Of a DNA stretch of 64,000 bases, positions 1 through 64,000 are shown one piece after another. The stretch lies in assembly GCA_937864365.1 (NCBI GenBank), contig CALMJT010000215.1:62001-126000 (forward strand), given 5' to 3'. The first letter of the stretch is position 1. Every line of letters begins with the position of its first letter. The translations under genes and the position numbers were made by a program. The DNA is from an uncultured Alteromonadales bacterium. Lineage in GTDB: Bacteria; Pseudomonadota; Gammaproteobacteria; Pseudomonadales; Cellvibrionaceae. The notes below the pieces were generated by a model. It ran no database searches. It had not been told where the DNA came from and saw only the letters and a program-made list of their open reading frames with translations.

Positions 1-304
1 AAAAAACATAAAATTGTACAGGTTTATGCATTCCAAAATTCATATATTAATACTCCTGTAAACCACCGACTCGTTTAGACAGAACCGATTAAAATAGATT
101 TTTTCAATTAATATGGGAGGTTATTAACGATTAAAACACTGAAGGGATAAGATCATAAAATCTGACCAAACGTTTCAGATTTATTGGAAACACCAGTTTT
201 AACATGAAACATTAGTCTTTTATTTTTAACACTAAAGTATAAAATGATGTAACGCTATCTGCCTAATCGATCCTGTTATTTCAATTTGAAATATTTATCA
301 AAAC
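1..304. other. Left-edge non-coding stretch upstream of hspQ
   Basis: This AT-rich stretch has no open frame of useful length. It probably carries the hspQ promoter, but I could not pick out a convincing sigma-32 or sigma-70 hexamer pair. No repeat copy of the family described elsewhere is visible here. Confidence 0.5.
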
Positions 305-631
305 ATGAATTCTGATAATTTTTTAAGAAGTAAATTTGTTGTCGGACAATTGGTTTTTCATAAACTGATGAACGAAAAAGCCGTTATTTTCGATGTAGAC
401 CCCTATTTCTCGAAGGATGACGATTGGTACCAGGAGATGGCGACCAATCAACCGGCTAAGAAACAACCTTGGTATCACGTACTGGTCAACAACACGTTGA
501 ATTGCGCTTATGTGGCGGAAGAAAATCTTGCTATGCCACCGGACAAAGAGCCTATCTTGCATCCGCAAATTTTTGACTATTTCACCAGCTACTACGATGG
601 CTATTACCGCCTGAAAATGTTGGCTAATTGA
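305..631 (+). CDS. hspQ: HspQ-type heat shock / hemimethylated-DNA-binding-like protein
   Basis: The 108-residue product matches the small HspQ (YccV-like) family. Family signs are an early KFVVGQLVFHKL segment, a VIFDVDPYFS segment around residues 28-37, and the PWYHVLV core near residue 55, followed by a YVAEENL strand. In enterobacteria HspQ is a heat-induced protein that affects DnaA stability and acts as a specificity enhancer for Lon. The same fold was first described as binding hemimethylated DNA. It stands alone upstream of the holD-like gene, 45 bases away on the same strand. The family call is firm; the physiological role here is inferred. Length is normal for the family. Confidence 0.85.
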   Translation: MNSDNFLRSKFVVGQLVFHKLMNEKAVIFDVDPYFSKDDDWYQEMATNQPAKKQPWYHVLVNNTLNCAYVAEENLAMPPDKEPILHPQIFDYFTSYYDGYYRLKMLAN

Positions 632-676
632 GCGAAAGCCTCTACCATTCGGGTTTACTCGTCTTTCATTCTAAAA

Positions 677-1588
677 GTGTCGTCTAAGCCTGTGTTCGAA
701 AGCCATCGCCACGCCTATTTAAAAGCATTAGGCATTGAAAACTACATGCCTCGCTGGCAACTGCCGGGCGCGCCGATAAGCCCGCAATGCGAGTTTATTG
801 TGCCTGAGCACAACGCTGACGATATCACCGATACAGCGCTACCAGCGCAGGCTTCGGCGCTTATTGAGTCCGCCGTAGCCTCTACTGTTTCTGCGTCTGC
901 AACGATCAGCAAGCGTACAATTACCGAATCACCGATTCATACAACCTCGTTAGAATCGAAACCGGCTGTTAAGCGGCACGCTGAAATCGACGATATACAA
1001 TCTCCCAAATTAGGCGTAAGACCTGCTCTTAAAGAAAATTTCGAGCAACCAAAGCCTCGGATTCAGCAAGCCAACACCACCAATACATCGATTAAACCTG
1101 CAACTAAAAGCGAATCAGCACGTCGGCAAAATGTACGTTTCGCGTTGAATTTTTGGCGAGTGTCTGATGATCTTATGGTTGTTGATTCCCGCCATGCAGA
1201 GCTGGCATTGCCTACCGAAAAACTCTTGGTAAACCTGCTTTTTGCCTTGGGTTTTCCTAAAGAGTTACCCAAAAGTGAAATCATTCGCTGGCCGGTTATT
1301 GAAGCACCGCATCAACCTCAAGATGCCAACGCGGCAAGAGACACGCTTAACGCGTTTATGGATGAAAAGTTTTTGTTAGATCCGGGCAAATATATTTTGC
1401 TGATGGGCGAAGACGCCGCGACCTACTTGCTGGACTCCGATACATCTTTTGCTGACAAACTCGGCAAACAATACCCAATGAGCGCGTTTTCGCTAACTGC
1501 CATTGTTACCCCTAGCCTCTGTGATCTGCTCCAAAATCCGAGTTTAAAGCGTGACACTTGGAACGCCGTGCAAGTACTGCGACGATAA
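677..1588 (+). CDS. HolD-like candidate psi subunit of DNA polymerase III
   Basis: This 303-residue protein starts with GTG. The first 30 residues (HRHAYLKALGIENYMPRW, then LPGAP) resemble the N-terminal peptide of HolD that binds the chi subunit. A long low-complexity linker rich in Ser, Thr, Ala and Lys follows (about residues 45-150), then a folded C-terminal domain ending in VTPSLCDLLQNPSLKRDTW. That end resembles the closing helix of Escherichia coli psi. It sits 13 bases upstream of rimI, as holD does in enterobacteria. Psi links chi and SSB to the clamp loader. The length is about twice that of enterobacterial HolD because of the linker, so annotation pipelines may leave it hypothetical. 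HolC (chi) is also in this window. Confidence 0.55.
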   Translation: MSSKPVFESHRHAYLKALGIENYMPRWQLPGAPISPQCEFIVPEHNADDITDTALPAQASALIESAVASTVSASATISKRTITESPIHTTSLESKPAVKRHAEIDDIQSPKLGVRPALKENFEQPKPRIQQANTTNTSIKPATKSESARRQNVRFALNFWRVSDDLMVVDSRHAELALPTEKLLVNLLFALGFPKELPKSEIIRWPVIEAPHQPQDANAARDTLNAFMDEKFLLDPGKYILLMGEDAATYLLDSDTSFADKLGKQYPMSAFSLTAIVTPSLCDLLQNPSLKRDTWNAVQVLRR

Positions 1589-1601
1589 AAAGACAACCAC
1601 C

Positions 1602-2069
1602 ATGACTGACTCGACGTTATCGCTGCGACCAATGCGCGAATCCGATATAGACGCTGTGTACGAAATTGAATGCGCTAGCCAATTCCACCCTTGGAGCAAG
1701 CAAGAATTTTTAAACTCGTTAAAACCGCATCGCCGCGCTTGGGTGATTGAGCAAGATAGCCAAGTCTGCGCCTTTGCTATTTTTGGTTTACTGGCCGGTG
1801 AATGCGAGCTGCTGACCATTGCCTGTGCAGCCAATGCCCGAAGAAAAGGCTTTGCTAAGACACTCATCGAGCATGCCCTCAAGGAGATTAATCCGGAATC
1901 AATTTTTTTGGAGGTTCGAGCAAGCAATACCAGCGCACAAGCACTTTACGAACAACTCGACTTTCACGAAGTAGGACTGAGGAAAAATTATTATCCCGCA
2001 GAGAATAATAAATTCGAAGACGCGTTGATTATGGTTTGGCAAAATCCAGAAGCCGAATTGACGCTTTAA
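1602..2069 (+). CDS. rimI: Ribosomal protein S18 alanine N-acetyltransferase RimI
   Basis: This is a 155-residue GNAT-fold acetyltransferase. The sequence opens LSLRPMRESDIDAVYEIE and carries the acetyl-CoA site as LLTIACAANARRKGFAKTL, with the R-x-x-G-x-A loop in the middle. FLEVRASNTSAQALYEQLDF is the conserved final part of RimI. The ATG at 1602 gives the normal family length. An upstream in-frame alternative start at 1551 would overlap the preceding gene, so I did not choose it. RimI acetylates the N-terminal alanine of S18 after removal of Met. It forms a two-gene unit with the holD-like gene. Call is firm. Confidence 0.9.
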   Translation: MTDSTLSLRPMRESDIDAVYEIECASQFHPWSKQEFLNSLKPHRRAWVIEQDSQVCAFAIFGLLAGECELLTIACAANARRKGFAKTLIEHALKEINPESIFLEVRASNTSAQALYEQLDFHEVGLRKNYYPAENNKFEDALIMVWQNPEAELTL

Positions 2070-2536
2070 ACTCAGAGTATTATGGCGCCTTAACCCCAAA
2101 AAGTTGAAGCTTATGATGCTATGGCATCGAACGAAATATTTTGGAAATTAGCTTTGGTGGAAGCCCAGAAGACTTAGGCCTTCTAGACTCAACCCGGAAG
2201 TTAGACCAGTCGCTACAACACCCGAACAAACTGCACTCACACCATTTGTTACTGCTGCAATGCCGTGCTTTATATTTTGTCCTAGTATTCCCATAATACC
2301 ACCTTCACTCTGAATTGATGCATTTGAAATAAACCAATTACTAACGTAATTTAAAACAAAGATTACGACAGTGAGCGCAGTTATTATGTTCATAGTGTCG
2401 AGATTGGGTATCGAACCCACTACTTCCACCAAAACTAACTGTTAAAGAATTATAAATTTCCAGACAATGTATCAATATTCTCCAGTGGCTAACAAATAAA
2501 TCCAGCAAATCTATCTACCCATTAAGCACAAGCCGC
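2070..2536. other. Intergenic stretch between convergent rimI and maeA
   Basis: No recognised gene lies here. A minus-strand frame of about 81 codons is listed separately with low confidence. A short palindrome near 2404-2420 looks superficially like a tRNA T-arm but lacks the rest of a tRNA. No strong terminator was seen for either gene. Confidence 0.4.
2148..2393 (-). CDS. Possible small membrane protein, unrecognised
   Basis: From the ATG at 2393 this frame encodes 81 residues. It has one hydrophobic stretch at the start (MNIITALTVVIFVLNYVSNW) and a Gly/Ser/Val-rich second half. There is no clear ribosome binding site, and I recognise no family. It could be a small inner-membrane protein or a chance open frame in an intergenic region. 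An in-frame upstream start at 2432 would add 13 residues read from the T-arm-like palindrome. Confidence 0.25.
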   Translation of the reverse strand: MNIITALTVVIFVLNYVSNWFISNASIQSEGGIMGILGQNIKHGIAAVTNGVSAVCSGVVATGLTSGLSLEGLSLLGFHQS

Positions 2537-4222
2537 CTAGAAAGGCGCTCGCTTATAATTACGATATTCCGGCTTCCAGAAATTCTTTTCAACGCGCTCG
2601 TCGATCTCTGCATCGGTTACCTCTGTGCTTACGCCATCTAATATTGCTTGACGATAAACAGCTTTGGCAATGACCGGGCTGATACTGCGACTGTCGGCAA
2701 TGGAGGGTAATAAGGCACCAGAACCGCGATTTGCTAAGGGCGATAAAGACGCTAAAGCGCGAGCCGCAGCCTTGATCATGCCGTCGGTAATGCGACTGGC
2801 CATGCTGGAAATAACACCAAGCCCTAAACCCGGAAAGATAAAGCTACTGCTGCACTGGGCGATCTCAAACAGCTCGCCAGCGTGATTGACCGGTGGAAAG
2901 GCAACACCGGTTGCAACGATGGCCTGGCCACGCGTCCAGCGTAGTAGGTCGCGAGGCTCTGCTTCAAGCCCCGAGGTTGGATTCGATAAAGGCATGATTA
3001 CCGGCTGATCGCAGTGTTCATGCATCTTAGAAACGACGGCCTCCGAAAATAATCCGGGCTGACTCGAAACACCAATCAAAACACTCGGCTTGGCATTAGT
3101 GACCACATCGATCAAGCCAATAGCATCTGTATTTTGGGTTTTCCAGCCTTTTAACGCCGCCTTAGATTGAGCAAAAGGTGACTGAAAATCTTGCAGATTC
3201 GCCATCTTATCTTGCAAGAGACCCCAGCGATCGACCATGTAGATTTTCGCGAGCGCCTGTGACTCTTTTAAGCCTTCAGACGCCATCTCTTCAACCAATA
3301 GCTCGGCGATATTACATCCCAAAGGCCCGGCACCGAGAATACAGACGGTTTGCTCGCTAAGCTTTTGGTTTTTATAGCGGCTAGCGGCAATTACCGAGGC
3401 CAGTGTCGCGGCGGCAGTGCCTTGGATATCGTCATTGAAGCAGCAAAGCTTGTCTTTGTAGCGATTCAAAATATAGGTGGCGTTGGTTTGCGCAAAGTCT
3501 TCGAATTGCAGCAAGGCATTAGGCCAGCGGCGTTTTACCGCGGCTACAAACTCGTCGATAAATTCGTCGTATTCGTCGCCGGTAATGCGACGGTGACGCC
3601 ATCCCATATACAACGGATCATTGATTAACTTTTCATTGTTACAACCTGCGTCTAGCACCACCGGCAGAGTATAGGCGGGGCTGATACCGCCACAGGCCAC
3701 ATAAAGCGATAGCTTACCAATGGGAATACCCATGCCACCGATACCTTGATCACCCAAACCTAGAATTCGCTCGCCATCGGTGACCACAATGGTCTTTACA
3801 TTGTGTTTGGTCGCGTTTTGCAAAACGTCGTCGAGATTATCGAGATCTGGATACGAAATGAACAAGCCGCGGTGGCGTCGATAAATATGGGAAAACTGCT
3901 GGCAAGCCTGCGCAACCGTGGGTATGTAGATAAGTGGAATGATTTCTTCGAGGTGATCAACCATCAAACGATAAAACAGAGTTTCATTGGTATCTTGAAT
4001 ATTGCGCAGATAAATATGTTTACTGATATCGGAAGTGAACGTATTGAGCTGTTCGTATGCGCGCTCTTTTTGCTCTTCAATGGTTTCGATGGTGTGCGGG
4101 ATTAAACCGACCAAATTAAAGTGTTCACGCTCGGTTTGCGTAAAAGCACTGCCTTTATTCAGCAGCGGCGTATCTAATAATGCGGGACCGGCAAACGGCA
4201 CGTAAAGTGGTCTCTGTTTCAT
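2537..4222 (-). CDS. maeA: NAD-dependent malic enzyme (oxaloacetate-decarboxylating)
   Basis: The 561-residue protein is a full-length large-type malic enzyme. It converts malate to pyruvate and CO2 with reduction of NAD. Visible are the N-terminal domain with [17 protein letters not shown], the catalytic Tyr region, the [20 protein letters not shown] motif, the metal-binding FEDFAQTNA and [13 protein letters not shown] segments, and the dinucleotide fold [17 protein letters not shown]. The C-terminal [11 protein letters not shown] matches the MaeA/SfcA group rather than the MaeB type, since no phosphotransacetylase domain is fused. It is divergent from hpf, so 4223-4503 should hold both promoters. 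Call is firm. Confidence 0.95.
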
Positions 4223-4387
4223 TCTGAGCCTTGCTAAAGAAACCTGTGATAAAAGAATTACCTAAAAACAGTATGCCTAGAATTCTACCTGTTTTTTGCA
4301 GTGATGGATGCAATTGTTTACCCGTTTTGTGTATAAAACGAAACTAATTCACCTCTAAATATACCAAGGTATATAACAGAATTTTTT

Positions 4388-4401
4388 TCGATCACGGTCA
4401 A
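4388..4401 (+). promoter_or_regulatory. Candidate FNR/Anr-type box upstream of hpf
   Basis: TCGAT-CACG-GTCAA differs at one position from the Anr-type pattern TTGAT-N4-GTCAA. A second half-match, TTGATCACTTGAA, lies at 4432-4444, and a third TTTGATC follows near 4451. The spacing of about 100 bases to the hpf start is plausible for activation. The site also faces the divergent maeA promoter. This is pattern recognition only. Confidence 0.3.
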
Positions 4402-4503
4402 ATTTTCAGTAACAAAAAAAATAAATCTGTTTTGATCACTTGAAATTAACTTTGATCGGACTTAGTTTTAGTAATGCAAGTGAAAACAACAAGAGGAATC
4501 ATT

Positions 4504-4812
4504 ATGCAAATAGAAATTTCTGGTCACCACATCGAAGTTACCGAAGCTATGCGCAACAACGTTGAAGAAAGACTCCAGCGCCTTGTTAGCCACTACCCTT
4601 CTCTCGATAAAATTTCTGTTTTCCTCACCGTCGAACGCAAAGAACAAAGTGCCGAAATAACAGCCCAATATATGGGCGCACAAGTTGCAGTAAATGCAAA
4701 AGATCACGATCTTTACGCAGCAATTGCTGCAGCTGCTAAAAAAATGGATTCCGCATTAGGTCATCGTAAAGGCCAATTGCATGCCAACGATAAACACAAA
4801 CCAGCCGCATAA
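4504..4812 (+). CDS. hpf: Short-form ribosome hibernation promoting factor (HPF/YfiA family)
   Basis: The 102-residue product begins MQIEISGHHIEVTEAMRNNV and continues with EERLQRLVSHY, the classic start of HPF. VNAKDHDLYAAIAAAAKKMDSAL forms the second helix. HPF binds the 30S A and P sites and promotes 100S dimer formation in stationary phase. A good AGAGGA site lies 7-8 bases before the ATG at 4504. An earlier in-frame start at 4474 lacks this support. The basic tail HRKGQLHANDKHKPAA is short, so this is not the long form with a dimerisation domain. Unlike the usual arrangement, it is not next to rpoN or ptsN. FNR-like boxes upstream hint at oxygen-linked control. Confidence 0.9.
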   Translation: MQIEISGHHIEVTEAMRNNVEERLQRLVSHYPSLDKISVFLTVERKEQSAEITAQYMGAQVAVNAKDHDLYAAIAAAAKKMDSALGHRKGQLHANDKHKPAA

Positions 4813-4823
4813 TTAATTACCAT

Positions 4824-4860
4824 GTTTTACTAAATTACCCACGCGGTAATTTAGTAAAAC
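4824..4860 (+). terminator. Perfect 16-bp hairpin just after hpf
   Basis: The arms GTTTTACTAAATTACC (4824-4839) and its exact complement (4845-4860) enclose a five-base loop. It starts 12 bases after the hpf stop codon. There is no T-run, so it may stabilise the hpf mRNA 3' end or end transcription in another way. Confidence 0.55.
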
Positions 4861-5068
4861 CTATCCAATAAAACACAGTCAGTAAAACATTGTCAGTAAA
4901 ATAAATCGCGTTGATTTCAAATTGAAATAAATACACGCTTTTAATTCCTGCGCTTTATTTACAATTCCCTTCTTGCTTGCCATCTTCCTGTATTTTAAAT
5001 AATTCAGTTGTGTATTTTTTACGATAAAAAATAATTTAAATCGTTTATGTTTATGTTCGTTAATACAA

Positions 5069-5095
5069 AAAAAGGCTCCATAAAGAAGCCTTTTT
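5069..5095. terminator. Bidirectional intrinsic terminator downstream of cysH
   Basis: The stem AAAAAGGCT / AGCCTTTTT (9 bp) with a nine-base loop is flanked by A and T runs. It therefore has a T-run in either direction. It lies 43 bases beyond the cysH stop and can serve both convergent transcripts. Confidence 0.75.
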
Positions 5096-5137
5096 AATGC
5101 AATTTATATTGCGCTGGTTATTTTTACAGATTTTTAA

Positions 5138-5767
5138 TTAGCCAACGTGTAAACCGCACTCACGATTTTTAAGAACCTTGGTTGGGTCGTAATAATCGTC
5201 TTCGTTTTCAAGACCTTTTTCGTACAAATATTCTTCCATGTCGAGCTCGGTCCAATAAAATACCGGCGCCACTTTAATTAAACCGGTTTTACCATCAATG
5301 GTTACTACATCTAAAGAATCTCTAAAGGGAGTTTGTTCTTTTCGAATGGCAGTAAACCAAACCTCTGGTTGATGCTCGCTCATAGCGCGATTAAATGGTT
5401 CTAATTTTACTTCTTGCGTGAAGGCATCATGAGCAACGGTATCATCGATATCAGGAATACCGCCAAGAGTAACTTCACGGCGTTTTGCGGTTACACGCGG
5501 TGTGTAATAAAACATGTTCAAGTTGAGTTTTTTGATCAAAGCGTCTGCAAAACGATAGGTAGCTTCGGTGTTGTATCCGTGGTCAACGCAAATCACCGGC
5601 ATACTTGGCGCTTGTTCGTTGATCATGTTTAAGATCACGGCTTCGAAGGGACCGAAATTCGTGGTAACCAATGTTTTTTTATTCAATGACAACGCCCAAC
5701 GAATAATCTCTTCGGGTCTGGCATCTTTGAGTTCGGCGTTGACTTTTGCAATGTCGATATCGGTCAT
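5138..5767 (-). CDS. cysH: Phosphoadenylyl-sulfate reductase (CysH family)
   Basis: This 209-residue protein is of the PAPS/APS reductase family and reduces activated sulfate to sulfite for cysteine synthesis. Signs are TTNFGPFEAVILNMI in the nucleotide site, ICVDHGYNTEATYRF, WFTAIRKEQTPFRD and the C-terminal KNRECGLHVG, which carries the catalytic Cys. The paired cysteines (CC and CxxC) that bind the [4Fe-4S] cluster of APS-type enzymes are absent, which points to the PAPS type. It is somewhat shorter than the E. coli protein at the N-terminus. A GGAG site precedes the ATG at 5767. It stands alone, not with cysDN or cysIJ. Confidence 0.88.
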   Translation of the reverse strand: MTDIDIAKVNAELKDARPEEIIRWALSLNKKTLVTTNFGPFEAVILNMINEQAPSMPVICVDHGYNTEATYRFADALIKKLNLNMFYYTPRVTAKRREVTLGGIPDIDDTVAHDAFTQEVKLEPFNRAMSEHQPEVWFTAIRKEQTPFRDSLDVVTIDGKTGLIKVAPVFYWTELDMEEYLYEKGLENEDDYYDPTKVLKNRECGLHVG

Positions 5768-5984
5768 AGTTATACTCCGTCGGAATCGGCCGCGTACAGG
5801 CCGAGATAAATCGTAGCGCTATTCTAACATTTTAAGCCTCTAGCTTGTAACGTAAGACTTTGGCAGAATCGCCCAAACCACAGACTGTCATTATTTCACT
5901 CCATACTGATCCTATTTATCCGTCTATAGCGAAACTATCTACAACTATCGTTTTACAGCGAACTTTTTGAGTCTTAAACAAGCT

Positions 5985-6698
5985 ATGCCTATCAAATGTA
6001 TTGGTCACCGCGGCGGCGGTATGTCGGCGGGTTTTGCAGAAAACTCTCTTGCTTCGATCGAGCACGGACTCTCATTGGGTGTCGATGGCATTGAGATCGA
6101 CGTTTGGGATTGCCAAGGCGAGCTGCTGGTTTTTCACGACCGTCGCCTAGGTCGAGTGTTGTCTGGTAATGAATTATTACTTGAGCTTTCACCTCAAGCG
6201 CTAAAAGCTCGCGCCAGAAAGCAAGGCTTTGAACTGCCAACACTGCAAGAAGTTATGACGTTGATTGGCGACCGAGCATTTTTGAACATTGAAATCAAAG
6301 GCCCGAACTGCGCACATTTGGTGGCAAAAACGATTGAAGCTCAAGTCATTGATGCACAAAGAACCTACGAACAGTACGTTGTTTCTAGTTTTGATCATCA
6401 CCAGATTCAAAACCTACTCACCATCAATGAGCGCATTCCTCGCGGCGTACTTATTGAAGGTGTGCCTTTAGACATTATCGCGTCCTGCAAAGCCTTAAAA
6501 GCTCACTTTTTAGGCGCCGGACTGACTTACATTCGACAACATCTGATTGATGACAGCCACCGTATAGGAACCGAATTTTGGGTGTACACCGTTAATCATC
6601 TCGACGACATCAGACACTTAGACGCCATGGGAGTCGACGCTGTATTTACGGATTTGCCGCAACTAATGATGAACCCAGAATTGGCTGAGGTGGTTTAG
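5985..6698 (+). CDS. Glycerophosphodiester phosphodiesterase
   Basis: This GDPD-family TIM-barrel enzyme (about 237 residues from the ATG at 5985) hydrolyses glycerophosphodiesters to glycerol-3-phosphate and an alcohol. The catalytic region is clear: IGHRGGG, then AENSLASIEHGLSLGVDGIEIDVWDC, with HDRRLGRV following (the two His and the Glu/Asp metal ligands). FLNIEIKGPN carries the conserved Glu and Lys. WVYTVN and GVDAVFTDLP close the barrel. There is no signal peptide, so it is the cytosolic UgpQ-like kind rather than periplasmic GlpQ. A TTG six codons upstream (5967) is an alternative start. It converges with the DUF255 gene, 13 bases apart. Confidence 0.88.
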   Translation: MPIKCIGHRGGGMSAGFAENSLASIEHGLSLGVDGIEIDVWDCQGELLVFHDRRLGRVLSGNELLLELSPQALKARARKQGFELPTLQEVMTLIGDRAFLNIEIKGPNCAHLVAKTIEAQVIDAQRTYEQYVVSSFDHHQIQNLLTINERIPRGVLIEGVPLDIIASCKALKAHFLGAGLTYIRQHLIDDSHRIGTEFWVYTVNHLDDIRHLDAMGVDAVFTDLPQLMMNPELAEVV

Positions 6699-6711
6699 GC
6701 GAAGAGTCGAG

Positions 6712-8793
6712 TTACTGAATCTTGTCGCCGGTTGTGAGAGGTTGAGCAGCGAGGGCATCGACAATGGCGGATTCTAAGCTCTCATAGGATTCAAGTTCGT
6801 TTTGCTGGTCTGCGCCAATACATAATAAAGCGCGCGTAGGCTCTGCATCTAGAGTGGGATCTGTAAGCACATCATCAACCACTGCATAACAATGAATATC
6901 GTTGATGAATTTTGCAACCAATCGCTCACGCCAAACGCCTGCCTCAGGCCCAGTTAACATGACTTGTACAGGCGGATACTTCAGCTCCACCAAGGCTTGT
7001 AGCAAACTGTCGTGCAACTGCGGTTGCAACTCAATGGATGTCCACAAGGCCTGCAAAATTTCTCCGGCCTTATCAAAATAACGTTGCTCAGAAGACAAAT
7101 TACCCAAACGAGCAAAAACCTTAGCGGCGATGCCATTACCCGCAGGTGTTACTCGATCGTAAATGGGTTTACTGCGATAGATCAGCTGCTCGTGTTCGTC
7201 ACTGCTGAAATACAAGCTACCGGTTTCGGGATCATTGAAGTTATCCATAACGAAATCGGCAAGTTGAACCAACAATCGGAAATCTTGATCTCGCCAGTTA
7301 GATTGCAGCGACTCCAATATGGCATCCATTAAGAACACGTAATCGTCCAAGAAACCCAGAATCTTCGCTTCGCCACCTTGCCAAGTCGCGTAAAGGCGAC
7401 CGTCGATCCACAGATTGTGGCTGATAAAATCCAAACATTCTTGAGCGGCATTGATCATCGATACATCATTCAAGATGCGACCCGCGATGGATAAACCACG
7501 AATAGCCAGCGCATTGCTGGCACACAAGATCTTATGATCGCGCTCAGGTGCGGGACGCCGTCGTCGAGCGGCCAACAATTTCGCCAAAGCACGCCGATAA
7601 ACTTGGTTAACAACTTTTGGCTCGATATCTAAAACAGACACCACATCGGCAACGCGTCCCACAATTTGCAGATGCCACAATCCCAAAAAGTTGGGCATGC
7701 CTTGCCATTTGCACAGTATCGACATAACTCGATATTCGATGGGCGTTAACAGACGTTTAAGCTCTTCGGTTTGCCAGCAGTAATAACCGCCATCGCCGCG
7801 TTCGCTGTCGGCATCCAGCGCGCTGTAAAAAGCACCATAACCGTTGGACATTTCTGCGCACATCCAACTGGCAATACCCTGCGCCGTTTTGGCAAACAAT
7901 TGCGAGTTAAACACCCGCGCTGATTCCGCATAGATAGCCAGTAGCGAAGCGTTGTCGTAAAGCATTTTCTCAAAATGAGGAATGCTCCAGGTGGCATCCG
8001 TGGAGTAACGAAAGAAACCTCCGGCAAGAACATCGCGAATGCCGCCTCGGGCCATCATGGCTAAGGTCAACTGCAAGTGTTGTCGAGCACGCTTACCCAG
8101 TAGTGAATCTTCACGGCCAGCAATCATTAATCGCTGTAATTGGAATGACAACGCAAATTTTGGCGCTTCGCCAAAGCCTCCGTGTTGTGGGTCGGCTTGT
8201 TGCAGCAGATTACGAACCGCCGCTTGGGCAGGATCTAATGAAAAATATTCCGAAGGAATAGGCTTTTGAATATGTGCGTCGAGCTGATTGTAGCCATTTC
8301 TGACCTGTTCGATCATCGCGTGATACTGTTCTTGATCACCGTGATAAAAACCAAGCACACGCTGCATTAAATCAGCAAAACCTAATTGAATGGTATTGGA
8401 TGTTGGCGGGTAATAGGTGCCAACCACAAAAGGGTACAAAGTCTGCGGACACAAAAATACCGTGAGTGGCCAGCCACCGGGTTGGCCCGCTAATAATTGA
8501 TGACCGGTTTGGTAAATATCATCAATGTCTGGACGTTCTTCGCGATCGACCTTAATACAAATAAAATTTTCGTTAAGTTCGCGGGCAATTGCAGGACTGC
8601 TAAAGGTCTCACTGGCCATGACTCGGCACCAATGATTAGCGCTATAACCTACAGAAAGGAAAATCGGTTTGTTGGACAGGCGTGCATCCTCGAGAACCTT
8701 TGGGCTCCAAGTCTGCCAATGAACGGGGTTGTCTTTGTGTTGCAACAAATAAGGGCTGGATTCTTCAGCCAAAATGTTTGCATAAGAGGTCAT
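6712..8793 (-). CDS. DUF255 / YyaL-type thioredoxin-fold and (alpha/alpha)6-barrel protein
   Basis: This 693-residue protein belongs to the YyaL / SPATA20 family. The N-terminal thioredoxin-like domain has SSPYLLQHKDNPVHW, FLSVGYS, KVDREERPDID and GGWPLTVFLCP. A long helical barrel follows, containing the HFEKMLYDNASLLAIY and DADSERGDGGYYCW motifs typical of the family. In most members I recall, the thioredoxin-like motif reads CHWCH. Here residues 53-57 read N-H-W-C-R, so the first Cys and the last His are replaced. The biochemical role of the family is not settled. Start is the ATG at 8793; a TTG just before it is less likely. The two domains are intact and there is no frameshift. Confidence 0.85.
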   Translation of the reverse strand: MTSYANILAEESSPYLLQHKDNPVHWQTWSPKVLEDARLSNKPIFLSVGYSANHWCRVMASETFSSPAIARELNENFICIKVDREERPDIDDIYQTGHQLLAGQPGGWPLTVFLCPQTLYPFVVGTYYPPTSNTIQLGFADLMQRVLGFYHGDQEQYHAMIEQVRNGYNQLDAHIQKPIPSEYFSLDPAQAAVRNLLQQADPQHGGFGEAPKFALSFQLQRLMIAGREDSLLGKRARQHLQLTLAMMARGGIRDVLAGGFFRYSTDATWSIPHFEKMLYDNASLLAIYAESARVFNSQLFAKTAQGIASWMCAEMSNGYGAFYSALDADSERGDGGYYCWQTEELKRLLTPIEYRVMSILCKWQGMPNFLGLWHLQIVGRVADVVSVLDIEPKVVNQVYRRALAKLLAARRRRPAPERDHKILCASNALAIRGLSIAGRILNDVSMINAAQECLDFISHNLWIDGRLYATWQGGEAKILGFLDDYVFLMDAILESLQSNWRDQDFRLLVQLADFVMDNFNDPETGSLYFSSDEHEQLIYRSKPIYDRVTPAGNGIAAKVFARLGNLSSEQRYFDKAGEILQALWTSIELQPQLHDSLLQALVELKYPPVQVMLTGPEAGVWRERLVAKFINDIHCYAVVDDVLTDPTLDAEPTRALLCIGADQQNELESYESLESAIVDALAAQPLTTGDKIQ

Positions 8794-9093
8794 CAATTTT
8801 TGCCTGTCCTGACATTTTTCTGAGACAAAACAACGGGAATTTGGGTTTCTTATTCCAAAAAAATTGTTAAGTAAACAGAAATAGCACGTTCCGTGCTGAA
8901 AATCCCTGACGCGCTCATCGCTTATGAAATTTTGCGCAAAACGGCTTTGTACCGAACTTTAGGCCAAGTGTCTACTTTATCAATCTAACTTTACTTGAAC
9001 GCTAATAATTTATTTTCGAATAAATTTAGCGTAAACAGATCTATAAATATCGAAGAATTTTTTCGTTTTATTTTTTGCAATAAATAAGAATAT

Positions 9094-10185
9094 TTATTTC
9101 GGTAATAAACCACACTGATCTAATTGTTTTTGCCATAACTGAGTATGCAAGCCTACTGCTCGATTAAAGCGGCTCCATAAACTATCGGGATTTTCAACAG
9201 ACCAATTACTTTGCCAATATCGATTAAATTCAACCACTTGCGGGCTATTCTTAGAATCCATCAAATCTACATTCAATAATTCTAATTCAAGAACTAAAGG
9301 TTTCGTCGATTGATGAATCAACGCTAAATAAGGCTGAACTTCACCAATGTAAAATTTTAAAAATACATTTTCTAAAACGCCAGCTTGGCGGTTTTTTTGC
9401 TGGTTAAAGCATAATGGTCGCGCATTCAGCCGATCTGTCATCGCATCATTTAAAACATTTAATCTCGATAAAGCCAATTTTATTGAAAGTAGCAATTTAC
9501 CTAAATATTTTTCAGAACCGATAACCTGATAATTAAATTCTATATTTTGAGATGGAATGATTTTTCGATTTAGCCAATCGGCCTTAGATTTATTTAATTG
9601 TTGCAGCGCTGCAATCAGTTCTGATGGTTTTTGTGAATTGGGTTCAAGAGATTTAGACGCAACTGAAAATAAATTGTGAAATTCGTTACTCGCCCACAAC
9701 GCATTCCACACTACATTGGGTCTTTGCTGAATTTTATCCACTAGCACCTGCGTTAATTTTTGCGTCAAATCATCTTCGGGCTCATGTATTTCTAAATAGG
9801 CCAAACACTCTTGTAAGAGTTGAATAAATTCCGCTTCGTAAATCCATCGCTGTGAATGACTCATGAATTGGCCAAGGCTACTGTTACGTTCGCCTATCAA
9901 ACGCTGTAATTGGCACGGCGTTAATTCAAGAAATTCCAGAATATCGATACTTTGAGCGACTAATTCGATGGTTAATTCACGACGTGAAGGAAACTCCTGC
10001 AATTCAATAGTGGAGCGGTCTGCAAGGGTCAAATTCAACGCATTACTCAGGCGGGATTGATAGCGGTCGAACATAGACTCTGCAAGATCGGCTTGTTTGC
10101 ACGACGTGAGAGAGCACAACAAAACTGCTGCCGCTATGTGCTTCAAAACTCTCGAAACACTTAGTTTATTTTCCGCAAAACTCAT
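9094..10185 (-). CDS. DUF3080-family lipoprotein
   Basis: The 363-residue protein has a basic N-terminus, a hydrophobic stretch (HIAAAVLLCSL) and a lipobox LTSC, so it should be an exported lipoprotein. The mature part begins with a short helix (DLAESMFDRYQSRLSNAL), fits the DUF3080 pattern and is mostly helical. Conserved-looking blocks are LTPCQLQRLIGERNSSLG and CLAYLEI. No catalytic motif is visible. It lies on the same strand as the lipA block but is separated from it by a strong terminator, so it probably has its own promoter. Function is unknown for the family. Confidence 0.65.
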   Translation of the reverse strand: MSFAENKLSVSRVLKHIAAAVLLCSLTSCKQADLAESMFDRYQSRLSNALNLTLADRSTIELQEFPSRRELTIELVAQSIDILEFLELTPCQLQRLIGERNSSLGQFMSHSQRWIYEAEFIQLLQECLAYLEIHEPEDDLTQKLTQVLVDKIQQRPNVVWNALWASNEFHNLFSVASKSLEPNSQKPSELIAALQQLNKSKADWLNRKIIPSQNIEFNYQVIGSEKYLGKLLLSIKLALSRLNVLNDAMTDRLNARPLCFNQQKNRQAGVLENVFLKFYIGEVQPYLALIHQSTKPLVLELELLNVDLMDSKNSPQVVEFNRYWQSNWSVENPDSLWSRFNRAVGLHTQLWQKQLDQCGLLPK

Positions 10186-10332
10186 TGCTATTGGTTTCTA
10201 TTGGACGCTTATATTGCTTAAACGAATTTTAATCGGCACGCTAAATAACAAGACTCAACAAATAACAAAAAAACACCATAGATACGCAAACATCTGCGAC
10301 AAGGTTTTTCATTTAACCGGTGCACTAGACAC

Positions 10333-10363
10333 AAAAAAACCGGTACAAGTACCGGTTTTTTTT
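10333..10363. terminator. Strong intrinsic terminator after lipA
   Basis: A 13-bp perfect stem AAAAAAACCGGTA / TACCGGTTTTTTT with a four-base loop lies 17 bases beyond the lipA stop. It has A and T runs on both sides, so it can act on either strand. Confidence 0.9.
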
Positions 10364-10379
10364 AAACGCGCGTTGAAAA

Positions 10380-11357
10380 TTAAATTTCTTCGCCGTGCGC
10401 TTGTTTATCTGCGTGATAAGAAGAACGAACTAAAGGCCCACACGCCGCATGGACAAAACCGAGCTCTTGGGCTTTTTGCGTGTATTCCTCAAACTCTTCT
10501 GGCGTCACATAACGATCTACCGCTAAATGATCTTTAGAAGGCTGTAGGTACTGACCGATGGTGAGCATATCAATATTATGTTCACGCATGTCTTTCATGA
10601 CTTCGAAGATTTCTTCTTTGGTTTCACCCAATCCAACCATAAGCCCTGATTTGGTTTTCACATCGGGACGCATGGCTTTGTATTCTTTTAACAGTTTCAG
10701 CGACCATTGGTAATTTGCACCCGGACGCGATTGTCGATACAGGCGAGGAACCGTTTCTAGGTTGTGGTTGAAAACATCGGGCGCTTCTTTGGCCAAAATA
10801 TCTAGAGCTATGTCCATTCGACCTCGAAAATCTGGGGTAAGGATTTCCACCTGAAGATTCGGCGATAGAATTCTCGACTCGCGAATGCAATCTGCGAAGT
10901 GTTGTGCACCACCGTCACGAAGATCATCGCGATCAACCGACGTGATTACCACGTACTTTAAGCCCATTTCAGCAATTGCTTGAGCAAGATGCGCAGGCTC
11001 ACCGGGATCGAGTGGATTTGGCTTACCATGGCCAACGTCGCAAAATGGGCAACGACGGGTACAGATGTCACCCATAATCATAAAGGTTGCGGTTCCGCCA
11101 CTGAAACACTCACCTAAGTTAGGACAACTCGCCTCTTCACACACGCTGGATAGGCCATTTTTGCGCAGAATCTTCTTGATACGATCAACTTCTGGGGATG
11201 CAGGAAGACGCACTCGAATCCAATCTGGTTTACGCTGGAAACTGTCGCTAGCAATCACTTTTACCGGAATACGTTCAACTTTATCGGCGTTTCTCAGTTT
11301 TTCCCCTTGCTTGTGGCGCTGGGTGCGTTTAACCGGCTGGATTTCAGGAGTGGTCAT
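10380..11357 (-). CDS. lipA: Lipoyl synthase
   Basis: The 325-residue radical-SAM enzyme inserts two sulfurs into protein-bound octanoate to make lipoate. It carries both iron-sulfur motifs: the auxiliary cluster set C-x4-C-x5-C in [13 protein letters not shown], and the radical-SAM triad in [23 protein letters not shown] and [16 protein letters not shown] are family-specific, as is the C-terminal RSSYHAD segment with its conserved serine ligand. It follows lipB by 66 bases on the same strand, the common pairing. Length is normal. Call is firm. Confidence 0.97.
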
Positions 11358-11423
11358 GGCGTTCTCTAGTTATAGTGAATCAATTTGTGCAACGCGCACT
11401 GCTTTGCAGCAATGATAATCAAT

Positions 11424-12125
11424 TTACGGAAGTACGGGTAACTCGGTTGAGTATGATGCGTGATTGTATCGCAAATTTGCCATAAAGGACTCGATCAGTT
11501 TTGATTGTACTTGGCAAATTAGTTGGCAATCTGAAGGACTTTCGCCCGACAAGCAATCTTTTACCTGAGTCATGGCTAAGCCCGCATAACCACAAGGGTT
11601 TATCGCTAAAAATGGGGACAAATCCATAGCGACATTCAACGCCAAACCGTGGATGCTATTGCCGTTTCTCACACGTAAACCAAGGGACGATATCTTATGC
11701 TCCCTGGCGTCTTTTTCAACATAAACACCCGGCGCATCGGATTTTGGATAGCTGTTAATGTTGAAGGCCGATAAGGTATCAACTACAGTTTTTTCAATCT
11801 GTGTGACCAAATCCCGTACGCCCAATTTGGCGCGACGAAGGTTGATTAGGGGATAAGCAATAATCTGCCCAGGACCGTGATAAGTAACCTGACCACCACG
11901 GTCAGATTGGATAACCGGAATAGCTCCGGGGTTGAGCAGATGTTCTGCCTTACCAGCCTGACCTTGAGTGAATACCGGCGGATGCTGCAACAGCCATAAC
12001 TCGTCGATAGTATCGGGCTCACGCGCATGGGTGAAGTCCAACATGGCTTGCCAACTCTGTTGATAATCAACAAGTCCGAGTTGGCGAATAATGAGATCGG
12101 TAGTGCCGCGAAGCTCTATAGACAC
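11424..12125 (-). CDS. lipB: Lipoyl(octanoyl) transferase
   Basis: The 233-residue LipB moves octanoate from acyl carrier protein to lipoyl domains, giving LipA its substrate. The family signature [21 protein letters not shown] is present, along with [17 protein letters not shown] (with the catalytic Lys) and the acyl-accepting Cys in INPCGY. It lies 24 bases downstream of the ybeD-like gene and upstream of lipA, matching the order in E. coli. The C-terminal tail is slightly longer than in E. coli. Confidence 0.96.
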
Positions 12126-12149
12126 GAAAAATCCTAACGGGCGTTTGTT

Positions 12150-12428
12150 TCAAAGCACCATTTTAACCAATTTGTTGGACTTTAGGTCATCAAAAATTGC
12201 TTGTAGTTGGTCAACGCCGGTCGCTTCTATGGTAACTGTCAATGATTGAAAGGTTCCCTTAGCACTATCACGAATGACAATCGTCTCTGAATCGAATCCG
12301 GGTGCATGTCGATGGAAAACTTCCACTACCAACGCATGCAGATCTTTACCGGCGGTACCCATAACCTTAATGGGGTAGTCAGGACAAGGAAACTGAATTT
12401 TAACGTCTTCTGGATTTACATCTGCCAT
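12150..12428 (-). CDS. ybeD: YbeD / DUF493 family protein
   Basis: This 92-residue ferredoxin-like alpha/beta protein contains FPCPDYPIKVMGTAG near its start and a C-terminal repeat of strands (TFQSLTVTIEATGVDQLQAIFDDL). The fold resembles the ACT-like regulatory domain. The gene sits between dacA and lipB, as in many gammaproteobacteria. Function is not established; the name YbeD refers only to the family. Confidence 0.9.
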   Translation of the reverse strand: MADVNPEDVKIQFPCPDYPIKVMGTAGKDLHALVVEVFHRHAPGFDSETIVIRDSAKGTFQSLTVTIEATGVDQLQAIFDDLKSNKLVKMVL

Positions 12429-12541
12429 GGTTTGAAGCCTGTGGTCTACTGAATTTAGGACTTAATATCATTAAAGAAGAAACCATCGACTAGCTTAATG
12501 AGCATTCGTCAGTGGCTTCGATAAGAACTTTTCATCAACGC

Positions 12542-13723
12542 CTAACTGGAAAACAAGTTGATAAAGAACAGCTTTAATCCATCCCAAAGACGCGCGAGAA
12601 AACCGGCTTCTGCCACGGCATTAGCAGCCAACAGAGAATGTTTGGCTACAACTTCACCATCTAAGGTGATAGTGACTTCACCCAACGCTTGGTTTTGCTC
12701 GATAGGCGCTCTTATGGTTTCGTCGATACGAATGTCTGATTGAAGGTTTTTACCGGAACCTCGTGGAATGGTCAGATCGAGATCTGCACCAACGATCAAA
12801 TCGACATGATTGTCTTGGCCCGCCCAAACTCGTGCGGTGGCTAAGACCTCATCGGCAGAGAACTGCTTGTGCGTTTCGTAGTAACGAAAACCGTGGGCTA
12901 GGAGTTTCTGAGACTCATCCGCACGTGCGCTTTCAGAACGCGTTCCCATAACCACTGAAATCAATCGCATGTCGTCGCGAACGGCAGAAGCTACCAAGCA
13001 GTAACCAGCCTCGTTGGTATGACCGGTTTTAATACCGTCAACCGACTTATCCCTAAATAAAAGTTTATTACGGTTCGATTGGGTTTTTGTCTCTTCACCA
13101 GGAGCACCGTAGGTAAATTCTTGTTCTGAATAAATGTTGTAATGCTCAGGATGATCATTGATTAAAGCCCGCGCTAGCAGTGATAGATCCCAAGCAGTGG
13201 TGAGATGACCTTCGGCGGGCCAACCGGTAGAGTTTTTAAATTGTGTATTGTTCATACCTAATAGAGCAGCTTGTTGATTCATAATATCAACAAACGCTTC
13301 TTCACTTCCGGCGATATATTCCGCCAGAGCGACCGTCGCATCATTACCGGATTGAATAATCACGCCGCGCAACAAATCTTTAACAGAAACTTCGGTGCCC
13401 TCGCGAATAAACATTCTTGAGCCACCCATTTTCCAGGCGCGTACACTAATGGGCACCATATCGGTCATATTGATATGACCTCGATCGATTTCGCCTGAAA
13501 CAATGTAACTCGACATCATTTTGGTGAGACTTGCAGGAGGCAATGGCTCGTGAGAATTGTGTTCAACCAAAACTTCTCCCGTGGCAGCATCAATTAAAAG
13601 ATAACTGGACGCCGCTAACTGGGGAGGCGCTGGAATAATCAGTTGTTTGGCTGAAGCAGAATTCACTGCAACGAAAAAAATAACGAATAAAGACCAAAAA
13701 GATCGTGTTAAAAAATTAGACAT
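12542..13723 (-). CDS. dacA: D-alanyl-D-alanine carboxypeptidase (PBP5/6 family)
   Basis: The 393-residue penicillin-binding protein trims the terminal D-Ala from peptidoglycan pentapeptides. A signal peptide covers about residues 1-25 (ending NSASA). The three active-site motifs are S65-L-T-K68, QSGNDA (near 127) and GIKTGHT (near 230). The C-terminal beta domain is followed by an amphipathic helix (GFLARLWDGLKLFFINLF) that should anchor the protein to the outer face of the inner membrane. Gene order dacA-ybeD-lipB is conserved. Upstream lies a repeat copy (13966-14115) separating it from rlpA, so dacA may be transcribed from its own promoter. Confidence 0.95.
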   Translation of the reverse strand: MSNFLTRSFWSLFVIFFVAVNSASAKQLIIPAPPQLAASSYLLIDAATGEVLVEHNSHEPLPPASLTKMMSSYIVSGEIDRGHINMTDMVPISVRAWKMGGSRMFIREGTEVSVKDLLRGVIIQSGNDATVALAEYIAGSEEAFVDIMNQQAALLGMNNTQFKNSTGWPAEGHLTTAWDLSLLARALINDHPEHYNIYSEQEFTYGAPGEETKTQSNRNKLLFRDKSVDGIKTGHTNEAGYCLVASAVRDDMRLISVVMGTRSESARADESQKLLAHGFRYYETHKQFSADEVLATARVWAGQDNHVDLIVGADLDLTIPRGSGKNLQSDIRIDETIRAPIEQNQALGEVTITLDGEVVAKHSLLAANAVAEAGFLARLWDGLKLFFINLFSS

Positions 13724-14141
13724 ATTATTAAAAATAAGTACTTTTATCTGGGTGGATTGTTTGGAGACTATGACCTAGCAAGCGCAAAAAAAGTTTTATG
13801 CACACAGTCATTCATGCAACTGGAATAAAAACACGAACAAGCTTTTTAAGTAGACGTGCTTTTTCTTTAACAATTACTGCAAAGCGTAAGCACCTTATCA
13901 AACCAAGAAGCACTTCGCTAATATCTGCGACAAAATTATTTTGATTTCATATACAAAATTCAATAGCAAACCCTGATTGACTTGAAGTTTCCAGCGACTT
14001 AGGTAGGTGTCGCCAACGTCAAGAACGATAAGCAATTGAAATTGTGAAGAAATTAGAAATCGCATTTTTAATTTCTGTCCTCTGATAAATCACGGAGGCG
14101 TTAATCAGCGGTTTCAATAATTTAAAATATGCACACGGGTT
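13724..14141. other. Intergenic stretch between rlpA and dacA
   Basis: About 240 bases next to dacA presumably hold its promoter, though no clear hexamers stood out. The rest is one repeat copy (13966-14115), described separately. Confidence 0.5.
13966..14115 (-). repeat. Dispersed palindromic repeat, copy 1 (full length, reverse)
   Basis: The sequence runs from a degraded end (AAACCCTGATTGACTTG, AGTTTCC) through a GCGAC...GTCGCC hairpin and the conserved core TTGAAATTGTGAAGAAATT to TTAATCAGCGGTTTC. It ends 26 bases past the rlpA stop. Ends are more diverged than in the 31-32 kb copies. Confidence 0.75.
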
Positions 14142-15101
14142 TTATTCGTAAACCAGATGATGACCCGTGACATTACTTTGCGTCAGAAGATTTCGCAGTT
14201 TTGCCAATTGCAAATTATCGACAATGGGGCCAATACGAACTCTGTACAATCGTGTTTGTGGATCAGGTGTATTGATAATGACCGGCGAGCCGGTAATAAC
14301 GGCGATATTTTTTCGATGCAACTCTGCCGCTTGCTGACTTGAGAAAGCACCGACCTGTAGATAAGTATTTGCTGGTAAAGCGGAGCCTTCTGAAGCTAAT
14401 GGCGCCGGTGGTTCATTGGAGGCTCTGGGCGCAGGAGAAATAATACCGGTACCTTCCCCGTAAATTAAATTCTCTTTTTGCCAAGCAATAGGATCTATAG
14501 CCACCACTTCAACATTTGCTGTACCTGCATTTAAAAATCCAAGCTTTTTAGCAGCGGTGTACGAAAGATCGATAATCCTGCCGGAATGGAACGGGCCTCG
14601 ATCATTAATACGAACAATTACCTTGCGGCCATTTTCAAGGTTGGTTACTTGCACATAAGACGGGATTGGTAAGGTTTTATGCGCGGCAGTCATACCGAAC
14701 ATATTATAAACTTCGCCGTTGGCGGTATTGTGGCCGTGGAATTTTTTTCCATACCAGCTGGCGAATCCTCGCTCGCGATAATTTTGCGCACTCGACAAGA
14801 CATGATAGGTTCGTCCGGCAACGCGGTACGGGCTTTTATTACCAGCACGAGTTATTTCTTCGGGAATGGGCACCGCGTCGGGAATGTGATCGACAGCGTA
14901 AGACTGATCAGGTGCGCTATCGTGTTGTTGGGAATAGCGCCCCTCGTTATTTGACTCTTGCGGAACCGGCGTTTGTTGGGAGGTATTTTCATAGGATTTG
15001 AATGCACAGCCGCCGATAAATAGAACCAGTGTAAGCACAATAAGTTTAAAGCTTATAAAAAAGCTCTTTCCACAAAATACAGTATTTCCCTGAAAAAACA
15101 C
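14142..15101 (-). CDS. rlpA: RlpA, septal-ring lytic transglycosylase-like lipoprotein
   Basis: The 319-residue protein has a hydrophobic leader and lipobox FIGGC (Cys32), so it is an exported lipoprotein. The double-psi beta-barrel domain follows at roughly residues 110-195. It contains RGFASWYGKKFHGHNTANGE, VTNLENGRKVIVRINDRGPF and the closing IDLSYTAAKKLGF. A proline/alanine-rich linker leads to a C-terminal SPOR domain (from TYLQVGAFSSQQAAEL), which binds denuded glycan strands at the septum. RlpA proteins with intact Asp/His residues cleave such strands in Pseudomonas. Here the YGKKFHG and NDRGPF residues are intact. It sits between mltB and dacA within the cell-wall block. Confidence 0.93.
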   Translation of the reverse strand: MFFQGNTVFCGKSFFISFKLIVLTLVLFIGGCAFKSYENTSQQTPVPQESNNEGRYSQQHDSAPDQSYAVDHIPDAVPIPEEITRAGNKSPYRVAGRTYHVLSSAQNYRERGFASWYGKKFHGHNTANGEVYNMFGMTAAHKTLPIPSYVQVTNLENGRKVIVRINDRGPFHSGRIIDLSYTAAKKLGFLNAGTANVEVVAIDPIAWQKENLIYGEGTGIISPAPRASNEPPAPLASEGSALPANTYLQVGAFSSQQAAELHRKNIAVITGSPVIINTPDPQTRLYRVRIGPIVDNLQLAKLRNLLTQSNVTGHHLVYE

Positions 15102-15264
15102 GCTTTACACCCGATGACAATAATCGAAGTTTTGTAGCATACCACGATCAATTACCGCGGCGCCGAAGTTAGGTTGATTTTACGTATGGCAGTAACCCGT
15201 GAGTTATCGTGATTACTGTCCATAAAAACCGTAGTTGATTAGAAATGTGAAGATCAATAAATTG

Positions 15265-16281
15265 CTAGAATGTTTTTTCGGCTTTCGCTTTTTTAATTTC
15301 TTCAGCTAACTGATACACCGCCATAGCATACATGGTTGAGCGATTGTAGCGAGTAATCACATAAAAATTATGGAAACCCGCCCAAAACTCCGACCCTTTT
15401 TCACCTTCAAGCTCAAAAACTCGCAAGGGAGTTGGTGGAGCTTGTATCGATGTTAACGAAAATCCAGCCTGGGTAATTTCTTCAAGACTGCGAGAAGGTT
15501 TTAGATCATCACTCAAAAGCGTTGCATCAAAGTTATCATCTACACGAACGCGATCGGTAACGGGTTGATTAGCCTGCCAACCATGAACCTTGAAGTAGTT
15601 GGCTACCGAACCAATAGCATCGACGGGATTGTTCCAAATATCGATAAAAGCATCGTCGTCAAAATCTTTGGCGTAAGCACGATAGCTCGACGGCATAAAT
15701 TGACCGTAACCCATGGCACCGGCGTAAGATCCGGTAAGGTCAACTGGTGATTTACTCTGCTCACGGGCTAACAACAGGAACTCTTTGAGTTCTTTGCGAA
15801 AAAATTCAGAGCGCGGCGGATAATCAAACGCCAATGTTGATAAGGCATCAATGACTCGGTAACCACCGGTGTTGTTACCATAGCGCGTTTCAACGCCAAT
15901 AATAGCCACAATCATTTCGGCAGGAACACCAAAGGTTTGTTCTGCTCTGGCCAAGGTCTCCTGATTGGCAATCCAAAAATCAACGCCTAAAGAAATTCGA
16001 GACTCAGTGACGAAAATGTTTCGGTATTCTTTCCAAGGCTTACTTTTTTCAGCCGGACGAGCGATGGCTTTTAAAATAGAATCTTTTCGCACGGCATCAT
16101 CGAACCAAACGTTAAGTTGTTCTTTGTTGAATCCGTACTCCGAAACTAGCTCATCAACCAATTTTTGCTTTTCGGGATTATTAGAATAATCTCCAGCATA
16201 GGCTACCGTCGCAGCAGCACTAAGAGCCGTGCTAAAAACCGCTAAATTAAAGCCGCGTTTAAGGGTTACAAAATTTATCAC
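15265..16281 (-). CDS. mltB: Membrane-bound lytic murein transglycosylase B
   Basis: About 338 residues, family GH103. The catalytic Glu is in IIGVETRYGNNTGGYRV, and the family motifs FDYPPRSEFFRKELKEFLLL, GSYAGAMGYGQFMPSSY and SVANYFKVHGW all follow. An N-terminal signal (LAVFSTALSAAATVAYA) exports it. It lacks an obvious lipobox Cys, so it may be periplasmic and soluble. The GTG at 16281 is preferred because an AGGAG motif lies just upstream; the ATG at 16296 includes that motif inside the reading frame. The position between rodA and rlpA suggests cotranscription with the elongasome genes. Confidence 0.92.
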   Translation of the reverse strand: MINFVTLKRGFNLAVFSTALSAAATVAYAGDYSNNPEKQKLVDELVSEYGFNKEQLNVWFDDAVRKDSILKAIARPAEKSKPWKEYRNIFVTESRISLGVDFWIANQETLARAEQTFGVPAEMIVAIIGVETRYGNNTGGYRVIDALSTLAFDYPPRSEFFRKELKEFLLLAREQSKSPVDLTGSYAGAMGYGQFMPSSYRAYAKDFDDDAFIDIWNNPVDAIGSVANYFKVHGWQANQPVTDRVRVDDNFDATLLSDDLKPSRSLEEITQAGFSLTSIQAPPTPLRVFELEGEKGSEFWAGFHNFYVITRYNRSTMYAMAVYQLAEEIKKAKAEKTF

Positions 16282-16320
16282 TGACTCTCCTACCATTTCT
16301 TACCTAGGCTTTAGGTGTAT

Positions 16321-17463
16321 TTAAGGTTCCTTACGACGCTGGGTTGCCACCGCCATTAAAAGACCAAAGCCCATCATTAACGTCAACAAAGAAGTTCCAC
16401 CATAACTAACAAAAGGCAAGGGAACGCCCACAACCGGTAGTAATCCTGAAACCATGCCGATATTAACGAAGATATAAACAAAAAGCGTGAAGGTAATACT
16501 ACCTGCGAGCAAACGACCAAACGTTTTTTGCGAAGTTGCCGCAATCATAACGCCGCGAGTTAGCACTAAAATATAAAGCCCTAACAAACAAAGCACACCT
16601 TCTAAACCGAATTCTTCCGCTAATACGGCAATAATAAAATCGGTATGGCTCTCTGGTAGAAAATCTAATTGCGACTGAGTTCCGTTAAGCCAACCTTTAC
16701 CGGTAATTCCACCGGAACCAATAGCGGTTTTTGACTGAATGATATTCCAGCCAGCACCCAATTTATCGGCCTCTGGATTCAGCAAGGTTAGAATTCGGGT
16801 ACGTTGATAATCGTGTAAAACAAAATGCCACGCAGGCCAAGCACTGGCTAGTACTAATCCCAAAGCAGAAATAATGTAACGCCAAGGCAGCCCCGATAAA
16901 AACAACACAATGAGACCAGACATCGCAATCAATAACGATGTACCCAAATCAGGCTGTTTAAGAATCAGAACACTGGGAATTATGACCAACACCAACGTGA
17001 AAAATATGTGTTTAAAACGTGGCGGCAACATACGTCGAGACAAATACATAGAAATCGTCAACGGCATTGCAAGCTTGAGAATTTCAGAAGGTTGAAACCT
17101 AAAGCCGCCCAGATCGAGCCATCGCTGGGCACCTTTTGCACCCACGCCAACCACCAACACGGCGGCGAGCAAACCGACACCGGCCACATACAAAAGCCAG
17201 CACCACCGCTCTAAAAACGACAAGTTAAACTGCGCAATGGTGAACATCACACAATAACCCACCGCGAAAAATACCGCCTGTCGCTTAATGTAGTGAATAT
17301 CTGCGCCGCCGGCGCTGTAGAGTACAACTAGGCCGAATCCTGTGAGCGCCAACAAAAGCACTAACAGAGGTAGATCGATATGAATTCGACTCCAAAAAGT
17401 ATCTTGACGCTGAACATCCCAGGAGGACCCCGGTAATCGACGCAAAAAATCAGCCGTTGACAC
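16321..17463 (-). CDS. rodA: RodA, SEDS-family peptidoglycan glycosyltransferase
   Basis: About 380 residues with roughly ten membrane segments. SEDS motifs include RWLDLGGFRFQPSEILKLAM, the PDLGTSLLI loop and NIGMVSGLLPVVGVPLPFVSYGG. RodA polymerises glycan strands during side-wall growth with PBP2. I chose the GTG at 17463, which has AGGAG seven bases upstream and overlaps the mrdA stop by 14 bases, the usual coupled arrangement. A longer frame opening at 17535 runs far back into mrdA and is unlikely. Confidence 0.95.
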   Translation of the reverse strand: MSTADFLRRLPGSSWDVQRQDTFWSRIHIDLPLLVLLLALTGFGLVVLYSAGGADIHYIKRQAVFFAVGYCVMFTIAQFNLSFLERWCWLLYVAGVGLLAAVLVVGVGAKGAQRWLDLGGFRFQPSEILKLAMPLTISMYLSRRMLPPRFKHIFFTLVLVIIPSVLILKQPDLGTSLLIAMSGLIVLFLSGLPWRYIISALGLVLASAWPAWHFVLHDYQRTRILTLLNPEADKLGAGWNIIQSKTAIGSGGITGKGWLNGTQSQLDFLPESHTDFIIAVLAEEFGLEGVLCLLGLYILVLTRGVMIAATSQKTFGRLLAGSITFTLFVYIFVNIGMVSGLLPVVGVPLPFVSYGGTSLLTLMMGFGLLMAVATQRRKEP

Positions 17464-19366
17464 CCGGAAGCTCCTGTTGTTTTTCGGTAGGATTTTTATC
17501 GCTGGAAATCTGCTGTCTCGCCTTTTCTTCTTCAATCGCTAAGTAGGTTTCAACCACCTTACGAACAACCGGAGCGGCTTCGGAAGATCCACCTTCGCCG
17601 TTTTCAACAATCACGGCAACAGCAATTTTGGGGTTATTAAGAGGTGCAAAACCAACAAATAATGCATGATCTCGATTTCTTTCAGACAGGGCGTCACTGT
17701 CGTATTCTTCGTCTTGAGCAATACCAACGACCTGAGCAGTGCCTGACTTTCCCGCCATTTTAAAAGACATATCGCGTCCGACTCGATAAGCCGTACCACG
17801 TGGATGATGCATAACCTCACTCATAGCATTAAAAATATAATTCCAGTGACCATCGGCTACGTCTAACAACATTTTTGAGTCTGCCGAGTCTGCAACTACC
17901 GGATCAACATTTTGTGCTATTCGTGGTTGAATTCTTTTTCCGCGATTGGCTAGGGTTGCGGTCATTTCCGCCAATTGCAGGGGCGTTGCCAGCACATCAC
18001 CCTGACCAATGCCAACGTTTAACGTGTCACCGGGAAACCAAGGCAAACCGCGGTTTTGTCGCTTCCAAGTTCTAGACGGCCAAATGCCTTTTCGCTCACT
18101 GGGAAGATCAATGCCGGTGTAATCGCCCAAGCCAAACTGACTTCCAAACTCATGCAATCTGTCGATACCTGAACGATAGGCAAGGTCGTAATAATAAGTG
18201 TCGCAGGATTCACGAATGGCGGAATTCATATCGACCCGACCGTGACCGCCTTTTTTCCAATCGCGATATTTTCGCTCTTCGTTATCGAGCTGATAAAAAC
18301 CCGGATCATAAATCGCGACATTAGGATCGACCACACGATGATAAAGACCGCCCAAAGCCACCATGGGCTTGATGGTTGAGCCAGGCGGGTATTCGCCTTG
18401 AATGGCGCGGTTAAATAAGGGCAAGTCTCGTGACCCAGTCAGTCGGTTATAGTCAGAATGACTGATTCCGGTAACAAATAGGTTAGGGTCGTAACTCGGC
18501 GAGCTAACCATGGCGAGAATGCCACCGGTTTCGATTTCAATCGCGACAATTGCGCCGCGACGGCCATTTAAAGCCTCTAAACCGGCGCGTTGTACTTGGC
18601 TATCAAAATACAGATGTAAATTCTCACCAGGCTCAGGCGGTGTTTGTTCAAGTACGCGGAGCACTCGGCCTCGGGCGTTAGTTTCTACGTTTTCAAAGCC
18701 AACTTTGCCCAGCAATAAATCTTCGTATTGGCGCTCTAAACCAATTTTACCGATCGTGTAGGTTCCACTGTAACGCTTATATTCTTCTTCAGAAAACGAG
18801 CGAAGTTCACGTTCGTTAATACGGCCAACGTAGCCTACCGTATGTGCATAGAGGTCGGCCATTGGGTAATGGCGAACGAGCTGTGCATCTACTTCCACCC
18901 CTTCAAGGCGATACTCGTTAACAGCAACTCGGGCGATTTCTTCTGGTGTGAGCTGGTAACGCAAAGGAACTGCTTCGAAAGGACGGCGGCGTTGTTTTAA
19001 TCGAGAGTGAAATTTTTCAACGTCGCCTTCATCAAACTCAACCAATTCCGACAAGACTTGAAGAGTTTCGTCGAGATTACCGACGCGCTCCTTAACAATA
19101 CTGAGCGTATAACTGGCTCGATTATCGGCAAGTAAAATGCCGTTACGATCGTAGATGAGGCCACGGGTAGGTGCTAAAGGACGAACGTGAACGCGATTGC
19201 GCTCGGATTGAGTGACATAGTCGTTATAGTGAACAACCTGTAAACTGTAGAAACGCACTACCAGAATTGATAATAAAACAATCATAAACAAAGCAATTAC
19301 AAACAATCGATTTCGAAAAATCCTCGCCTCTCGAAAATGATCTTTTAATGTTTGTTGTTCGCTCAT
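17450..19366 (-). CDS. mrdA: Penicillin-binding protein 2 (peptidoglycan D,D-transpeptidase)
   Basis: The 638-residue class B PBP has a short cytoplasmic start, one membrane anchor (LFVIALFMIVLLSILVVRF) and a pedestal region with RGLIYDRNGILLADN. The transpeptidase domain shows active-site motifs PGSTIKPM (S-x-x-K), RESCDTYYYDLA and KSGTAQV. It works with RodA in the elongation complex that sets rod shape. The mrdA-rodA overlap and the rlmH-mrdA order are conserved. The upstream gap to rlmH (about 400 bases) holds a repeat copy. Confidence 0.96.
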   Translation of the reverse strand: MSEQQTLKDHFREARIFRNRLFVIALFMIVLLSILVVRFYSLQVVHYNDYVTQSERNRVHVRPLAPTRGLIYDRNGILLADNRASYTLSIVKERVGNLDETLQVLSELVEFDEGDVEKFHSRLKQRRRPFEAVPLRYQLTPEEIARVAVNEYRLEGVEVDAQLVRHYPMADLYAHTVGYVGRINERELRSFSEEEYKRYSGTYTIGKIGLERQYEDLLLGKVGFENVETNARGRVLRVLEQTPPEPGENLHLYFDSQVQRAGLEALNGRRGAIVAIEIETGGILAMVSSPSYDPNLFVTGISHSDYNRLTGSRDLPLFNRAIQGEYPPGSTIKPMVALGGLYHRVVDPNVAIYDPGFYQLDNEERKYRDWKKGGHGRVDMNSAIRESCDTYYYDLAYRSGIDRLHEFGSQFGLGDYTGIDLPSERKGIWPSRTWKRQNRGLPWFPGDTLNVGIGQGDVLATPLQLAEMTATLANRGKRIQPRIAQNVDPVVADSADSKMLLDVADGHWNYIFNAMSEVMHHPRGTAYRVGRDMSFKMAGKSGTAQVVGIAQDEEYDSDALSERNRDHALFVGFAPLNNPKIAVAVIVENGEGGSSEAAPVVRKVVETYLAIEEEKARQQISSDKNPTEKQQELPGVNG

Positions 19367-19768
19367 GTGTTTTGCGACTGTTCCGTCAAATACCTTAGCG
19401 GGACTGAATACCCAACTCTGGATGTTTTTTATATAGCCGCGCAGTTAATGCACGTTAAAGACTGATCTTACAAATTGCTCTAGTTTAGAAAACAAAACAC
19501 TCAAACTCAGCCAATATTAGCATAAAGGCCTTTCGTTCAAGCTTAGACAGTTTTTGAATATTTCTCTAAATCTAGCCACAAAAGACCGCCATCAAATGCT
19601 CAGGCAGCCTCTGACCAGAATTATTCAATAATGTTTAAAGGAAATTCTGATTCATTCAGAATTTTTTAGCGATACAAAAAAAGCGTCACCAACGTCAATC
19701 ACCATACATCATTAAGCTTTTTACACCGCGATTAACTCATCAATGCATTAATCACAGATTCCTTAATA
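19367..19768. other. Intergenic stretch between rlmH and mrdA
   Basis: This gap is unusually long for the rlmH-mrdA junction. It contains the degraded repeat copy at 19638-19763 and, closer to mrdA, about 270 bases that may hold an mrdA promoter. No gene is seen. Confidence 0.5.
19638..19763 (-). repeat. Dispersed palindromic repeat, copy 2 (degraded, reverse)
   Basis: It starts AAGGAAATTCTGA, passes through TAGCGATAC...GCGTCACCAACGTCAA and ends TTAATCACAGATTCC, lacking the central core. The end lies five bases from the rlmH stop codon. The start forms its own 9-bp hairpin (AAATTCTGA / TCAGAATTT) followed by T residues. Confidence 0.6.
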
Positions 19769-20236
19769 TTATTTATGGTACGGGTGATTATTTAAAATAC
19801 TTACAGCTCGGTAAATTTGTTCGGCCAGCAAAATTCGCACAATTGGATGCGGTAATGTCAAGGCCGATAACGCCCACTTTTGCTGAGCACGAGCTATACA
19901 ATCTGGGGATAAGCCGTCTGGACCGCCCACTAACAAAGTGATGTTGTGGCCATCCATTTTCCAGCGATCGAGTTGCTGAGACAAAACCTCGGTACTCCAC
20001 GGTTTCCCCGATAAATCCAACGCTACAACCCAATCTTTTTCATCGATGGCATCAAGCATTCTTTTGCCTTCATCAGAAATTGCCGTTGCTGTTGATTGGT
20101 TTTTGCCACGATGAGCCAGAGCCAGCTCGCGGATTTGCAGATCGATTTCACGGGGAAGGCGTTTAACGTATTCGTTCACGCCCGCAGTTACCCAGTCTGG
20201 CATCTTGGTGCCGACGGCTAGAATGGTAATTCTCAT
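19769..20236 (-). CDS. rlmH: 23S rRNA pseudouridine-1915 N3-methyltransferase RlmH
   Basis: This 155-residue SPOUT methyltransferase has the expected length. Motifs include the start [25 protein letters not shown], the trefoil-knot SAM site [11 protein letters not shown] and the tail [19 protein letters not shown]. It methylates pseudouridine 1915 in helix 69 of 23S rRNA. It follows rsfS by about 30 bases, and the two are typically cotranscribed. Confidence 0.97.
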
Positions 20237-20266
20237 AACAACTCAGTTTCTAACGATTAGAAGCCA

Positions 20267-20644
20267 TCACACAGAATTGGAGCTGACTTGTGGCGTTTCA
20301 ATACGGTGCTTAGGCGCCTTAGACCACAATTTTTCTAAATCGTAGAAATCTCTCATAGCAGGCATCATGACATGCACTACGATATCGCCAAAATCGACTA
20401 ATACCCATTCGCCTTGATCTTCACCCTCAACACCAAGAGGCATAATCCCGTGAGATTTCGCTTCGCTGGCAACGTGTAGAGCAAGAGATTTAACGTGTCG
20501 GTTGGAAGTACCACTGGCAATGACCAAGGTATCGGTTACATCGGTGAGTTCTGCTACATCTAGTTCGACGACATCCTTGGCTTTGAGATCACTGAGTGCC
20601 TCAAATACAACGCTTTTAATGTCGGTAGGAATGGTTTCGGTCAT
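20267..20644 (-). CDS. rsfS: Ribosome silencing factor RsfS
   Basis: The 125-residue protein of the RsfS/Iojap family binds L14 on the 50S subunit and blocks joining with the 30S in stationary phase. Visible are [52 protein letters not shown] and the closing FYDLEKLW. It sits between nadD and rlmH. Together with hpf, this window carries two separate means of idling ribosomes. Confidence 0.96.
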
Positions 20645-20766
20645 CTATCCTCGCGAATTTTAATGAAAAATAATCAAAATAGACGCGCTAACACAGGCGT
20701 CGTCTAATCATTGTACTACTATCTGCCAAGATCTACAGGTTTAAATAATAGCTGCTCGGCGAAAAG

Positions 20767-21432
20767 TTACGGATGGTAAAGCTTGTGTGACTTTATGTAA
20801 TCTAAAACTGCATCTGGAAGTAAAAACTGCGGTGAGCGATCATCCTTTAAAAGCGCCCTGATGTCGCTGGATGAAATCGGCAACATGCGCAGCTGTGTGC
20901 AAAAAATCTTTCCCGCAGGCGATGCTTGTAAGTCACCCAGCTCAAAAGATTGATGCATTTTTAAAAACTCCCCCACCTCGCCGGATACAGGAAAGTCGTA
21001 ATCTGGCCGCTGCACAACAATGATGTGCGCACAATCTAAAAGCTCTCGCCAGCGATACCAAGAGCTGAAATTCACCAAAGAATCTGACCCCATAATCCAA
21101 CACAGCGACTGATTAGTCATGAGCCCCGATCGGATTTCTATCAAGGTATCGTAAGAATACGAAGGCCCTTCACGTTTAAGTTCGCGATCATCAACCATCA
21201 GCTCACTACAGCTTTGCACCGCGAGATTAACCATCGCCAAACGGTCTTCGGCGCGACAATGGTAGTTACTTTTATGAGGCGGGATACTGGCAGGCAACAA
21301 TCGCATCTCAGCGAGATGCAACTGCTGTTTAATTTCAAGAGCAAGTCTTAGGTGGGCGTTGTGAATGGGGTCGAAGGTTCCGCCCCAAACACCAATTAGT
21401 TGTCTTTGTAACTGTTCTTGTCGCTCACCCAT
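20767..21432 (-). CDS. nadD: Nicotinate-nucleotide adenylyltransferase
   Basis: About 221 residues. NadD joins nicotinate mononucleotide and ATP to give deamido-NAD. The nucleotidyltransferase motif GVWGGTFDPIHNAHLRLA and the C-terminal ISSSDIRALL are clear, as is PPHKSNYHCRAEDRLAM. I chose the ATG at 21432, just after the proA stop, because an earlier in-frame start at 21483 overlaps proA. The order proA-nadD-rsfS-rlmH is common in gammaproteobacteria of this group. Confidence 0.93.
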   Translation of the reverse strand: MGERQEQLQRQLIGVWGGTFDPIHNAHLRLALEIKQQLHLAEMRLLPASIPPHKSNYHCRAEDRLAMVNLAVQSCSELMVDDRELKREGPSYSYDTLIEIRSGLMTNQSLCWIMGSDSLVNFSSWYRWRELLDCAHIIVVQRPDYDFPVSGEVGEFLKMHQSFELGDLQASPAGKIFCTQLRMLPISSSDIRALLKDDRSPQFLLPDAVLDYIKSHKLYHP

Positions 21433-21446
21433 CAACGTTATTGAAC

Positions 21447-22700
21447 CTAAACTCGGACGTGGCCGTCTCCGTAAACCACCCACTTCTGGGAGGTTAGACC
21501 TTCAAGACCAACCGGGCCGCGAGCGTGGATTTTGTCGGTAGAGATACCAATTTCGGCACCCAGTCCGTATTCAAAACCGTCTGCGAATCGAGTCGATGCA
21601 TTCACCATAACCGAGCTTGAATCCACCTGGCTGACGAATTGTCGAGAGCGGGTATAGTCTTCGGTAACAATCGACTCAGTATGTTTAGAGCTGTACTGGT
21701 CAATATGATCCATGGCTTGAGCCATGTCATCGACGATACGAATGGACAACACTGGTGCCAAATATTCGGTCGCCCAATCCTCTTCGGTAGCGGCATTGCA
21801 CTGGATTAATGCTTGGGTTTGCGCACAACCACGCAGCTCAACACCTTTCTCTAAGTAAGCTTCTGCTAAGCGCGGTAAAATTTCCGCAGCTACGCCTTTG
21901 TTTACCAGTAGTGTTTCCATGGCATTACAAACACCATAGCGGTGGGTTTTTGAATTCATAGCGATATCGAACGCCTTATTTAAATCGGCTCGATCGTCGA
22001 TATAAACATGGCAAATACCATCAAGATGCTTGATGACAGACACTTTAGCGTCGGCACTGATGCGCTCGATCAAGCCTTTGCCGCCGCGCGGTACAATCAC
22101 ATCAACATACTCGGGCATGGTAATTAAGTGACCAACGGCTTCGCGGTCGGTGGTGGAAACTACTTGTACCACACCGGCTGGCAATCCCGCTTTTTCTAAA
22201 CCCGCTTGAATGCATTGGGCAATGGCCTGATTGGAATGCAGCGCTTCTTTACCACCGCGCAAAATAGTTGCATTGCCAGACTTTAAGCACAGGCTGGCGG
22301 CATCGATAGTAACGTTGGGTCGTGATTCATAAATAATGCCAACAACGCCTAAAGGAACACGCATTTTGCCCACTTGGATGCCACTGGGACGGTAGCGTAA
22401 GTCAGTAATTTCACCGCACGGATCAGGCAGTGCGGCAACCTGCTCAAGACCTTCAATCATGCTGTCGATTCGCGCTGGCGTAAGCTCAAGTCGATCGAGA
22501 AGAGCGCTGTCTAAGCCCTGCTCTTTTCCCGCAGCTAGATCTTTGGCGTTTGCTTCGGCAAGCGCGTCGCGAGAAGCATTGAGAGCCTCAGCCGTCGCTA
22601 AAAGTGCTGCGTTTTTGGTTCCAGTTGTCGCCGCAGCGATCACTCTGGAGGCAGCGCGAGCATTCTTGCCAAGCTCTATCATGTAATCTTTAACAGACAT
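21447..22700 (-). CDS. proA: Gamma-glutamyl phosphate reductase (glutamate-5-semialdehyde dehydrogenase)
   Basis: The 417-residue ProA reduces gamma-glutamyl phosphate to glutamate semialdehyde in proline synthesis. Motifs include the [19 protein letters not shown] nucleotide region, [25 protein letters not shown] and the active Cys in [37 protein letters not shown] marks the C-terminal end. No proB lies next to it in this window. Length is normal. Confidence 0.96.
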
Positions 22701-22891
22701 AGCGATCCCTTGATTTTATTGTTGTCGTATTCATTTCGAATCACACCCATCGCTGGGTGCAAATGATTGTTCACCCTGAAGACCCACATATCCATATACA
22801 CAACGGAAGCTTGCGGAATAATTGCGGTCATTTTAACGGTAAATGATTGCTCATGTGAACTTGTCTTAAAGTGGAAGCTTACCAGCAAAGG

Positions 22892-23479
22892 CTAATGTCG
22901 ACTGATACGATCAATCTGATCTGATATCCGCTCTACACGTTCAACGGGATCGCTCAACTTGATCAATTCCACCTGCTCGGCACGGCTGATTGGCAAAAGC
23001 AGTGTCAAAAACCAGCCCAACTGATTGACAGATTGAATGCTTGGGAGCTTCAACAATTGAATTTGTGGGTGCGTGGCCAAAGAGTCATAAATCGCTCGCA
23101 AACCATCGTATTGGTCATCGATAGCAATTATCTCTTCGCTGGCAAGGTATTCTACCTGTGCACGCATTAGTTGATTGTCTTCTACCCAAGTCTTTAAAAC
23201 TCGGAATTTTCGACTACCCAATACTTTGATGTGCAGCAAACCGTTTTCACCCTGGCTCCAATCAATGATATTAGCAACCACGCCCACGTTATAAATCATG
23301 GCCGCTGCGCCAACCTCATTTCCATCACGAATAGGCACAACACCAAAGACACTACCGTTTTTGACGCAATCTTTGATCAATTGTAAATACCGTTGCTCAA
23401 ATATCTGCAAAGGCAGTGTCATTTCGGGAACTAACAGAGTGTTGAGTGGGAATAATGCGATTTCTTCGGTCGATGACAT
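22892..23479 (-). CDS. LON substrate-binding-domain protein
   Basis: The 195-residue protein consists only of the N-terminal domain of Lon-type proteases (PUA-like, PF02190). FPLNTLLVPEMTLPLQIFEQRYLQLIKD and SVFGVVPIRDGNEVG are the hallmarks. The C-terminus is a helical bundle with PISRAEQVELIKLSDP. It has no ATPase or protease domain. Such stand-alone proteins are common in Pseudomonadales; their role is unknown. It is divergent from the PepSY-two-component cluster. Confidence 0.85.
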   Translation of the reverse strand: MSSTEEIALFPLNTLLVPEMTLPLQIFEQRYLQLIKDCVKNGSVFGVVPIRDGNEVGAAAMIYNVGVVANIIDWSQGENGLLHIKVLGSRKFRVLKTWVEDNQLMRAQVEYLASEEIIAIDDQYDGLRAIYDSLATHPQIQLLKLPSIQSVNQLGWFLTLLLPISRAEQVELIKLSDPVERVERISDQIDRISRH

Positions 23480-23967
23480 TGACGAACACCAAGAGTTAAT
23501 AGAGATAAAACAAATTATGCACAGTTAGCAAACATTCACTTTCAAGATTTTCACTTGGCACCAGCGGCACTGGTAAACCTACCGAAATACCACCGCCGAA
23601 TTCCACAGCAAGCAGAATGCGGGTGCATTGATTTCAGCCATCATTCAGGCACTGTGAACTAGTCTTTGTTTCTATACAAATCGGCGACTAGAAACAGGCG
23701 CGCAAATTTAAACTTGCTTTGGCAAGACATGTACCGCGCACTTTTCGATCTATGCGAGTAAAAACAACACTTATTGCCCGAATTCCATAAGCATTTAGGG
23801 CGCTTAATCGTTATACTCACCAGACATAACAAGATTGCAAGACAGCAGTATTTCGCCGTTTTATAGACTGTGATCAGGCGCACACTCACTAGCACTAGTG
23901 ACTGCTTTGCGCGATTAAGCATCATTAATTTGAACCTTAATACCAGCATATGCTCATCGAAGGAATT
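23480..23967. other. Divergent intergenic region
   Basis: About 490 bases separate the LON-domain gene from the PepSY gene. No convincing gene or repeat copy is present. It should hold promoters for both directions. A 96-codon minus-strand frame (23659-23949) looks like chance. Confidence 0.4.
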
Positions 23968-24453
23968 ATGGCGCTACCGCACTACAATGCCTCACCGCAA
24001 ACTACTCCAAGCGCTTCGCTCAAAGCGTTGCGCGGTCTTGATGCGGAAAATACTAACTACCAGACTCTACGGATGTTCGTAACAGCACTACTCTTAGCGT
24101 TCGCGTTAAATACAATGGTTACAACACCTGCGCACGCCGCTAAGCAGTTTGACTTTACCGTTGCCCAAGCCGGTGGCAATCAAGATCAAAATAATCATCC
24201 GCGCCCAGGTTTTCGACAACCTGGCTCGCTATCAAAGACGCCACAATCCGATCAAAGAAAAAATAGTCTACAAAGTAACAATGCTTTGCCAAAGGGTATT
24301 AATTCCAACGACGCGGCAAACATTGCTAAATCGCGATTTGGCGGCAAAGTATTACGCGTGAATCCATCTTCAGATGGCCATCTCGTAAAACTGCTTTTGC
24401 CTTCCGGAAAAATCACCTACGTTAATGTTAACGCCAATGGTGATATTCAGTAA
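23968..24453 (+). CDS. Exported PepSY-domain protein linked to a two-component system
   Basis: The 161-residue protein starts at the ATG at 23968, with GAAGGA just upstream; the ATG at 23950 is less well placed. A cytosolic stretch of about 35 residues precedes a hydrophobic segment (MFVTALLLAFALNTMVTTPAHA), which ends in an AHA cleavage site. A Gln/Asn/Pro-rich spacer leads to a C-terminal PepSY-like unit: NDAANIAKSRFGGKVLRV, then LLLPSGKITYVNVNANGDIQ. Such small PepSY proteins often precede OmpR-type regulators, as here (21 bases apart). It may act as a periplasmic modulator of the sensor kinase; that is inference. Confidence 0.75.
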   Translation: MALPHYNASPQTTPSASLKALRGLDAENTNYQTLRMFVTALLLAFALNTMVTTPAHAAKQFDFTVAQAGGNQDQNNHPRPGFRQPGSLSKTPQSDQRKNSLQSNNALPKGINSNDAANIAKSRFGGKVLRVNPSSDGHLVKLLLPSGKITYVNVNANGDIQ

Positions 24454-24474
24454 TTTTTAGATCGAGGCATTTTA

Positions 24475-25155
24475 GTGCGCTTACTTATTGTCGAAGATGA
24501 ACCACAACTCAATGAAAACCTGTGCAGTTTTCTTAAATCCGACGGCTACGTTATCGACTCCGCCCACGACGGTCGTGAAGGTTTGTATCTCGGTGAAGAA
24601 TATCCTTACGATCTTGCCATCATTGATATTGGCTTACCTCAGCTCGACGGTATCGAAGTCATCAAACAATTGCGAACTAAAGGTAAAAAATACCCAATTC
24701 TTATTTTAACCGCACGCGACAGCTGGCAAGACAAGGTTGGCGGACTGGAAGCCGGTGCCGATGATTACCTGGTAAAACCGTTTCACAACGAAGAGTTGCG
24801 TGCACGTATCAACGCCTTGATTCGTCGCTCCAATGGCCATGCCAGTCCAACCATCAATTTTGGTTCTCTCGTTCTCGACACCGCCGCCAAAACCGTAAAG
24901 CTCAATGATCAAGCGCTGGAGCTAACCAGCTTCGAGTACAATACCTTTGAATACTTGGCTCAAAACGTTGGCAAGGTGGTTTCTAAAACTGAGCTAACCG
25001 AGCATCTTTACGATCAAGACTTTGATCGCGACAGTAATACCATTGAAGTGTTTGTGGGTCGCCTTAGAAAAAAAATCGATCCAGACGGTAGCCTAAAACC
25101 CATCACCACCATTCGAGGCCAAGGTTATCGCTTTAACTTAGAAGCGCAATCGTAA
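24475..25155 (+). CDS. OmpR/PhoP-type response regulator
   Basis: The 226-residue protein has a GTG start. The receiver domain shows LLIVEDEPQLNENL (acidic pair), the phospho-Asp in LAIIDIGLPQLDG, LTARDSWQDKV (Thr switch) and DDYLVKPFH (Lys). The C-terminal winged-helix DNA-binding domain has ELTSFEYNTFEYLAQN, DRDSNTIEVFVGRLRKKI and TIRGQGYRF. It lies four bases before the sensor kinase. Resemblance is to the PhoP/QseB group, but the target genes are not evident from the sequence. Confidence 0.92.
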   Translation: MRLLIVEDEPQLNENLCSFLKSDGYVIDSAHDGREGLYLGEEYPYDLAIIDIGLPQLDGIEVIKQLRTKGKKYPILILTARDSWQDKVGGLEAGADDYLVKPFHNEELRARINALIRRSNGHASPTINFGSLVLDTAAKTVKLNDQALELTSFEYNTFEYLAQNVGKVVSKTELTEHLYDQDFDRDSNTIEVFVGRLRKKIDPDGSLKPITTIRGQGYRFNLEAQS

Positions 25156-25159
25156 TCGA

Positions 25160-26506
25160 GTGATCAAGCGGTTTATCAAACATCTGAGCCAAAGCTTAAG
25201 TGGGCGTCTGATTTTGGCGTCCACCCTGTTGCTGCCCTTTATTCTTGCCATCACAACCACTGCATTAGATAGGGCGTTCGCTCGCAGCCAAGAAGTCGCC
25301 GAACAAGAACGCCTCCGAACACAAATCTATTTGCTGCTTGCCGCCGCAGAAATCTTCGATGGCATACTCTGGCTACCGGAGCAACTTCAAGAACCTCGAT
25401 TTAGCCAGCCAGATTCTGGTCTTTACGCACGCGTCATTGAAGCCGATAAGATTATTTGGCAATCGTTATCGGCTGTGACCGTTGACTTGCCTGCGCCGAT
25501 CAACTTACCCATTCAAGTCGGACAAGAGGTTTTTTACGACAGTAAACTGAATAAAAAAGACGCTCACAACCTGATTTTTGACGTCAGCTGGGAACAATCT
25601 CCCACCCAAGAAAAATTGTATCGTTTCGAAATCATCAGCGATCAAGACGCACTTATCGCCGAGCGCAACAGCTATCGAAAACAACTGTGGCGATGGCTGG
25701 GCGCACTGGCGTTGATACTGGTGATTGTGCTTTGGTGGATTCAAAACTGGGGTTTAAAACCTTTGTCGCATCTGGCTGAAGATCTTAAACGTGTTGAAAC
25801 TGGTGAAACCCTGTCGCTCGGCGGCACCTATCCCACCGAAATCCAACCGGTAATCACCAATCTTAATAAGGTGTTAGAAATCGAACGCGCCCAGCGCGAT
25901 CGCTATCGCAATACCATGGCCGATCTCGCTCACAGTTTGAAAACACCTCTGGCGGTGATTCGCTCCAGCTCAGACCGACCCGATATCGTCGATGAGCAGG
26001 TCTCCAGAATGGATGAAATTGTTCGCCATCAATTGCAGCGAGCGGTGACTCAACAATCCAGCCAGCCCGGCAAAGGGCATTCGGTATTGGAATGTTGTCA
26101 GCGATTGGTTTCTGCGTTATCAAAAGTGTATCGAGATAAAAATCCAAGTTTTGATCTGGAAATCAACGCCAACCAACTGTTCTTTGGTGAACAAGCCGAT
26201 TTATTAGAACTGCTCGGAAATCTGCTCGATAACGCCTGTAAATATGGCCGCGGCAAAGTCCGCATTAAGGCCTCTACCCGTCACAAAATCTTGAGCATTT
26301 TGGTTGAAGACAACGGCCTAGGCGTAAAAGCATCCGATCGCAGAACCATCTTAGAGCGAGGCGCTCGGGCCGATACCGCCGAAACCGGCCAAGGTATTGG
26401 TCTTGCCGTTGCAGTTGATATCGTCAGCAGCTACAACGGCAGTCTGAGTGTCGCAGACTCCTCGCTCGGAGGAGCCGCTTTTAATGTTGAATTACCAATT
26501 GGTTAG
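25160..26506 (+). CDS. Membrane sensor histidine kinase (PhoQ-like)
   Basis: The 448-residue protein (GTG start) has a membrane segment near residues 15-32, a periplasmic sensor of about 140 residues and a second membrane segment near 175-192 (WLGALALILVIVLWWI). The dimerisation/phospho-acceptor helix is DLAHSLKTPLAVIRSS. The catalytic domain contains NLLDNACKYG (N box), EDNGLGV (G1) and GQGIGLAVAVDIV (G2). It pairs with the preceding regulator. Its 3' end overlaps the convergent antiporter gene by 26 bases. The ligand is unknown. Confidence 0.92.
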   Translation: MIKRFIKHLSQSLSGRLILASTLLLPFILAITTTALDRAFARSQEVAEQERLRTQIYLLLAAAEIFDGILWLPEQLQEPRFSQPDSGLYARVIEADKIIWQSLSAVTVDLPAPINLPIQVGQEVFYDSKLNKKDAHNLIFDVSWEQSPTQEKLYRFEIISDQDALIAERNSYRKQLWRWLGALALILVIVLWWIQNWGLKPLSHLAEDLKRVETGETLSLGGTYPTEIQPVITNLNKVLEIERAQRDRYRNTMADLAHSLKTPLAVIRSSSDRPDIVDEQVSRMDEIVRHQLQRAVTQQSSQPGKGHSVLECCQRLVSALSKVYRDKNPSFDLEINANQLFFGEQADLLELLGNLLDNACKYGRGKVRIKASTRHKILSILVEDNGLGVKASDRRTILERGARADTAETGQGIGLAVAVDIVSSYNGSLSVADSSLGGAAFNVELPIG

Positions 26507-28073
26507 GATTAACGTCCGGCCCCATCAAGTGCGCGCATTCTGCCGCAAAACCCGCACCGACCTCTGCGTAATAGTTGAAAACCACATCTGCGCCTAATTT
26601 GATCAGCTCTTTGCGCTCATCGTCGTAGCGAGCAACAGCCGCAATTCGCCCGGAGTATGACGTTTGACGAAGCTGGTAGATAATGTTTTTCATTTCTTGA
26701 ATGGATGGAATCGCCAACATAATCAGTTTTACGCGAGTCACATCCAACTGCTCCCAAAAGTCGATGTCGTCGGCATCACCAAGAACCACATTACGACCTT
26801 TTTTCTGAGCCGCCATTGCACGCCCCTCGTCAACCTCAACACACCAGACCTTTTCGTGCAGGTGAGGCTGCAACGCATTATAAGCACCACTACCAACTCG
26901 CCCCATTCCACAAATTAAAACCTCGGCGCCGTATGGCTGCTGATAGCCGTGGATGACTTGGGCTTTTGGATGTTCAAAGCGACCAAGAAAACCTTTGTAG
27001 CGGGCATAAAGAGTGTGCGCCCGACGATACAAAAACGAGCTGGCCACGAAAGAAATTGCGACCGCCAAGGCAATCATGACCAACTCGTCTTCTGGCAGCC
27101 AGCCATTTTCTACACCTTTACTGGCGACAATTAGTCCGAATTCACTGAAGTTTGCAAGCGCCAGAGAACTTAAAAAGGCGGTACGTGCACGCAACTTAAA
27201 GCTAATAAATAGAGCAAAGAACAGGGCAAATTTAACCGGTAGCAATACAATCATCAGCATTGCCCAAGCCAGTAACTCCCACGTTGGCAAAGCACTGAAT
27301 CCGATGGTTAAAAAGAAACCGACTAAGAACAAATCTTTGAGACTCGCCAGAGATTTATAAAGCTCGTTCGATTTAGGTAAACCCGCCACCAGCATACCTA
27401 AAATCAAGGCACCTAAATCACCTTTGACATCAACCGCATAAAACAAGTTATAACCGCCTAGGGCGATGAAGAATCCGACCAGTACTAACAGCTCACCGTG
27501 ACCACATCGCGATAAAAGAGCAGCTAAAACGGGTCGAGCGAAATACAAAGCTGGTAACGCCAGAGCCCAAACACTTGGAATATTGCCTGTCGCGATCACC
27601 AAAAACAAAACGGCAATAATGTCTTGAATAACCAAAACGCCAATGGCGAGATCACCGTGACGACTTTTGAGCTCGGCGCTATCCTCAAGGGTTTTCATCA
27701 CACAAACGGTGCTACTGAAGCTCACGGCAAAAGCCACTAAAAGTACTAGTAACCAGTTGCCTTCTGCGAATGGGAATACCCAAATTAACGCCAAACCACC
27801 AACCAATAAAAGCGCGCACCACAAAAGCGTATGCAAACTGGTGCCGCCCCAGACTTCTACTTTGGCAAGATCGCGCAGATTTAGCTTTAAACCGATGGTG
27901 AACAACATCAACGTAATGCCTAAATCAGCAAGTTCGTTGAGTCCTTCGAAAGGTTGAATTCCCAGAGCGTTTAATAAGAATCCCGCTAGCAGGTAGCCCA
28001 CCAGCGGTGGCAATGAAAACTGCTTGGCGGCAAAACCAAACACAAATGCCACACAAATCCACAAAAAGTCCAT
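26481..28073 (-). CDS. Kef-type cation:proton antiporter with TrkA-N domain
   Basis: The 530-residue CPA2-family transporter has about 12 membrane segments (residues 1-370). Family motifs include LPPLVGYLLAGFLLNALG, SFSSTVCVMKTLEDS, AIGVLVIQDIIAVLFL and LALANFSEFGLIVASKG. The C-terminal Rossmann RCK domain starts at EVLICGMGRVGSGAYNAL and would bind NAD(H). It resembles YbaL/KefC-like potassium/proton antiporters. Its last codons overlap those of the sensor kinase on the opposite strand, so the two messages are complementary at their 3' ends. Substrate is inferred from the family. Confidence 0.88.
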   Translation of the reverse strand: MDFLWICVAFVFGFAAKQFSLPPLVGYLLAGFLLNALGIQPFEGLNELADLGITLMLFTIGLKLNLRDLAKVEVWGGTSLHTLLWCALLLVGGLALIWVFPFAEGNWLLVLLVAFAVSFSSTVCVMKTLEDSAELKSRHGDLAIGVLVIQDIIAVLFLVIATGNIPSVWALALPALYFARPVLAALLSRCGHGELLVLVGFFIALGGYNLFYAVDVKGDLGALILGMLVAGLPKSNELYKSLASLKDLFLVGFFLTIGFSALPTWELLAWAMLMIVLLPVKFALFFALFISFKLRARTAFLSSLALANFSEFGLIVASKGVENGWLPEDELVMIALAVAISFVASSFLYRRAHTLYARYKGFLGRFEHPKAQVIHGYQQPYGAEVLICGMGRVGSGAYNALQPHLHEKVWCVEVDEGRAMAAQKKGRNVVLGDADDIDFWEQLDVTRVKLIMLAIPSIQEMKNIIYQLRQTSYSGRIAAVARYDDERKELIKLGADVVFNYYAEVGAGFAAECAHLMGPDVNPNQLVIQH

Positions 28074-28149
28074 AGATCACCCTCAATCAGTTACTGGTCA
28101 CAGTGTATGTGCCAGCAACTGGGGTGCAAAGTACTTAATACGATAGAGA

Positions 28150-30717
28150 TTACTTAGAGAAAGGTTTGACGAGTAAAATTAACTTAGGCAACAAGGTTAA
28201 CGCGCCTAAAATGGCTGCCAACATTGCTGCACCGGTCAATAACCCGAACAAAATTGACGGAATAAACTTCGACAGTGCTAACACCGAGAAGCCAACAATG
28301 ATAATCACCGAGGTGTAGTACATTGCACTACCAATGGACGCATGGGAGCGATGCATCGCGGCAATATAGTTGTTGTCGATTTTGTACTCACGCATAAACC
28401 GATGGATATAGTGAATCGTGTCATCCACCCCAATACCAATGGTGATGGCAGCAATGGTAATGGTCATCATATCCAAAGAGATTCCCGCCAGCCCCATACC
28501 GCCCAATACCACAAGAGCCGCAAGCAAGTTAGGAATAATGGCAACAACCGCGATCAGTAATGATCGGAAGAGAATCATAAACATGATCATGATAGCTAAG
28601 AATACCGCGCCTAAGGTCATGATCTGCGAACGGAACAAGCTCTCTAGCATGTTGTTGTACAACACCAACGCACCGGTGAAATGAATCTGTTCGGGTTTAA
28701 AACCTAGATCGTCGACCATGTGCGTGCGAATTTTATTCACCAACTGCAAACGCTTTAGGTTAGGATCGGTTTCTCGAATTCTCATGGTAACGCGGGCTTG
28801 GTTGCTCTCAACATCCAAATAAGGATTCACCAGAATCTTATTAATGTCTTCAGGCAAGCTATTTTTCAGAACCGCCAACTCAAAATCGTTGAGCGAACCA
28901 CCGCTAATATCGACCGCAACCTCATACAAGGTCGCCAAGGAATCAACCCGTCCGATCTCATCCAAACTGTTTAGGTAATTTTGCAGAGATTCCAAATCTC
29001 GCAAGCCAGCAATGGTAAACCAGTAACTATTGCCCGGCTGAGCTTTGGTGTTGTGTTCGGAAAATGGATCAACCTCAGCAAATGGATCTTCTTCAACAAT
29101 AGGATCGGGAAACGCAAACGGATCGGGCTCGTCGAACGGATCGGCTTCAGCAAACGGATCTTCTTCCGGTGACGCCTCGCTGCTACCACCGCCGGTAATA
29201 CGGGCCAATTCAGGATCAACGTCGAGAATAATATCTAACGAAATGGTACCGCCAAGATTCTGGTCGATGACCTTCATACCTTGGTAGATTTCGGTGCTGG
29301 AATGAAAGTAATCAATAAAACGGTTATCGACTTGCAATCGACTTGCTCCCCAACCGCCCAACACGGTGGCAAGTAATGCTAGCAACACCACAACTTTACC
29401 GTCTGTAAATCGAGAGAAGGCGAGCGTTAAGGGTTGGTCACCTACTTTATCCTCCTGCGCTTTACCTGGAGAGAGCAACATCAATCCCGCCGGTAAAATC
29501 ACAAACACCAAGGCAAAGCTTACGCACAGGCCGATGGTCATCATCCAACCAAAATCAATCACTGGCCTGATACCACTGACTACTAGCGATGCGAACGCCA
29601 CGATGGTTGTCAAAGTCGTGTAAAGACACGGCTTGAACATAAATTTAGTAGTGGCAATAACCAGTTGCGCTTGGCTCCAATCGGGATTTTCGGCGTGATA
29701 TTCCCGATACCGCACAACCAAGTGAATGGTAATGGCCAACGAGACGATCAATAAGAGCGCGACGAAATTGGTAGAGATAACGGTCAGTCGCCAATCTAGC
29801 CAACTGATTAAGCCCAGCATGATGGTTACCGACAATACCGAGGTCATTAACGGCAAAACCACAAAGCGGATTCGTCTGAAAATAATGGCCAGCAAAGCGA
29901 CGATAAATAAAACAATGCACGAGCCGAAAACCACCAAATCGCTGCGAATAAAACGAATCATGTCGGAGGTGATCATGCTTACACCACCAACAAAAATTTC
30001 GGCATCGCCTTTATATTTAGCGGCTATTTCACGAACCTTTTGCACCCGATCATGAGATTTAACTTCAGCCTGTGTGCGATACACTAAAAAATCATGGCTG
30101 ATTCGCTCTAATTCCTGGGTTTCTTGCTCAGTTAACCCTAACTGATTGCGCTTAAGGCGCAGAGCATCACGGGCACGAACTAACTCAATATATTTTTCAT
30201 CAACCGCAAGATTCAGTGCAATTGCTGTGGTTTGCTCATCAGGACCAAGAATAAGGTTTTTATAGATGGGGCTGGTTAGAAACTCTTTTTTCGCATCGTC
30301 ATAATCGACATCACTCGTTTCAAGTGTACGAAGACCTTGACGAATTTGCGTTAAATTCTGAATAGGACTGTAAAGCAGAGGAACGTCGAGAATACTCAAA
30401 GCACTGGCAACGCCATCGAGCTCTTTTAATTCATCCCGCAATGACTCAAGAGTGGCTAGAGTCTCAGCTTTGAACAACTCATCATGCGGTTTAAAAGTAA
30501 CCACCAACAAGTCACCCGCGCCATAGCGTTTGATGATCTGGCGGAAGTAATCAAGATCGCGATCGGCTTCAAGGGTCAACGCATCGGCAGATGCATCGAG
30601 TTTAAAATTGGGTAAACCCGCGGCCATAACAACGGTAATCAGCAACACCAAAAATAGCGCTAATTTTGGTCGATTGATAACCAGCCCGTGATAAAACTTT
30701 AAAAAACCTTCCGTCAT
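28150..30717 (-). CDS. RND/MMPL-superfamily exporter with a DP(F/I) tandem-repeat insert
   Basis: About 855 residues from the ATG at 30717; a TTG at 30768 is another possible start. Twelve membrane segments are arranged in two halves, each with a large periplasmic loop. The membrane cores include VVSLAITIHLVVRYREYH and TIGIGVDDTIHYIHRFMREY, the repeated Asp-bearing motif of the MMPL/hopanoid-exporter type. It resembles the stand-alone, sterol-sensing-domain-like RND proteins often annotated as predicted exporters, not the AcrB type, since no adaptor gene is adjacent. Residues 520-555 are six hexads beginning DPF or DPI, described separately. Substrate unknown. Confidence 0.85.
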   Translation of the reverse strand: MTEGFLKFYHGLVINRPKLALFLVLLITVVMAAGLPNFKLDASADALTLEADRDLDYFRQIIKRYGAGDLLVVTFKPHDELFKAETLATLESLRDELKELDGVASALSILDVPLLYSPIQNLTQIRQGLRTLETSDVDYDDAKKEFLTSPIYKNLILGPDEQTTAIALNLAVDEKYIELVRARDALRLKRNQLGLTEQETQELERISHDFLVYRTQAEVKSHDRVQKVREIAAKYKGDAEIFVGGVSMITSDMIRFIRSDLVVFGSCIVLFIVALLAIIFRRIRFVVLPLMTSVLSVTIMLGLISWLDWRLTVISTNFVALLLIVSLAITIHLVVRYREYHAENPDWSQAQLVIATTKFMFKPCLYTTLTTIVAFASLVVSGIRPVIDFGWMMTIGLCVSFALVFVILPAGLMLLSPGKAQEDKVGDQPLTLAFSRFTDGKVVVLLALLATVLGGWGASRLQVDNRFIDYFHSSTEIYQGMKVIDQNLGGTISLDIILDVDPELARITGGGSSEASPEEDPFAEADPFDEPDPFAFPDPIVEEDPFAEVDPFSEHNTKAQPGNSYWFTIAGLRDLESLQNYLNSLDEIGRVDSLATLYEVAVDISGGSLNDFELAVLKNSLPEDINKILVNPYLDVESNQARVTMRIRETDPNLKRLQLVNKIRTHMVDDLGFKPEQIHFTGALVLYNNMLESLFRSQIMTLGAVFLAIMIMFMILFRSLLIAVVAIIPNLLAALVVLGGMGLAGISLDMMTITIAAITIGIGVDDTIHYIHRFMREYKIDNNYIAAMHRSHASIGSAMYYTSVIIIVGFSVLALSKFIPSILFGLLTGAAMLAAILGALTLLPKLILLVKPFSK
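29053..29160 (-). repeat. Six tandem 18-bp repeats inside the RND exporter gene
   Basis: Six exact-length 18-bp units run without a gap. They encode DPFAEA, DPFDEP, DPFAFP, DPIVEE, DPFAEV and DPFSEH. Each unit starts with GATCC or GATCCN on the coding strand. The units differ at the codon level, so the array is not brand-new. It lies in the second periplasmic loop of the protein. Confidence 0.95.
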
Positions 30718-31080
30718 ACTCTCGCTCAAACAATTGCTGTCCTTCCTTAGTGCTGTTTTGAAGGACAAATCTCCCCAAAAGATCGAGGACTTTTAATAAA
30801 TGATTACTGCTAAGACTCCAGCGAATTAATAAGTGATTAACAACCACCTACAACGAACGCACAGGATTTAAATGGGTTGAATTAGGCGAGAACGCAGGCG
30901 GGATAAACACGCTTAAGAAACATAACTCGCGACTGCACTAATAGGATTACCAGCAAACACTGATTTTACACAACTCAACACAATATTTAGAACTGTCATC
31001 CACTCAAAAATCGTTTATTTGAGTGAGTTTTCACTCAAATATCTCCAGTGAGTTCTCAAACAGTGTGTTTTTTTATCTAT

Positions 31081-31233
31081 CGCAACCTCCGATTAACTCA
31101 CCCGCGATTTAACCAGAGGCCAGAGATTGACAATGTGATTTTCAATTTCTTCACAATTTCAATCACTTGTCGCCTTTGAAATTGGCGATACATATACGTA
31201 TCTCTGAGCACTCTAAGTTCATCAGAGTTTTCT
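31081..31233 (+). repeat. Dispersed palindromic repeat, copy 3 (full length, forward)
   Basis: It starts ACCTCCGATTAACTCA, passes through the core TTCAATTTCTTCACAATTTC and the GGCGATACATATACGTATC hairpin, and ends CTCTAAGTTCATCAGAG. Length is about 153 bp. Confidence 0.85.
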
Positions 31234-31563
31234 ATCTATTTCAGTAATTTTCAGCAACCTTGTTGAAATGATTGCAGATATTACTGAGTGCCTCGCTCTT
31301 CTATAAGGCCACTCATTCACAGCACTCTTACTAGACGCAAAATCCATACTGACAGATATATCCGAGATTTAACCTAAAGCGAAGCGTTAAACCTATAGCA
31401 AACCCCAGAGACACACAGCAGCCTCAGGATTCTTGCATCCCACATTTTCCATTGGCCTGATAGTCGCCGCGCACACTAAATGATTTTATAAATAAAGCAA
31501 ACCATACTGCGATCATCGCTCAAGTTTAAGCTAAAAAATGTGTGGTTCTAATCATGGTTGAAT

Positions 31564-31680
31564 AGGAAACCCTAATGAAGCAAAAGTTTCCATTAATCCT
31601 GAGGCAAGCCGTCAGCTTCAATAACCTTAAGCGGCCGAAACCTTGGCTAAATTGGAAATCGTATTTTCGATTTTGGTACT
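31564..31680 (-). repeat. Dispersed palindromic repeat, copy 4 (degraded, reverse)
   Basis: It begins AGGAAACCCTAATG with AAGTTTCC after it, and retains the core piece AAATTGGAAATCGTATTTTC. The far end seems lost where copy 5 begins, six bases on. Confidence 0.45.
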
Positions 31681-31685
31681 TTTAA

Positions 31686-31771
31686 AGGAAGCTCTGATTA
31701 ACTCATCCTTGATTTAATCAGAGGGACACATCCTTGTGTCGCGAGAAACTCTAGGTTAATCAGAGTTTCCT
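31686..31771 (+). repeat. Dispersed palindromic repeat, copy 5 (internal deletion, forward)
   Basis: Both ends are intact: AGGAAGCTCTGATTAACTCA at the left and CTAGGTTAATCAGAGTTTCCT at the right (last 20 bases GGTTAATCAGAGTTTCCT). The hairpin GACACATCCTTGTGTC is kept, but about 65 bp of the central core are missing. GGTACTTT occurs on both sides, just outside the ends. Confidence 0.85.
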
Positions 31772-31920
31772 AAAAATTTTTTCGGTACTTTAAAAACTTG
31801 TTGCTGCATCAATCGAAAATTCCGATAGACAAAATAGATAAGCCAAAGAGGCAAAAACGTTTAATCGAAATACTTTTGACGTTTTTAAAAGTAAATATAA
31901 ATGGAAAGCTTAAAACTTAA

Positions 31921-32073
31921 AGGAATCTCTGATTAACTCATCCCTGATTTAATCAGAGAATAGAAATTGAAAATGCGATTTCCAATTTCTTCACAATTTC
32001 AATCACTTACCGTTCTTGAAATTGGCAACACATCCATGTGTCGCTGGAAGCTCTAAGTTAATCAGAGCTTCCT
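31921..32073 (+). repeat. Dispersed palindromic repeat, copy 6 (best full-length example, forward)
   Basis: The 153-bp copy has near-perfect inverted ends: AGGAATCTCTGATTAACT at the left, and at the right the complement of AGGAAGCTCTGATTAACT. Left-arm hairpin CTCTGATTAA / TTAATCAGAG, core with GAAATTG and CAATTTC each twice, and right hairpin ACACATCCATGTGT are all intact. Confidence 0.9.
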
Positions 32074-32365
32074 AAATAATTACCTGCCTAAAACTCCCAT
32101 CAAACCCGGTAATTTAACGATCATCGGCAGGTAAATTCATCGGCAAGTAAATTAAAGGCATTTGCGCAAATACCAGTAACTTAGCCAATTTCAACACCGC
32201 TAAATTATTAAAGCTGAGAATAAATTGGAATTGCTTTTTTGGCTCCAGTAGTTGCTAGCCAGCAGTTACCTAATTCCCGCTGTACTTGCGAATGAATGAC
32301 TGCGTTACACGGAGTTTTTAAACATAACAAGGTATTGGAATTATTCACTCCACTGTGTAAGGTTT

Positions 32366-32647
32366 TTAGGTCACATCACTGTGCCCTAAGGATTTTTCAG
32401 GACTAATCAAATCGCGTACACGTTGCTTTAAGAGTTTAATTTCCGGAAAACCGCCATCCTTTTTGCGCTCCCACACACTGATCTCGCCAACAAAAATTTC
32501 AAATCTACCACTGCTTGCCGGGCACAAGGACACTTCGTCTAACTCAGATTCAAACGTCGAAAGTAACTCTTGGGCATACCACGCAGCTCTTAATAACCAG
32601 CGACAACCTGGACAATAATAAATTTTTACGATTTTTAACTCATTCAT
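32366..32647 (-). CDS. SelT/SelW/SelH (Rdx) family thioredoxin-like protein
   Basis: The 93-residue protein from the ATG at 32647 has the Rdx-family CxxC motif as IYYCPGCRWLLRAAWYAQELL. It ends with SVWERKKDGGFPEIKLLKQRVRDLI, then SLGHSD, the usual tail of these proteins. It is the cysteine version: no in-frame TGA replaces the second Cys. A redox role through the C-x-x-C is likely, but no partner is known. It is isolated on the minus strand between the repeat-rich region and the structured element. Confidence 0.88.
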   Translation of the reverse strand: MNELKIVKIYYCPGCRWLLRAAWYAQELLSTFESELDEVSLCPASSGRFEIFVGEISVWERKKDGGFPEIKLLKQRVRDLISPEKSLGHSDVT

Positions 32648-32686
32648 AAATTCAGCTTCTGCCAACGAAATTAAACCTAAAAACAC

Positions 32687-33230
32687 ATTTACTAATAATA
32701 AGCGTTAAACGCAAAAACCGTCTCTTTAATAAAAAATTGAAAAGATATAATTATAAAAACAACAGCAATTGCAAAATTAATTCATTTATTGCAAACATGC
32801 ATTTGCGTAAAAATAGAGTAATCTCGGTTTTTACGTGTGATTTCATAATGACAAAGTGAGATAATAACGCCGTTCATACAACTTTTATGCAATAAAAGAT
32901 CGATACAGGTCTAAACCTGCAATTCTAAAAGGCTATTTCGAGCTGATTATTTTTTAAATACCCAACAAACCGAGTATCCATTTACGACGGGGTTAATGAT
33001 ATTTGTGACCCGCTCTAAATAGCCTTTTTCTAAGCGATCAAAAGTCTTCTGTGAAGAGCTGCATAATATTGGCACTCTGTTCAGAACGACATGATTTTTG
33101 TGAATTGCCACTACTCAATCGCGAGATTAATCAACTAACGTGGCCACTAGCTTAATTGAACAATCATTAATCTTGTGTCTATCGTTACTAACACCAGTCA
33201 CAAACCGAATACGTTGAGCCATTTAATCCA
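32687..33230. other. Intergenic region with a long-stem structured element
   Basis: No gene is visible. The region contains a structured element (32905-33030, listed separately) with a promoter-like AT-rich stretch upstream. 33040-33230 shows nothing I could assign. Confidence 0.5.
32905..33030 (+). ncRNA. Candidate structured RNA or leader with closing stem and T-run
   Basis: Arms AAAAGGCTATTTCGAGC (32927-32943) and GCTCTAAATAGCCTTTT (33012-33028) pair over 17 positions with one mismatch and enclose 68 bases. A small hairpin, CAGGT-CTAA-ACCTG, lies just before it (about 32906-32919). The 3' arm ends in TTTTT, so the whole could be a small RNA with its own terminator. GATAAT at about 32860 could be a -10 box. 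No known family was recognised. Confidence 0.4.
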
Positions 33231-33994
33231 ATGAACCAATACATACTCAAACACACTCAAAACCCCGATCTTCAGTTTTTTATCGGCAAACGCAGTCGTA
33301 TTTTGGGTAAATCGGCAGAATGCGACTGGACAATCTCTTTGGGTAATTTAAGCGATAAGCAGGCGCGTTTTTGGTTGGATGAATCGTCAACGGGATTTGC
33401 CGAGTGAATGGTCAAGATGCGCTTAAATATCAGGCGTTAAAATTGGATGATCTGATTCAAGTAGGCGATCAGATCTTCCAACTTGCCGAAAGCGAAGAAA
33501 ACACTTGGTCGTTAATTGCCAGCGACAGTTGGATGAAAGGCCAACACTTCGATTTACATCCAGGCAAACAAACCCTTGGCCGCAGTGCCGAGGCAGATCT
33601 TACCTTGCCGAGCAAACACCTTTCTCGTTTGCATGCAGAGTTCAACGTTGAAAACAACACGTTAACGGTAACCGATTTAGATTCGGCCAATGGCACCTTT
33701 GTAAATGGTCAACGCGTTAGCCGCCAACCTTTACACGACGGCGATGTTGTAAAATTCGATCAGTTCAGTTTTCGCGTTTTAGGCCCTGAAGCGCAAACCA
33801 TGAAAACCCAAATTGGCGTTTTGCATAAGCCTGTAGCTTCGAAACCAACGGTGGTGAAAAAAGATCGTCCGCACGCAGGTGCTTATGTCATCCATACACC
33901 AAGATCACCAAAAGTAGAATGGACGATGATCTCTGGACTATTGGCGATCAGCAGTTGCATTGGATATCTAACCTATATCGCCTTACAACTTTGA
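33231..33994 (+). pseudogene. Double-FHA-domain membrane protein with a frameshift
   Basis: The first frame (ATG 33231 to TGA 33405) encodes 58 residues: an FHA start with IGKRSRILGKSAECDWTI and LSDKQARFWLDE. The rest of that domain continues in another frame from about 33390 (VNGQDALKYQALKLDDLIQVGDQIFQL). A complete second FHA domain follows (LGRSAEADLTLPSKHLSRLHAEF, then DLDSANGTFVNG) and a C-terminal membrane segment (ISGLLAISSCIGYLTYIAL). The two frames overlap at 33383-33404, so a one-base loss there explains the break. FHA domains bind phosphothreonine. The gene is either a recent pseudogene or contains a sequencing error. A downstream GTG at 33404 could still give a protein with FHA2 and the anchor. 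Confidence 0.7.
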
Positions 33995-34092
33995 GCACAA
34001 CCAGAGCTAACCCAGCGGTAAGTTTTCAATGGCTGGCCGCTCAAACACAGGCCAGCAATTCAAGTCCAATAAATCCCGCGCTAGAGAATCCT

Positions 34093-34707
34093 TTAGCGCT
34101 CGCCCCATTTCGCCATTAAGGTCTGCTCGATGCCGAGTTGGTCTAGGATTCTCGCCACCACAAAATCCACCAGATCACCGATTTGATTTGGCTCATGATA
34201 AAAACCCGGTGACGCCGGTAAAACAACCACACCCAACTGACTCAGTTTTAACAAATTTTCTAAATGTATGGTTGATAACGGCGTTTCTCTGGGAACAACG
34301 ATCAACTGTCTGCGCTCTTTAATGGCCACGTCGGCGGCACGTTCGATGAGATTATTGCTAGCCCCTGTGGCTATGGCCGATAGGGTACCGCCACTGGCCG
34401 GGCAGATCACCATTTTGCGTGGCGCACTGGAGCCTGAAGCCACGGGCGAGAACCAATCTTCTCGGCCATACACTTTTAATTGACTTTGGCCTACCCAAAA
34501 ATGGTTTTGAAAAAATTGCTGTAGCGATACAGGACCCCACTCTTCGGCTGGAACCGCCAACCCAGTTTCTTGCCGCATAACAATCTCCGCCGCTTTAGAC
34601 ATCAACAGAGACACCTCACAGTCGGAAGCCAATAAACATTCGATCAGCCGCAATGCGTAGGCTGATCCGGAGGCGCCTGTTATGGCGACAGTAATTCTTT
34701 GTGACAC
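34093..34707 (-). CDS. ubiX: Flavin prenyltransferase UbiX
   Basis: About 204 residues from the GTG at 34707, which has AAGGA nine bases upstream and does not overlap mpl. A frame opening at 34755 would overlap it. UbiX makes prenylated FMN for the decarboxylase UbiD in ubiquinone synthesis. Motifs: VAITGASGSAYALRLIECL at the flavin site, VICPASGGTLSAIATGASNNLIERAADVAIKE, and VVPRETPLSTIHLENLLKLS with VVLPASPGFYH. It lies directly downstream of mpl, a pairing seen in Pseudomonas. Confidence 0.95.
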   Translation of the reverse strand: MSQRITVAITGASGSAYALRLIECLLASDCEVSLLMSKAAEIVMRQETGLAVPAEEWGPVSLQQFFQNHFWVGQSQLKVYGREDWFSPVASGSSAPRKMVICPASGGTLSAIATGASNNLIERAADVAIKERRQLIVVPRETPLSTIHLENLLKLSQLGVVVLPASPGFYHEPNQIGDLVDFVVARILDQLGIEQTLMAKWGER

Positions 34708-34726
34708 GTCACTTGTCCTTAATTTT

Positions 34727-36079
34727 TTACCATCTGTCTTCAGAAAGTTTTGCAATCAACTTTTTATGTATACCGCCAAAACCACCGTTACTCATTACGA
34801 CCACATGCGTCTTGCCAGAAATCAGCGTAGGCACCAATTCAACAATGTCATCGATACTGTTGCATCGCTTGGCGGCGACCGGGCTGTGATGAACAATACT
34901 TGTTAAATTGTCGTGGTCATCTCCTGCTTGGTACCAAAGCACTACATCCGCCGACTGAGCCGCCTGGGCCAACTCGCGGTTATGAACGCCCGACTTCATA
35001 GTGTTAGAACGCAGTTCAATAATAGCGACGATACGTTCTTCTTTTATTTTAGCTCTCAAACCTTCTAGGGTAGTTTGAATCGCTGTTGGGTGATGTGCGA
35101 AATCATCATAAATTGCAATATCAGCAAAATTGGCTAATTGTTCCATACGGCGCTTTACGCCTTTAAATTCGCACAACGCTTGGCAAGCAACCGCCGGATC
35201 AAGCCCGATTGTTCTCGCCGCGGCGACCGCAGCCAAACCATTGTTAACGTTGTGCTTGCCGCTTAAATTCCATCGCACCCTGCCAATTAATTCATCTTTA
35301 AAATAAATATCGAATTCGGCGCCGCTATCATCGAGCAGTGACGCCGTCCAATCTGTACCGAGTATTTGCGTCTCACTCCAACAGCCGCGATCGATTACTT
35401 CGGTGATGGCAGGTTCCGTTGGGTATAAAATCGTTCCACAAGACGGAACAGTACGCACCAAATGATGAAATTGTGTTTGAATGGCATGTAAATCGGGGAA
35501 AATATCGGCGTGATCGTATTCCAAATTATTAATGATCAAGGTGCGCGGGCGGTAGTGAACAAACTTAGATCGCTTATCAAAAAACGCACTGTCGTATTCA
35601 TCGGCTTCAACAACGAAAAAATCGCTTTTACCCAAACGTGCGGAATGTTCAAAATTGCCGGGCACGCCGCCAATTAAATATCCCGGTTCGAAATCTGCGT
35701 ACTCTAATATCCAGGTCAACATAGACGCTGTAGTGGTTTTTCCGTGTGTACCCGAAACCGCCAACACCCATTTATCTTGCAATAAATAATCACACAGCCA
35801 CTGCGGCCCAGAGGTATAGGCGATACCTCGATCTAACACATATTCAACAGCAGGATTACCGCGACTCATGGCATTACCAATAACGACCAGATCAGGCCGA
35901 TCGGTAAATTGCTCTAAACCAAAGCCTTCAAACATTTCGATACCCGCGGCTTCCAGTTGCGTGCTCATGGGCGGATAAACATTGGCGTCGCAACCACTAA
36001 CACGATGCCCAAGCGCTTTTGCCAATTGCGCAAGACTTCCCATAAAGGTTCCACAAATCCCTAAAATATGAATATGCAC
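34727..36079 (-). CDS. mpl: UDP-N-acetylmuramate:L-Ala-gamma-D-Glu-meso-DAP ligase (murein tripeptide recycling)
   Basis: The 450-residue Mur-ligase reuses the tripeptide released from peptidoglycan. It begins MHIHILGICGTFMGSLAQLAKALGHRV (GTG start), then has the ATP-binding GTHGKTTTASMLTW, EADEYDSAFFDKRSKF and LEYDHADIF motifs, the IYDDFAHHPTAI loop and SNGGFGGIHKKL near the end. This end pattern separates Mpl from MurC. It fits with the cell-wall genes elsewhere in the window (dacA, rlpA, mltB). Length is normal. Confidence 0.96.
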   Translation of the reverse strand: MHIHILGICGTFMGSLAQLAKALGHRVSGCDANVYPPMSTQLEAAGIEMFEGFGLEQFTDRPDLVVIGNAMSRGNPAVEYVLDRGIAYTSGPQWLCDYLLQDKWVLAVSGTHGKTTTASMLTWILEYADFEPGYLIGGVPGNFEHSARLGKSDFFVVEADEYDSAFFDKRSKFVHYRPRTLIINNLEYDHADIFPDLHAIQTQFHHLVRTVPSCGTILYPTEPAITEVIDRGCWSETQILGTDWTASLLDDSGAEFDIYFKDELIGRVRWNLSGKHNVNNGLAAVAAARTIGLDPAVACQALCEFKGVKRRMEQLANFADIAIYDDFAHHPTAIQTTLEGLRAKIKEERIVAIIELRSNTMKSGVHNRELAQAAQSADVVLWYQAGDDHDNLTSIVHHSPVAAKRCNSIDDIVELVPTLISGKTHVVVMSNGGFGGIHKKLIAKLSEDRW

Positions 36080-36488
36080 GCGCGCTAAACTCCGGTTTTA
36101 TATACGATTTTTACTGAATTAAAAGTGCCAATGAGAGTACCACAGCTGCACATAAATTCAGTTATTTATGCTGTTATTATCGGCACTCAAAAAAGATTAG
36201 AATTCTATGGAACGCCCAAAAGCTGACTTATTCGTCAAACATAAGTCTCACCTAAAGTAGTTTGTAAATTGTAATTGTTACCTTGTACATATTTCGAAAT
36301 AACTTCGGTTTCTTTAGAATTACCAACTACACACATGCCCAAATCTATCGAAAGCCGCAATATACGGTCAATTTACAAATTGATCATGGTTTTTGCTTAT
36401 GATTTGGTATCACTCAAGGATGTATTCATAACTGCTGACTTGGGATTAACTCAAAATGCCCCAAGGGCTGTTCCAAAAGGAGTCTAGA
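36080..36488. other. Divergent promoter region between mpl and fbp
   Basis: The 409 bases hold a short hairpin (CATAAAT / ATTTATG, about 36150-36170) and AT-rich promoter-like sequence, but no gene or repeat copy. A 70-codon frame at 36275-36487 looks like chance. Confidence 0.4.
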
Positions 36489-37496
36489 ATGCCTACCGCG
36501 AACCTAACCGAAACGCTAAAAAACTACACCAAAGACGCACAACTGGCTGAATTAATTGAAGAGATTGCCGATTGCTGTGAGCAAATTTCTGCGCGTTTAA
36601 AGTTAGGCGCATTGACTGGAATTTTGGGTGCGCTCGAAGACACCAATGTGCAAGGTGAGACCCAAAAAGAACTGGATGTCATCGCCAATGATTTATTAAA
36701 AGAAGCATTACTTGCGATTCCAAGTGTTGCCGGTATCGCCTCTGAAGAAGAAGATTTACCGGTCGGCGGCAATCCTGAAGGACGTTTTCTAGTTTTGTTC
36801 GACCCCCTCGACGGTTCATCCAATATTGATGTCAACGTGTCTGTAGGGACTATTTTTTCGGTGTTAGAGCTTCCCGAAGGAGCTAACGGCGGCGAAGAAA
36901 GTGCTTATTTACAATCGGGTCGCAAACAATTAGCCGCCGGTTACGCCTTGTACGGCCCATCAACCACGTTAAGTTTGACCACCGGTAAAGGCGTACAGCA
37001 ATTTGCCTTAAACAATAGCGGCGAATTTTTACTGATCACCGAAGCGATGAATATTCCGGCAGACACCAAAGAATTTTCGATCAATATGTCGAATCAACGC
37101 TTTTGGCAGCCAGAAATGCAAAATTACATTGGGGAATTATTGGCAGGTGAGACCGGTAGTCGAAATAAAAATTTCAACATGCGCTGGATCGCGTCCATGG
37201 TTGCCGACGTACATCGCGTACTAACCCGCGGCGGAATTTTCACCTATCCGTGGGACAATCGCGAACCGAACAAGCCCGGAAAACTTCGCTTAATGTATGA
37301 AGGTAATCCAATGAGTCTTTTGGTAGAACAAGCAGGTGGCTTGGCAACCACCTGTTTTGGCAATATTTTAGATATAGAGCCCACCAAAATTCATCAAAGA
37401 GTCGCGGTAGCACTGGGTTCTAAAAACGAAATTTCGATGCTGTTAGCTGCACACCAACCAGCCTCAGCCTCAAAAGCCGCTGAACTCAACCGCTAA
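36489..37496 (+). CDS. fbp: Class I fructose-1,6-bisphosphatase
   Basis: About 335 residues from the ATG at 36489, which has AAAAGGAG nine bases upstream. The class I signature is the metal-binding EEEDLP and [21 protein letters not shown], with the sugar-phosphate site [20 protein letters not shown] and [20 protein letters not shown]. It catalyses the last committed step of gluconeogenesis. It converges with the ArsR gene only nine bases away. Confidence 0.96.
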
Positions 37497-37505
37497 ATTA
37501 CTTCG

Positions 37506-37877
37506 TCAGGCCGATAGATTCGTAATCTCTGTTGCTAAGGAGCGTTCTGGTAAACGCTCCGCTGCACTGACGGCAGCTTCAGCAAAAAAGTTTTGCGAAA
37601 TACAATCGAGCAAGGCTCGCGTGCGATTATCGGAGAGCCGATAGTAGATTCTTTGTGCATCGCGGCGAGTCGAAACAATTTTCTCTTCTCGAAGTTTTGC
37701 CAAATGCTGCGACAACGCAGATTGACTTAAACGCGCTACAGATTCCAAATCACCGGCTGACCGCTCGCCTTGCATGAGGTTACAAAGTACCGCCAACCGA
37801 CCTTTATGAGCCAACAATTTAAGTAGTCGCTCCGCCTGTGGTGCCTTGTTGTCGAGAGGATCAATTTCCAACGCCAT
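37506..37877 (-). CDS. ArsR-family transcriptional regulator, BigR/YgaV-like
   Basis: The 123-residue winged-helix repressor has LLKLLAHKGRLAVLCNLMQGE and the recognition helix LSQSALSQHLAKLREEKIV, then STRRDAQRIYYRLSD. It lacks the ELCVCDL metal site of ArsR/SmtB. A Cys in VLCNL and one in LLDCISQNF fit the positions I recall for the BigR/SqrR/YgaV persulfide sensors. Target genes are not evident next to it, since fbp lies convergently on the other strand. Assignment to the ArsR family is firm; the ligand is a guess. Confidence 0.85.
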   Translation of the reverse strand: MALEIDPLDNKAPQAERLLKLLAHKGRLAVLCNLMQGERSAGDLESVARLSQSALSQHLAKLREEKIVSTRRDAQRIYYRLSDNRTRALLDCISQNFFAEAAVSAAERLPERSLATEITNLSA

Positions 37878-38152
37878 AGTAATGCCCTTCTTAACTAACG
37901 TCTTATGTTATACATTCCTAAGCTTAGCGAACTTATCCGCTTACGCCAGAAATCTGCTGGCAAATCGATCAATGGTATGAAGCACTCCGCCATTGGCAGG
38001 AAAACACAGCGCCTAGAGAAAGATGACCTACAACAAATGTATCTACTTCGGAAGGTGCACTTAGGTTTAATTGTTCACAAACTCGAATATGATAAAATCT
38101 AAATTTTCGGGCCCTCCGGTGCAATTTTTCACACACACTAATGGAAACTGTT

Positions 38153-38686
38153 ATGAGTTTTGACAAAGTCCCTTCGGGTAAAAGCCTTCCAGACGATATC
38201 AACGTAATCATTGAAATCCCAATGAATGGCGACCCTATCAAGTACGAAGTAGATAAAGACAGCGGAGCGATCTTTGTTGACCGTATGCTAGGTACGGCTA
38301 TGCATTACCCAGCAAACTACGGCTATGTGCCTCACACTCTTTGTGGCGACGGCGACCCAGTAGACGTATTGGTTGTTATGCCAATTCCTGTTCTTACCGG
38401 CTCTGTGATTCGCTGTCGTCCTGTCGGCGTTTTAAAAATGACCGACGAATCTGGTGAAGATGCGAAAGTGCTTGCGGTTCCTTACGACAAGATCACTCCG
38501 TTATACAAAGACGTGAAAACCGTAACCGATTTGCCTAAGTTGTTACTTGATCAAATCGCACACTTCTTCGAGCACTACAAAGACCTTGAGCCTGGTAAGT
38601 GGGTTAAAGTTGAAGGTTGGGGCGACGTAGAAGAAGCCAAAAAAGAAATTTTAGATTCTGTTGCGCGCTACGAAGCTGACAAGTAA
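38153..38686 (+). CDS. ppa: Inorganic pyrophosphatase
   Basis: The 177-residue family I pyrophosphatase starts [23 protein letters not shown], the normal start for this family; an ATG at 38141 is four codons earlier. Active-site motifs include [39 protein letters not shown] and [13 protein letters not shown]. The C-terminal [19 protein letters not shown] is typical. It hydrolyses pyrophosphate to drive biosynthesis. A hairpin after the stop (ATCAAAGCG / CGCTTTGAT, 38697-38725) has no T-run. Confidence 0.97.
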
Positions 38687-39324
38687 TTCTAAAAGAGATC
38701 AAAGCGGCATCCGTGTCGCTTTGATTCCAGTGAAAAATAACGATCAATCTAAAAAATCCGCCGATATTACCTTTCTACCCATCTTCACCAATCTGTTACA
38801 TTTCGAATTTATCTAACACGCATTTGCTGTGGTGAGTTTGTAGAATGGTAAAACATTTTTTCAAAAATACTCGCCGTAAATCACGCCGAATAAAACAACA
38901 CCCCTCGCGTTACAGCCCACCCTTAGCCCTAGGTAAATCAGAAATATTTGTATAAAAACAAAGATCTAGAACAGTATTTAACACTACAGAAATTAGCTGG
39001 TTCGCATATTGCTTCGTATATTTTCATGAACACACATAAATAATAACGACCATTAAAATACCCTAATTGATTCAGTTAAATTGCTGTTAAAAAGTATTCT
39101 TTACAAAAACCGGCTTCACTAAAGAGAAATAATATAAGGACAAATATTCACGCAGAATTACCGCCCAGCTCAGAACAAACAAATCTAAAAATAAGTCGCT
39201 GAAATAGCAGCAAGTAAATTACTGTTCAACCATACTTAATCTAAGACCAGTGATTCATTAACGCTGTACAAAAAGCTTTTCAGCAAAACAGTACCGATTA
39301 AGCTTTGTTTGGGAAGATATAATT
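38687..39324. other. 638-base intergenic region after ppa
   Basis: Apart from the post-ppa hairpin and an AT-rich promoter-like stretch near 39300, I see no gene, repeat copy or regulatory site. A 36-codon basic frame at 38845 is probably chance. Confidence 0.4.
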
Positions 39325-39921
39325 ATGAACAGTAAAAAAACAATTCATGTAAAAACCCGTGGTTTCGAGCAACGAAAAACTCAAACCTACGGTCACACCC
39401 TCGCACTTGCTGCCTCGGACTACAACACAGACTATAAATTAGCACTGCAATTTTTAGCCTTGTGTTTAATAGCCTTTTCGGTCTGCATTTATTCCACCAG
39501 AGGCTCGGCACAAGAACAAACTTTCGTTCCAGATTATCTGTATCCCTATTCAAATATGCATGCGGCAGATATCGAAGGGCAAGGCGCCGATCGTCACTTT
39601 TCGGCTTACGGTTTAACCAACGAGGAATTGGAATTCTCAGCGGCGAATTTTTTTGATAACAGCTTAAATACCACGCAAAGATTGATGAATCACCAATGGA
39701 TTTATCAGTCATACCACGATATTGAATTGCAAAGCGGCAGTAAGTTTTTTTCTAACTTATTTAAATCGACCCTAAAAACCTATTGGCAAAAATATCATCA
39801 AAATAAACTCATCAATACAGCTCTGCCGGATTCCAGCGGTGAGGGCAGCATTAGCGAAGTTAATTACAAAATGCGCCTAAAAGATGACTCGGTAAAAATG
39901 TCGTTTGTTTATGAGTTTTGA
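39325..39921 (+). CDS. Hypothetical envelope protein
   Basis: The 198-residue product begins with about 40 polar residues, then a hydrophobic segment (LALQFLALCLIAFSVCIYS) ending near RGSAQE. It could be a long signal peptide or a membrane anchor. The rest is soluble and Asn/Tyr/Ser-rich, with a central helical stretch. The last residues, KMRLKDDSVKMSFVYEF, alternate polar and hydrophobic residues and end in Phe, which recalls the last strand of outer-membrane barrels. That reading is uncertain in so short a protein. No family recognised. Confidence 0.65.
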   Translation: MNSKKTIHVKTRGFEQRKTQTYGHTLALAASDYNTDYKLALQFLALCLIAFSVCIYSTRGSAQEQTFVPDYLYPYSNMHAADIEGQGADRHFSAYGLTNEELEFSAANFFDNSLNTTQRLMNHQWIYQSYHDIELQSGSKFFSNLFKSTLKTYWQKYHQNKLINTALPDSSGEGSISEVNYKMRLKDDSVKMSFVYEF

Positions 39922-40177
39922 CGAACAACTGCAAGGGCATTTTCTGGAAACGTGAAAATGCCCAAGCTTCAAAATCCGCCCTATTCTGCAATAAATGAAT
40001 CAGCAACAAATAGATCATACTCATTTCAAACACGAGTCTGGTCTAAATCTGCGCACCACCGAACGAATCTGCACCTACACACTCAACCGCTTAGCAGCCA
40101 ATTTTTGATCTTACTCGGGGTTATTCTGCACATTAATTTTGGTACTATTGCCGCAGAATTTTGAACGGGCAATAACC

Positions 40178-40636
40178 ATGTATCTATCCGAACTTCCAAA
40201 CGCGCCCTTGTGGCGAAAATTCACTGCGCTGATTTACGACTGGCTTGTACTGGCAGCTGTATGTATGGGCTACGGTGCATTGGTACTTTTTATTCAGGTG
40301 AACGCTTTCGGCAAAACCTTCGGCGAAGGCGAAAAAGGCGATTTTGGTACGCTCGGTTTTTTGGGTTTGGTGCTATTAATTTTTGCGTTTTATTGTTTTT
40401 TTTGGCGTCGCGGTGGACAAACTTTAGGAATGCGTGCATGGCGATTACAAATTATTGCCAATGACGGAAAAAAACCATCATTTTTAAGCTGCATAATTCG
40501 TGGAATTATCGCCCCCATTGGTCTTGGAGTATTTTTGTTGGGTTATCTTTGGCAACTTATTGATAAAGATAATCAGACCTTGCATGACAAGCTAAGCCGT
40601 ACACGGATTATATTGTTACCGAAAGATAAAAAGTAA
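40178..40636 (+). CDS. RDD-family membrane protein
   Basis: About 152 residues from the ATG at 40178. Three to four membrane segments (LIYDWLVLAAVCMGYGALVLF, LGLVLLIFAFYCFFW, GIIAPIGLGVFLLGYLW) carry the family residues: an early Arg/Asp pair (RKFTALIYD), FWRRGGQTLGMRAWRLQI and DNQTLHDKLSRTRI near the end. RDD proteins are of mixed, mostly unknown function, some linked to ion exchange. No clear Shine-Dalgarno sequence is seen; a small hairpin (TATTGCC / GGCAATA) sits immediately before the ATG. It converges on lptG across a repeat copy. Confidence 0.88.
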   Translation: MYLSELPNAPLWRKFTALIYDWLVLAAVCMGYGALVLFIQVNAFGKTFGEGEKGDFGTLGFLGLVLLIFAFYCFFWRRGGQTLGMRAWRLQIIANDGKKPSFLSCIIRGIIAPIGLGVFLLGYLWQLIDKDNQTLHDKLSRTRIILLPKDKK

Positions 40637-40643
40637 AACCCTC

Positions 40644-40806
40644 GGCACCTCTGATTAACTCAACAATAATTTAATCAGAGGACAGAAATTAACACAGAAA
40701 TTAACAATGCGATTTGCAATTTCTTCATAATTTCATTCACCTACCGTTCTTGAAATTGGCGACATATCTTTATGTCGCAGCAGACTCTAGGTTAATCAGA
40801 GTTTCA
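40644..40806 (+). repeat. Dispersed palindromic repeat, copy 7 (full length, forward)
   Basis: A 163-bp copy with left hairpin CTCTGATTAA / TTAATCAGAG, a ten-base duplication (AGAAATTAAC) and the right hairpin GCGACATA...TATGTCGC. It fills nearly all the space between the convergent RDD (stop 8 bases away) and lptG genes. Confidence 0.88.
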
Positions 40807-40837
40807 TCTCTTTTTATTACGCGAGCCCATAACAATG

Positions 40838-41899
40838 TTATCGGTAACGCGACAACACCCAAACACCGGCCGTGGCGCAAATTAAGATGGGAATTGCCAC
40901 CGCAATTAACGGTGAAAATCCAAAAACCAAACTGGAAGGGCCTAAAATTGTTTGACTGGTTTTAAAGGCAACACCCACCATTACACCGGTAAAAACACGA
41001 AATCCGGTGGTCACTTGGCGCAGCGGGCCAAAAATAAAAGATACCGCAATCAATACCAAACTAATCGTCGCAAAAGGCTGTAAAACCTTCTCCCAAAACG
41101 TCAGCCAGTATTTACGCGCTGGCAGACCTTGCGATTGTCTGAAGGTTGCAAAAGTGTACAAATCGCGAATCGATAAAGAATCTTCGGGTAAAACCAAAAC
41201 ATTGAGCAACTGCGGAGAAACTCTCGTATCCCAAGCGCGAGAATGATAGTTGGTGGTTTCAATGTGATCTTCAAAGAACGTTTTTTCTTCTACGTCTTCT
41301 TCTACCCAATGCTTATCGGCGTATATGGCTAACTCGGCGTGACTGGTTCTGACCAAATCACCGGCATCGTTGTACACGTAACGATTCAACCCAAAGATTT
41401 TTCCGTTCGGCTGCACAGCGTTGAAGTGCATAAATTCGTTGCCGTCGCGATGCCATAAACCAGAGTCAGACTCAAAAACCTGTTCTTCACCGCGGGCAAC
41501 CGCTCGATTACTTTCGGCAATTTGGTCGGTAATAGGTGCGATAAATTCACCAATTAAAATCCCGAGTAACACCAACAATAATACCGGACGCAATACCAAG
41601 CCGGTAATACGCAATACAGAAATTCCCGCAGCGCGCATAACCACCAATTCGCTGGTTCCAGCAAGCAAGCCCAAACCAATTAAACAACCAATCAGCGAAG
41701 AAAACGGCACAAACTCAAAAAGTCGTCCGGGAATACTGGTTAACACGTACAAAAAAGCATCTTTGGCGGTGTAGCCATTTTTTAAATCGGTAAATTCATC
41801 GATTAAAGAAAACAGCGTATCCAATCCAACAATCACCAACAACACCACAAAGATGGCACCGGCAATGGTCTTCGCAATATAAAAACTGAGTTTACGCAT
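40838..41899 (-). CDS. lptG: LPS export permease LptG
   Basis: The 353-residue inner-membrane component of the LptB2FGC transporter extracts LPS from the membrane and passes it toward LptC/LptA. Six membrane segments are split three and three around a periplasmic beta-jellyroll-like domain (about residues 125-260). It starts MRKLSFYIAKTIAGAIFVVLLVIVGLDTLF, and LFEFVPFSSLIGCLIGLGLLA is typical. It overlaps lptF by eight bases, a conserved coupling. Confidence 0.95.
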   Translation of the reverse strand: MRKLSFYIAKTIAGAIFVVLLVIVGLDTLFSLIDEFTDLKNGYTAKDAFLYVLTSIPGRLFEFVPFSSLIGCLIGLGLLAGTSELVVMRAAGISVLRITGLVLRPVLLLVLLGILIGEFIAPITDQIAESNRAVARGEEQVFESDSGLWHRDGNEFMHFNAVQPNGKIFGLNRYVYNDAGDLVRTSHAELAIYADKHWVEEDVEEKTFFEDHIETTNYHSRAWDTRVSPQLLNVLVLPEDSLSIRDLYTFATFRQSQGLPARKYWLTFWEKVLQPFATISLVLIAVSFIFGPLRQVTTGFRVFTGVMVGVAFKTSQTILGPSSLVFGFSPLIAVAIPILICATAGVWVLSRYR

Positions 41900-42998
41900 G
41901 TTTCACCTTTTTCACTTTTTTCGATGAAAAAAGTCCACGTAAACTAAAACCGTTAAACAATAACAAGCCAATGCCCAAGAAAATCGCATTAATAATCCAC
42001 AAACCAAGGGCGGGAAGCTTCTCGTCTTCGATTGCACCACGCCCAGCATTAAGAGCCACTAGATACAACAAATACAGCAAAATGGCTGGAATCATTTTGG
42101 TGTAACGACCTTGACGAGGATTGGTGTAAGCCAAAGGAACAGCAATCACCGTTAACACAAATACCAACGCTGGTAGGGTTAGGCGCCATTGCAAGGCCGC
42201 TTGAGATTCGGGATCGGGATCGCCGATTAACTCCAGCGTTGGCTTACGATCGGTGGCGGATTTCTGGCGAATTTCCGGCTCGTCGAGCTGCTGAGCATAG
42301 GATTCAAACTCAACGATTCGATAGCTGTCACTGCCCGGCTCACCGTCCAATCTTGAGCCGCGATTAATTTGCAAATACTTGCGACCGTATTCTTCTACAA
42401 CAATCTGCTCGCCTTGTTCTGCTTTTACCAAGGTCAACGACGACGATGTTTCACTATCACTGCTGGTTGCCACAAAAACATCAAACATGGATTTACGATC
42501 GCGACTGAGCGATTCGGTATAAATCACCGCGCTGCTGTCACCCAGCGATTGAAATTGCGCAGGCGTTAAGGTCTCAAATTCGCTGCGCGCCTTTGCTTGT
42601 TCTAACAGCGCGTTGGAATGATCCAAACCGAGCGGACTTAACCACAAACTCAAGACCGCCACCAAACCTGCAACCACGGTGGCCGGGCCAAAGGCGTAAG
42701 CCAATAAGCGTTTGCGACTAAAACCGCAGGCAAATAAGGCTGTCATTTCGCTATCAACATACATGCGTCCAAGCGCAAGTAAGATGGCGATAAAAAAGCT
42801 CAGCGGTACCACCAGCTCTAGCACCACAGGAATTCTTAAACCAATAACCGAAAATAGAATGTCGGAAGGAATTCTCCCGGTGGCAGCCTCGGCGAGGTAG
42901 CGTCCAAACCGACTGCTGAGAATGATAAACACCAGAACGATGCAGACACCGAACATGCTGGCAAAGATTTCACGAGTGATGTATCGAAAAATAATCAA
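41892..42998 (-). CDS. lptF: LPS export permease LptF
   Basis: The 368-residue partner of LptG starts with TTG (MIIFRYITREIFASMFGVC) and has the same six-segment topology with a periplasmic domain. The family motifs IVLELVVPLSFFIAILLALGRMY and LPALVFVLTVIAVPLAYTNPRQGRY are present. It is followed directly by lptG. It lies divergent from pepA, as in many gammaproteobacteria. A partial repeat copy (43052-43128) lies in the shared promoter region. Confidence 0.95.
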   Translation of the reverse strand: MIIFRYITREIFASMFGVCIVLVFIILSSRFGRYLAEAATGRIPSDILFSVIGLRIPVVLELVVPLSFFIAILLALGRMYVDSEMTALFACGFSRKRLLAYAFGPATVVAGLVAVLSLWLSPLGLDHSNALLEQAKARSEFETLTPAQFQSLGDSSAVIYTESLSRDRKSMFDVFVATSSDSETSSSLTLVKAEQGEQIVVEEYGRKYLQINRGSRLDGEPGSDSYRIVEFESYAQQLDEPEIRQKSATDRKPTLELIGDPDPESQAALQWRLTLPALVFVLTVIAVPLAYTNPRQGRYTKMIPAILLYLLYLVALNAGRGAIEDEKLPALGLWIINAIFLGIGLLLFNGFSLRGLFSSKKVKKVKHA

Positions 42999-43051
42999 GA
43001 GCGGAACTACTTTTTAATAGGTGGTGTAAATGTTCGAGTGTGCCGTTTGTA

Positions 43052-43128
43052 GGAAACTCGCATTAGCCAAGAGTTTCCGGCGACGCAGGAATGCGTCGTA
43101 AAATTCAATCGCAGCAAAATTCAATCAC
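43052..43128 (-). repeat. Dispersed palindromic repeat, copy 8 (partial, reverse)
   Basis: AGGAAACTCGCATTAGCC then GAGTTTCC form an 8-bp end hairpin. GACGCAGGAATGCGTC forms the second hairpin. After TTCAATCACTCT the similarity is lost. Confidence 0.6.
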
Positions 43129-43254
43129 TCTCGGATACCGAATTTGATACACAGCCACACAAACCATCAGCCGTAAGATCAACACCTTTCATCGTAATGC
43201 CCACGCATTAGATTACGGATTTTTAGGATTATTTCCGTCTAATAGATGAAGTCT

Positions 43255-43285
43255 TTGCATCGGCTAGCGCATAAATCGTTATACT
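43255..43285 (+). promoter_or_regulatory. Possible pepA promoter
   Basis: TTGCAT (43255-43260) and TATACT (43280-43285) are separated by 19 bases, longer than ideal. It leaves a leader of about 195 bases before the pepA ATG. Pattern only. Confidence 0.3.
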
Positions 43286-43489
43286 ACCGACAGATGACAC
43301 TGTTTGGTAGAAGTTCGATAGGATAGCGAATTTATCCGGAATTTATGTCGCGAACATTTCCCTAACAACACAAGAATGACACACACCTTTGCTGGGTTTA
43401 AATTTAGACCAATCGAAGGCTACTTTACTTATTACGTTGAACGTCTTTTAACGACGCATGTTCCACAATTTCAATCACGGAAAAACTCT

Positions 43490-44971
43490 ATGAATTTTCA
43501 GGCGAAAGCATTTGACCCAACCACACTCAAGACCGACTGTCTAATTCTTGCTCTGTTCGACGAGACTTCATTGTCTGGAGCCGCGAACGCGATCGACGCC
43601 GCCTGTGAAAAACTCATTAGCAAATTGATTAAAGACGGTGACTTTAAAGCTGGCCTTGGTAAAACCTTGGTATTGCCATCTGTACCGGGTATTGCTGCAT
43701 CACGATTATTACTGGTAGGCCTAGGCAAAAAAGCCGACTTTAATAACGACAAATTCCGCAAAGCCATGACCAGCCTTGCCAAGGCAACCGTTGATACACC
43801 TGCCAAATCTGTAGCTTTCGCGATTGATGACATCGAACTAAGCACCGCCGATAACGACTGGAAATCTTGCCAATTCGCGCAATCGTTAACCTTAGCAACT
43901 TACAAATACGACTTCACCAAATCCGAAAAAGCCAAACCGGTTGTACTAAAAACCGTGGTATTAGGTGCCGACAAAGAAAGTGTTGCGGCCATTAAATCGG
44001 GTATGACTCGCGGCCAAGGTATCGCTACCGGTATGAATTACACCCGCGAACTTGGCAACCTTCCGGGCAACATTTGTACGCCAGCCTATTTAGCCAATCA
44101 GGCTCGTGAATTGGCGCGCAACCAGCCAAAAATGACCACTAAAATTTTAAAAGAAAAAGAAATGCAAGCTTTGGGCATGGGCTCTTTGTTGTCAGTGTCA
44201 GCGGGCAGTGATCAAGAAGCACATTTAATTGTGATGGAGTACAAGGGCGCGGCGAAAACCAAAAAGCCTTACGTGCTTGTGGGTAAAGGCATCACCTTCG
44301 ACACCGGCGGCATCAGCCTAAAACCCGGTTTGAACATGGACGAAATGAAGTTCGACATGTGTGGCGCGGCCAGCGTATTTGGCACCATGAAAACCTTGCT
44401 TGAATTACAACCGAATATCAACGTGGTTGGCGTGGTTGCCGCTTCTGAAAACATGCCAAACGGCAAAGCCACCAAGCCTGGTGACATCGTGACTTCTATG
44501 TCTGGCCAAACCATCGAAGTATTGAATACCGACGCCGAAGGCCGCTTGGTATTGTGTGACGCCCTAACCTACGTTGAGCGCTTCAAGCCAGAAACCGTTA
44601 TCGATATCGCAACCCTAACCGGTGCTTGTATCGTTGCATTGGGTAATCACGCCTGCGGTCTTTACAGCAACAACGATGACTTCGCCGCTGAGTTGCATCA
44701 ATTAAGCATGAGCGTTGGTGATAAAGCGTGGCACATGCCGTTGTTTGATGAATACCAACAACAACTCGACAGCAACTTCGCCGATATCGCCAACATTGGC
44801 GGTCCAGCTGGCGGTAGCGTAACCGCAGCGTGCTTCTTATCGCGCTTCACTAAAGGCTACACCTGGGCACACTTGGATATCGCCGGTGTGGCGCATGTGT
44901 CCGGTGCCGCAAAAGGTGCAACCGGTCGTCCGGTTCCACTGTTGGCCGAATACCTACTGAGCAAAGCTTAA
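43490..44971 (+). CDS. pepA: Leucyl aminopeptidase (cytosol aminopeptidase)
   Basis: About 493 residues from the ATG at 43490 (MNFQAKAF), which matches the family start. The frame remains open upstream to 43376 but that part is unlike the family. The M17 catalytic domain has the metal-binding VGKGITFDTGGISLKPG, MDEMKFDMCGAASV and the signature NTDAEGRLVLCDALTY. The N-terminal macro-like domain covers about residues 1-150. It acts as a peptidase and, in E. coli, also as a DNA-binding protein (XerA). It lies 28 bases before holC. Confidence 0.96.
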   Translation: MNFQAKAFDPTTLKTDCLILALFDETSLSGAANAIDAACEKLISKLIKDGDFKAGLGKTLVLPSVPGIAASRLLLVGLGKKADFNNDKFRKAMTSLAKATVDTPAKSVAFAIDDIELSTADNDWKSCQFAQSLTLATYKYDFTKSEKAKPVVLKTVVLGADKESVAAIKSGMTRGQGIATGMNYTRELGNLPGNICTPAYLANQARELARNQPKMTTKILKEKEMQALGMGSLLSVSAGSDQEAHLIVMEYKGAAKTKKPYVLVGKGITFDTGGISLKPGLNMDEMKFDMCGAASVFGTMKTLLELQPNINVVGVVAASENMPNGKATKPGDIVTSMSGQTIEVLNTDAEGRLVLCDALTYVERFKPETVIDIATLTGACIVALGNHACGLYSNNDDFAAELHQLSMSVGDKAWHMPLFDEYQQQLDSNFADIANIGGPAGGSVTAACFLSRFTKGYTWAHLDIAGVAHVSGAAKGATGRPVPLLAEYLLSKA

Positions 44972-44999
44972 TACTGGATTGAATCGGGCCATTCATTCG

Positions 45000-45434
45000 A
45001 TGACGCACGTTGATTTCTACATTTTGCAAAGTAGCGAACCACAGGCGCGCTTACAGTTTGTAACGCGTCTTGCGGAAAAAATCTTTCACGCTCGCCATCA
45101 ATTGGTGATTGCAACGGAAGATGAACAAGACGCGAAGTCTCTGAGCGAACAACTTTGGACCGATAAACCGGAATCTTTTCTCGCCCATGCTTTGGGCGAG
45201 ACGAATCCACCGCCGTCGGAGCCCATTATTGTCACGCATCTTGAGCCGCATCCACATTGTCACGATGTGTTGATCAATCTAACCAGTGGCGTGTTAGAAA
45301 ATCACTTCAGTCGTTTTCAGCGTTTGGTAGAAGTGGTTTGTCAGGACGAAACCGTATTGCAAAACACGCGCAAAAGTTTCGCGTTTTATCGGGAACGCGG
45401 TTACCCGATAAAATCTCACAAAATTAATGCCTGA
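45000..45434 (+). CDS. holC: DNA polymerase III chi subunit
   Basis: The 144-residue chi subunit from the ATG at 45000 begins MTHVDFYILQS, then FVTRLAEKIFHARHQLVIATEDEQDAKSLSEQLW, the normal start of HolC. WTDKPESFLAHALG and HPHCHDVLINLTSG (normally the SSB/psi-binding half) follow. The C-terminal RLVEVVCQDETVLQNTRKSFAFYRERGY is characteristic. It sits between pepA and valS, the conserved order. It should pair with the holD-like psi at 677-1588. Confidence 0.95.
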   Translation: MTHVDFYILQSSEPQARLQFVTRLAEKIFHARHQLVIATEDEQDAKSLSEQLWTDKPESFLAHALGETNPPPSEPIIVTHLEPHPHCHDVLINLTSGVLENHFSRFQRLVEVVCQDETVLQNTRKSFAFYRERGYPIKSHKINA

Positions 45435-45448
45435 CTTGTCTGCACAAT

Positions 45449-45490
45449 GATTTTGAGATTGGCGATACTCCCACGTATCGCCGCTTTCAT
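45449..45490 (+). repeat. Dispersed palindromic repeat, copy 9 (fragment) or holC hairpin
   Basis: GAGATTGGCGATACTCCCAC followed by the complementary GTATCGCC matches the right-hand hairpin of the repeat (ATTGGCGACACATCC...). The 8-bp stem GGCGATAC / GTATCGCC lies 27 bases past the holC stop and may end its transcript. Confidence 0.45.
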
Positions 45491-45659
45491 CCCGTTAAAA
45501 TCGTGTCGTCACAAAATAGAGCGTTGTTTACACCCATAAAATCCAACTAAGCCATTCAATCGCGCTGGTTGGAATACCTCATCTAAAATTAATCGCAGTA
45601 ATCCGGTTTTGGCGTACATTGAGTGATGCAACCGCCTAGGCGCATAATTCACCACTTGT

Positions 45660-45665
45660 TATACT
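45660..45665 (+). promoter_or_regulatory. Possible -10 element of the valS promoter
   Basis: TATACT in the context TTGTTATACTCGGCGC, with a G/C-rich discriminator like those of stable-RNA and translation genes. The -35 box is not convincing. The leader would be about 90 bases. Confidence 0.3.
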
Positions 45666-45762
45666 CGGCGCTTTTTTCACATTCATCATAGGATTCACGC
45701 ACAGAGTTAAGGTAAAGCCGCAACTTTCGCCGTGAACACGATTATTTCCGAATTTAAAAACT

Positions 45763-48576
45763 ATGTCTGACAAACCTTCAGAGCCAACCACTGGCCTTGC
45801 CAAAACTTACCAGCCGGCAGAAATTGAAACCGCGCTGTATGAAAACTGGGAAAAATCCGGTTACTTCGCACCACAAGGCGACGGTGAAGCCTATAGCATC
45901 ATGATTCCGCCGCCAAACGTCACCGGCTACTTACACATGGGTCACGGATTTCAAGAATCCATTATGGATGCCTTGATTCGTCATCAACGTATGCTCGGTA
46001 AAAAAGTGCTTTGGCAAGTCGGTACCGACCATGCTGGCATCGCCACACAAATGGTGGTTGAACGCCTATTGGCCGCTGAAGGTAAAAGTCGCCACGATCT
46101 AGGCCGTGAAAAATTTGTCGAAAAAGTCTGGGAATGGAAAGAACATTCCGGCGGCCAAATCACACGTCAATTACGTCGCCTAGGCGCTTCGCCGGATTGG
46201 AGCCGTGAACGCTTCACCATGGACGACGGTTTTTACAAAGCCGTTCAAGAAGTGTTTATCAAACTCTACGAAGACGGTTTGATTTATCGCGGCAAACGTT
46301 TGGTGAATTGGGACCCCAAACTCAAAACCGCAGTTTCTGATCTTGAAGTATTAAGCGAAGAAGAAAACGGTTACCTGTGGCATTTACGCTACCCAGTTAC
46401 CGACGAGAACGGCATCGTTTTACAACACCTAACCGTCGCGACGACTCGTCCAGAAACCATGCTCGGCGACACTGCGGTTGCGGTTAATCCTAACGATGAG
46501 CGCTATCAAAATCTTATTGGCAAAACCATTACCTTGCCATTGGTTGGTCGTGAAATTCCGATTATCGCCGACGATTATGTGGATCAAGACTTCGGAACTG
46601 GCTGCGTAAAAATCACGCCTGCCCACGATTTTAACGACTACGAAATGGGTTTACGCCACAACCTACCCATGATCAACATTCTCGACGACGACGCGAATAT
46701 TAACGATCAAGCGCCGGAAAAATATCGTGGTTTGGATCGTTTTGAAGCGCGTAAGCAAGTCGTTGCCGACTTTGAAGCCGCAGGCCTCCTTGAAAAGATT
46801 GAAGATCACAAATTAAAAGTACCGCGCGGTGATCGTTCGGGTGTTGTGATCGAGCCTTACTTAACCAATCAGTGGTACGTTAAAACTCAACCTTTGGCCG
46901 ACGAAGCCATTAAAGCCGTTGAGCAAGGTGATATTGAGTTTGTGCCTAAGCAGTACGAAAACATGTACTTCTCTTGGATGCGCGACATTCAAGACTGGTG
47001 TATTTCTCGCCAATTGTGGTGGGGCCATAGAATTCCCGCTTGGTACGACTCAGAAGGCAATATTTACGTGGGTCGCAGCGAAGACGAAATTCGTGCACGT
47101 GAAAACCTCGATGCCAGTGTTGTCTTAACCCAAGACGAAGACGTGCTCGACACTTGGTTCTCGTCTGGCTTGTGGACCTTTGGCACTCTCGGCTGGCCAG
47201 AAGAAACCGAATTTTTGAAAACCTTTCACCCGTCTTCGGTATTGGTGACCGGTTTCGACATTATCTTCTTCTGGGTTGCGCGCATGATTATGCTGACCCT
47301 GCACTTCCGTAAAGAAGTGCCCTTTAAAACCGTGTACGTACACGGCTTGGTGCGCGACAGCCAAGGCCAAAAGATGTCGAAATCCAAAGGTAACGTGCTC
47401 GACCCTATCGATCTTATCGACGGCGTAGGTCTTGACGCACTGTTGGAAAAACGCACCGCTGGCATGATGCAGCCGCAGCTAAAAGACAAAATTACCAAGC
47501 AGACCAATAAAGAATTCCCAGAAGGTATTGCCAGCTACGGTACCGATGCGCTGCGCTTCACCTATTATTCGCTGGCATCAACCGGCCGCGACATTAATTT
47601 CGATGTGGGTCGTATCGAAGGCTTTAGAAACTTCTGTAACAAAATTTGGAACGCTTCAAACTTTGTTTTAATGAACTGTGCAGATCAAGACTGCGGTCAA
47701 GACGGCTCCAGCGATTACGAATTATCACTGGCCGATCGCTGGATTATCTCGCTGCTGCAAAAAACCGAAGCGGCCGTTAGCGAAGGCATTAAAACCTACC
47801 GTTTCGACCTTGCGACCCAAGCGTTGTACAGCTTTATCTGGCAAGAGTACTGCAGTTGGTATCTAGAGCTTTGTAAACCAGCACTTAACAGTGATGACTA
47901 CAGCGACGCGCAAAAGCGCGGCACACGTCGCACATTGGTTCGTGTGCTTGAAACCGTACTGCGCTTGGCACACCCGTTTATGCCGTTTATTACCGAAGAA
48001 ATTTGGCAAAAAGTAAAAGGTTTAGCCGGCGTAAGCGGCGATACCATCATGTACGCGCCCTATCCAATTGCGAACGAATCCAAAGTTGACCAAGACGCGA
48101 TTGAAAATATCGAATGGTTAAAAACCGTGATCACCACCATTCGTAATATTCGCGGCGAAATGAATATTTCTCCGGCGAAAAATTTACCGGTGTATTTCCA
48201 CAGCGCCAAAGCCGAAGATAAAACCCGCTTAGAAAGAAACAAAACCTTCTTAACTAAGCTGGCGAATCTCGAATCGGTAACCTGGCTCGATGACTCAGAA
48301 CAAGCGCCGCTCTCTGCCACGGGCTTAGCTGCCGACATGGATATCTTTGTGCCTATGGCTGGACTGATCGATTTAGACGCCGAGCTTGCGCGCTTGGGTA
48401 AAGAAATCGAGAAGCTCGAAAAAGAAGTCAGCCGTATCAGCGGCAAGCTAAGCAATGAGAAGTTTGTTGCCAATGCACCTGAAGACGTTGTTGCCAAAGA
48501 AAAAGCCAAGCTCGCCGACTACGAAGCGTCGGTGAAAAAGCTGGTTGAACAACGCGAAAAGATAAAAAGCATCTAA
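45763..48576 (+). CDS. valS: Valyl-tRNA synthetase
   Basis: The 937-residue class I synthetase has the HIGH motif in [14 protein letters not shown], the KMSKS motif in [20 protein letters not shown], and the editing domain with [30 protein letters not shown], the anticodon-binding region near [17 protein letters not shown], and a C-terminal coiled-coil tRNA-binding arm ([20 protein letters not shown]) complete it. Length matches the family. It charges tRNA-Val and removes mischarged Thr. Confidence 0.98.
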
Positions 48577-48582
48577 ACTCTT

Positions 48583-48607
48583 AAAACCCCGCTCTGCGGG
48601 GTTTTTT
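48583..48607 (+). terminator. Intrinsic terminator after valS
   Basis: A 10-bp stem AAAACCCCGC / GCGGGGTTTT with a three-base loop is followed by TTTTTT. It lies just after the valS stop. Confidence 0.95.
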
Positions 48608-48716
48608 ATGAACGATCAATTCTGAAAATTAATTTATATAATCAAGCGATATACATTTTTAGTCACGATTGCGGTACTATTGCCGCGACAAATTGTTTTG
48701 AGCAATGTGATGCGTT

Positions 48717-48935
48717 ATGAGTAAAGATACTAAAAAGCACAAAATTAAAAAGAAAAACAGCCAGCTGATTATTCGCATCAACGATGAAGAGCGCGAGCAG
48801 TTCATTAACCTTTGTGAACATTTAGATACCAGCGCCGCACGAGAAATACGTCATTTCATTCGCGACTTTTTGGCTAAGCACAACAGTGAAAATGAAGTCT
48901 CTAAAGAAGAAGAAAACACCCCTGAAACTGAGTAA
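48717..48935 (+). CDS. Small ribbon-helix-helix-like protein
   Basis: The 72-residue product has a Lys-rich start (SKDTKKHKIKKK), then QLIIRINDEEREQFINLCEHLDTSAAREIRHFIRDFLAKH, which fits a strand plus two helices of the ribbon-helix-helix type, and an acidic tail. The paired basic and acidic ends suggest binding to DNA or a partner protein. Upstream is GGTACTATTGCCGC, also found before the RDD gene. It has its own terminator at 48999-49022. Function unknown; no toxin partner is adjacent. Confidence 0.6.
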   Translation: MSKDTKKHKIKKKNSQLIIRINDEEREQFINLCEHLDTSAAREIRHFIRDFLAKHNSENEVSKEEENTPETE

Positions 48936-48998
48936 TTAATTAGCTCGAAGGGTTTTAAGACAGAATGTTTTAAATCAAAAAGCTTTAAGACAAAACGC

Positions 48999-49022
48999 AA
49001 AAAGAGCCAACCGGCTCTTTTT
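48999..49022. terminator. Bidirectional terminator between the RHH-like and TonB-domain genes
   Basis: The stem AAAAAGAGCC / GGCTCTTTTT with loop AACC serves convergent genes. T-runs occur on both strands. Confidence 0.92.
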
Positions 49023-49053
49023 GTTTAGGTAGGTTCGGCGTTGCCGCCTGTAA

Positions 49054-49446
49054 TTATCGGGAAGCGATTTGATCTTTTTCCAATTCAAAAGAATACTTAC
49101 GAATCAAACCTTTCACCTCAATACTTTCGCCAGAATCATTCAGGGCCGCAAACCGCGACTCTTTCAAAGCTTTTACGGCTGCTTGTGTAAACACTCGTTT
49201 TGGTGTGGCTTTTACCACGCGAACATTCACCGCTTGACCATGGTGATTTAAGTCGTAACTTAGGGTCACCTCACCTTCAACACCCGAGCGAACCGCTAAG
49301 GCTGGATAACTGGGTTGTACCAACGATACTACTTCAACGTCGTCGTGATTAAATACTAAATCGCTTTCGGCCATTGTTTTAGCGCTAAAACCAAAAACAA
49401 ACAATAGAACGAGAGCAGCGTTAAACCCGTTTGTAATTCTTTTCAT
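49054..49446 (-). CDS. Periplasmic TonB-C-terminal-domain protein
   Basis: From the ATG at 49446 (GAGGAG upstream) the protein has 130 residues. A signal peptide (ALVLLFVFGFSAKTMA) leads into VSLVQPSYPALAVRSGVEGEVTLSYDLNHHGQAVNVRVVKATPKRVFTQAAVKAL, which is the TonB C-terminal beta-alpha-beta fold. It lacks the Pro-rich linker of true TonB, and the N-terminal segment looks cleavable. It may therefore not span the membrane as an energy transducer does. Its partner is unknown. Confidence 0.82.
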   Translation of the reverse strand: MKRITNGFNAALVLLFVFGFSAKTMAESDLVFNHDDVEVVSLVQPSYPALAVRSGVEGEVTLSYDLNHHGQAVNVRVVKATPKRVFTQAAVKALKESRFAALNDSGESIEVKGLIRKYSFELEKDQIASR

Positions 49447-49732
49447 TGAGTTACTCCTCGCTGTTTTAGTCACACAGTGACTCTACCTTTTTCACGTATA
49501 TTTTTAGTATATACACAATATAATCATCGTCAATCTTCTTGAATTAAAATATATCGCTATATGAAATCATAACGAAGTAACAATTAGATACCTCAGCATC
49601 TAAAACCATTAAGAAGAGTGAAACAGCGAAGACAACAAAAGAAGTCGGGCGTGAGTAAAACGCCCACCAATAGAAACGGCTTTAAGCCATGATGCGAGGC
49701 GAGAAAATCAAATTACGGTTTTGAGCGTAAAG

Positions 49733-50902
49733 CTACACGACCTTGATATGCCAGGGTTCAAAGCGCACACCTAAGGTGTTTTCTTGCATGTAGCGAATTT
49801 GAATGTAACCCAGATCTGCCATGCGTTTAAATACATCGGAATCGGCAAAGGCATCGGTAAAATTCGCCGCACCCATACCCATCTTACCCACATCGTAATC
49901 GCCAATACCGTGAAATGAATGACCCGGAGGCGCCAACGAACGAGAGGCTCGCGACAGGTTGTAATTGACACTTCGCGCCTTGGCTAAAAACAAATGCAGC
50001 TGTTTTACGTTGGCGCGAATTCCCGAGGTTAAAACAATGTCTTCACCCACATCACGAACCAACTGGTCGTAATGATGCAACGATTGCTCTTTAAACAAAT
50101 AATGGCCACTGCCTGGAACCTTGATCACCGAGTCTTTAGAAATAACATCGGTTAACTGGCTACTGACTTTTTCACCAAAGAAACCGTAGTTTCGAGCATC
50201 GGTGGTAAAAATCTGTTCGATAAAAGCCAACTCTTGGGCGGTAAATTCACCCACATCCGAAAAGCTTTTGGCAAATTTCAGCGCTTCGTCAAAACCAAGG
50301 ATATTAAAATTTCCGAAACCAGTGACGTTTTGCAATCGTGCGAGGCGATTTAAGGTCGAATCCAAAAGTACTTGGTCAGATTGACTAAGAAATACGTCAT
50401 CGGCGTAATTTATCGAGAAGTTTTTAACTTTTTCGACAATAGACTTAGCGACTTCTGTGGCTTTTGGAGTTTCATCGAGAGCCCGACTGTGATCGGACTG
50501 ATGATTGATTCCATCTTCTATCAGTTCTTCTACCCTGCTGCTCAATAGAGATTGGCTAGCCCGGTGCGAATCGAGATTGGACAATAGCTGTGCCGCTGGT
50601 TGGGTGCCATGCTGCTTGGTTAAATTAGGCTCTCCCGCAAACGGCACCTGTACAGCTTTTGAAGGATCAGATGCGCTAACACGATTAAGCGACCTAAACG
50701 GAACCGGAGTCTCTGGATCATCGAAAACCCAGTTTAAGTGCTCACTGTAACTCGCTTCTGACAGACCTTTGTTAACAACATCAAAACCTTGCACCGCTAG
50801 ATCAGAGGCTTGAGTTTTATCGGTGCTCAAACGCTCAACCCAGCGAAATTGACTCGCCGCTGCAACTGCCGCTGCTGCAAACAAAAAATTCCGTCGATTC
50901 AC
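49733..50902 (-). CDS. Tat-exported VanY-like D,D-carboxypeptidase (M15B)
   Basis: About 389 residues from the GTG at 50902, with GGAGG six bases before. The N-terminus reads NRRNFLFAAAAVAAASQF, a twin-arginine signal. A long, poorly conserved central region (about residues 40-250) contains no recognised domain. The C-terminal third is M15B peptidase-like: LTSGIRANVKQLHLFL, APPGHSFHGIGDYDVG with the zinc His and Asp, and GVRFEPWHIKV with the catalytic Glu and last His. It would cut terminal D-Ala from peptidoglycan precursors or muropeptides in the periplasm. Tat export of such an enzyme is unusual. Confidence 0.78.
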   Translation of the reverse strand: MNRRNFLFAAAAVAAASQFRWVERLSTDKTQASDLAVQGFDVVNKGLSEASYSEHLNWVFDDPETPVPFRSLNRVSASDPSKAVQVPFAGEPNLTKQHGTQPAAQLLSNLDSHRASQSLLSSRVEELIEDGINHQSDHSRALDETPKATEVAKSIVEKVKNFSINYADDVFLSQSDQVLLDSTLNRLARLQNVTGFGNFNILGFDEALKFAKSFSDVGEFTAQELAFIEQIFTTDARNYGFFGEKVSSQLTDVISKDSVIKVPGSGHYLFKEQSLHHYDQLVRDVGEDIVLTSGIRANVKQLHLFLAKARSVNYNLSRASRSLAPPGHSFHGIGDYDVGKMGMGAANFTDAFADSDVFKRMADLGYIQIRYMQENTLGVRFEPWHIKVV

Positions 50903-51202
50903 CAAGTACCTCCGAGCATTTCACGATCACCGCGTAAATAGATAGTGTTGTAAAACTCTGCCGTCATTGACCCTACAAAGACGACCCATTAGATAGAGTA
51001 GCGCGTTTTAATGATTTTTTTGAACAGCAACAATAACGCCTATTCATAAGAACTTGCTAATAACAAGCGCACAAGCTCGACAAACAATTTCGAAGATCTT
51101 TTCGTCAGGTTTTATCCTGCCGTGGTGCCGACGGTGTGGCATCTGCTAAGATTAGCAGTTTCCAATCACAAACCCGGTGTTTTTTAAAAGGTTTTACCGA
51201 CC
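50903..51202. other. Divergent promoter region before purC
   Basis: About 300 bases separate the M15B gene and purC. I saw no gene or repeat copy here. Confidence 0.4.
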
Positions 51203-52306
51203 ATGAGCCATGCCCAGCAAATTCTTGCTCAAAATAACGACCTCCCGATAAAAACCGAACAATCCGTTCACAGCGGCAAGGTTCGATCGGTTTACTGGCT
51301 CTCGAAACAAGACAGTCAGCGACTCATCAAGCAACACGGATATGCCGTAGCACCAGAAGCGGAGCTCGCTGTTATGGTTATCAGTGATCGACTCTCGGCG
51401 TTCGACTGTATTTGGCACGGAGAAAATGGGCTAAATGGTGTACCGGGCAAGGGCGCGGCGCTCAACAGCATCGCCAATCATTGGTTTCGATTGTTCAAGC
51501 ACAATCAATTAGCGGCAAGTCACATACTTGATGTTCCTCATCCGCTGGTCTGGATTGTACAAAAAGCGCAACCGGTAAAAATTGAAGCCATCGCGCGACG
51601 CTACATTACCGGTTCTATGTGGCGGGCCTACGAAAACGGCGAACGTGAGTTTTGCGGACAAAACCTACCGGAAGGGCTTAACAAGAATCAGCGCCTTGAT
51701 GAGCTGCTAATTACGCCATCAACCAAAGGAATTTTAAAAGGACTCGACGGTGTGCCGGAGGCCGACGATGTCAATATTTCTAGAGCCGACATAGAAAGAC
51801 ACTACCGTGCCTTTGGATTTAATAGCCTATCGGATATCGATTTGTACGAAAAATTGCTCAAACAAGGCTTTGAAGTTATCGCCAAGGCAACCCAGGCCAT
51901 AGGACAAATTTTTGTGGATACCAAGTTTGAGTTTGGTTACATCACCAATCGCGCCGGTGTTAAAGAGTTGATTTACATGGACGAGGTAGGTACACCGGAT
52001 TCTTCTCGTCTGTGGGATGCAGAACAATTCAAAAAAGGCACGGTGGTAGAAAATTCAAAAGAATACTTCCGCCAAGCCCTGCTTAATCATTTTCCAGACC
52101 CAGACATTTTGCTCAATAAAAACCGCATGTTTGAGCGAGAAGCCTTGGCAAAAAATAACGCCCTACCCGAAGAAATGATGATGCAAGTTTCTCAGACTTA
52201 CACAAGCATCGCTGAACAAATTACTGGCTCTGCGGTTTATAAACCCGAAAATCCGAAGGCAGAAATTATTGCGACGCTTAACGACCGCTATCAATTAATT
52301 CGCTAA
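51203..52306 (+). CDS. purC: Phosphoribosylaminoimidazole-succinocarboxamide synthase
   Basis: The 367-residue SAICAR synthetase joins CAIR with aspartate in purine synthesis. It has the [10 protein letters not shown] start, [18 protein letters not shown], the [15 protein letters not shown] motif and [10 protein letters not shown] with [13 protein letters not shown]. This is the longer bacterial type (about 360 residues) rather than the 237-residue E. coli type. After the stop a hairpin (52346-52380) may end the transcript. Confidence 0.95.
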
Positions 52307-52636
52307 ATACGAATAAGCCAAACGCAGATAATTTCAAAAAATTAATGCCAAAGCAGGTTATAACGACCTGCTCTTTGGCAAGAGATTCTCCACACTCATT
52401 TCTATTTTTTATAACCAGGTTTTGCAGACTAAATTAATTACGAATTAATTAGTCTTAAACCTTATGGTTATGCATCTCTTTCATTTACTTTTAAACGCTT
52501 TACTCTAAGAATTTACTAACAAGACAGTCAAATAAGAAATATTTTTTACTTCTTCAAGCACAAAACGACAAGTTCATCTAACCTCAATAAATAACCCTGT
52601 TTATTGTGCCTATTATTGCAACGCATCTGAAAACTC
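52307..52636. other. Intergenic stretch after purC
   Basis: Holds a hairpin after purC (listed separately). The remaining 250 bases are AT-rich and presumably carry the exonuclease promoter. Confidence 0.45.
52346..52380 (+). terminator. Hairpin after purC
   Basis: Arms TGCCAAAG-CAGGT and ACCTG-CT-CTTTGGCA pair over 13 bp with a two-base bulge and seven-base loop. There is no T-run. Confidence 0.5.
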
Positions 52637-53164
52637 GTGAGACACTTTCGTAATCCGCCCATTATTATCGACATAGAAGCTTCCGGCTTTGGTCCAGAAA
52701 GCTATCCCATAGAAATTGGTGTGGTACTCTCGGATGGTCTTCGCCAGGCAAAATTAATTCATCCTCACGATTCTTGGACATTTTGGTCATTCGAGGCTGA
52801 AAAAATTCACGGTATAAAGCGCGAACAACTTCTAAACCGCGGATTACCGGTTCGCGAAGCAGCGTTAGCGCTTAATCATTTGCTGAGAAACGAACGTACC
52901 TTTAGCGACTGCTGGGTAGTTGATAAACCCTGGTTGGATAAATTATTTTTGTTTGCCAAGGTTAAACAGAGTTTTTCACTGAGCCCCATTGAGGCTATTT
53001 TGCCGGACGAGCAAATACATTACTGGGACAAGGCCAAAGAGATGGTTCAGAAAAAGCTGAATGTGAAACGCCATCGCGCCAGCACCGATGCCATGGTGAT
53101 ACAACAAACTTATTTAAAATCGAAAGAGCTGGCAAGAATAAACGGCGCAAACTCGGTCGCATAA
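52637..53164 (+). CDS. DEDDh-type 3'-5' exonuclease-like protein
   Basis: The 175-residue protein starts with GTG. It has the RNase H/exonuclease motifs IIIDIEASGFGP (Asp-x-Glu of Exo I), FWSFEAEKIHGIKREQL, SDCWVVDKPWLDKLF (Exo II Asp) and HRASTDAM (Exo III His/Asp). All four acidic residues plus the His are intact, so it should be an active nuclease. It resembles DnaQ-like or oligoribonuclease-like proteins but is not a clear match to DnaQ or Orn. Converges with folA. Confidence 0.85.
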   Translation: MRHFRNPPIIIDIEASGFGPESYPIEIGVVLSDGLRQAKLIHPHDSWTFWSFEAEKIHGIKREQLLNRGLPVREAALALNHLLRNERTFSDCWVVDKPWLDKLFLFAKVKQSFSLSPIEAILPDEQIHYWDKAKEMVQKKLNVKRHRASTDAMVIQQTYLKSKELARINGANSVA

Positions 53165-53199
53165 ATAGGTTTGTTGATAATTTTTTTGAATTTAAAGAG

Positions 53200-53242
53200 A
53201 GGAAACTCTGATTAATTCTGCCTCGACTTAATCAGAGTTTCT
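53200..53242. repeat. Dispersed repeat, copy 10 (minimal hairpin), overlapping the folA 3' end
   Basis: A 14-bp perfect stem GAAACTCTGATTAA (53202-53215) / TTAATCAGAGTTTC (53228-53241) with a 12-base loop. Only the two inverted ends of the repeat remain. The folA stop codon lies inside the left arm. Confidence 0.9.
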
Positions 53243-53739
53243 AGAGTATTTTTTCTTCTCTCAAATACCGAAAACCCATACGCGTTTTTCGCATCGGGTT
53301 TAGAAGCAACTAGCAATTCACTTTGCCAATCGCCAAAGTCGAACTCGGGAATAAAAGCGTCACCATTAATTTCGGTGTCAACAATGGTTTCGAATACTCT
53401 TGTTGCCATTGGGAATGCTTCTGTAAAAAAATGCACACCGCCGATAACAAACACCTCGTCTTTTTGTTTAAAAGCGAGTTTTAAAGCTTCATCCAAAGTA
53501 GAGACCAACTCAATTCCAGATACGGCTTGATAATTTTCATCCCGAGTAATCACTATGTTTAAACGCCCAGGCAATACCGATTTGTGATCTTCATAGGTTT
53601 TGCGACCCATAATCACAGGACAACCCATGGTGTGTTTTTTAAACCAAACAAATTCTTTCGGTAAATGCCAGGGCATTTTTCCATCTTTACCAATGCAAAA
53701 ATTTTTTGCACGGGCATAAATTAAATTAACTCGAGACAT
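53212..53739 (-). CDS. folA: Dihydrofolate reductase
   Basis: The 175-residue enzyme reduces dihydrofolate to tetrahydrofolate. The sequence has MSRVNLIYARAKNFCIGKDGKMPWHLPKEFVWFK with the catalytic acid-containing region, MGRKTYE, LPGRLNIVITR and VFVIGGVHFFTEAFP. The folded part should end at GFSVFERR, as DHFR proteins usually do (E. coli ends FEILERR). The last residues, KNTL then ETLIKSRQN, are extra, and the nine from ETL on are encoded by the minimal repeat hairpin. The gene follows the GST gene by about ten bases. Confidence 0.93.
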   Translation of the reverse strand: MSRVNLIYARAKNFCIGKDGKMPWHLPKEFVWFKKHTMGCPVIMGRKTYEDHKSVLPGRLNIVITRDENYQAVSGIELVSTLDEALKLAFKQKDEVFVIGGVHFFTEAFPMATRVFETIVDTEINGDAFIPEFDFGDWQSELLVASKPDAKNAYGFSVFERRKNTLETLIKSRQN

Positions 53740-53750
53740 AACAAATTACA

Positions 53751-54383
53751 TTAACTCAATAATTCTTTTAAACGTGCTGCGTGTGCTTTTAAATTTGGAT
53801 ATTGATCGGTGTAAATGGTACAAGCCGACAAATCACTGAATTCGCACATCACAAACAAATCAATATCTGCTTGCGACAGTTTATCGTTGACTAAGAATTC
53901 TTTACCATTTAATGCGCTATCCATGGTTTCGGAGAAGGTTTCTAATAACGCCTTGCCACGAGTTACTAATTCGGGAATTTGCGCAATCGACTTCAAACCT
54001 GGCAATGCTCGCCCTTCGAAAGCCGGATGACCATTTCGCAGCACTTCGGCAATTGGAATAAAACCTTGCATATAAATGGTATTAATCCAACTTAAGATTT
54101 TGGTTTTTTCGATAACATCGCTGCCAAATAAAGGCTTCTCTGGATACAAATCTTCAATCAGTTGCAACATTGCCAGTGTTTCAGTGAAATAAGATCCATC
54201 ATCCATCACCACCACAGGAATGGTACCGCTGGGATTTACCGCTAAAAACTCCGGGGAAAGTTGTTGCGCTTTCATTAAATCGATGTGCTCGACCGGAATA
54301 TCCAACCCTTTGTATTGAATCATGAACTGAACACGACGTGGGTTCGGTGCGATTGGACTTCCGTATATTTTTGTAATTTTCAT
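53751..54383 (-). CDS. Glutathione S-transferase family protein
   Basis: About 210 residues from the ATG at 54383. The N-terminal thioredoxin-like domain has KIYGSPIAPNPRRVQFMIQYKG, VNPSGTIPVVVMDDGSYFTETLAMLQLIE (the glutathione-binding Pro and Ser/Thr region). The C-terminal helical domain carries the KEFLVNDKLSQADIDLFVMCEF motif with the conserved Asp. The specific substrate is unknown. It is likely cotranscribed with folA. Confidence 0.9.
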   Translation of the reverse strand: MKITKIYGSPIAPNPRRVQFMIQYKGLDIPVEHIDLMKAQQLSPEFLAVNPSGTIPVVVMDDGSYFTETLAMLQLIEDLYPEKPLFGSDVIEKTKILSWINTIYMQGFIPIAEVLRNGHPAFEGRALPGLKSIAQIPELVTRGKALLETFSETMDSALNGKEFLVNDKLSQADIDLFVMCEFSDLSACTIYTDQYPNLKAHAARLKELLS

Positions 54384-54447
54384 AATCAACCCTTTATTGA
54401 ACCATGAGTGTGGATATTAGTGTTAAATACCAGCGGCACAGATATTA

Positions 54448-55017
54448 TCAGCCGCTGCGCTTCACATATTGAGTGAGTAGAACAATGCGTGTGCCATTAA
54501 CTCGACCTTCAATGTGCTCTGGATTGTTCGTCAACGAAATATTGCGCACAGCAGTACCTCGTTTAGCGACGAAACTAGTACCTTTAACGTCTAAGTCTTT
54601 GATGATCACAACCGTATCGCCCGCTTTTAACTCGGCGCCATTGCTATCCAGTGTTGGCGGCTGGTCGGCATCGACACTGCCTGTAGATTGCGCCCATTGA
54701 CGAGTATCGTCTTCCATAAACATCGATTCTAAGGCTTCTTGCGCCCAACCTTCCGCGGAGAGCTGATCCAACAGTCGCCACACCAACACCTGTACCGGCG
54801 CGTGCGGGCTCCACATGCTGGTTTGCAAGCAACGCCAGTGATTCATGTCTGCGCTTGGATCATCTTTGCCCAGTAACTCAGAGCAGGTCTCACAGACTGC
54901 AACACCGCACTCCTCTACATCTCTGTCACCAGAGTTAGGGATAGCGTATACGCCCAAAGATTGTTCAGCGCCACACAATTCACAGTGGCCGTCAGCTCGT
55001 GAGATTACAGAAGTCAT
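54448..55017 (-). CDS. yjdM: PhnA/YjdM-family zinc-ribbon protein
   Basis: The 189-residue protein has an N-terminal zinc ribbon (CELCGAEQSLG and CETCSEL), a middle helical part and the C-terminal PhnA domain: DSNGAELKAGDTVVIIKDLDVKGTSFVAKRGTAVRNI, then HIEGRVNGTRIVLLTQYVKR. Despite its old name, the family is not required for phosphonate use. It lies on the minus strand upstream of GST and folA, 64 bases before the GST stop region. Confidence 0.88.
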   Translation of the reverse strand: MTSVISRADGHCELCGAEQSLGVYAIPNSGDRDVEECGVAVCETCSELLGKDDPSADMNHWRCLQTSMWSPHAPVQVLVWRLLDQLSAEGWAQEALESMFMEDDTRQWAQSTGSVDADQPPTLDSNGAELKAGDTVVIIKDLDVKGTSFVAKRGTAVRNISLTNNPEHIEGRVNGTRIVLLTQYVKRSG

Positions 55018-55507
55018 AATATTCCTGAATAGTCGTTCTTGTTAATGAATTTGGGAGGCCAGATATAACAGCCATGATTTTGATGTGGATTATGCCGTGA
55101 TCATTGAACAATGTTAAATTTTAGCGCTATTAATGACTCTTTTAGTCTTAGTGTGCTTATTAGCCCGAGCGTGTATTAACCGGCAGGTTTTAGAGTATAG
55201 GAAACTCCGGTTAATACAGAGTTTCTTGAGGCACAGGAATGTATCGCCAATTCAAGAACGGTAAGTGCTTGAAATTGTGAAGAAATTGGAAATCGTATTG
55301 TCAAGTTCTGTCTTCTGATTAAGCCATCGATGAGTTAGTCAGAGGTTCCTAAATAGTGCGATGAAATCTGTGATTTATTAAGTAGTTCTGACGATGATAA
55401 ATCCGTTCAAAGTCGTTACTATTAACGCACTGTAAAGGTGTTGGCACTCAAACCCAGTGCAATCGCCAAACTAAGGCCCGACCCTCAACGACAAGAAGGT
55501 AAAAGTT
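55018..55507. other. Intergenic region holding repeat copy 11
   Basis: The 490-base divergent gap is about one third repeat. The rest presumably carries promoters for yjdM and the helical protein. No gene is visible. Confidence 0.5.
55199..55350 (-). repeat. Dispersed palindromic repeat, copy 11 (full length, reverse)
   Basis: It runs from AGGAAACTCCGGTTAATACA through GGCACAGGAATGTATCGCC and the core TTGAAATTGTGAAGAAATTG to the other end, GAGTTAGTCAGAGGTTCCT. Length is 152 bp. Confidence 0.88.
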
Positions 55508-55957
55508 ATGTTTTTTTCGGCACACGTCAGTTCAAACATGCATCCTTCAACAACATTCTTTGATTTTGCAGCGCAAATGCAAAATTTAGCCGTAGCACAA
55601 ACCAAACAAATGATGAGAGCTCAGTTTGCTGTGGCAGACTTTATGACATTAGGGTTATTGACTCAGGCACGCGACGAGCTCGAAAACGCCCTAGTTGAAG
55701 GCGTAGAAATTGGTGAAGAATTTCTCATTAAATTTCACCAGCTGCAAACCCAAGCATTGTCGGAACAAGAGCGTCATTTTGAGGCGCAAAACGCGCTGGC
55801 AGATGCGGAATTTAAAATAAAAAACACCTTACAATCGCTCGCACAAAATCTGTTCACACTGCCCTTCTCGCAAACGCTGGAAAAGCCATCCAAAAAACGC
55901 TTTCCAGTTACCTTGGAAGGTGAAGTAGTAAGAGATCTCGACGCAACCCAAAATTGA
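55508..55957 (+). CDS. Hypothetical helical cytosolic protein, distantly phasin-like
   Basis: The 149-residue protein has no signal peptide or membrane segment. Residues 15-120 are almost wholly amphipathic helix (FFDFAAQMQNLAVAQTKQMM, EFLIKFHQLQTQALSEQ). The Gln/Ala-rich pattern recalls phasins, which coat polyhydroxyalkanoate granules, but no polyhydroxyalkanoate gene lies nearby. Good spacing to GAAGG upstream. Family uncertain. Confidence 0.55.
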   Translation: MFFSAHVSSNMHPSTTFFDFAAQMQNLAVAQTKQMMRAQFAVADFMTLGLLTQARDELENALVEGVEIGEEFLIKFHQLQTQALSEQERHFEAQNALADAEFKIKNTLQSLAQNLFTLPFSQTLEKPSKKRFPVTLEGEVVRDLDATQN

Positions 55958-56275
55958 ACCCAGAAGACTTTATTCGGATGCTGACTCAGTCACATCAATA
56001 AAAATGACAGCAAACACATTATTTTTATAAGGAAACTCCGATTAACCTTTAGTTTCCAGCCGCAAGGATGCGCCACCAATTTCAACAACCATGAACCTCT
56101 GAAATTGGGAAGAAATCGGAAACCGATTTTCGACTTCTGCATACTGATGAAGTCATGGATGTGTTAATCAACCGTTTCCATATTGAGTATTCAGATTTAA
56201 CCACTGCTTCCGTTGTATGTGAGCGGCATTAACATCATTCAACCTTTCGGGCCAACCGTTTGTAGGAGATTTTTT
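55958..56275. other. Intergenic region holding repeat copy 12
   Basis: Almost half is a repeat copy. The last 95 bases before the globin ATG form an open frame, but the AGGAGA before 56276 decides the start there. Confidence 0.5.
56030..56179 (-). repeat. Dispersed palindromic repeat, copy 12 (full length, reverse)
   Basis: AGGAAACTCCGATTAACC then GTTTCC form the end. GCAAGGATGC and the core TGAAATTGGGAAGAAATCGG follow, ending GTGTTAATCAACCGTTTCC. About 150 bp, moderately diverged. Confidence 0.82.
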
Positions 56276-56719
56276 ATGAGTAAGGACCTAAATTTATCAG
56301 ACATAAACTACGAGGATTTATTCGATCGTAGTTATCAACGCTTACTCGGAAATGGATGCTACAACGTAAATCTGATCGACGCGTTTTACCGACTTTTTAT
56401 GTCGAAATCCTGTGTTATTGCCGAGTTGTTTGCCGAAACCAATATGAGCGCACAAAAAACCATGTTGCACGACTCCCTTGATTCAATGGTGGAATTTTCG
56501 CGCACAAAAACCATTACCCCGTACCTGCAAAAACTCGCCGACATTCATGGTAAAGGTGGCAAGCAAGTTCCTTTATATCTATTTGATGTTTGGCTCGACA
56601 GCCTAATGGAAACCTTTTACCAGCAAGACCCACAGTTTACAAAATCCGAAGAGTTGTCGTGGCGACTGGTTTTATCGCCAGGAATTGTTTTTATTAAATT
56701 TATCTGCGCGAAGAAATAG
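56276..56719 (+). CDS. Single-domain globin
   Basis: The 147-residue protein resembles the stand-alone globins of Pseudomonas. VNLIDAFYRLFMSKSCVIAELFAETNMSAQKTML gives the B-E helices with the Phe at CD1. His91 (LADIHGKGG) is the likely proximal ligand. LYLFDVWLDSLMETFYQQDPQF and LSWRLVLSPGIVFI are the G and H helices. It would bind heme and O2, CO or NO. AGGAGA lies nine bases before the ATG at 56276, and the terminator 56725-56751 follows directly. Confidence 0.85.
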   Translation: MSKDLNLSDINYEDLFDRSYQRLLGNGCYNVNLIDAFYRLFMSKSCVIAELFAETNMSAQKTMLHDSLDSMVEFSRTKTITPYLQKLADIHGKGGKQVPLYLFDVWLDSLMETFYQQDPQFTKSEELSWRLVLSPGIVFIKFICAKK

Positions 56720-56724
56720 CCTTT

Positions 56725-56751
56725 AAAAGCCGCTGTGAAGGCGGCTTTTTT
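56725..56751 (+). terminator. Intrinsic terminator after the globin gene
   Basis: The stem AAAAGCCGC / GCGGCTTTT with loop TGTGAAG is followed by T residues. It starts six bases after the stop codon. Confidence 0.93.
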
Positions 56752-56812
56752 CAATGTTTAATGTCAAACATTGACGTCTGACGGAAAATAAAACAGCAAA
56801 ATAGACTAAAAA

Positions 56813-56852
56813 CACCCTTGATTAACTCATCCAAGAATTAATCAAAGCCTCC
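56813..56852. repeat. Dispersed repeat, copy 13 (minimal hairpin), abutting the polB stop
   Basis: TTGATTAACTCATCCAAGAA then TTAATCAA gives an 8-bp stem with the repeat's own ATTAACTCATCC loop sequence. It directly follows the polB TAG (56852-56854). Confidence 0.75.
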
Positions 56853-59320
56853 TAAAACAAACCAATTTGCCGATCGGTAATCCCTGAGAAACTTTTCCCT
56901 AAAAATTGCAAAAGACTGTCGGCGACGGGTAGAAGTTGTTTTTCTACGTAATGATCGTAATCGATGGTAATTTTTTGCAGCTGCGTATCGGTTTCTGAAT
57001 TGTAATTATGTAAAGGCTCGGGACCATTGACGCTAATGACATAATCAACCCAATCGCCCTTTTTTAATACTTCGCCGCGACTGGCAAGTTTTCTGGCCGC
57101 CTGCACATGCGGCGGACTCGATTTATCGTAGTCTTCAAGTTTGCGCCTAAGGCGTTTTCGATAAATCAGTTCGGAATCTTTGTTGCCGTCGTAAACATCT
57201 TTTACCAACGCTTTAATAAACGCTTCAAAAGGCTCTTCGTTAAAGATTTTTGTGTAAAGTGTTTCTTGAAAATGTCTCGCTAAAGGCGTCCAATCACTGC
57301 GTACCGATTCTAAGCCGCGAAACAACACCTCAGTGGTATCGCCTTTTTTTACAACGCCTGCATAACGTTTTTTACTACCAACATCGGCACCGCGAACGCT
57401 TGGCATAAAGAACTTGGTGAAGTGAGTTTCGAATTGAATTTCTAAATAAGACTCTAAATTAAAGTCTGATTTTATTTTCTCGGACCACAATTGATTTAAT
57501 TTTTTTGCCAAACCTTTACCAATTGTGCCGATGTCGGCTTCATCCTGTTGAGGTCCCAATAAAACAAACACCGAATCGGTGTCGCCATAGATAACGCGTA
57601 ACCCTTGTTGTTCTATCCACGCTTGCGTGGTGGTAATAATTTCGTGGCCGCGCAATGTAATTGAGCTGGAAATTCTAGGATCGTAAAACCGACAACCCGG
57701 CGAACCTAAAACACCGTAGAGAGAATTCATAATAATTTTTATGGCAAACGATAACACGCTGTCACCGTTCTTTTTGGCGATATCACGTTCTTGCCACAAC
57801 CGCGCGACTATGTCGGGCAACAACGATTTCTCTCTAGAAAATCGCGCACCATTAAATCCGGGAACAACCGCGTCTTCGCTTAGGTGTTCGTGTTCGGCAA
57901 CCCAAAACGCGTAGGGATCAATTTTGAAGGTTCGAATAATACTTGGGTACAGACTTTTAAAATCCAATAAAAGTACGTTTTCGTAAAGTCCTGGCTCAGA
58001 ATCAAGAACGTAACCACCAGGACTGAGCAAATCCACAGATAATTCAGCCAGGTTCGGTGCAATATAACCTTGACGATGCAATACCGGCAAATAAGCGTAT
58101 TCAAAGCTGGCCGCAGAACCACCAATTCGGTCGAGCGGCATTCCAGTCATGCGACTTTTTGTAGCCGCAAATTTTATGAGTTGGGTTTTCTCGAAGATAT
58201 CCCAAACCAACTCACAGTCTTTTAAATTGTATAAAGCGAGTTGTATTTTATCTTGATAAAAGAGTTCGGTAATTTCTTCGCCGCGACCGGCGCCTTTCAA
58301 TAATTTTCCTTCACCCAATAATTCACGAGCAACAAATTCTAGAGAAAAACTGGCAAAGATGTAAAAAGCCGTGCGTAACAGCTCAATTCCGTCGAGTGCA
58401 ATACGACCGTTAATCGAAATATAGCGTTTATCGTTATCTTCTGGATCAATTCGCCATGTGGGTCTCGTTCGGTTACGACCTAAACTAAAAGGAATATTTA
58501 ATTTTTTCGAAATATTCGAAAGCACCCATAAATCGAAGTTGATAAAACTCCAACCAATTAAAATGTCGGGATCGTAACTTTCTACCCAATCTAAAAATGC
58601 GATAAAACACGCCTTTTCGTCGGCGCAAAGAATTAATTCAAAATTAAGATCACGCAACTCTTTGGTGTTTACCTCGGCTATATCACCCACCATAAAGACA
58701 ATGCGCTGGTCACTGGCATATACACCAATGGAATAGAGCGTGTTTGCATCCATGGTTGTTTCAATATCCACAGACGCAACTTTAAAAGCTGGTTCGTAGA
58801 GAACGGGTTTTACGGTATTGGTTTTTACCGATCGATAATTGGGCGCTTCAGAAATCGCAACGGTGTTATTGTTTTGTGACGCCTCGGCTTGCCCAAAGCG
58901 ACATTCTTGCAGACTCTCATTTTGATAAAAAAACTCCACACCGGAGTTAATAAAACGCTCCATTAAAAAGCGTTCGGGCGGGCGAATATCGGCTTCCCAA
59001 ACCTTAATATGTCGCTGTAGAAGATTTAACGCATCGCGAGAGCGTTTATGGCTTTGAAAATATACCGCTGCGACGGGTTGGTTTTGAAAGCTTGTAAGCG
59101 GTAAAGACTTTACTCGCCAGCCACGTTGAATTCCTAATAAAGGTGCAAGACGCGGCACGTCTTCTTCGGCGATAAAAAAAACCGATTCTTGGCCTTCGAT
59201 TAACAATTGCAAAGGACCGGCATCGGTAACTAGCCAAAGTTCTAAACAGATTCCATCGTCAAGATCATGCCATTGACGCGTAAGAATAAAACCACGATCA
59301 CTGTGCCAGCTCTGATCCAC
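56852..59320 (-). CDS. polB: DNA polymerase II (B family)
   Basis: The 822-residue polymerase starts with GTG. The N-terminal 3'-5' exonuclease has VASVDIETTMD, DPDILIGWSFINFDLWVLSN and ALYNLKDCELVWDIF. The palm has LLDFKSLYPSIIRTF (motif A), KIIMNSLYGVLGSPGCRFYD (motif B) and IYGDTDSVFVLLG (motif C). It is about 40 residues longer than the E. coli protein. In E. coli polB is under SOS control. Here the gene follows DUF2333 by only 15 bases, so it is probably read from that gene's promoter, and a LexA box was not seen near its own start. Confidence 0.95.
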   Translation of the reverse strand: MDQSWHSDRGFILTRQWHDLDDGICLELWLVTDAGPLQLLIEGQESVFFIAEEDVPRLAPLLGIQRGWRVKSLPLTSFQNQPVAAVYFQSHKRSRDALNLLQRHIKVWEADIRPPERFLMERFINSGVEFFYQNESLQECRFGQAEASQNNNTVAISEAPNYRSVKTNTVKPVLYEPAFKVASVDIETTMDANTLYSIGVYASDQRIVFMVGDIAEVNTKELRDLNFELILCADEKACFIAFLDWVESYDPDILIGWSFINFDLWVLSNISKKLNIPFSLGRNRTRPTWRIDPEDNDKRYISINGRIALDGIELLRTAFYIFASFSLEFVARELLGEGKLLKGAGRGEEITELFYQDKIQLALYNLKDCELVWDIFEKTQLIKFAATKSRMTGMPLDRIGGSAASFEYAYLPVLHRQGYIAPNLAELSVDLLSPGGYVLDSEPGLYENVLLLDFKSLYPSIIRTFKIDPYAFWVAEHEHLSEDAVVPGFNGARFSREKSLLPDIVARLWQERDIAKKNGDSVLSFAIKIIMNSLYGVLGSPGCRFYDPRISSSITLRGHEIITTTQAWIEQQGLRVIYGDTDSVFVLLGPQQDEADIGTIGKGLAKKLNQLWSEKIKSDFNLESYLEIQFETHFTKFFMPSVRGADVGSKKRYAGVVKKGDTTEVLFRGLESVRSDWTPLARHFQETLYTKIFNEEPFEAFIKALVKDVYDGNKDSELIYRKRLRRKLEDYDKSSPPHVQAARKLASRGEVLKKGDWVDYVISVNGPEPLHNYNSETDTQLQKITIDYDHYVEKQLLPVADSLLQFLGKSFSGITDRQIGLF

Positions 59321-59335
59321 AAACGATTACTTCAA

Positions 59336-60415
59336 CTATCCTTGCGCAAGCAATTCGCGCAAATCAATTATTCCAGCATTGGCTCTGGAAACGTACGACG
59401 CCATAACCAATGAATGATTTGCCCAAAGACCAAAGCCGCTGCCGTTTAAAATAATTGGGCTGTATATAGCTTCTTGGGTGGCTTCTAATTCACGAATAAT
59501 TTGCTGCAAACTCACGCGCGCATTTTTTCTCTCTAATACATCTGCAAAATCCACTTCAATTGCACGCAACAAATGCAGCAACGCCCAAGTACTGCCACGC
59601 GCCTCAAAAAAAACGTTGTCAATTTCTAACCAAGGGGTTTTAACCTCAACCTCTTTTGCAGTCTGCGTCGATTGACGTGCATCTGCATCTCCCGCTAAAT
59701 CGGTATTGACGCGTCGCTGCCCTACACTTGCACTAAGGCGCTGGGACAAACTACCAAGGCGAGTTTCTACGGTGGTTAACCAATAGCGTAAGTTATCTGC
59801 CCGTGCGTAGAATTGTGTATTGGTCTGCTTATTGTCTGACAGGCGCTCAATATAATTATTAAGATATTTAAGCGCATCGCGATATTCAGATTCTGCCGCT
59901 GGTAAAATCCAGCTTTTATTATCGACATTAAATCTAGGCTCTGCCTTGGCGAGATCAACATCTTCTGTAGACTGGGATTGCGAGCGACTGAAGGACTCTC
60001 GCATCGCTTTCGACATATCCCGAATTTGAATCAATGCACCATATTCCCAGCTGGGTTGGTTATCTAACCAAATTCCCGGTGGCGAAATATCGTTTATTAA
60101 AAAACCGCCCGGTTTATCCAGTAGGGTTTCGGTCAGAGCCATCAGCGTAGATGTGGTTACTGCACCGGTAACGAGATCGGAGGAGTTATTTGCCCCAGCA
60201 ATGGTACTGATGCGTTCGCGGGCTCTGTTTTCAACATCGAATTGCTCTGGAGCGTAACTCCAATAAATTCCCATACCACAAGCAATGGCTAAGTAAATGC
60301 CGACAATAACGGCCAACCACGTTATTAATGATTTGCTCTCTGTGCGTTGCTGAAAAAAGCGTTTCATTTTTCCACGCAAGCTGATAAACGGTTTTGTAAT
60401 AAAATTAACTGCCAT
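59336..60415 (-). CDS. DUF2333-family inner-membrane protein
   Basis: The 359-residue protein has one N-terminal membrane segment (LITWLAVIVGIYLAIACGMGIYW) after a basic start, then a helical periplasmic domain. Blocks such as GGFLINDISPPGIWLDNQPSWEYGAL and VFFEARGSTWALLHLLRAIEVDFADVL, with the final SLVMASYVSRANAGIIDLRELL, mark DUF2333. Function is unknown. It is upstream of polB in the same unit. Confidence 0.82.
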   Translation of the reverse strand: MAVNFITKPFISLRGKMKRFFQQRTESKSLITWLAVIVGIYLAIACGMGIYWSYAPEQFDVENRARERISTIAGANNSSDLVTGAVTTSTLMALTETLLDKPGGFLINDISPPGIWLDNQPSWEYGALIQIRDMSKAMRESFSRSQSQSTEDVDLAKAEPRFNVDNKSWILPAAESEYRDALKYLNNYIERLSDNKQTNTQFYARADNLRYWLTTVETRLGSLSQRLSASVGQRRVNTDLAGDADARQSTQTAKEVEVKTPWLEIDNVFFEARGSTWALLHLLRAIEVDFADVLERKNARVSLQQIIRELEATQEAIYSPIILNGSGFGLWANHSLVMASYVSRANAGIIDLRELLAQG

Positions 60416-60548
60416 AATAATTCGCGTATTTTCGGGAGTTTACGTCACCACCGCATCAACAAGTTCTGACGGCCAAACTCAACTCAGGGTTGCATGGAGT
60501 ATTTCTGGTAATGGTAAATTGTTGGCAGACGGCGCTTAATTCGATCGC

Positions 60549-61355
60549 TTAATTAATGGGAGCTTGTAAGATAATTTTAGGCTCTTTTCCTAAGCGAATA
60601 TCGCCGCGTAATCGATAACCTGGCAACGCTTCTTTCATTTGTGCATAGACCCAACGGCCTTCTGCATCGGTAGGTGTTACAATTAAAACAAACTGGTCGT
60701 TCTTCTTAACTTTTTGAGCAAGTTCGGCAAGCTGTTGGGATAATACGTCGGATCTAGTGCGCAGACTTTGTCTTGGCAAATCAATTTCATTATCTTGAGT
60801 AACGACAACCTGAACGTTAGGTTCTGGTTCGACCTGCTTCGAAACCCGCTTGGCTTTAGCGAGATAATCTTGGGATTCCCTCACAGATAAAGAGTTTGGC
60901 AATATTTGTCGGGCTTTTGCCAAAAACACACTGGCTTGTTCAAAGTGGTAAGCATCGGCAGACTGATTAGCCAGCTGGCAATAGCGATTTACCACTTTTT
61001 GTATGCCCGATTTAGCTTCCGAGTTACTTGGATCGACCAACAGCGCCGCTTGGTATTTATCGTACGCATTTTCATAGGCGGGCGTGGTTAGCTGGTCCTT
61101 AGACAGTGCAACCTCAGCTTCATACAGAAGTTGATTAGTTAGGTCTAGTTTGGTCAATTTTTTCGATTCCTGAGATATTGCAGGAGCGGTCTCTGCTTCA
61201 ACCACCACTTTCTGAGCAAGAGCGGTTTTATCATCAGGTTTAGAAGGTGACGCCGACTGCGGCTTACTATTACCACCGCATGCCGAGAGTAAACCAACAA
61301 TTGCGATGGATAAGGAAGTCACGGTTAATTTTCGTAAATTAAGAATAAACAACAT
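60549..61355 (-). CDS. Lipoprotein with TPR-like region, unrecognised
   Basis: The 268-residue protein has a signal ending in the lipobox LLSACGG, so it should be lipid-anchored. A Ser/Lys/Pro linker leads to helical repeats (LLYEAEVALSKDQL, AYDKYQAALLVDPSNSEAKSGIQKV, HFEQASVFLAKARQILPNS) like TPR units. A C-terminal domain follows: NDQFVLIVTPTDAEGRWVYAQMKEALPGYRLRGDIRLGKEP. I do not recognise the family. It is divergent from dsbD across 811 bases, with DUF2333 downstream. Confidence 0.7.
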   Translation of the reverse strand: MLFILNLRKLTVTSLSIAIVGLLSACGGNSKPQSASPSKPDDKTALAQKVVVEAETAPAISQESKKLTKLDLTNQLLYEAEVALSKDQLTTPAYENAYDKYQAALLVDPSNSEAKSGIQKVVNRYCQLANQSADAYHFEQASVFLAKARQILPNSLSVRESQDYLAKAKRVSKQVEPEPNVQVVVTQDNEIDLPRQSLRTRSDVLSQQLAELAQKVKKNDQFVLIVTPTDAEGRWVYAQMKEALPGYRLRGDIRLGKEPKIILQAPIN

Positions 61356-62166
61356 ATCGTTTAAAATGATTATTTAAAAATTTAAAACCAAGGCCCACGA
61401 TCAGGTATTTATTTGTCTTAAAAATTCTGACGCAACCTCATACACCAACCACTTTTACAGCGTTATTTTCCATTCAACATTGATGAACAAAATCACTGTA
61501 TCGAAAGATTAATTCAACACTTATTACTTAAAGTTACTTTTTTTACGCAATTACGATATCTAGGTTTTAACTGAAATTAAAGAATCGTAAACCTATGCTT
61601 TTCTTCTATTCTAAACAGTTTTGCCGATGCTAAGTTCTCTACTCAGCCTCAACCTGCCTACCGAGTTAGCAGAATTTTGATCGCTTATATTTTTCTGAAT
61701 TGTTCAAAAACATATCAAAACCTGAACATAGAAAGGCGTTTTTACACTAAAAAAAAAGGTTTTTTTAAAACCTTAGACGAATATGTTTTTAGCAGCTTTT
61801 TTTCGTTGCGCTAGCCTAAATTATTGTGAGCTAATAACACTCAAAGATTCTACAACTCAATAACAACCATAAACTCACAAGATTATTTATTGGGTTGCCG
61901 TATTTACTAATACAGGAACCCTTCTAAAAGCTTTGAGTCTTACCACAGACTCGTCTTGTGCCAGAGAGTTTATTGTGACGACTAACGGTTACTAATTCCG
62001 GCAATCGTCATCCAATTTACCATAAATTTCTCTAAACTAAGTGTCGCGCCTGCGAGACTTGATTATTGTGCAGCACTAACCTTACGGATAGTTCAATAAC
62101 CAAGCAAATCGGACTTGCCAAAATTAATCGATAATTTGCGAAACACATACATTTAGAGCATTTACC
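61356..62166. other. 811-base divergent region before dsbD
   Basis: No gene or repeat copy is visible. It contains an AT-rich hairpin, AAGGTTTT / AAAACCTT, near 61757-61776, and several T/A runs. It should hold promoters for the lipoprotein and dsbD. Confidence 0.45.
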
Positions 62167-63978
62167 GTGTTTAAAAACCGCTTTTTTAGCCACAAGTCAC
62201 TATTGCTGACTTGTTTTTTTCTGTTGTTGAGCCCCGTATTCTCAGCGGCGGCACAGGCACAAGATCCATTTGCCAATAACGGCAACGGTCTATCGACATT
62301 AGGCGATGAGAGTGCCCCGGCATTTTTGCGCGTAGAAGAAGCCTACCAAGTGCAAGTTCATGTACTTGATGATCACCTAGAACTGGCTTGGTACATTGAG
62401 CCAAATTACTACCTTTATCAATCAAAGTTCAAATTCAGAACCGATGGACAAACATTACCGGCGGAATTTGAAAAAGGTAAGGTTAAGTACGATGAATACT
62501 TTCAAGAAGATGTCGAGGTTTTCTACGACTCTACGCTTGTAAAAGTTAATAATGCTGCCGACAAACCGTATAACCTAAAAGTTACCTCTCAAGGCTGTGC
62601 TGATGCCGGACTTTGTTATCCGCCCTATCACCAGTATTTCGAAATTGACCCAATCAACAAGACCGCCACAGAAGTAGGCCCACCGACTGATGGCTCTCTT
62701 TCTGTTGCTGACGAGACCGAAAGCCTAAATACCAGCTTTGACCAACAAACGCCTTTTAACATAACAACCTGGCTAACCAGTATTATCTTTGCCTTAATTG
62801 GCGGCATGATTCTAAACCTAATGCCTTGCGTATTCCCGGTTTTGTCGATCAAAGTTCTCAGTCTTGCCAACTCCAAAGAAAGCCAACACAAAATGCATTT
62901 GCATGGCTGGGCCTACAGCGTGGGTTGTGTTTTCACATTCGTAGTCATTGCTTCTATTATGCTGGCTTTGCGTGCCAGTGGCGAAGCGGTGGGCTGGGGC
63001 TTCCAGCTTCAGTCTCCAGCAGTAATCACTGCACTTTTATACGTATTCTTCTTGATGGGCCTGAGCTTCTCTGGCGTTATCAATCTTGGCAGTAGCTTAA
63101 TGGGTGTGGGTCAAAACTCTACTCAAGGAAACAAGCTACATCATTCATGGATGACTGGGGCGCTCGCCTCTGTAGTGGCAAGTCCTTGTACCGCGCCCAT
63201 GATGGGAGCCGCCCTTGGTTACGCCATCACACAACCTGCGTACGTGGCACTTTCAATTTTTGCTGCCCTAGGTTTTGGTATGGCATTACCCTTCCTACTA
63301 CTAACCTATCTGCCAAAAGCCGCGTCTTTGTTGCCGCGCCCTGGCGCCTGGATGGATACGCTTAAGCAATTCTTAGCATTCCCTCTTTATCTGTCTTGCG
63401 TTTGGTTACTGTGGGTTTTAGCCAATCAAACGAACAATAACCACTTAGCGTTGGTAATTTGCGGCTTGGTAGCGATCGCATTCGCACTTTGGCTGGCGAA
63501 ACTTACGCCATCAAAAGGTTTTGCCAAGTGGTTTAATCGATTTACTGCCGTAGCAAGCGTCGCCTTTGCCATATTTGTTGGCTTGAACTTCACCCCGGCA
63601 AAACAAGATGAGCTTTGGTTAGCCTATTCTCCAGAGCGCCTAAGCGAACTTCGTGATCAAGACAAACCTGTATTTGTGAACTTGACGGCATCATGGTGTA
63701 TTACTTGTTTGGCGAATGAGCGTGTTGCACTTGGAACCGACGCGGTTCGCGGTGCAATGGCTGAAAATGGCGTACAGGGCTTAAAGGGTGATTGGACTAA
63801 TGCTGATCCACAAATTACGGATTTGCTAAAACAGTACGGTCGTTCTGGTGTTCCGCTCTACTTGTATTACCCAGCAGATAAACAAGCAGAAGCCATTATT
63901 CTTCCGCAGTTACTAACAACAGATATTGTTTTACAGGCCATTACATCAAGCCAAGAATCAGAAGTAGCGGAGCTGTAA
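62167..63978 (+). CDS. dsbD: Protein-disulfide reductase of the DsbD family
   Basis: The 603-residue protein starts with GTG. A signal peptide (SLLLTCFFLLLSPVFSAAAQA) precedes the N-terminal domain (about residues 35-160) with QGCADAGLCYPPYHQYF. The central membrane domain has eight or so segments and two cysteines, in LMPCVFPVLSIKVL and ASPCTAPMMGAALGYA. The C-terminal thioredoxin-like domain has the active site ASWCITCLANER. It passes electrons from cytosolic thioredoxin to periplasmic DsbC-type partners. The MPCVFP form and WCITC motif resemble ScsB-type variants more than E. coli DsbD. It ends 22 bases before the window edge. Confidence 0.9.
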   Translation: MFKNRFFSHKSLLLTCFFLLLSPVFSAAAQAQDPFANNGNGLSTLGDESAPAFLRVEEAYQVQVHVLDDHLELAWYIEPNYYLYQSKFKFRTDGQTLPAEFEKGKVKYDEYFQEDVEVFYDSTLVKVNNAADKPYNLKVTSQGCADAGLCYPPYHQYFEIDPINKTATEVGPPTDGSLSVADETESLNTSFDQQTPFNITTWLTSIIFALIGGMILNLMPCVFPVLSIKVLSLANSKESQHKMHLHGWAYSVGCVFTFVVIASIMLALRASGEAVGWGFQLQSPAVITALLYVFFLMGLSFSGVINLGSSLMGVGQNSTQGNKLHHSWMTGALASVVASPCTAPMMGAALGYAITQPAYVALSIFAALGFGMALPFLLLTYLPKAASLLPRPGAWMDTLKQFLAFPLYLSCVWLLWVLANQTNNNHLALVICGLVAIAFALWLAKLTPSKGFAKWFNRFTAVASVAFAIFVGLNFTPAKQDELWLAYSPERLSELRDQDKPVFVNLTASWCITCLANERVALGTDAVRGAMAENGVQGLKGDWTNADPQITDLLKQYGRSGVPLYLYYPADKQAEAIILPQLLTTDIVLQAITSSQESEVAEL

Positions 63979-64000
63979 TAAAAGTTAACAACATTTCGCC

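Follow-up and report, generated by a model that had tools for sequence, protein, structure and literature searches.

The dihydrofolate reductase gene folA of an uncultured Alteromonadales bacterium (draft genome G000) ends inside a short palindrome that belongs to a repeat family dispersed through the same genome. With a probability of about 0.88, a 42-bp solo-hairpin MITE derived from an IS5-family element was inserted at the 3' end of folA after the lineage had split from its congener (genome G001). The C-terminal tail of FolA would be a lineage-specific gain brought about by this insertion.

The folA stop codon lies within a palindrome

Coordinates refer to the window, i.e. the whole stretch of 64,000 nucleotides that was analysed (Table 1). 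FolA exhibits a complete DHFR_1 domain (PF00186; residues 4-159, 160 bits, profile positions 2-155 of 159) upstream of its tail. The 175-residue protein terminates in FERRKNTLETLIKSRQN; the end of the ORF reads FSVFERRKNTLETLIKSRQN*, FERR being followed in order by KNTL, ETLIKSRQN and the stop codon TAA. A preliminary description had attributed the last nine codons and the stop of folA to a hairpin with a 14-bp stem and a 12-base loop, and had placed the TAA in its left arm. The ORF translation and the inverted-repeat coordinates confirm these points. The palindrome (53202-53241) reads GAAACTCTGATTAA - 12 nt - TTAATCAGAGTTTC on the plus strand and carries the ETLIKSRQN codons; the TAA (53214-53212) is in the arm that is left in plus coordinates and 3' in the folA mRNA. 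Tail and stop are both built from the palindrome, and KNTL is outside the repeat.

The inverted repeat extends over 53202-53218 and 53225-53241 with 94% complementarity, corresponding to 14 perfect outer pairs and a 12-nt loop able to form two more. The 43-nt stretch is predicted to fold at -20.1 kcal/mol (z = -6.2 in the folA sense and -7.9 in the opposite sense), and none of 200 shuffled sequences folds as well. The mRNA hairpin of the preliminary description is upheld to the extent of a stable fold computed in both senses, but as a prediction only. An Rfam scan of the window at gathering thresholds gave 0 matches.

An AlphaFold2 model of FolA from 24 sequences (P0001 and 23 of 45 more distant loci, picked by hand) exhibits a DHFR core with a mean pLDDT of 86.8 and a last strand at residues 154-161, and residues 163-174 of the tail are modelled as a helix of lower confidence. 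Alignments of FolA to solved DHFR sequences (60 of 159) reach no further than residue 166. The solved chains of 159 aa, which we take to be E. coli DHFR, end at FolA residue 162, the second arginine of FERR. The tail is presumably translated, and any activity of the hairpin is likewise presumptive. By default, we regard the tail as a tolerated, near-neutral extension past a complete DHFR core.

Table 1. Features of the folA locus and members of the repeat family in the window.
Feature	Position	Strand	Basis
folA, dihydrofolate reductase, 175 aa	53212..53739	-	ORF list; Pfam DHFR_1
folA stop codon TAA, inside the hairpin	53212..53214	-	sequence and translation
ETLIKSRQN codons, supplied by the repeat	53215..53241	-	translation; read from 53241 down to 53215
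KNTL codons, flanking DNA between FERR and the repeat	53242..53253	-	sequence and translation
convergent exonuclease-like gene	52637..53164	+	RNase_T 20.5 bits (under the Pfam cut-off of 24); orthologue at the same place in G001
left arm GAAACTCTGATTAA, holding the folA stop	53202..53215	.	sequence, inverted-repeat search, folding
right arm TTAATCAGAGTTTC	53228..53241	.	sequence, inverted-repeat search, folding
putative solo-hairpin MITE copy (lacks one end base of the 42-bp consensus)	53201..53241	.	profile and pattern
GAGA, possible target duplication (3/4 with TAGA)	53197..53200	.	weak
TAGA, possible target duplication	53242..53245	.	weak
full-length member, TATT on both sides	13963..14119	-	profile, flanks
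diverged member	19636..19764	-	profile
full-length member, TATC on both sides	31078..31235	+	profile, flanks
body-deleted member	31683..31774	+	profile
full-length member, TAAA on both sides	31919..32075	+	profile, flanks
full-length member	40642..40807	+	profile
full-length member	55196..55353	-	profile, flanks
full-length member	56028..56182	-	profile, flanks
second solo hairpin, diverged (7 mismatches to the pattern), between convergent genes	56811..56852	.	profile and pattern

A dispersed repeat family

The hairpin had also been taken for a copy of a repeat, and genome searches bear this out: the exact arm-loop-arm core has 226 matches in the 4.72-Mb draft of G000 and a reversed control pattern has 0. 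Among 144 genomes of the bacterial family, the core further occurs in G001, the sole congener (2 matches, with differing loops), and in G039 and G046 (1 each), the remaining 140 having none. Within the window, the 13-base arm allowing up to two mismatches is matched 20 times, against 2.7 expected.

A repeat profile, built on the window's copies and refined over 442 kb of G000, corresponds to a consensus of about 152 bp, in which an A+T-rich body separates a left part, made up of GGAAnCTCTGATTAA and the hairpin, from TTAATCAGAGTTTCC on the right. Its two ends form terminal inverted repeats (GGAAnCTCTGATTAA ... TTAATCAGAGnTTCC), as in MITEs. Three size classes are seen. The largest class comprises copies of about 152 bp; in copies of about 90 bp the body has been deleted; and those of about 42 bp are the end palindrome by itself. 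At none of these MITE-like sizes do the repeats contain a transposase gene. The folA copy exhibits a single mismatch to the solo pattern (GGAANCTCTGATTAA-12-TTAATCAGAGNTTCC) in 30 fixed bases. Allowing three mismatches, the 42-bp pattern has 46 matches across G000, the folA copy included and a few of them being hairpin ends of longer copies, and 228 matches were obtained with a 30-base piece of the body; both searches gave 0 matches in G001.

All six frames of the solo palindrome contain a stop codon, a property shared by 774 of 20000 shuffled 42-mers and hence uncommon but not extraordinary. In two of the frames a stop is reached no later than the fifth codon. The third is translated as EPLINSSMI-stop from the consensus and as ETLIKSRQN-stop from the folA copy.

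Family members are clustered at 31078-32075 of the window; the single intergenic gap that holds them spans about 1.7 kb and exceeds its G001 counterpart by 847 bp. Family members are located no more than about 20 bases from an end of contigs C2, C7, C10, C12, C16 and C18 of G000, and the repeats probably break the draft assembly of this genome.

Flanking duplications and an IS5-family partner

Among 47 full copies with both ends anchored, 23 exhibit identical 4-bp flanks and 14 a match at three of four positions, compared with 4.8 and 16.7 after shuffled pairing. The commonest flank letters are T, A or T, T, A, corresponding to 4-bp duplications of a TWTA type, which mark the family as once mobile. 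Identical flanks also surround some solo copies (TAAA at C54:5467, TATA at C40:15052, TATA on C6 and AATA on C19). These were chosen by eye from the rows with at most two mismatches (4 of 10 having identical 4-bp flanks), the folA copy not being among them. Over 45 hairpins, in which solos are mixed with the hairpin ends of long copies, 8 identical flank pairs are found against 1.9 expected. At the folA copy itself, the candidate duplication GAGA/TAGA matches at three of four positions if one right-end base is assumed lost, and at none of four under strict anchoring.

The Pfam family DDE_Tnp_1 (PF01609) matches four places in G000. The match on contig C156 is above the cut-off (25.5 bits), as expected of an IS5-type DDE transposase. 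It corresponds to a transposase C-terminus at the very start of the contig; some 105 bp beyond it stands AGGTTAATCAGAGGTTCC, which is also the end of the repeats. A second transposase fragment, at the end of contig C147, has the same repeat-type end. Longer PF01609 matches on C126, C25 and C34 were considered as the autonomous partner and rejected: in the stretches retrieved around the four matches, an arm with at most one mismatch is present only at the C156 locus. A PF13586 search of G000 gave a single match, on C126, under its cut-off. Relatives of the C156 fragment (E-value up to 1e-6) occur in 24 of the 144 family genomes, G000 included; at the same threshold none was found in G001. The best ten plasmid matches of the fragment exhibit 49-56% identity, eight being annotated as IS5 family transposase and two unannotated.

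The draft of G000 carries this insertion sequence only as fragments. In G132, a complete element is 1154 bp long, with a 335-aa frame, the left end GGAACCTCTGATTAACC and the right end GGGTTAATCAGATGTTCC; both copies have TATA on each side. The repeats, the IS5-family fragments of G000 and the complete G132 element have their ends in common. Given that these ends and the 4-bp duplications match those of a complete IS5-family insertion sequence, the repeats are best described, on their sequence features, as MITEs of an IS5-family element. IS5-family insertion sequences encode a transposase, whereas the repeats encode none; the likeness lies in the inverted ends and the 4-bp flank duplication shared with the G132 element. 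The repeats would be moved by an IS5-type transposase acting in trans on GGAAnCTCTGATTAA ends. High-copy short palindromes scattered between genes also recall REP-type palindromes, moved by a REP-associated Y1 transposase, but both ends are common to 152-bp elements with 4-bp duplications and to a complete IS5-family element, and we judge a REP origin highly improbable.

Short repeats of its own, with related ends, were noted in G001: a hairpin-like element between the exonuclease-like and SAICAR synthetase genes (G001:C2:88133-88180), and a longer one (about 260 bp) that is bounded by GGGGCCTCTGATTAACCTCA and flanked by TATA (G001:C2:22919-23182).

Relatives lack the hairpin and the tail

The 54 matched non-overlapping ORFs of the window have their partners in reversed order at 76.8-137.4 kb of G001 contig C2. 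There, folA and the exonuclease-like gene are also convergent, with stops overlapping by 4 bp. The gene order is the same, and no hairpin was found between the two genes, the spacer being too diverged for a base-by-base alignment. G001 FolA ends in VYERKRG, i.e. the stop follows one residue after ERKR, and the window's FolA is longer by 11 residues, the second-largest C-terminal gain in the 54 pairs. The comparison rests on a single congener at 71% identity, and a loss of the element in G001 is formally conceivable. The repeat profile finds no family member over 200 kb of G001 (best E-value 3.8). Nine gaps bearing an element are longer in G000 by 317, 299, 847, 88, 5, 78, 85, 95 and 17 bp (median 88), whereas the median difference for the 44 other gaps is 4 bp; large excesses in G000 (481, 551 and 291 bp) also occur at some gaps in which no element was recognised. 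The largest C-terminal gain in the 54 pairs belongs to the ORF at 33383-33994 (+), with 64 residues beyond the aligned part and no recognised repeat there.

A tail of the ETLIKSRQN type is present in 0 of 29 FolAs of the bacterial family. Counted by eye, no more than 8 residues lie beyond the conserved last-strand arginine in these, compared with 14 in G000 (L026 is without that arginine). A FolA search of genome_contigs, which may leave out records of the window's own genome, returned 45 loci at 33-47% identity, none of them close. C-terminal tails were compared for 45 of 46 loci, namely L017 and 44 of the 45 more distant ones (L104 being available only as a tblastn alignment), and the same ending was found in none of the 44 more distant DHFRs. 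The alignment of L105 puts TKEIYIKASSN opposite the tail, but only beyond a gap that stands in place of the last strand. When up to four mismatches are allowed, the hairpin pattern also finds matches in L079, L102 and L105, a yield that a rough estimate puts at chance level.

With the collinear G001 having no hairpin at folA and no tail in the family FolAs, the tail of FolA is most simply read as a lineage-specific gain. The comparison with relatives lacking the hairpin, suggested in the preliminary description, gives the result anticipated there, and relatives with the same C-terminal residues but no repeat DNA were not encountered among the FolAs examined. An ancestral tail, lost in the relatives and resembling a repeat by chance or through later change, has a parallel of sorts in the equally long tail of a distant DHFR (L073; 13 residues, unrelated sequence), and long DHFR tails as such are not unique. 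Such an ancestry is disfavoured by the C-termini of the relatives, none of the 29 having the tail, and by the close fit of the hairpin to a family of hundreds of copies; we regard it as extremely improbable.

The junction itself might be an artefact in which the 3' end of folA was joined to the wrong hairpin, and draft contigs do break at family members. But a single read is longer than the 42-bp element, both flanks agree with the gene order of G001, and the loop of the folA copy differs from the consensus loop, which leaves an assembly error with a next to negligible chance.

Proposed history of the folA 3' end

We envisage the following course. After the G000 lineage had parted from G001, a 42-bp solo MITE, a minimal non-autonomous derivative of an IS5-family element, would have landed between the tail-to-tail folA and exonuclease-like genes. 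Having stops in all six frames, the palindrome would soon end any frame that enters it. The folA frame would have entered through the frame that stays open longest, gaining ETLIKSRQN and stopping at the TAA of the far arm. The same DNA would equip the folA mRNA with a stable hairpin at its 3' end and would form, in antisense, a hairpin downstream of the opposing gene.

The preliminary description had placed the insertion at or near the original stop codon. This agrees with the stop positions of the relatives, but only three of eight flank joins stop 0-2 codons after KNTL, and the other five run on for 28-68 codons. The join from which the element and one 4-bp duplication are removed runs 28 codons past KNTL, antisense to the exonuclease-like gene; the four other long-running joins extend for 29-68 codons. 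Owing to spacer indels since the insertion, the original folA stop is unrecoverable from one congener at 71% identity.

Comparison with known systems

In the literature searched, C-termini made by MITEs turn up, and nothing was found on folA or on an IS5-type solo hairpin. MITE-donated C-termini and stops are already published for Coxiella and enterobacteria, and folA adds another instance. The accessible part of a report on Coxiella burnetii describes QMITE1 and QMITE2 copies that overlap the 3' ends of genes (pntAA, mutT, nagZ, ogt and others) and give them C-terminal residues and a stop; in one strain, 33 residues of EnhC come from a QMITE (PMC5896051). As at folA, these elements donate both the C-terminus and the stop, and their shortened copies resemble REP elements; unlike the folA MITE, they have a different sequence and are longer (PMC5896051). 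TIRs and direct repeats are absent from small QMITE2 copies according to the same portion of that report, whereas some of the solo copies in G000 have retained both ends along with 4-bp duplications (PMC5896051).

In Erwinia carotovora, as far as the accessible text goes, RU-1/ERIC-type elements are fused to the ends of the amidase ECA3499 and the L-threonine dehydrogenase ECA0168 (PMC2759123). RU-1 likewise abolishes the normal stop and extends a conserved enzyme past its domain, but it is 127 bp long with an open frame, whereas the folA element is a 42-bp palindrome with stops in all frames (PMC2759123). From the available portion of a further report, RUP exhibits stops in all six frames, YPAL is co-translated with upstream genes and has been studied by comparing empty and filled sites, and the ends and duplications of both differ from those of the folA MITE family (PMC2229807). 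The accessible part of a review describes Rickettsia palindromic elements of about 150 bp lying in frame within genes, considers in-frame MITE fusions not unusual, and finds terminator roles conceivable (PMC10969869). The folA MITE would resemble the Rickettsia elements as a mobile palindrome turned into a protein part, the latter lying within genes and the folA copy forming a terminal tail with its stop (PMC10969869).

What distinguishes the folA case is the host gene, the 42-bp size and the comparison with a sister genome. With a collinear sister genome at hand, it offers a clean example in which a minimal transposon end-piece would have rewritten the C-terminus of a central metabolic enzyme. 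The IS5-type MITE family includes bare 42-bp palindromes, some with target duplications, and their all-frame stops would limit the damage to a short tail.

Elements at gene ends and a possible terminator role

Over 587 kb of G000, 134 element clusters were identified; 17 of them contain, or have within 3 nt, the stop codon of an ORF 120 aa or more in length. This count supersedes an earlier one of 9 of 110, using more DNA and a looser margin and no longer requiring overlap; both rest on ORFs of at least 120 aa rather than on gene calls, and the newer one does not include the diverged solo copy that coincides with the stop of the ORF at 56852-59326. Thirteen of the 17 have the stop at the junction, five of them as TAG, whose final G may be the first base of the element. 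For T-W-T-A sites chosen at random outside genes, the share at or near a stop codon is 4.5%, about half the rate of 13 in 134, these counts not being identically defined; we give the excess no weight. In the other four of the 17, the element supplies at least four codons: folA, one case each on C12 and C36, and a fourth at the edge of C42. The three besides folA (G000:C12:30435-32417, G000:C36:4154-4939 and G000:C42:69-470, all on the minus strand) have their last 4-6 codons and stop in a repeat copy and are candidates for tails like that of FolA.

A hairpin between convergent genes may be kept as a transcription terminator, its mobile origin being incidental and the FolA tail a by-product. 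The stem folds stably on both strands and is followed by CTCTCTTT in the folA sense and, 8 nt further on, by a T6 run in the other, but it is A+T-rich (G-C in 4 of 14 pairs) and neither T-tract is canonical. A terminator scan reported nothing at this hairpin, its loop limit of 3-8 excluding a 12-nt loop. Of 106 classifiable elements, 28 lie between convergent genes, where 13.9% of the non-coding bases are found, and 18 between divergent genes (29.4%); this skew fits terminators, but is equally expected if insertions near promoters get lost. A terminator function would be compatible with the MITE explanation and add to it; on this evidence, we consider it unlikely. A plain terminator is ruled out as the origin of the hairpin, the sequence being a member of a dispersed family, and a terminator role may still apply.

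A more far-reaching suggestion is that the 42-bp palindrome acts as a mobile cassette of six-frame stops and transcript ends, spread and retained at gene 3' ends in this lineage, and that the in-stem stop of folA would couple hairpin formation to the position of the last ribosome, so that what becomes of the 3' end of the mRNA would be tied to the translation of FolA. We consider this very unlikely.

Near folA, another inverted repeat (53102-53116 and 53162-53176) lies at the 3' end of the exonuclease-like gene, its second arm covering the gene's stop; it is followed by a T-rich stretch and is a possible separate terminator. The solo hairpin at 56811-56852 is placed exactly at the stop of the ORF at 56852-59326 (-), where the TAG consists of TA from the flank and G from the element, and the C-terminus of the encoded protein is no more than one residue away from that of its G001 partner.
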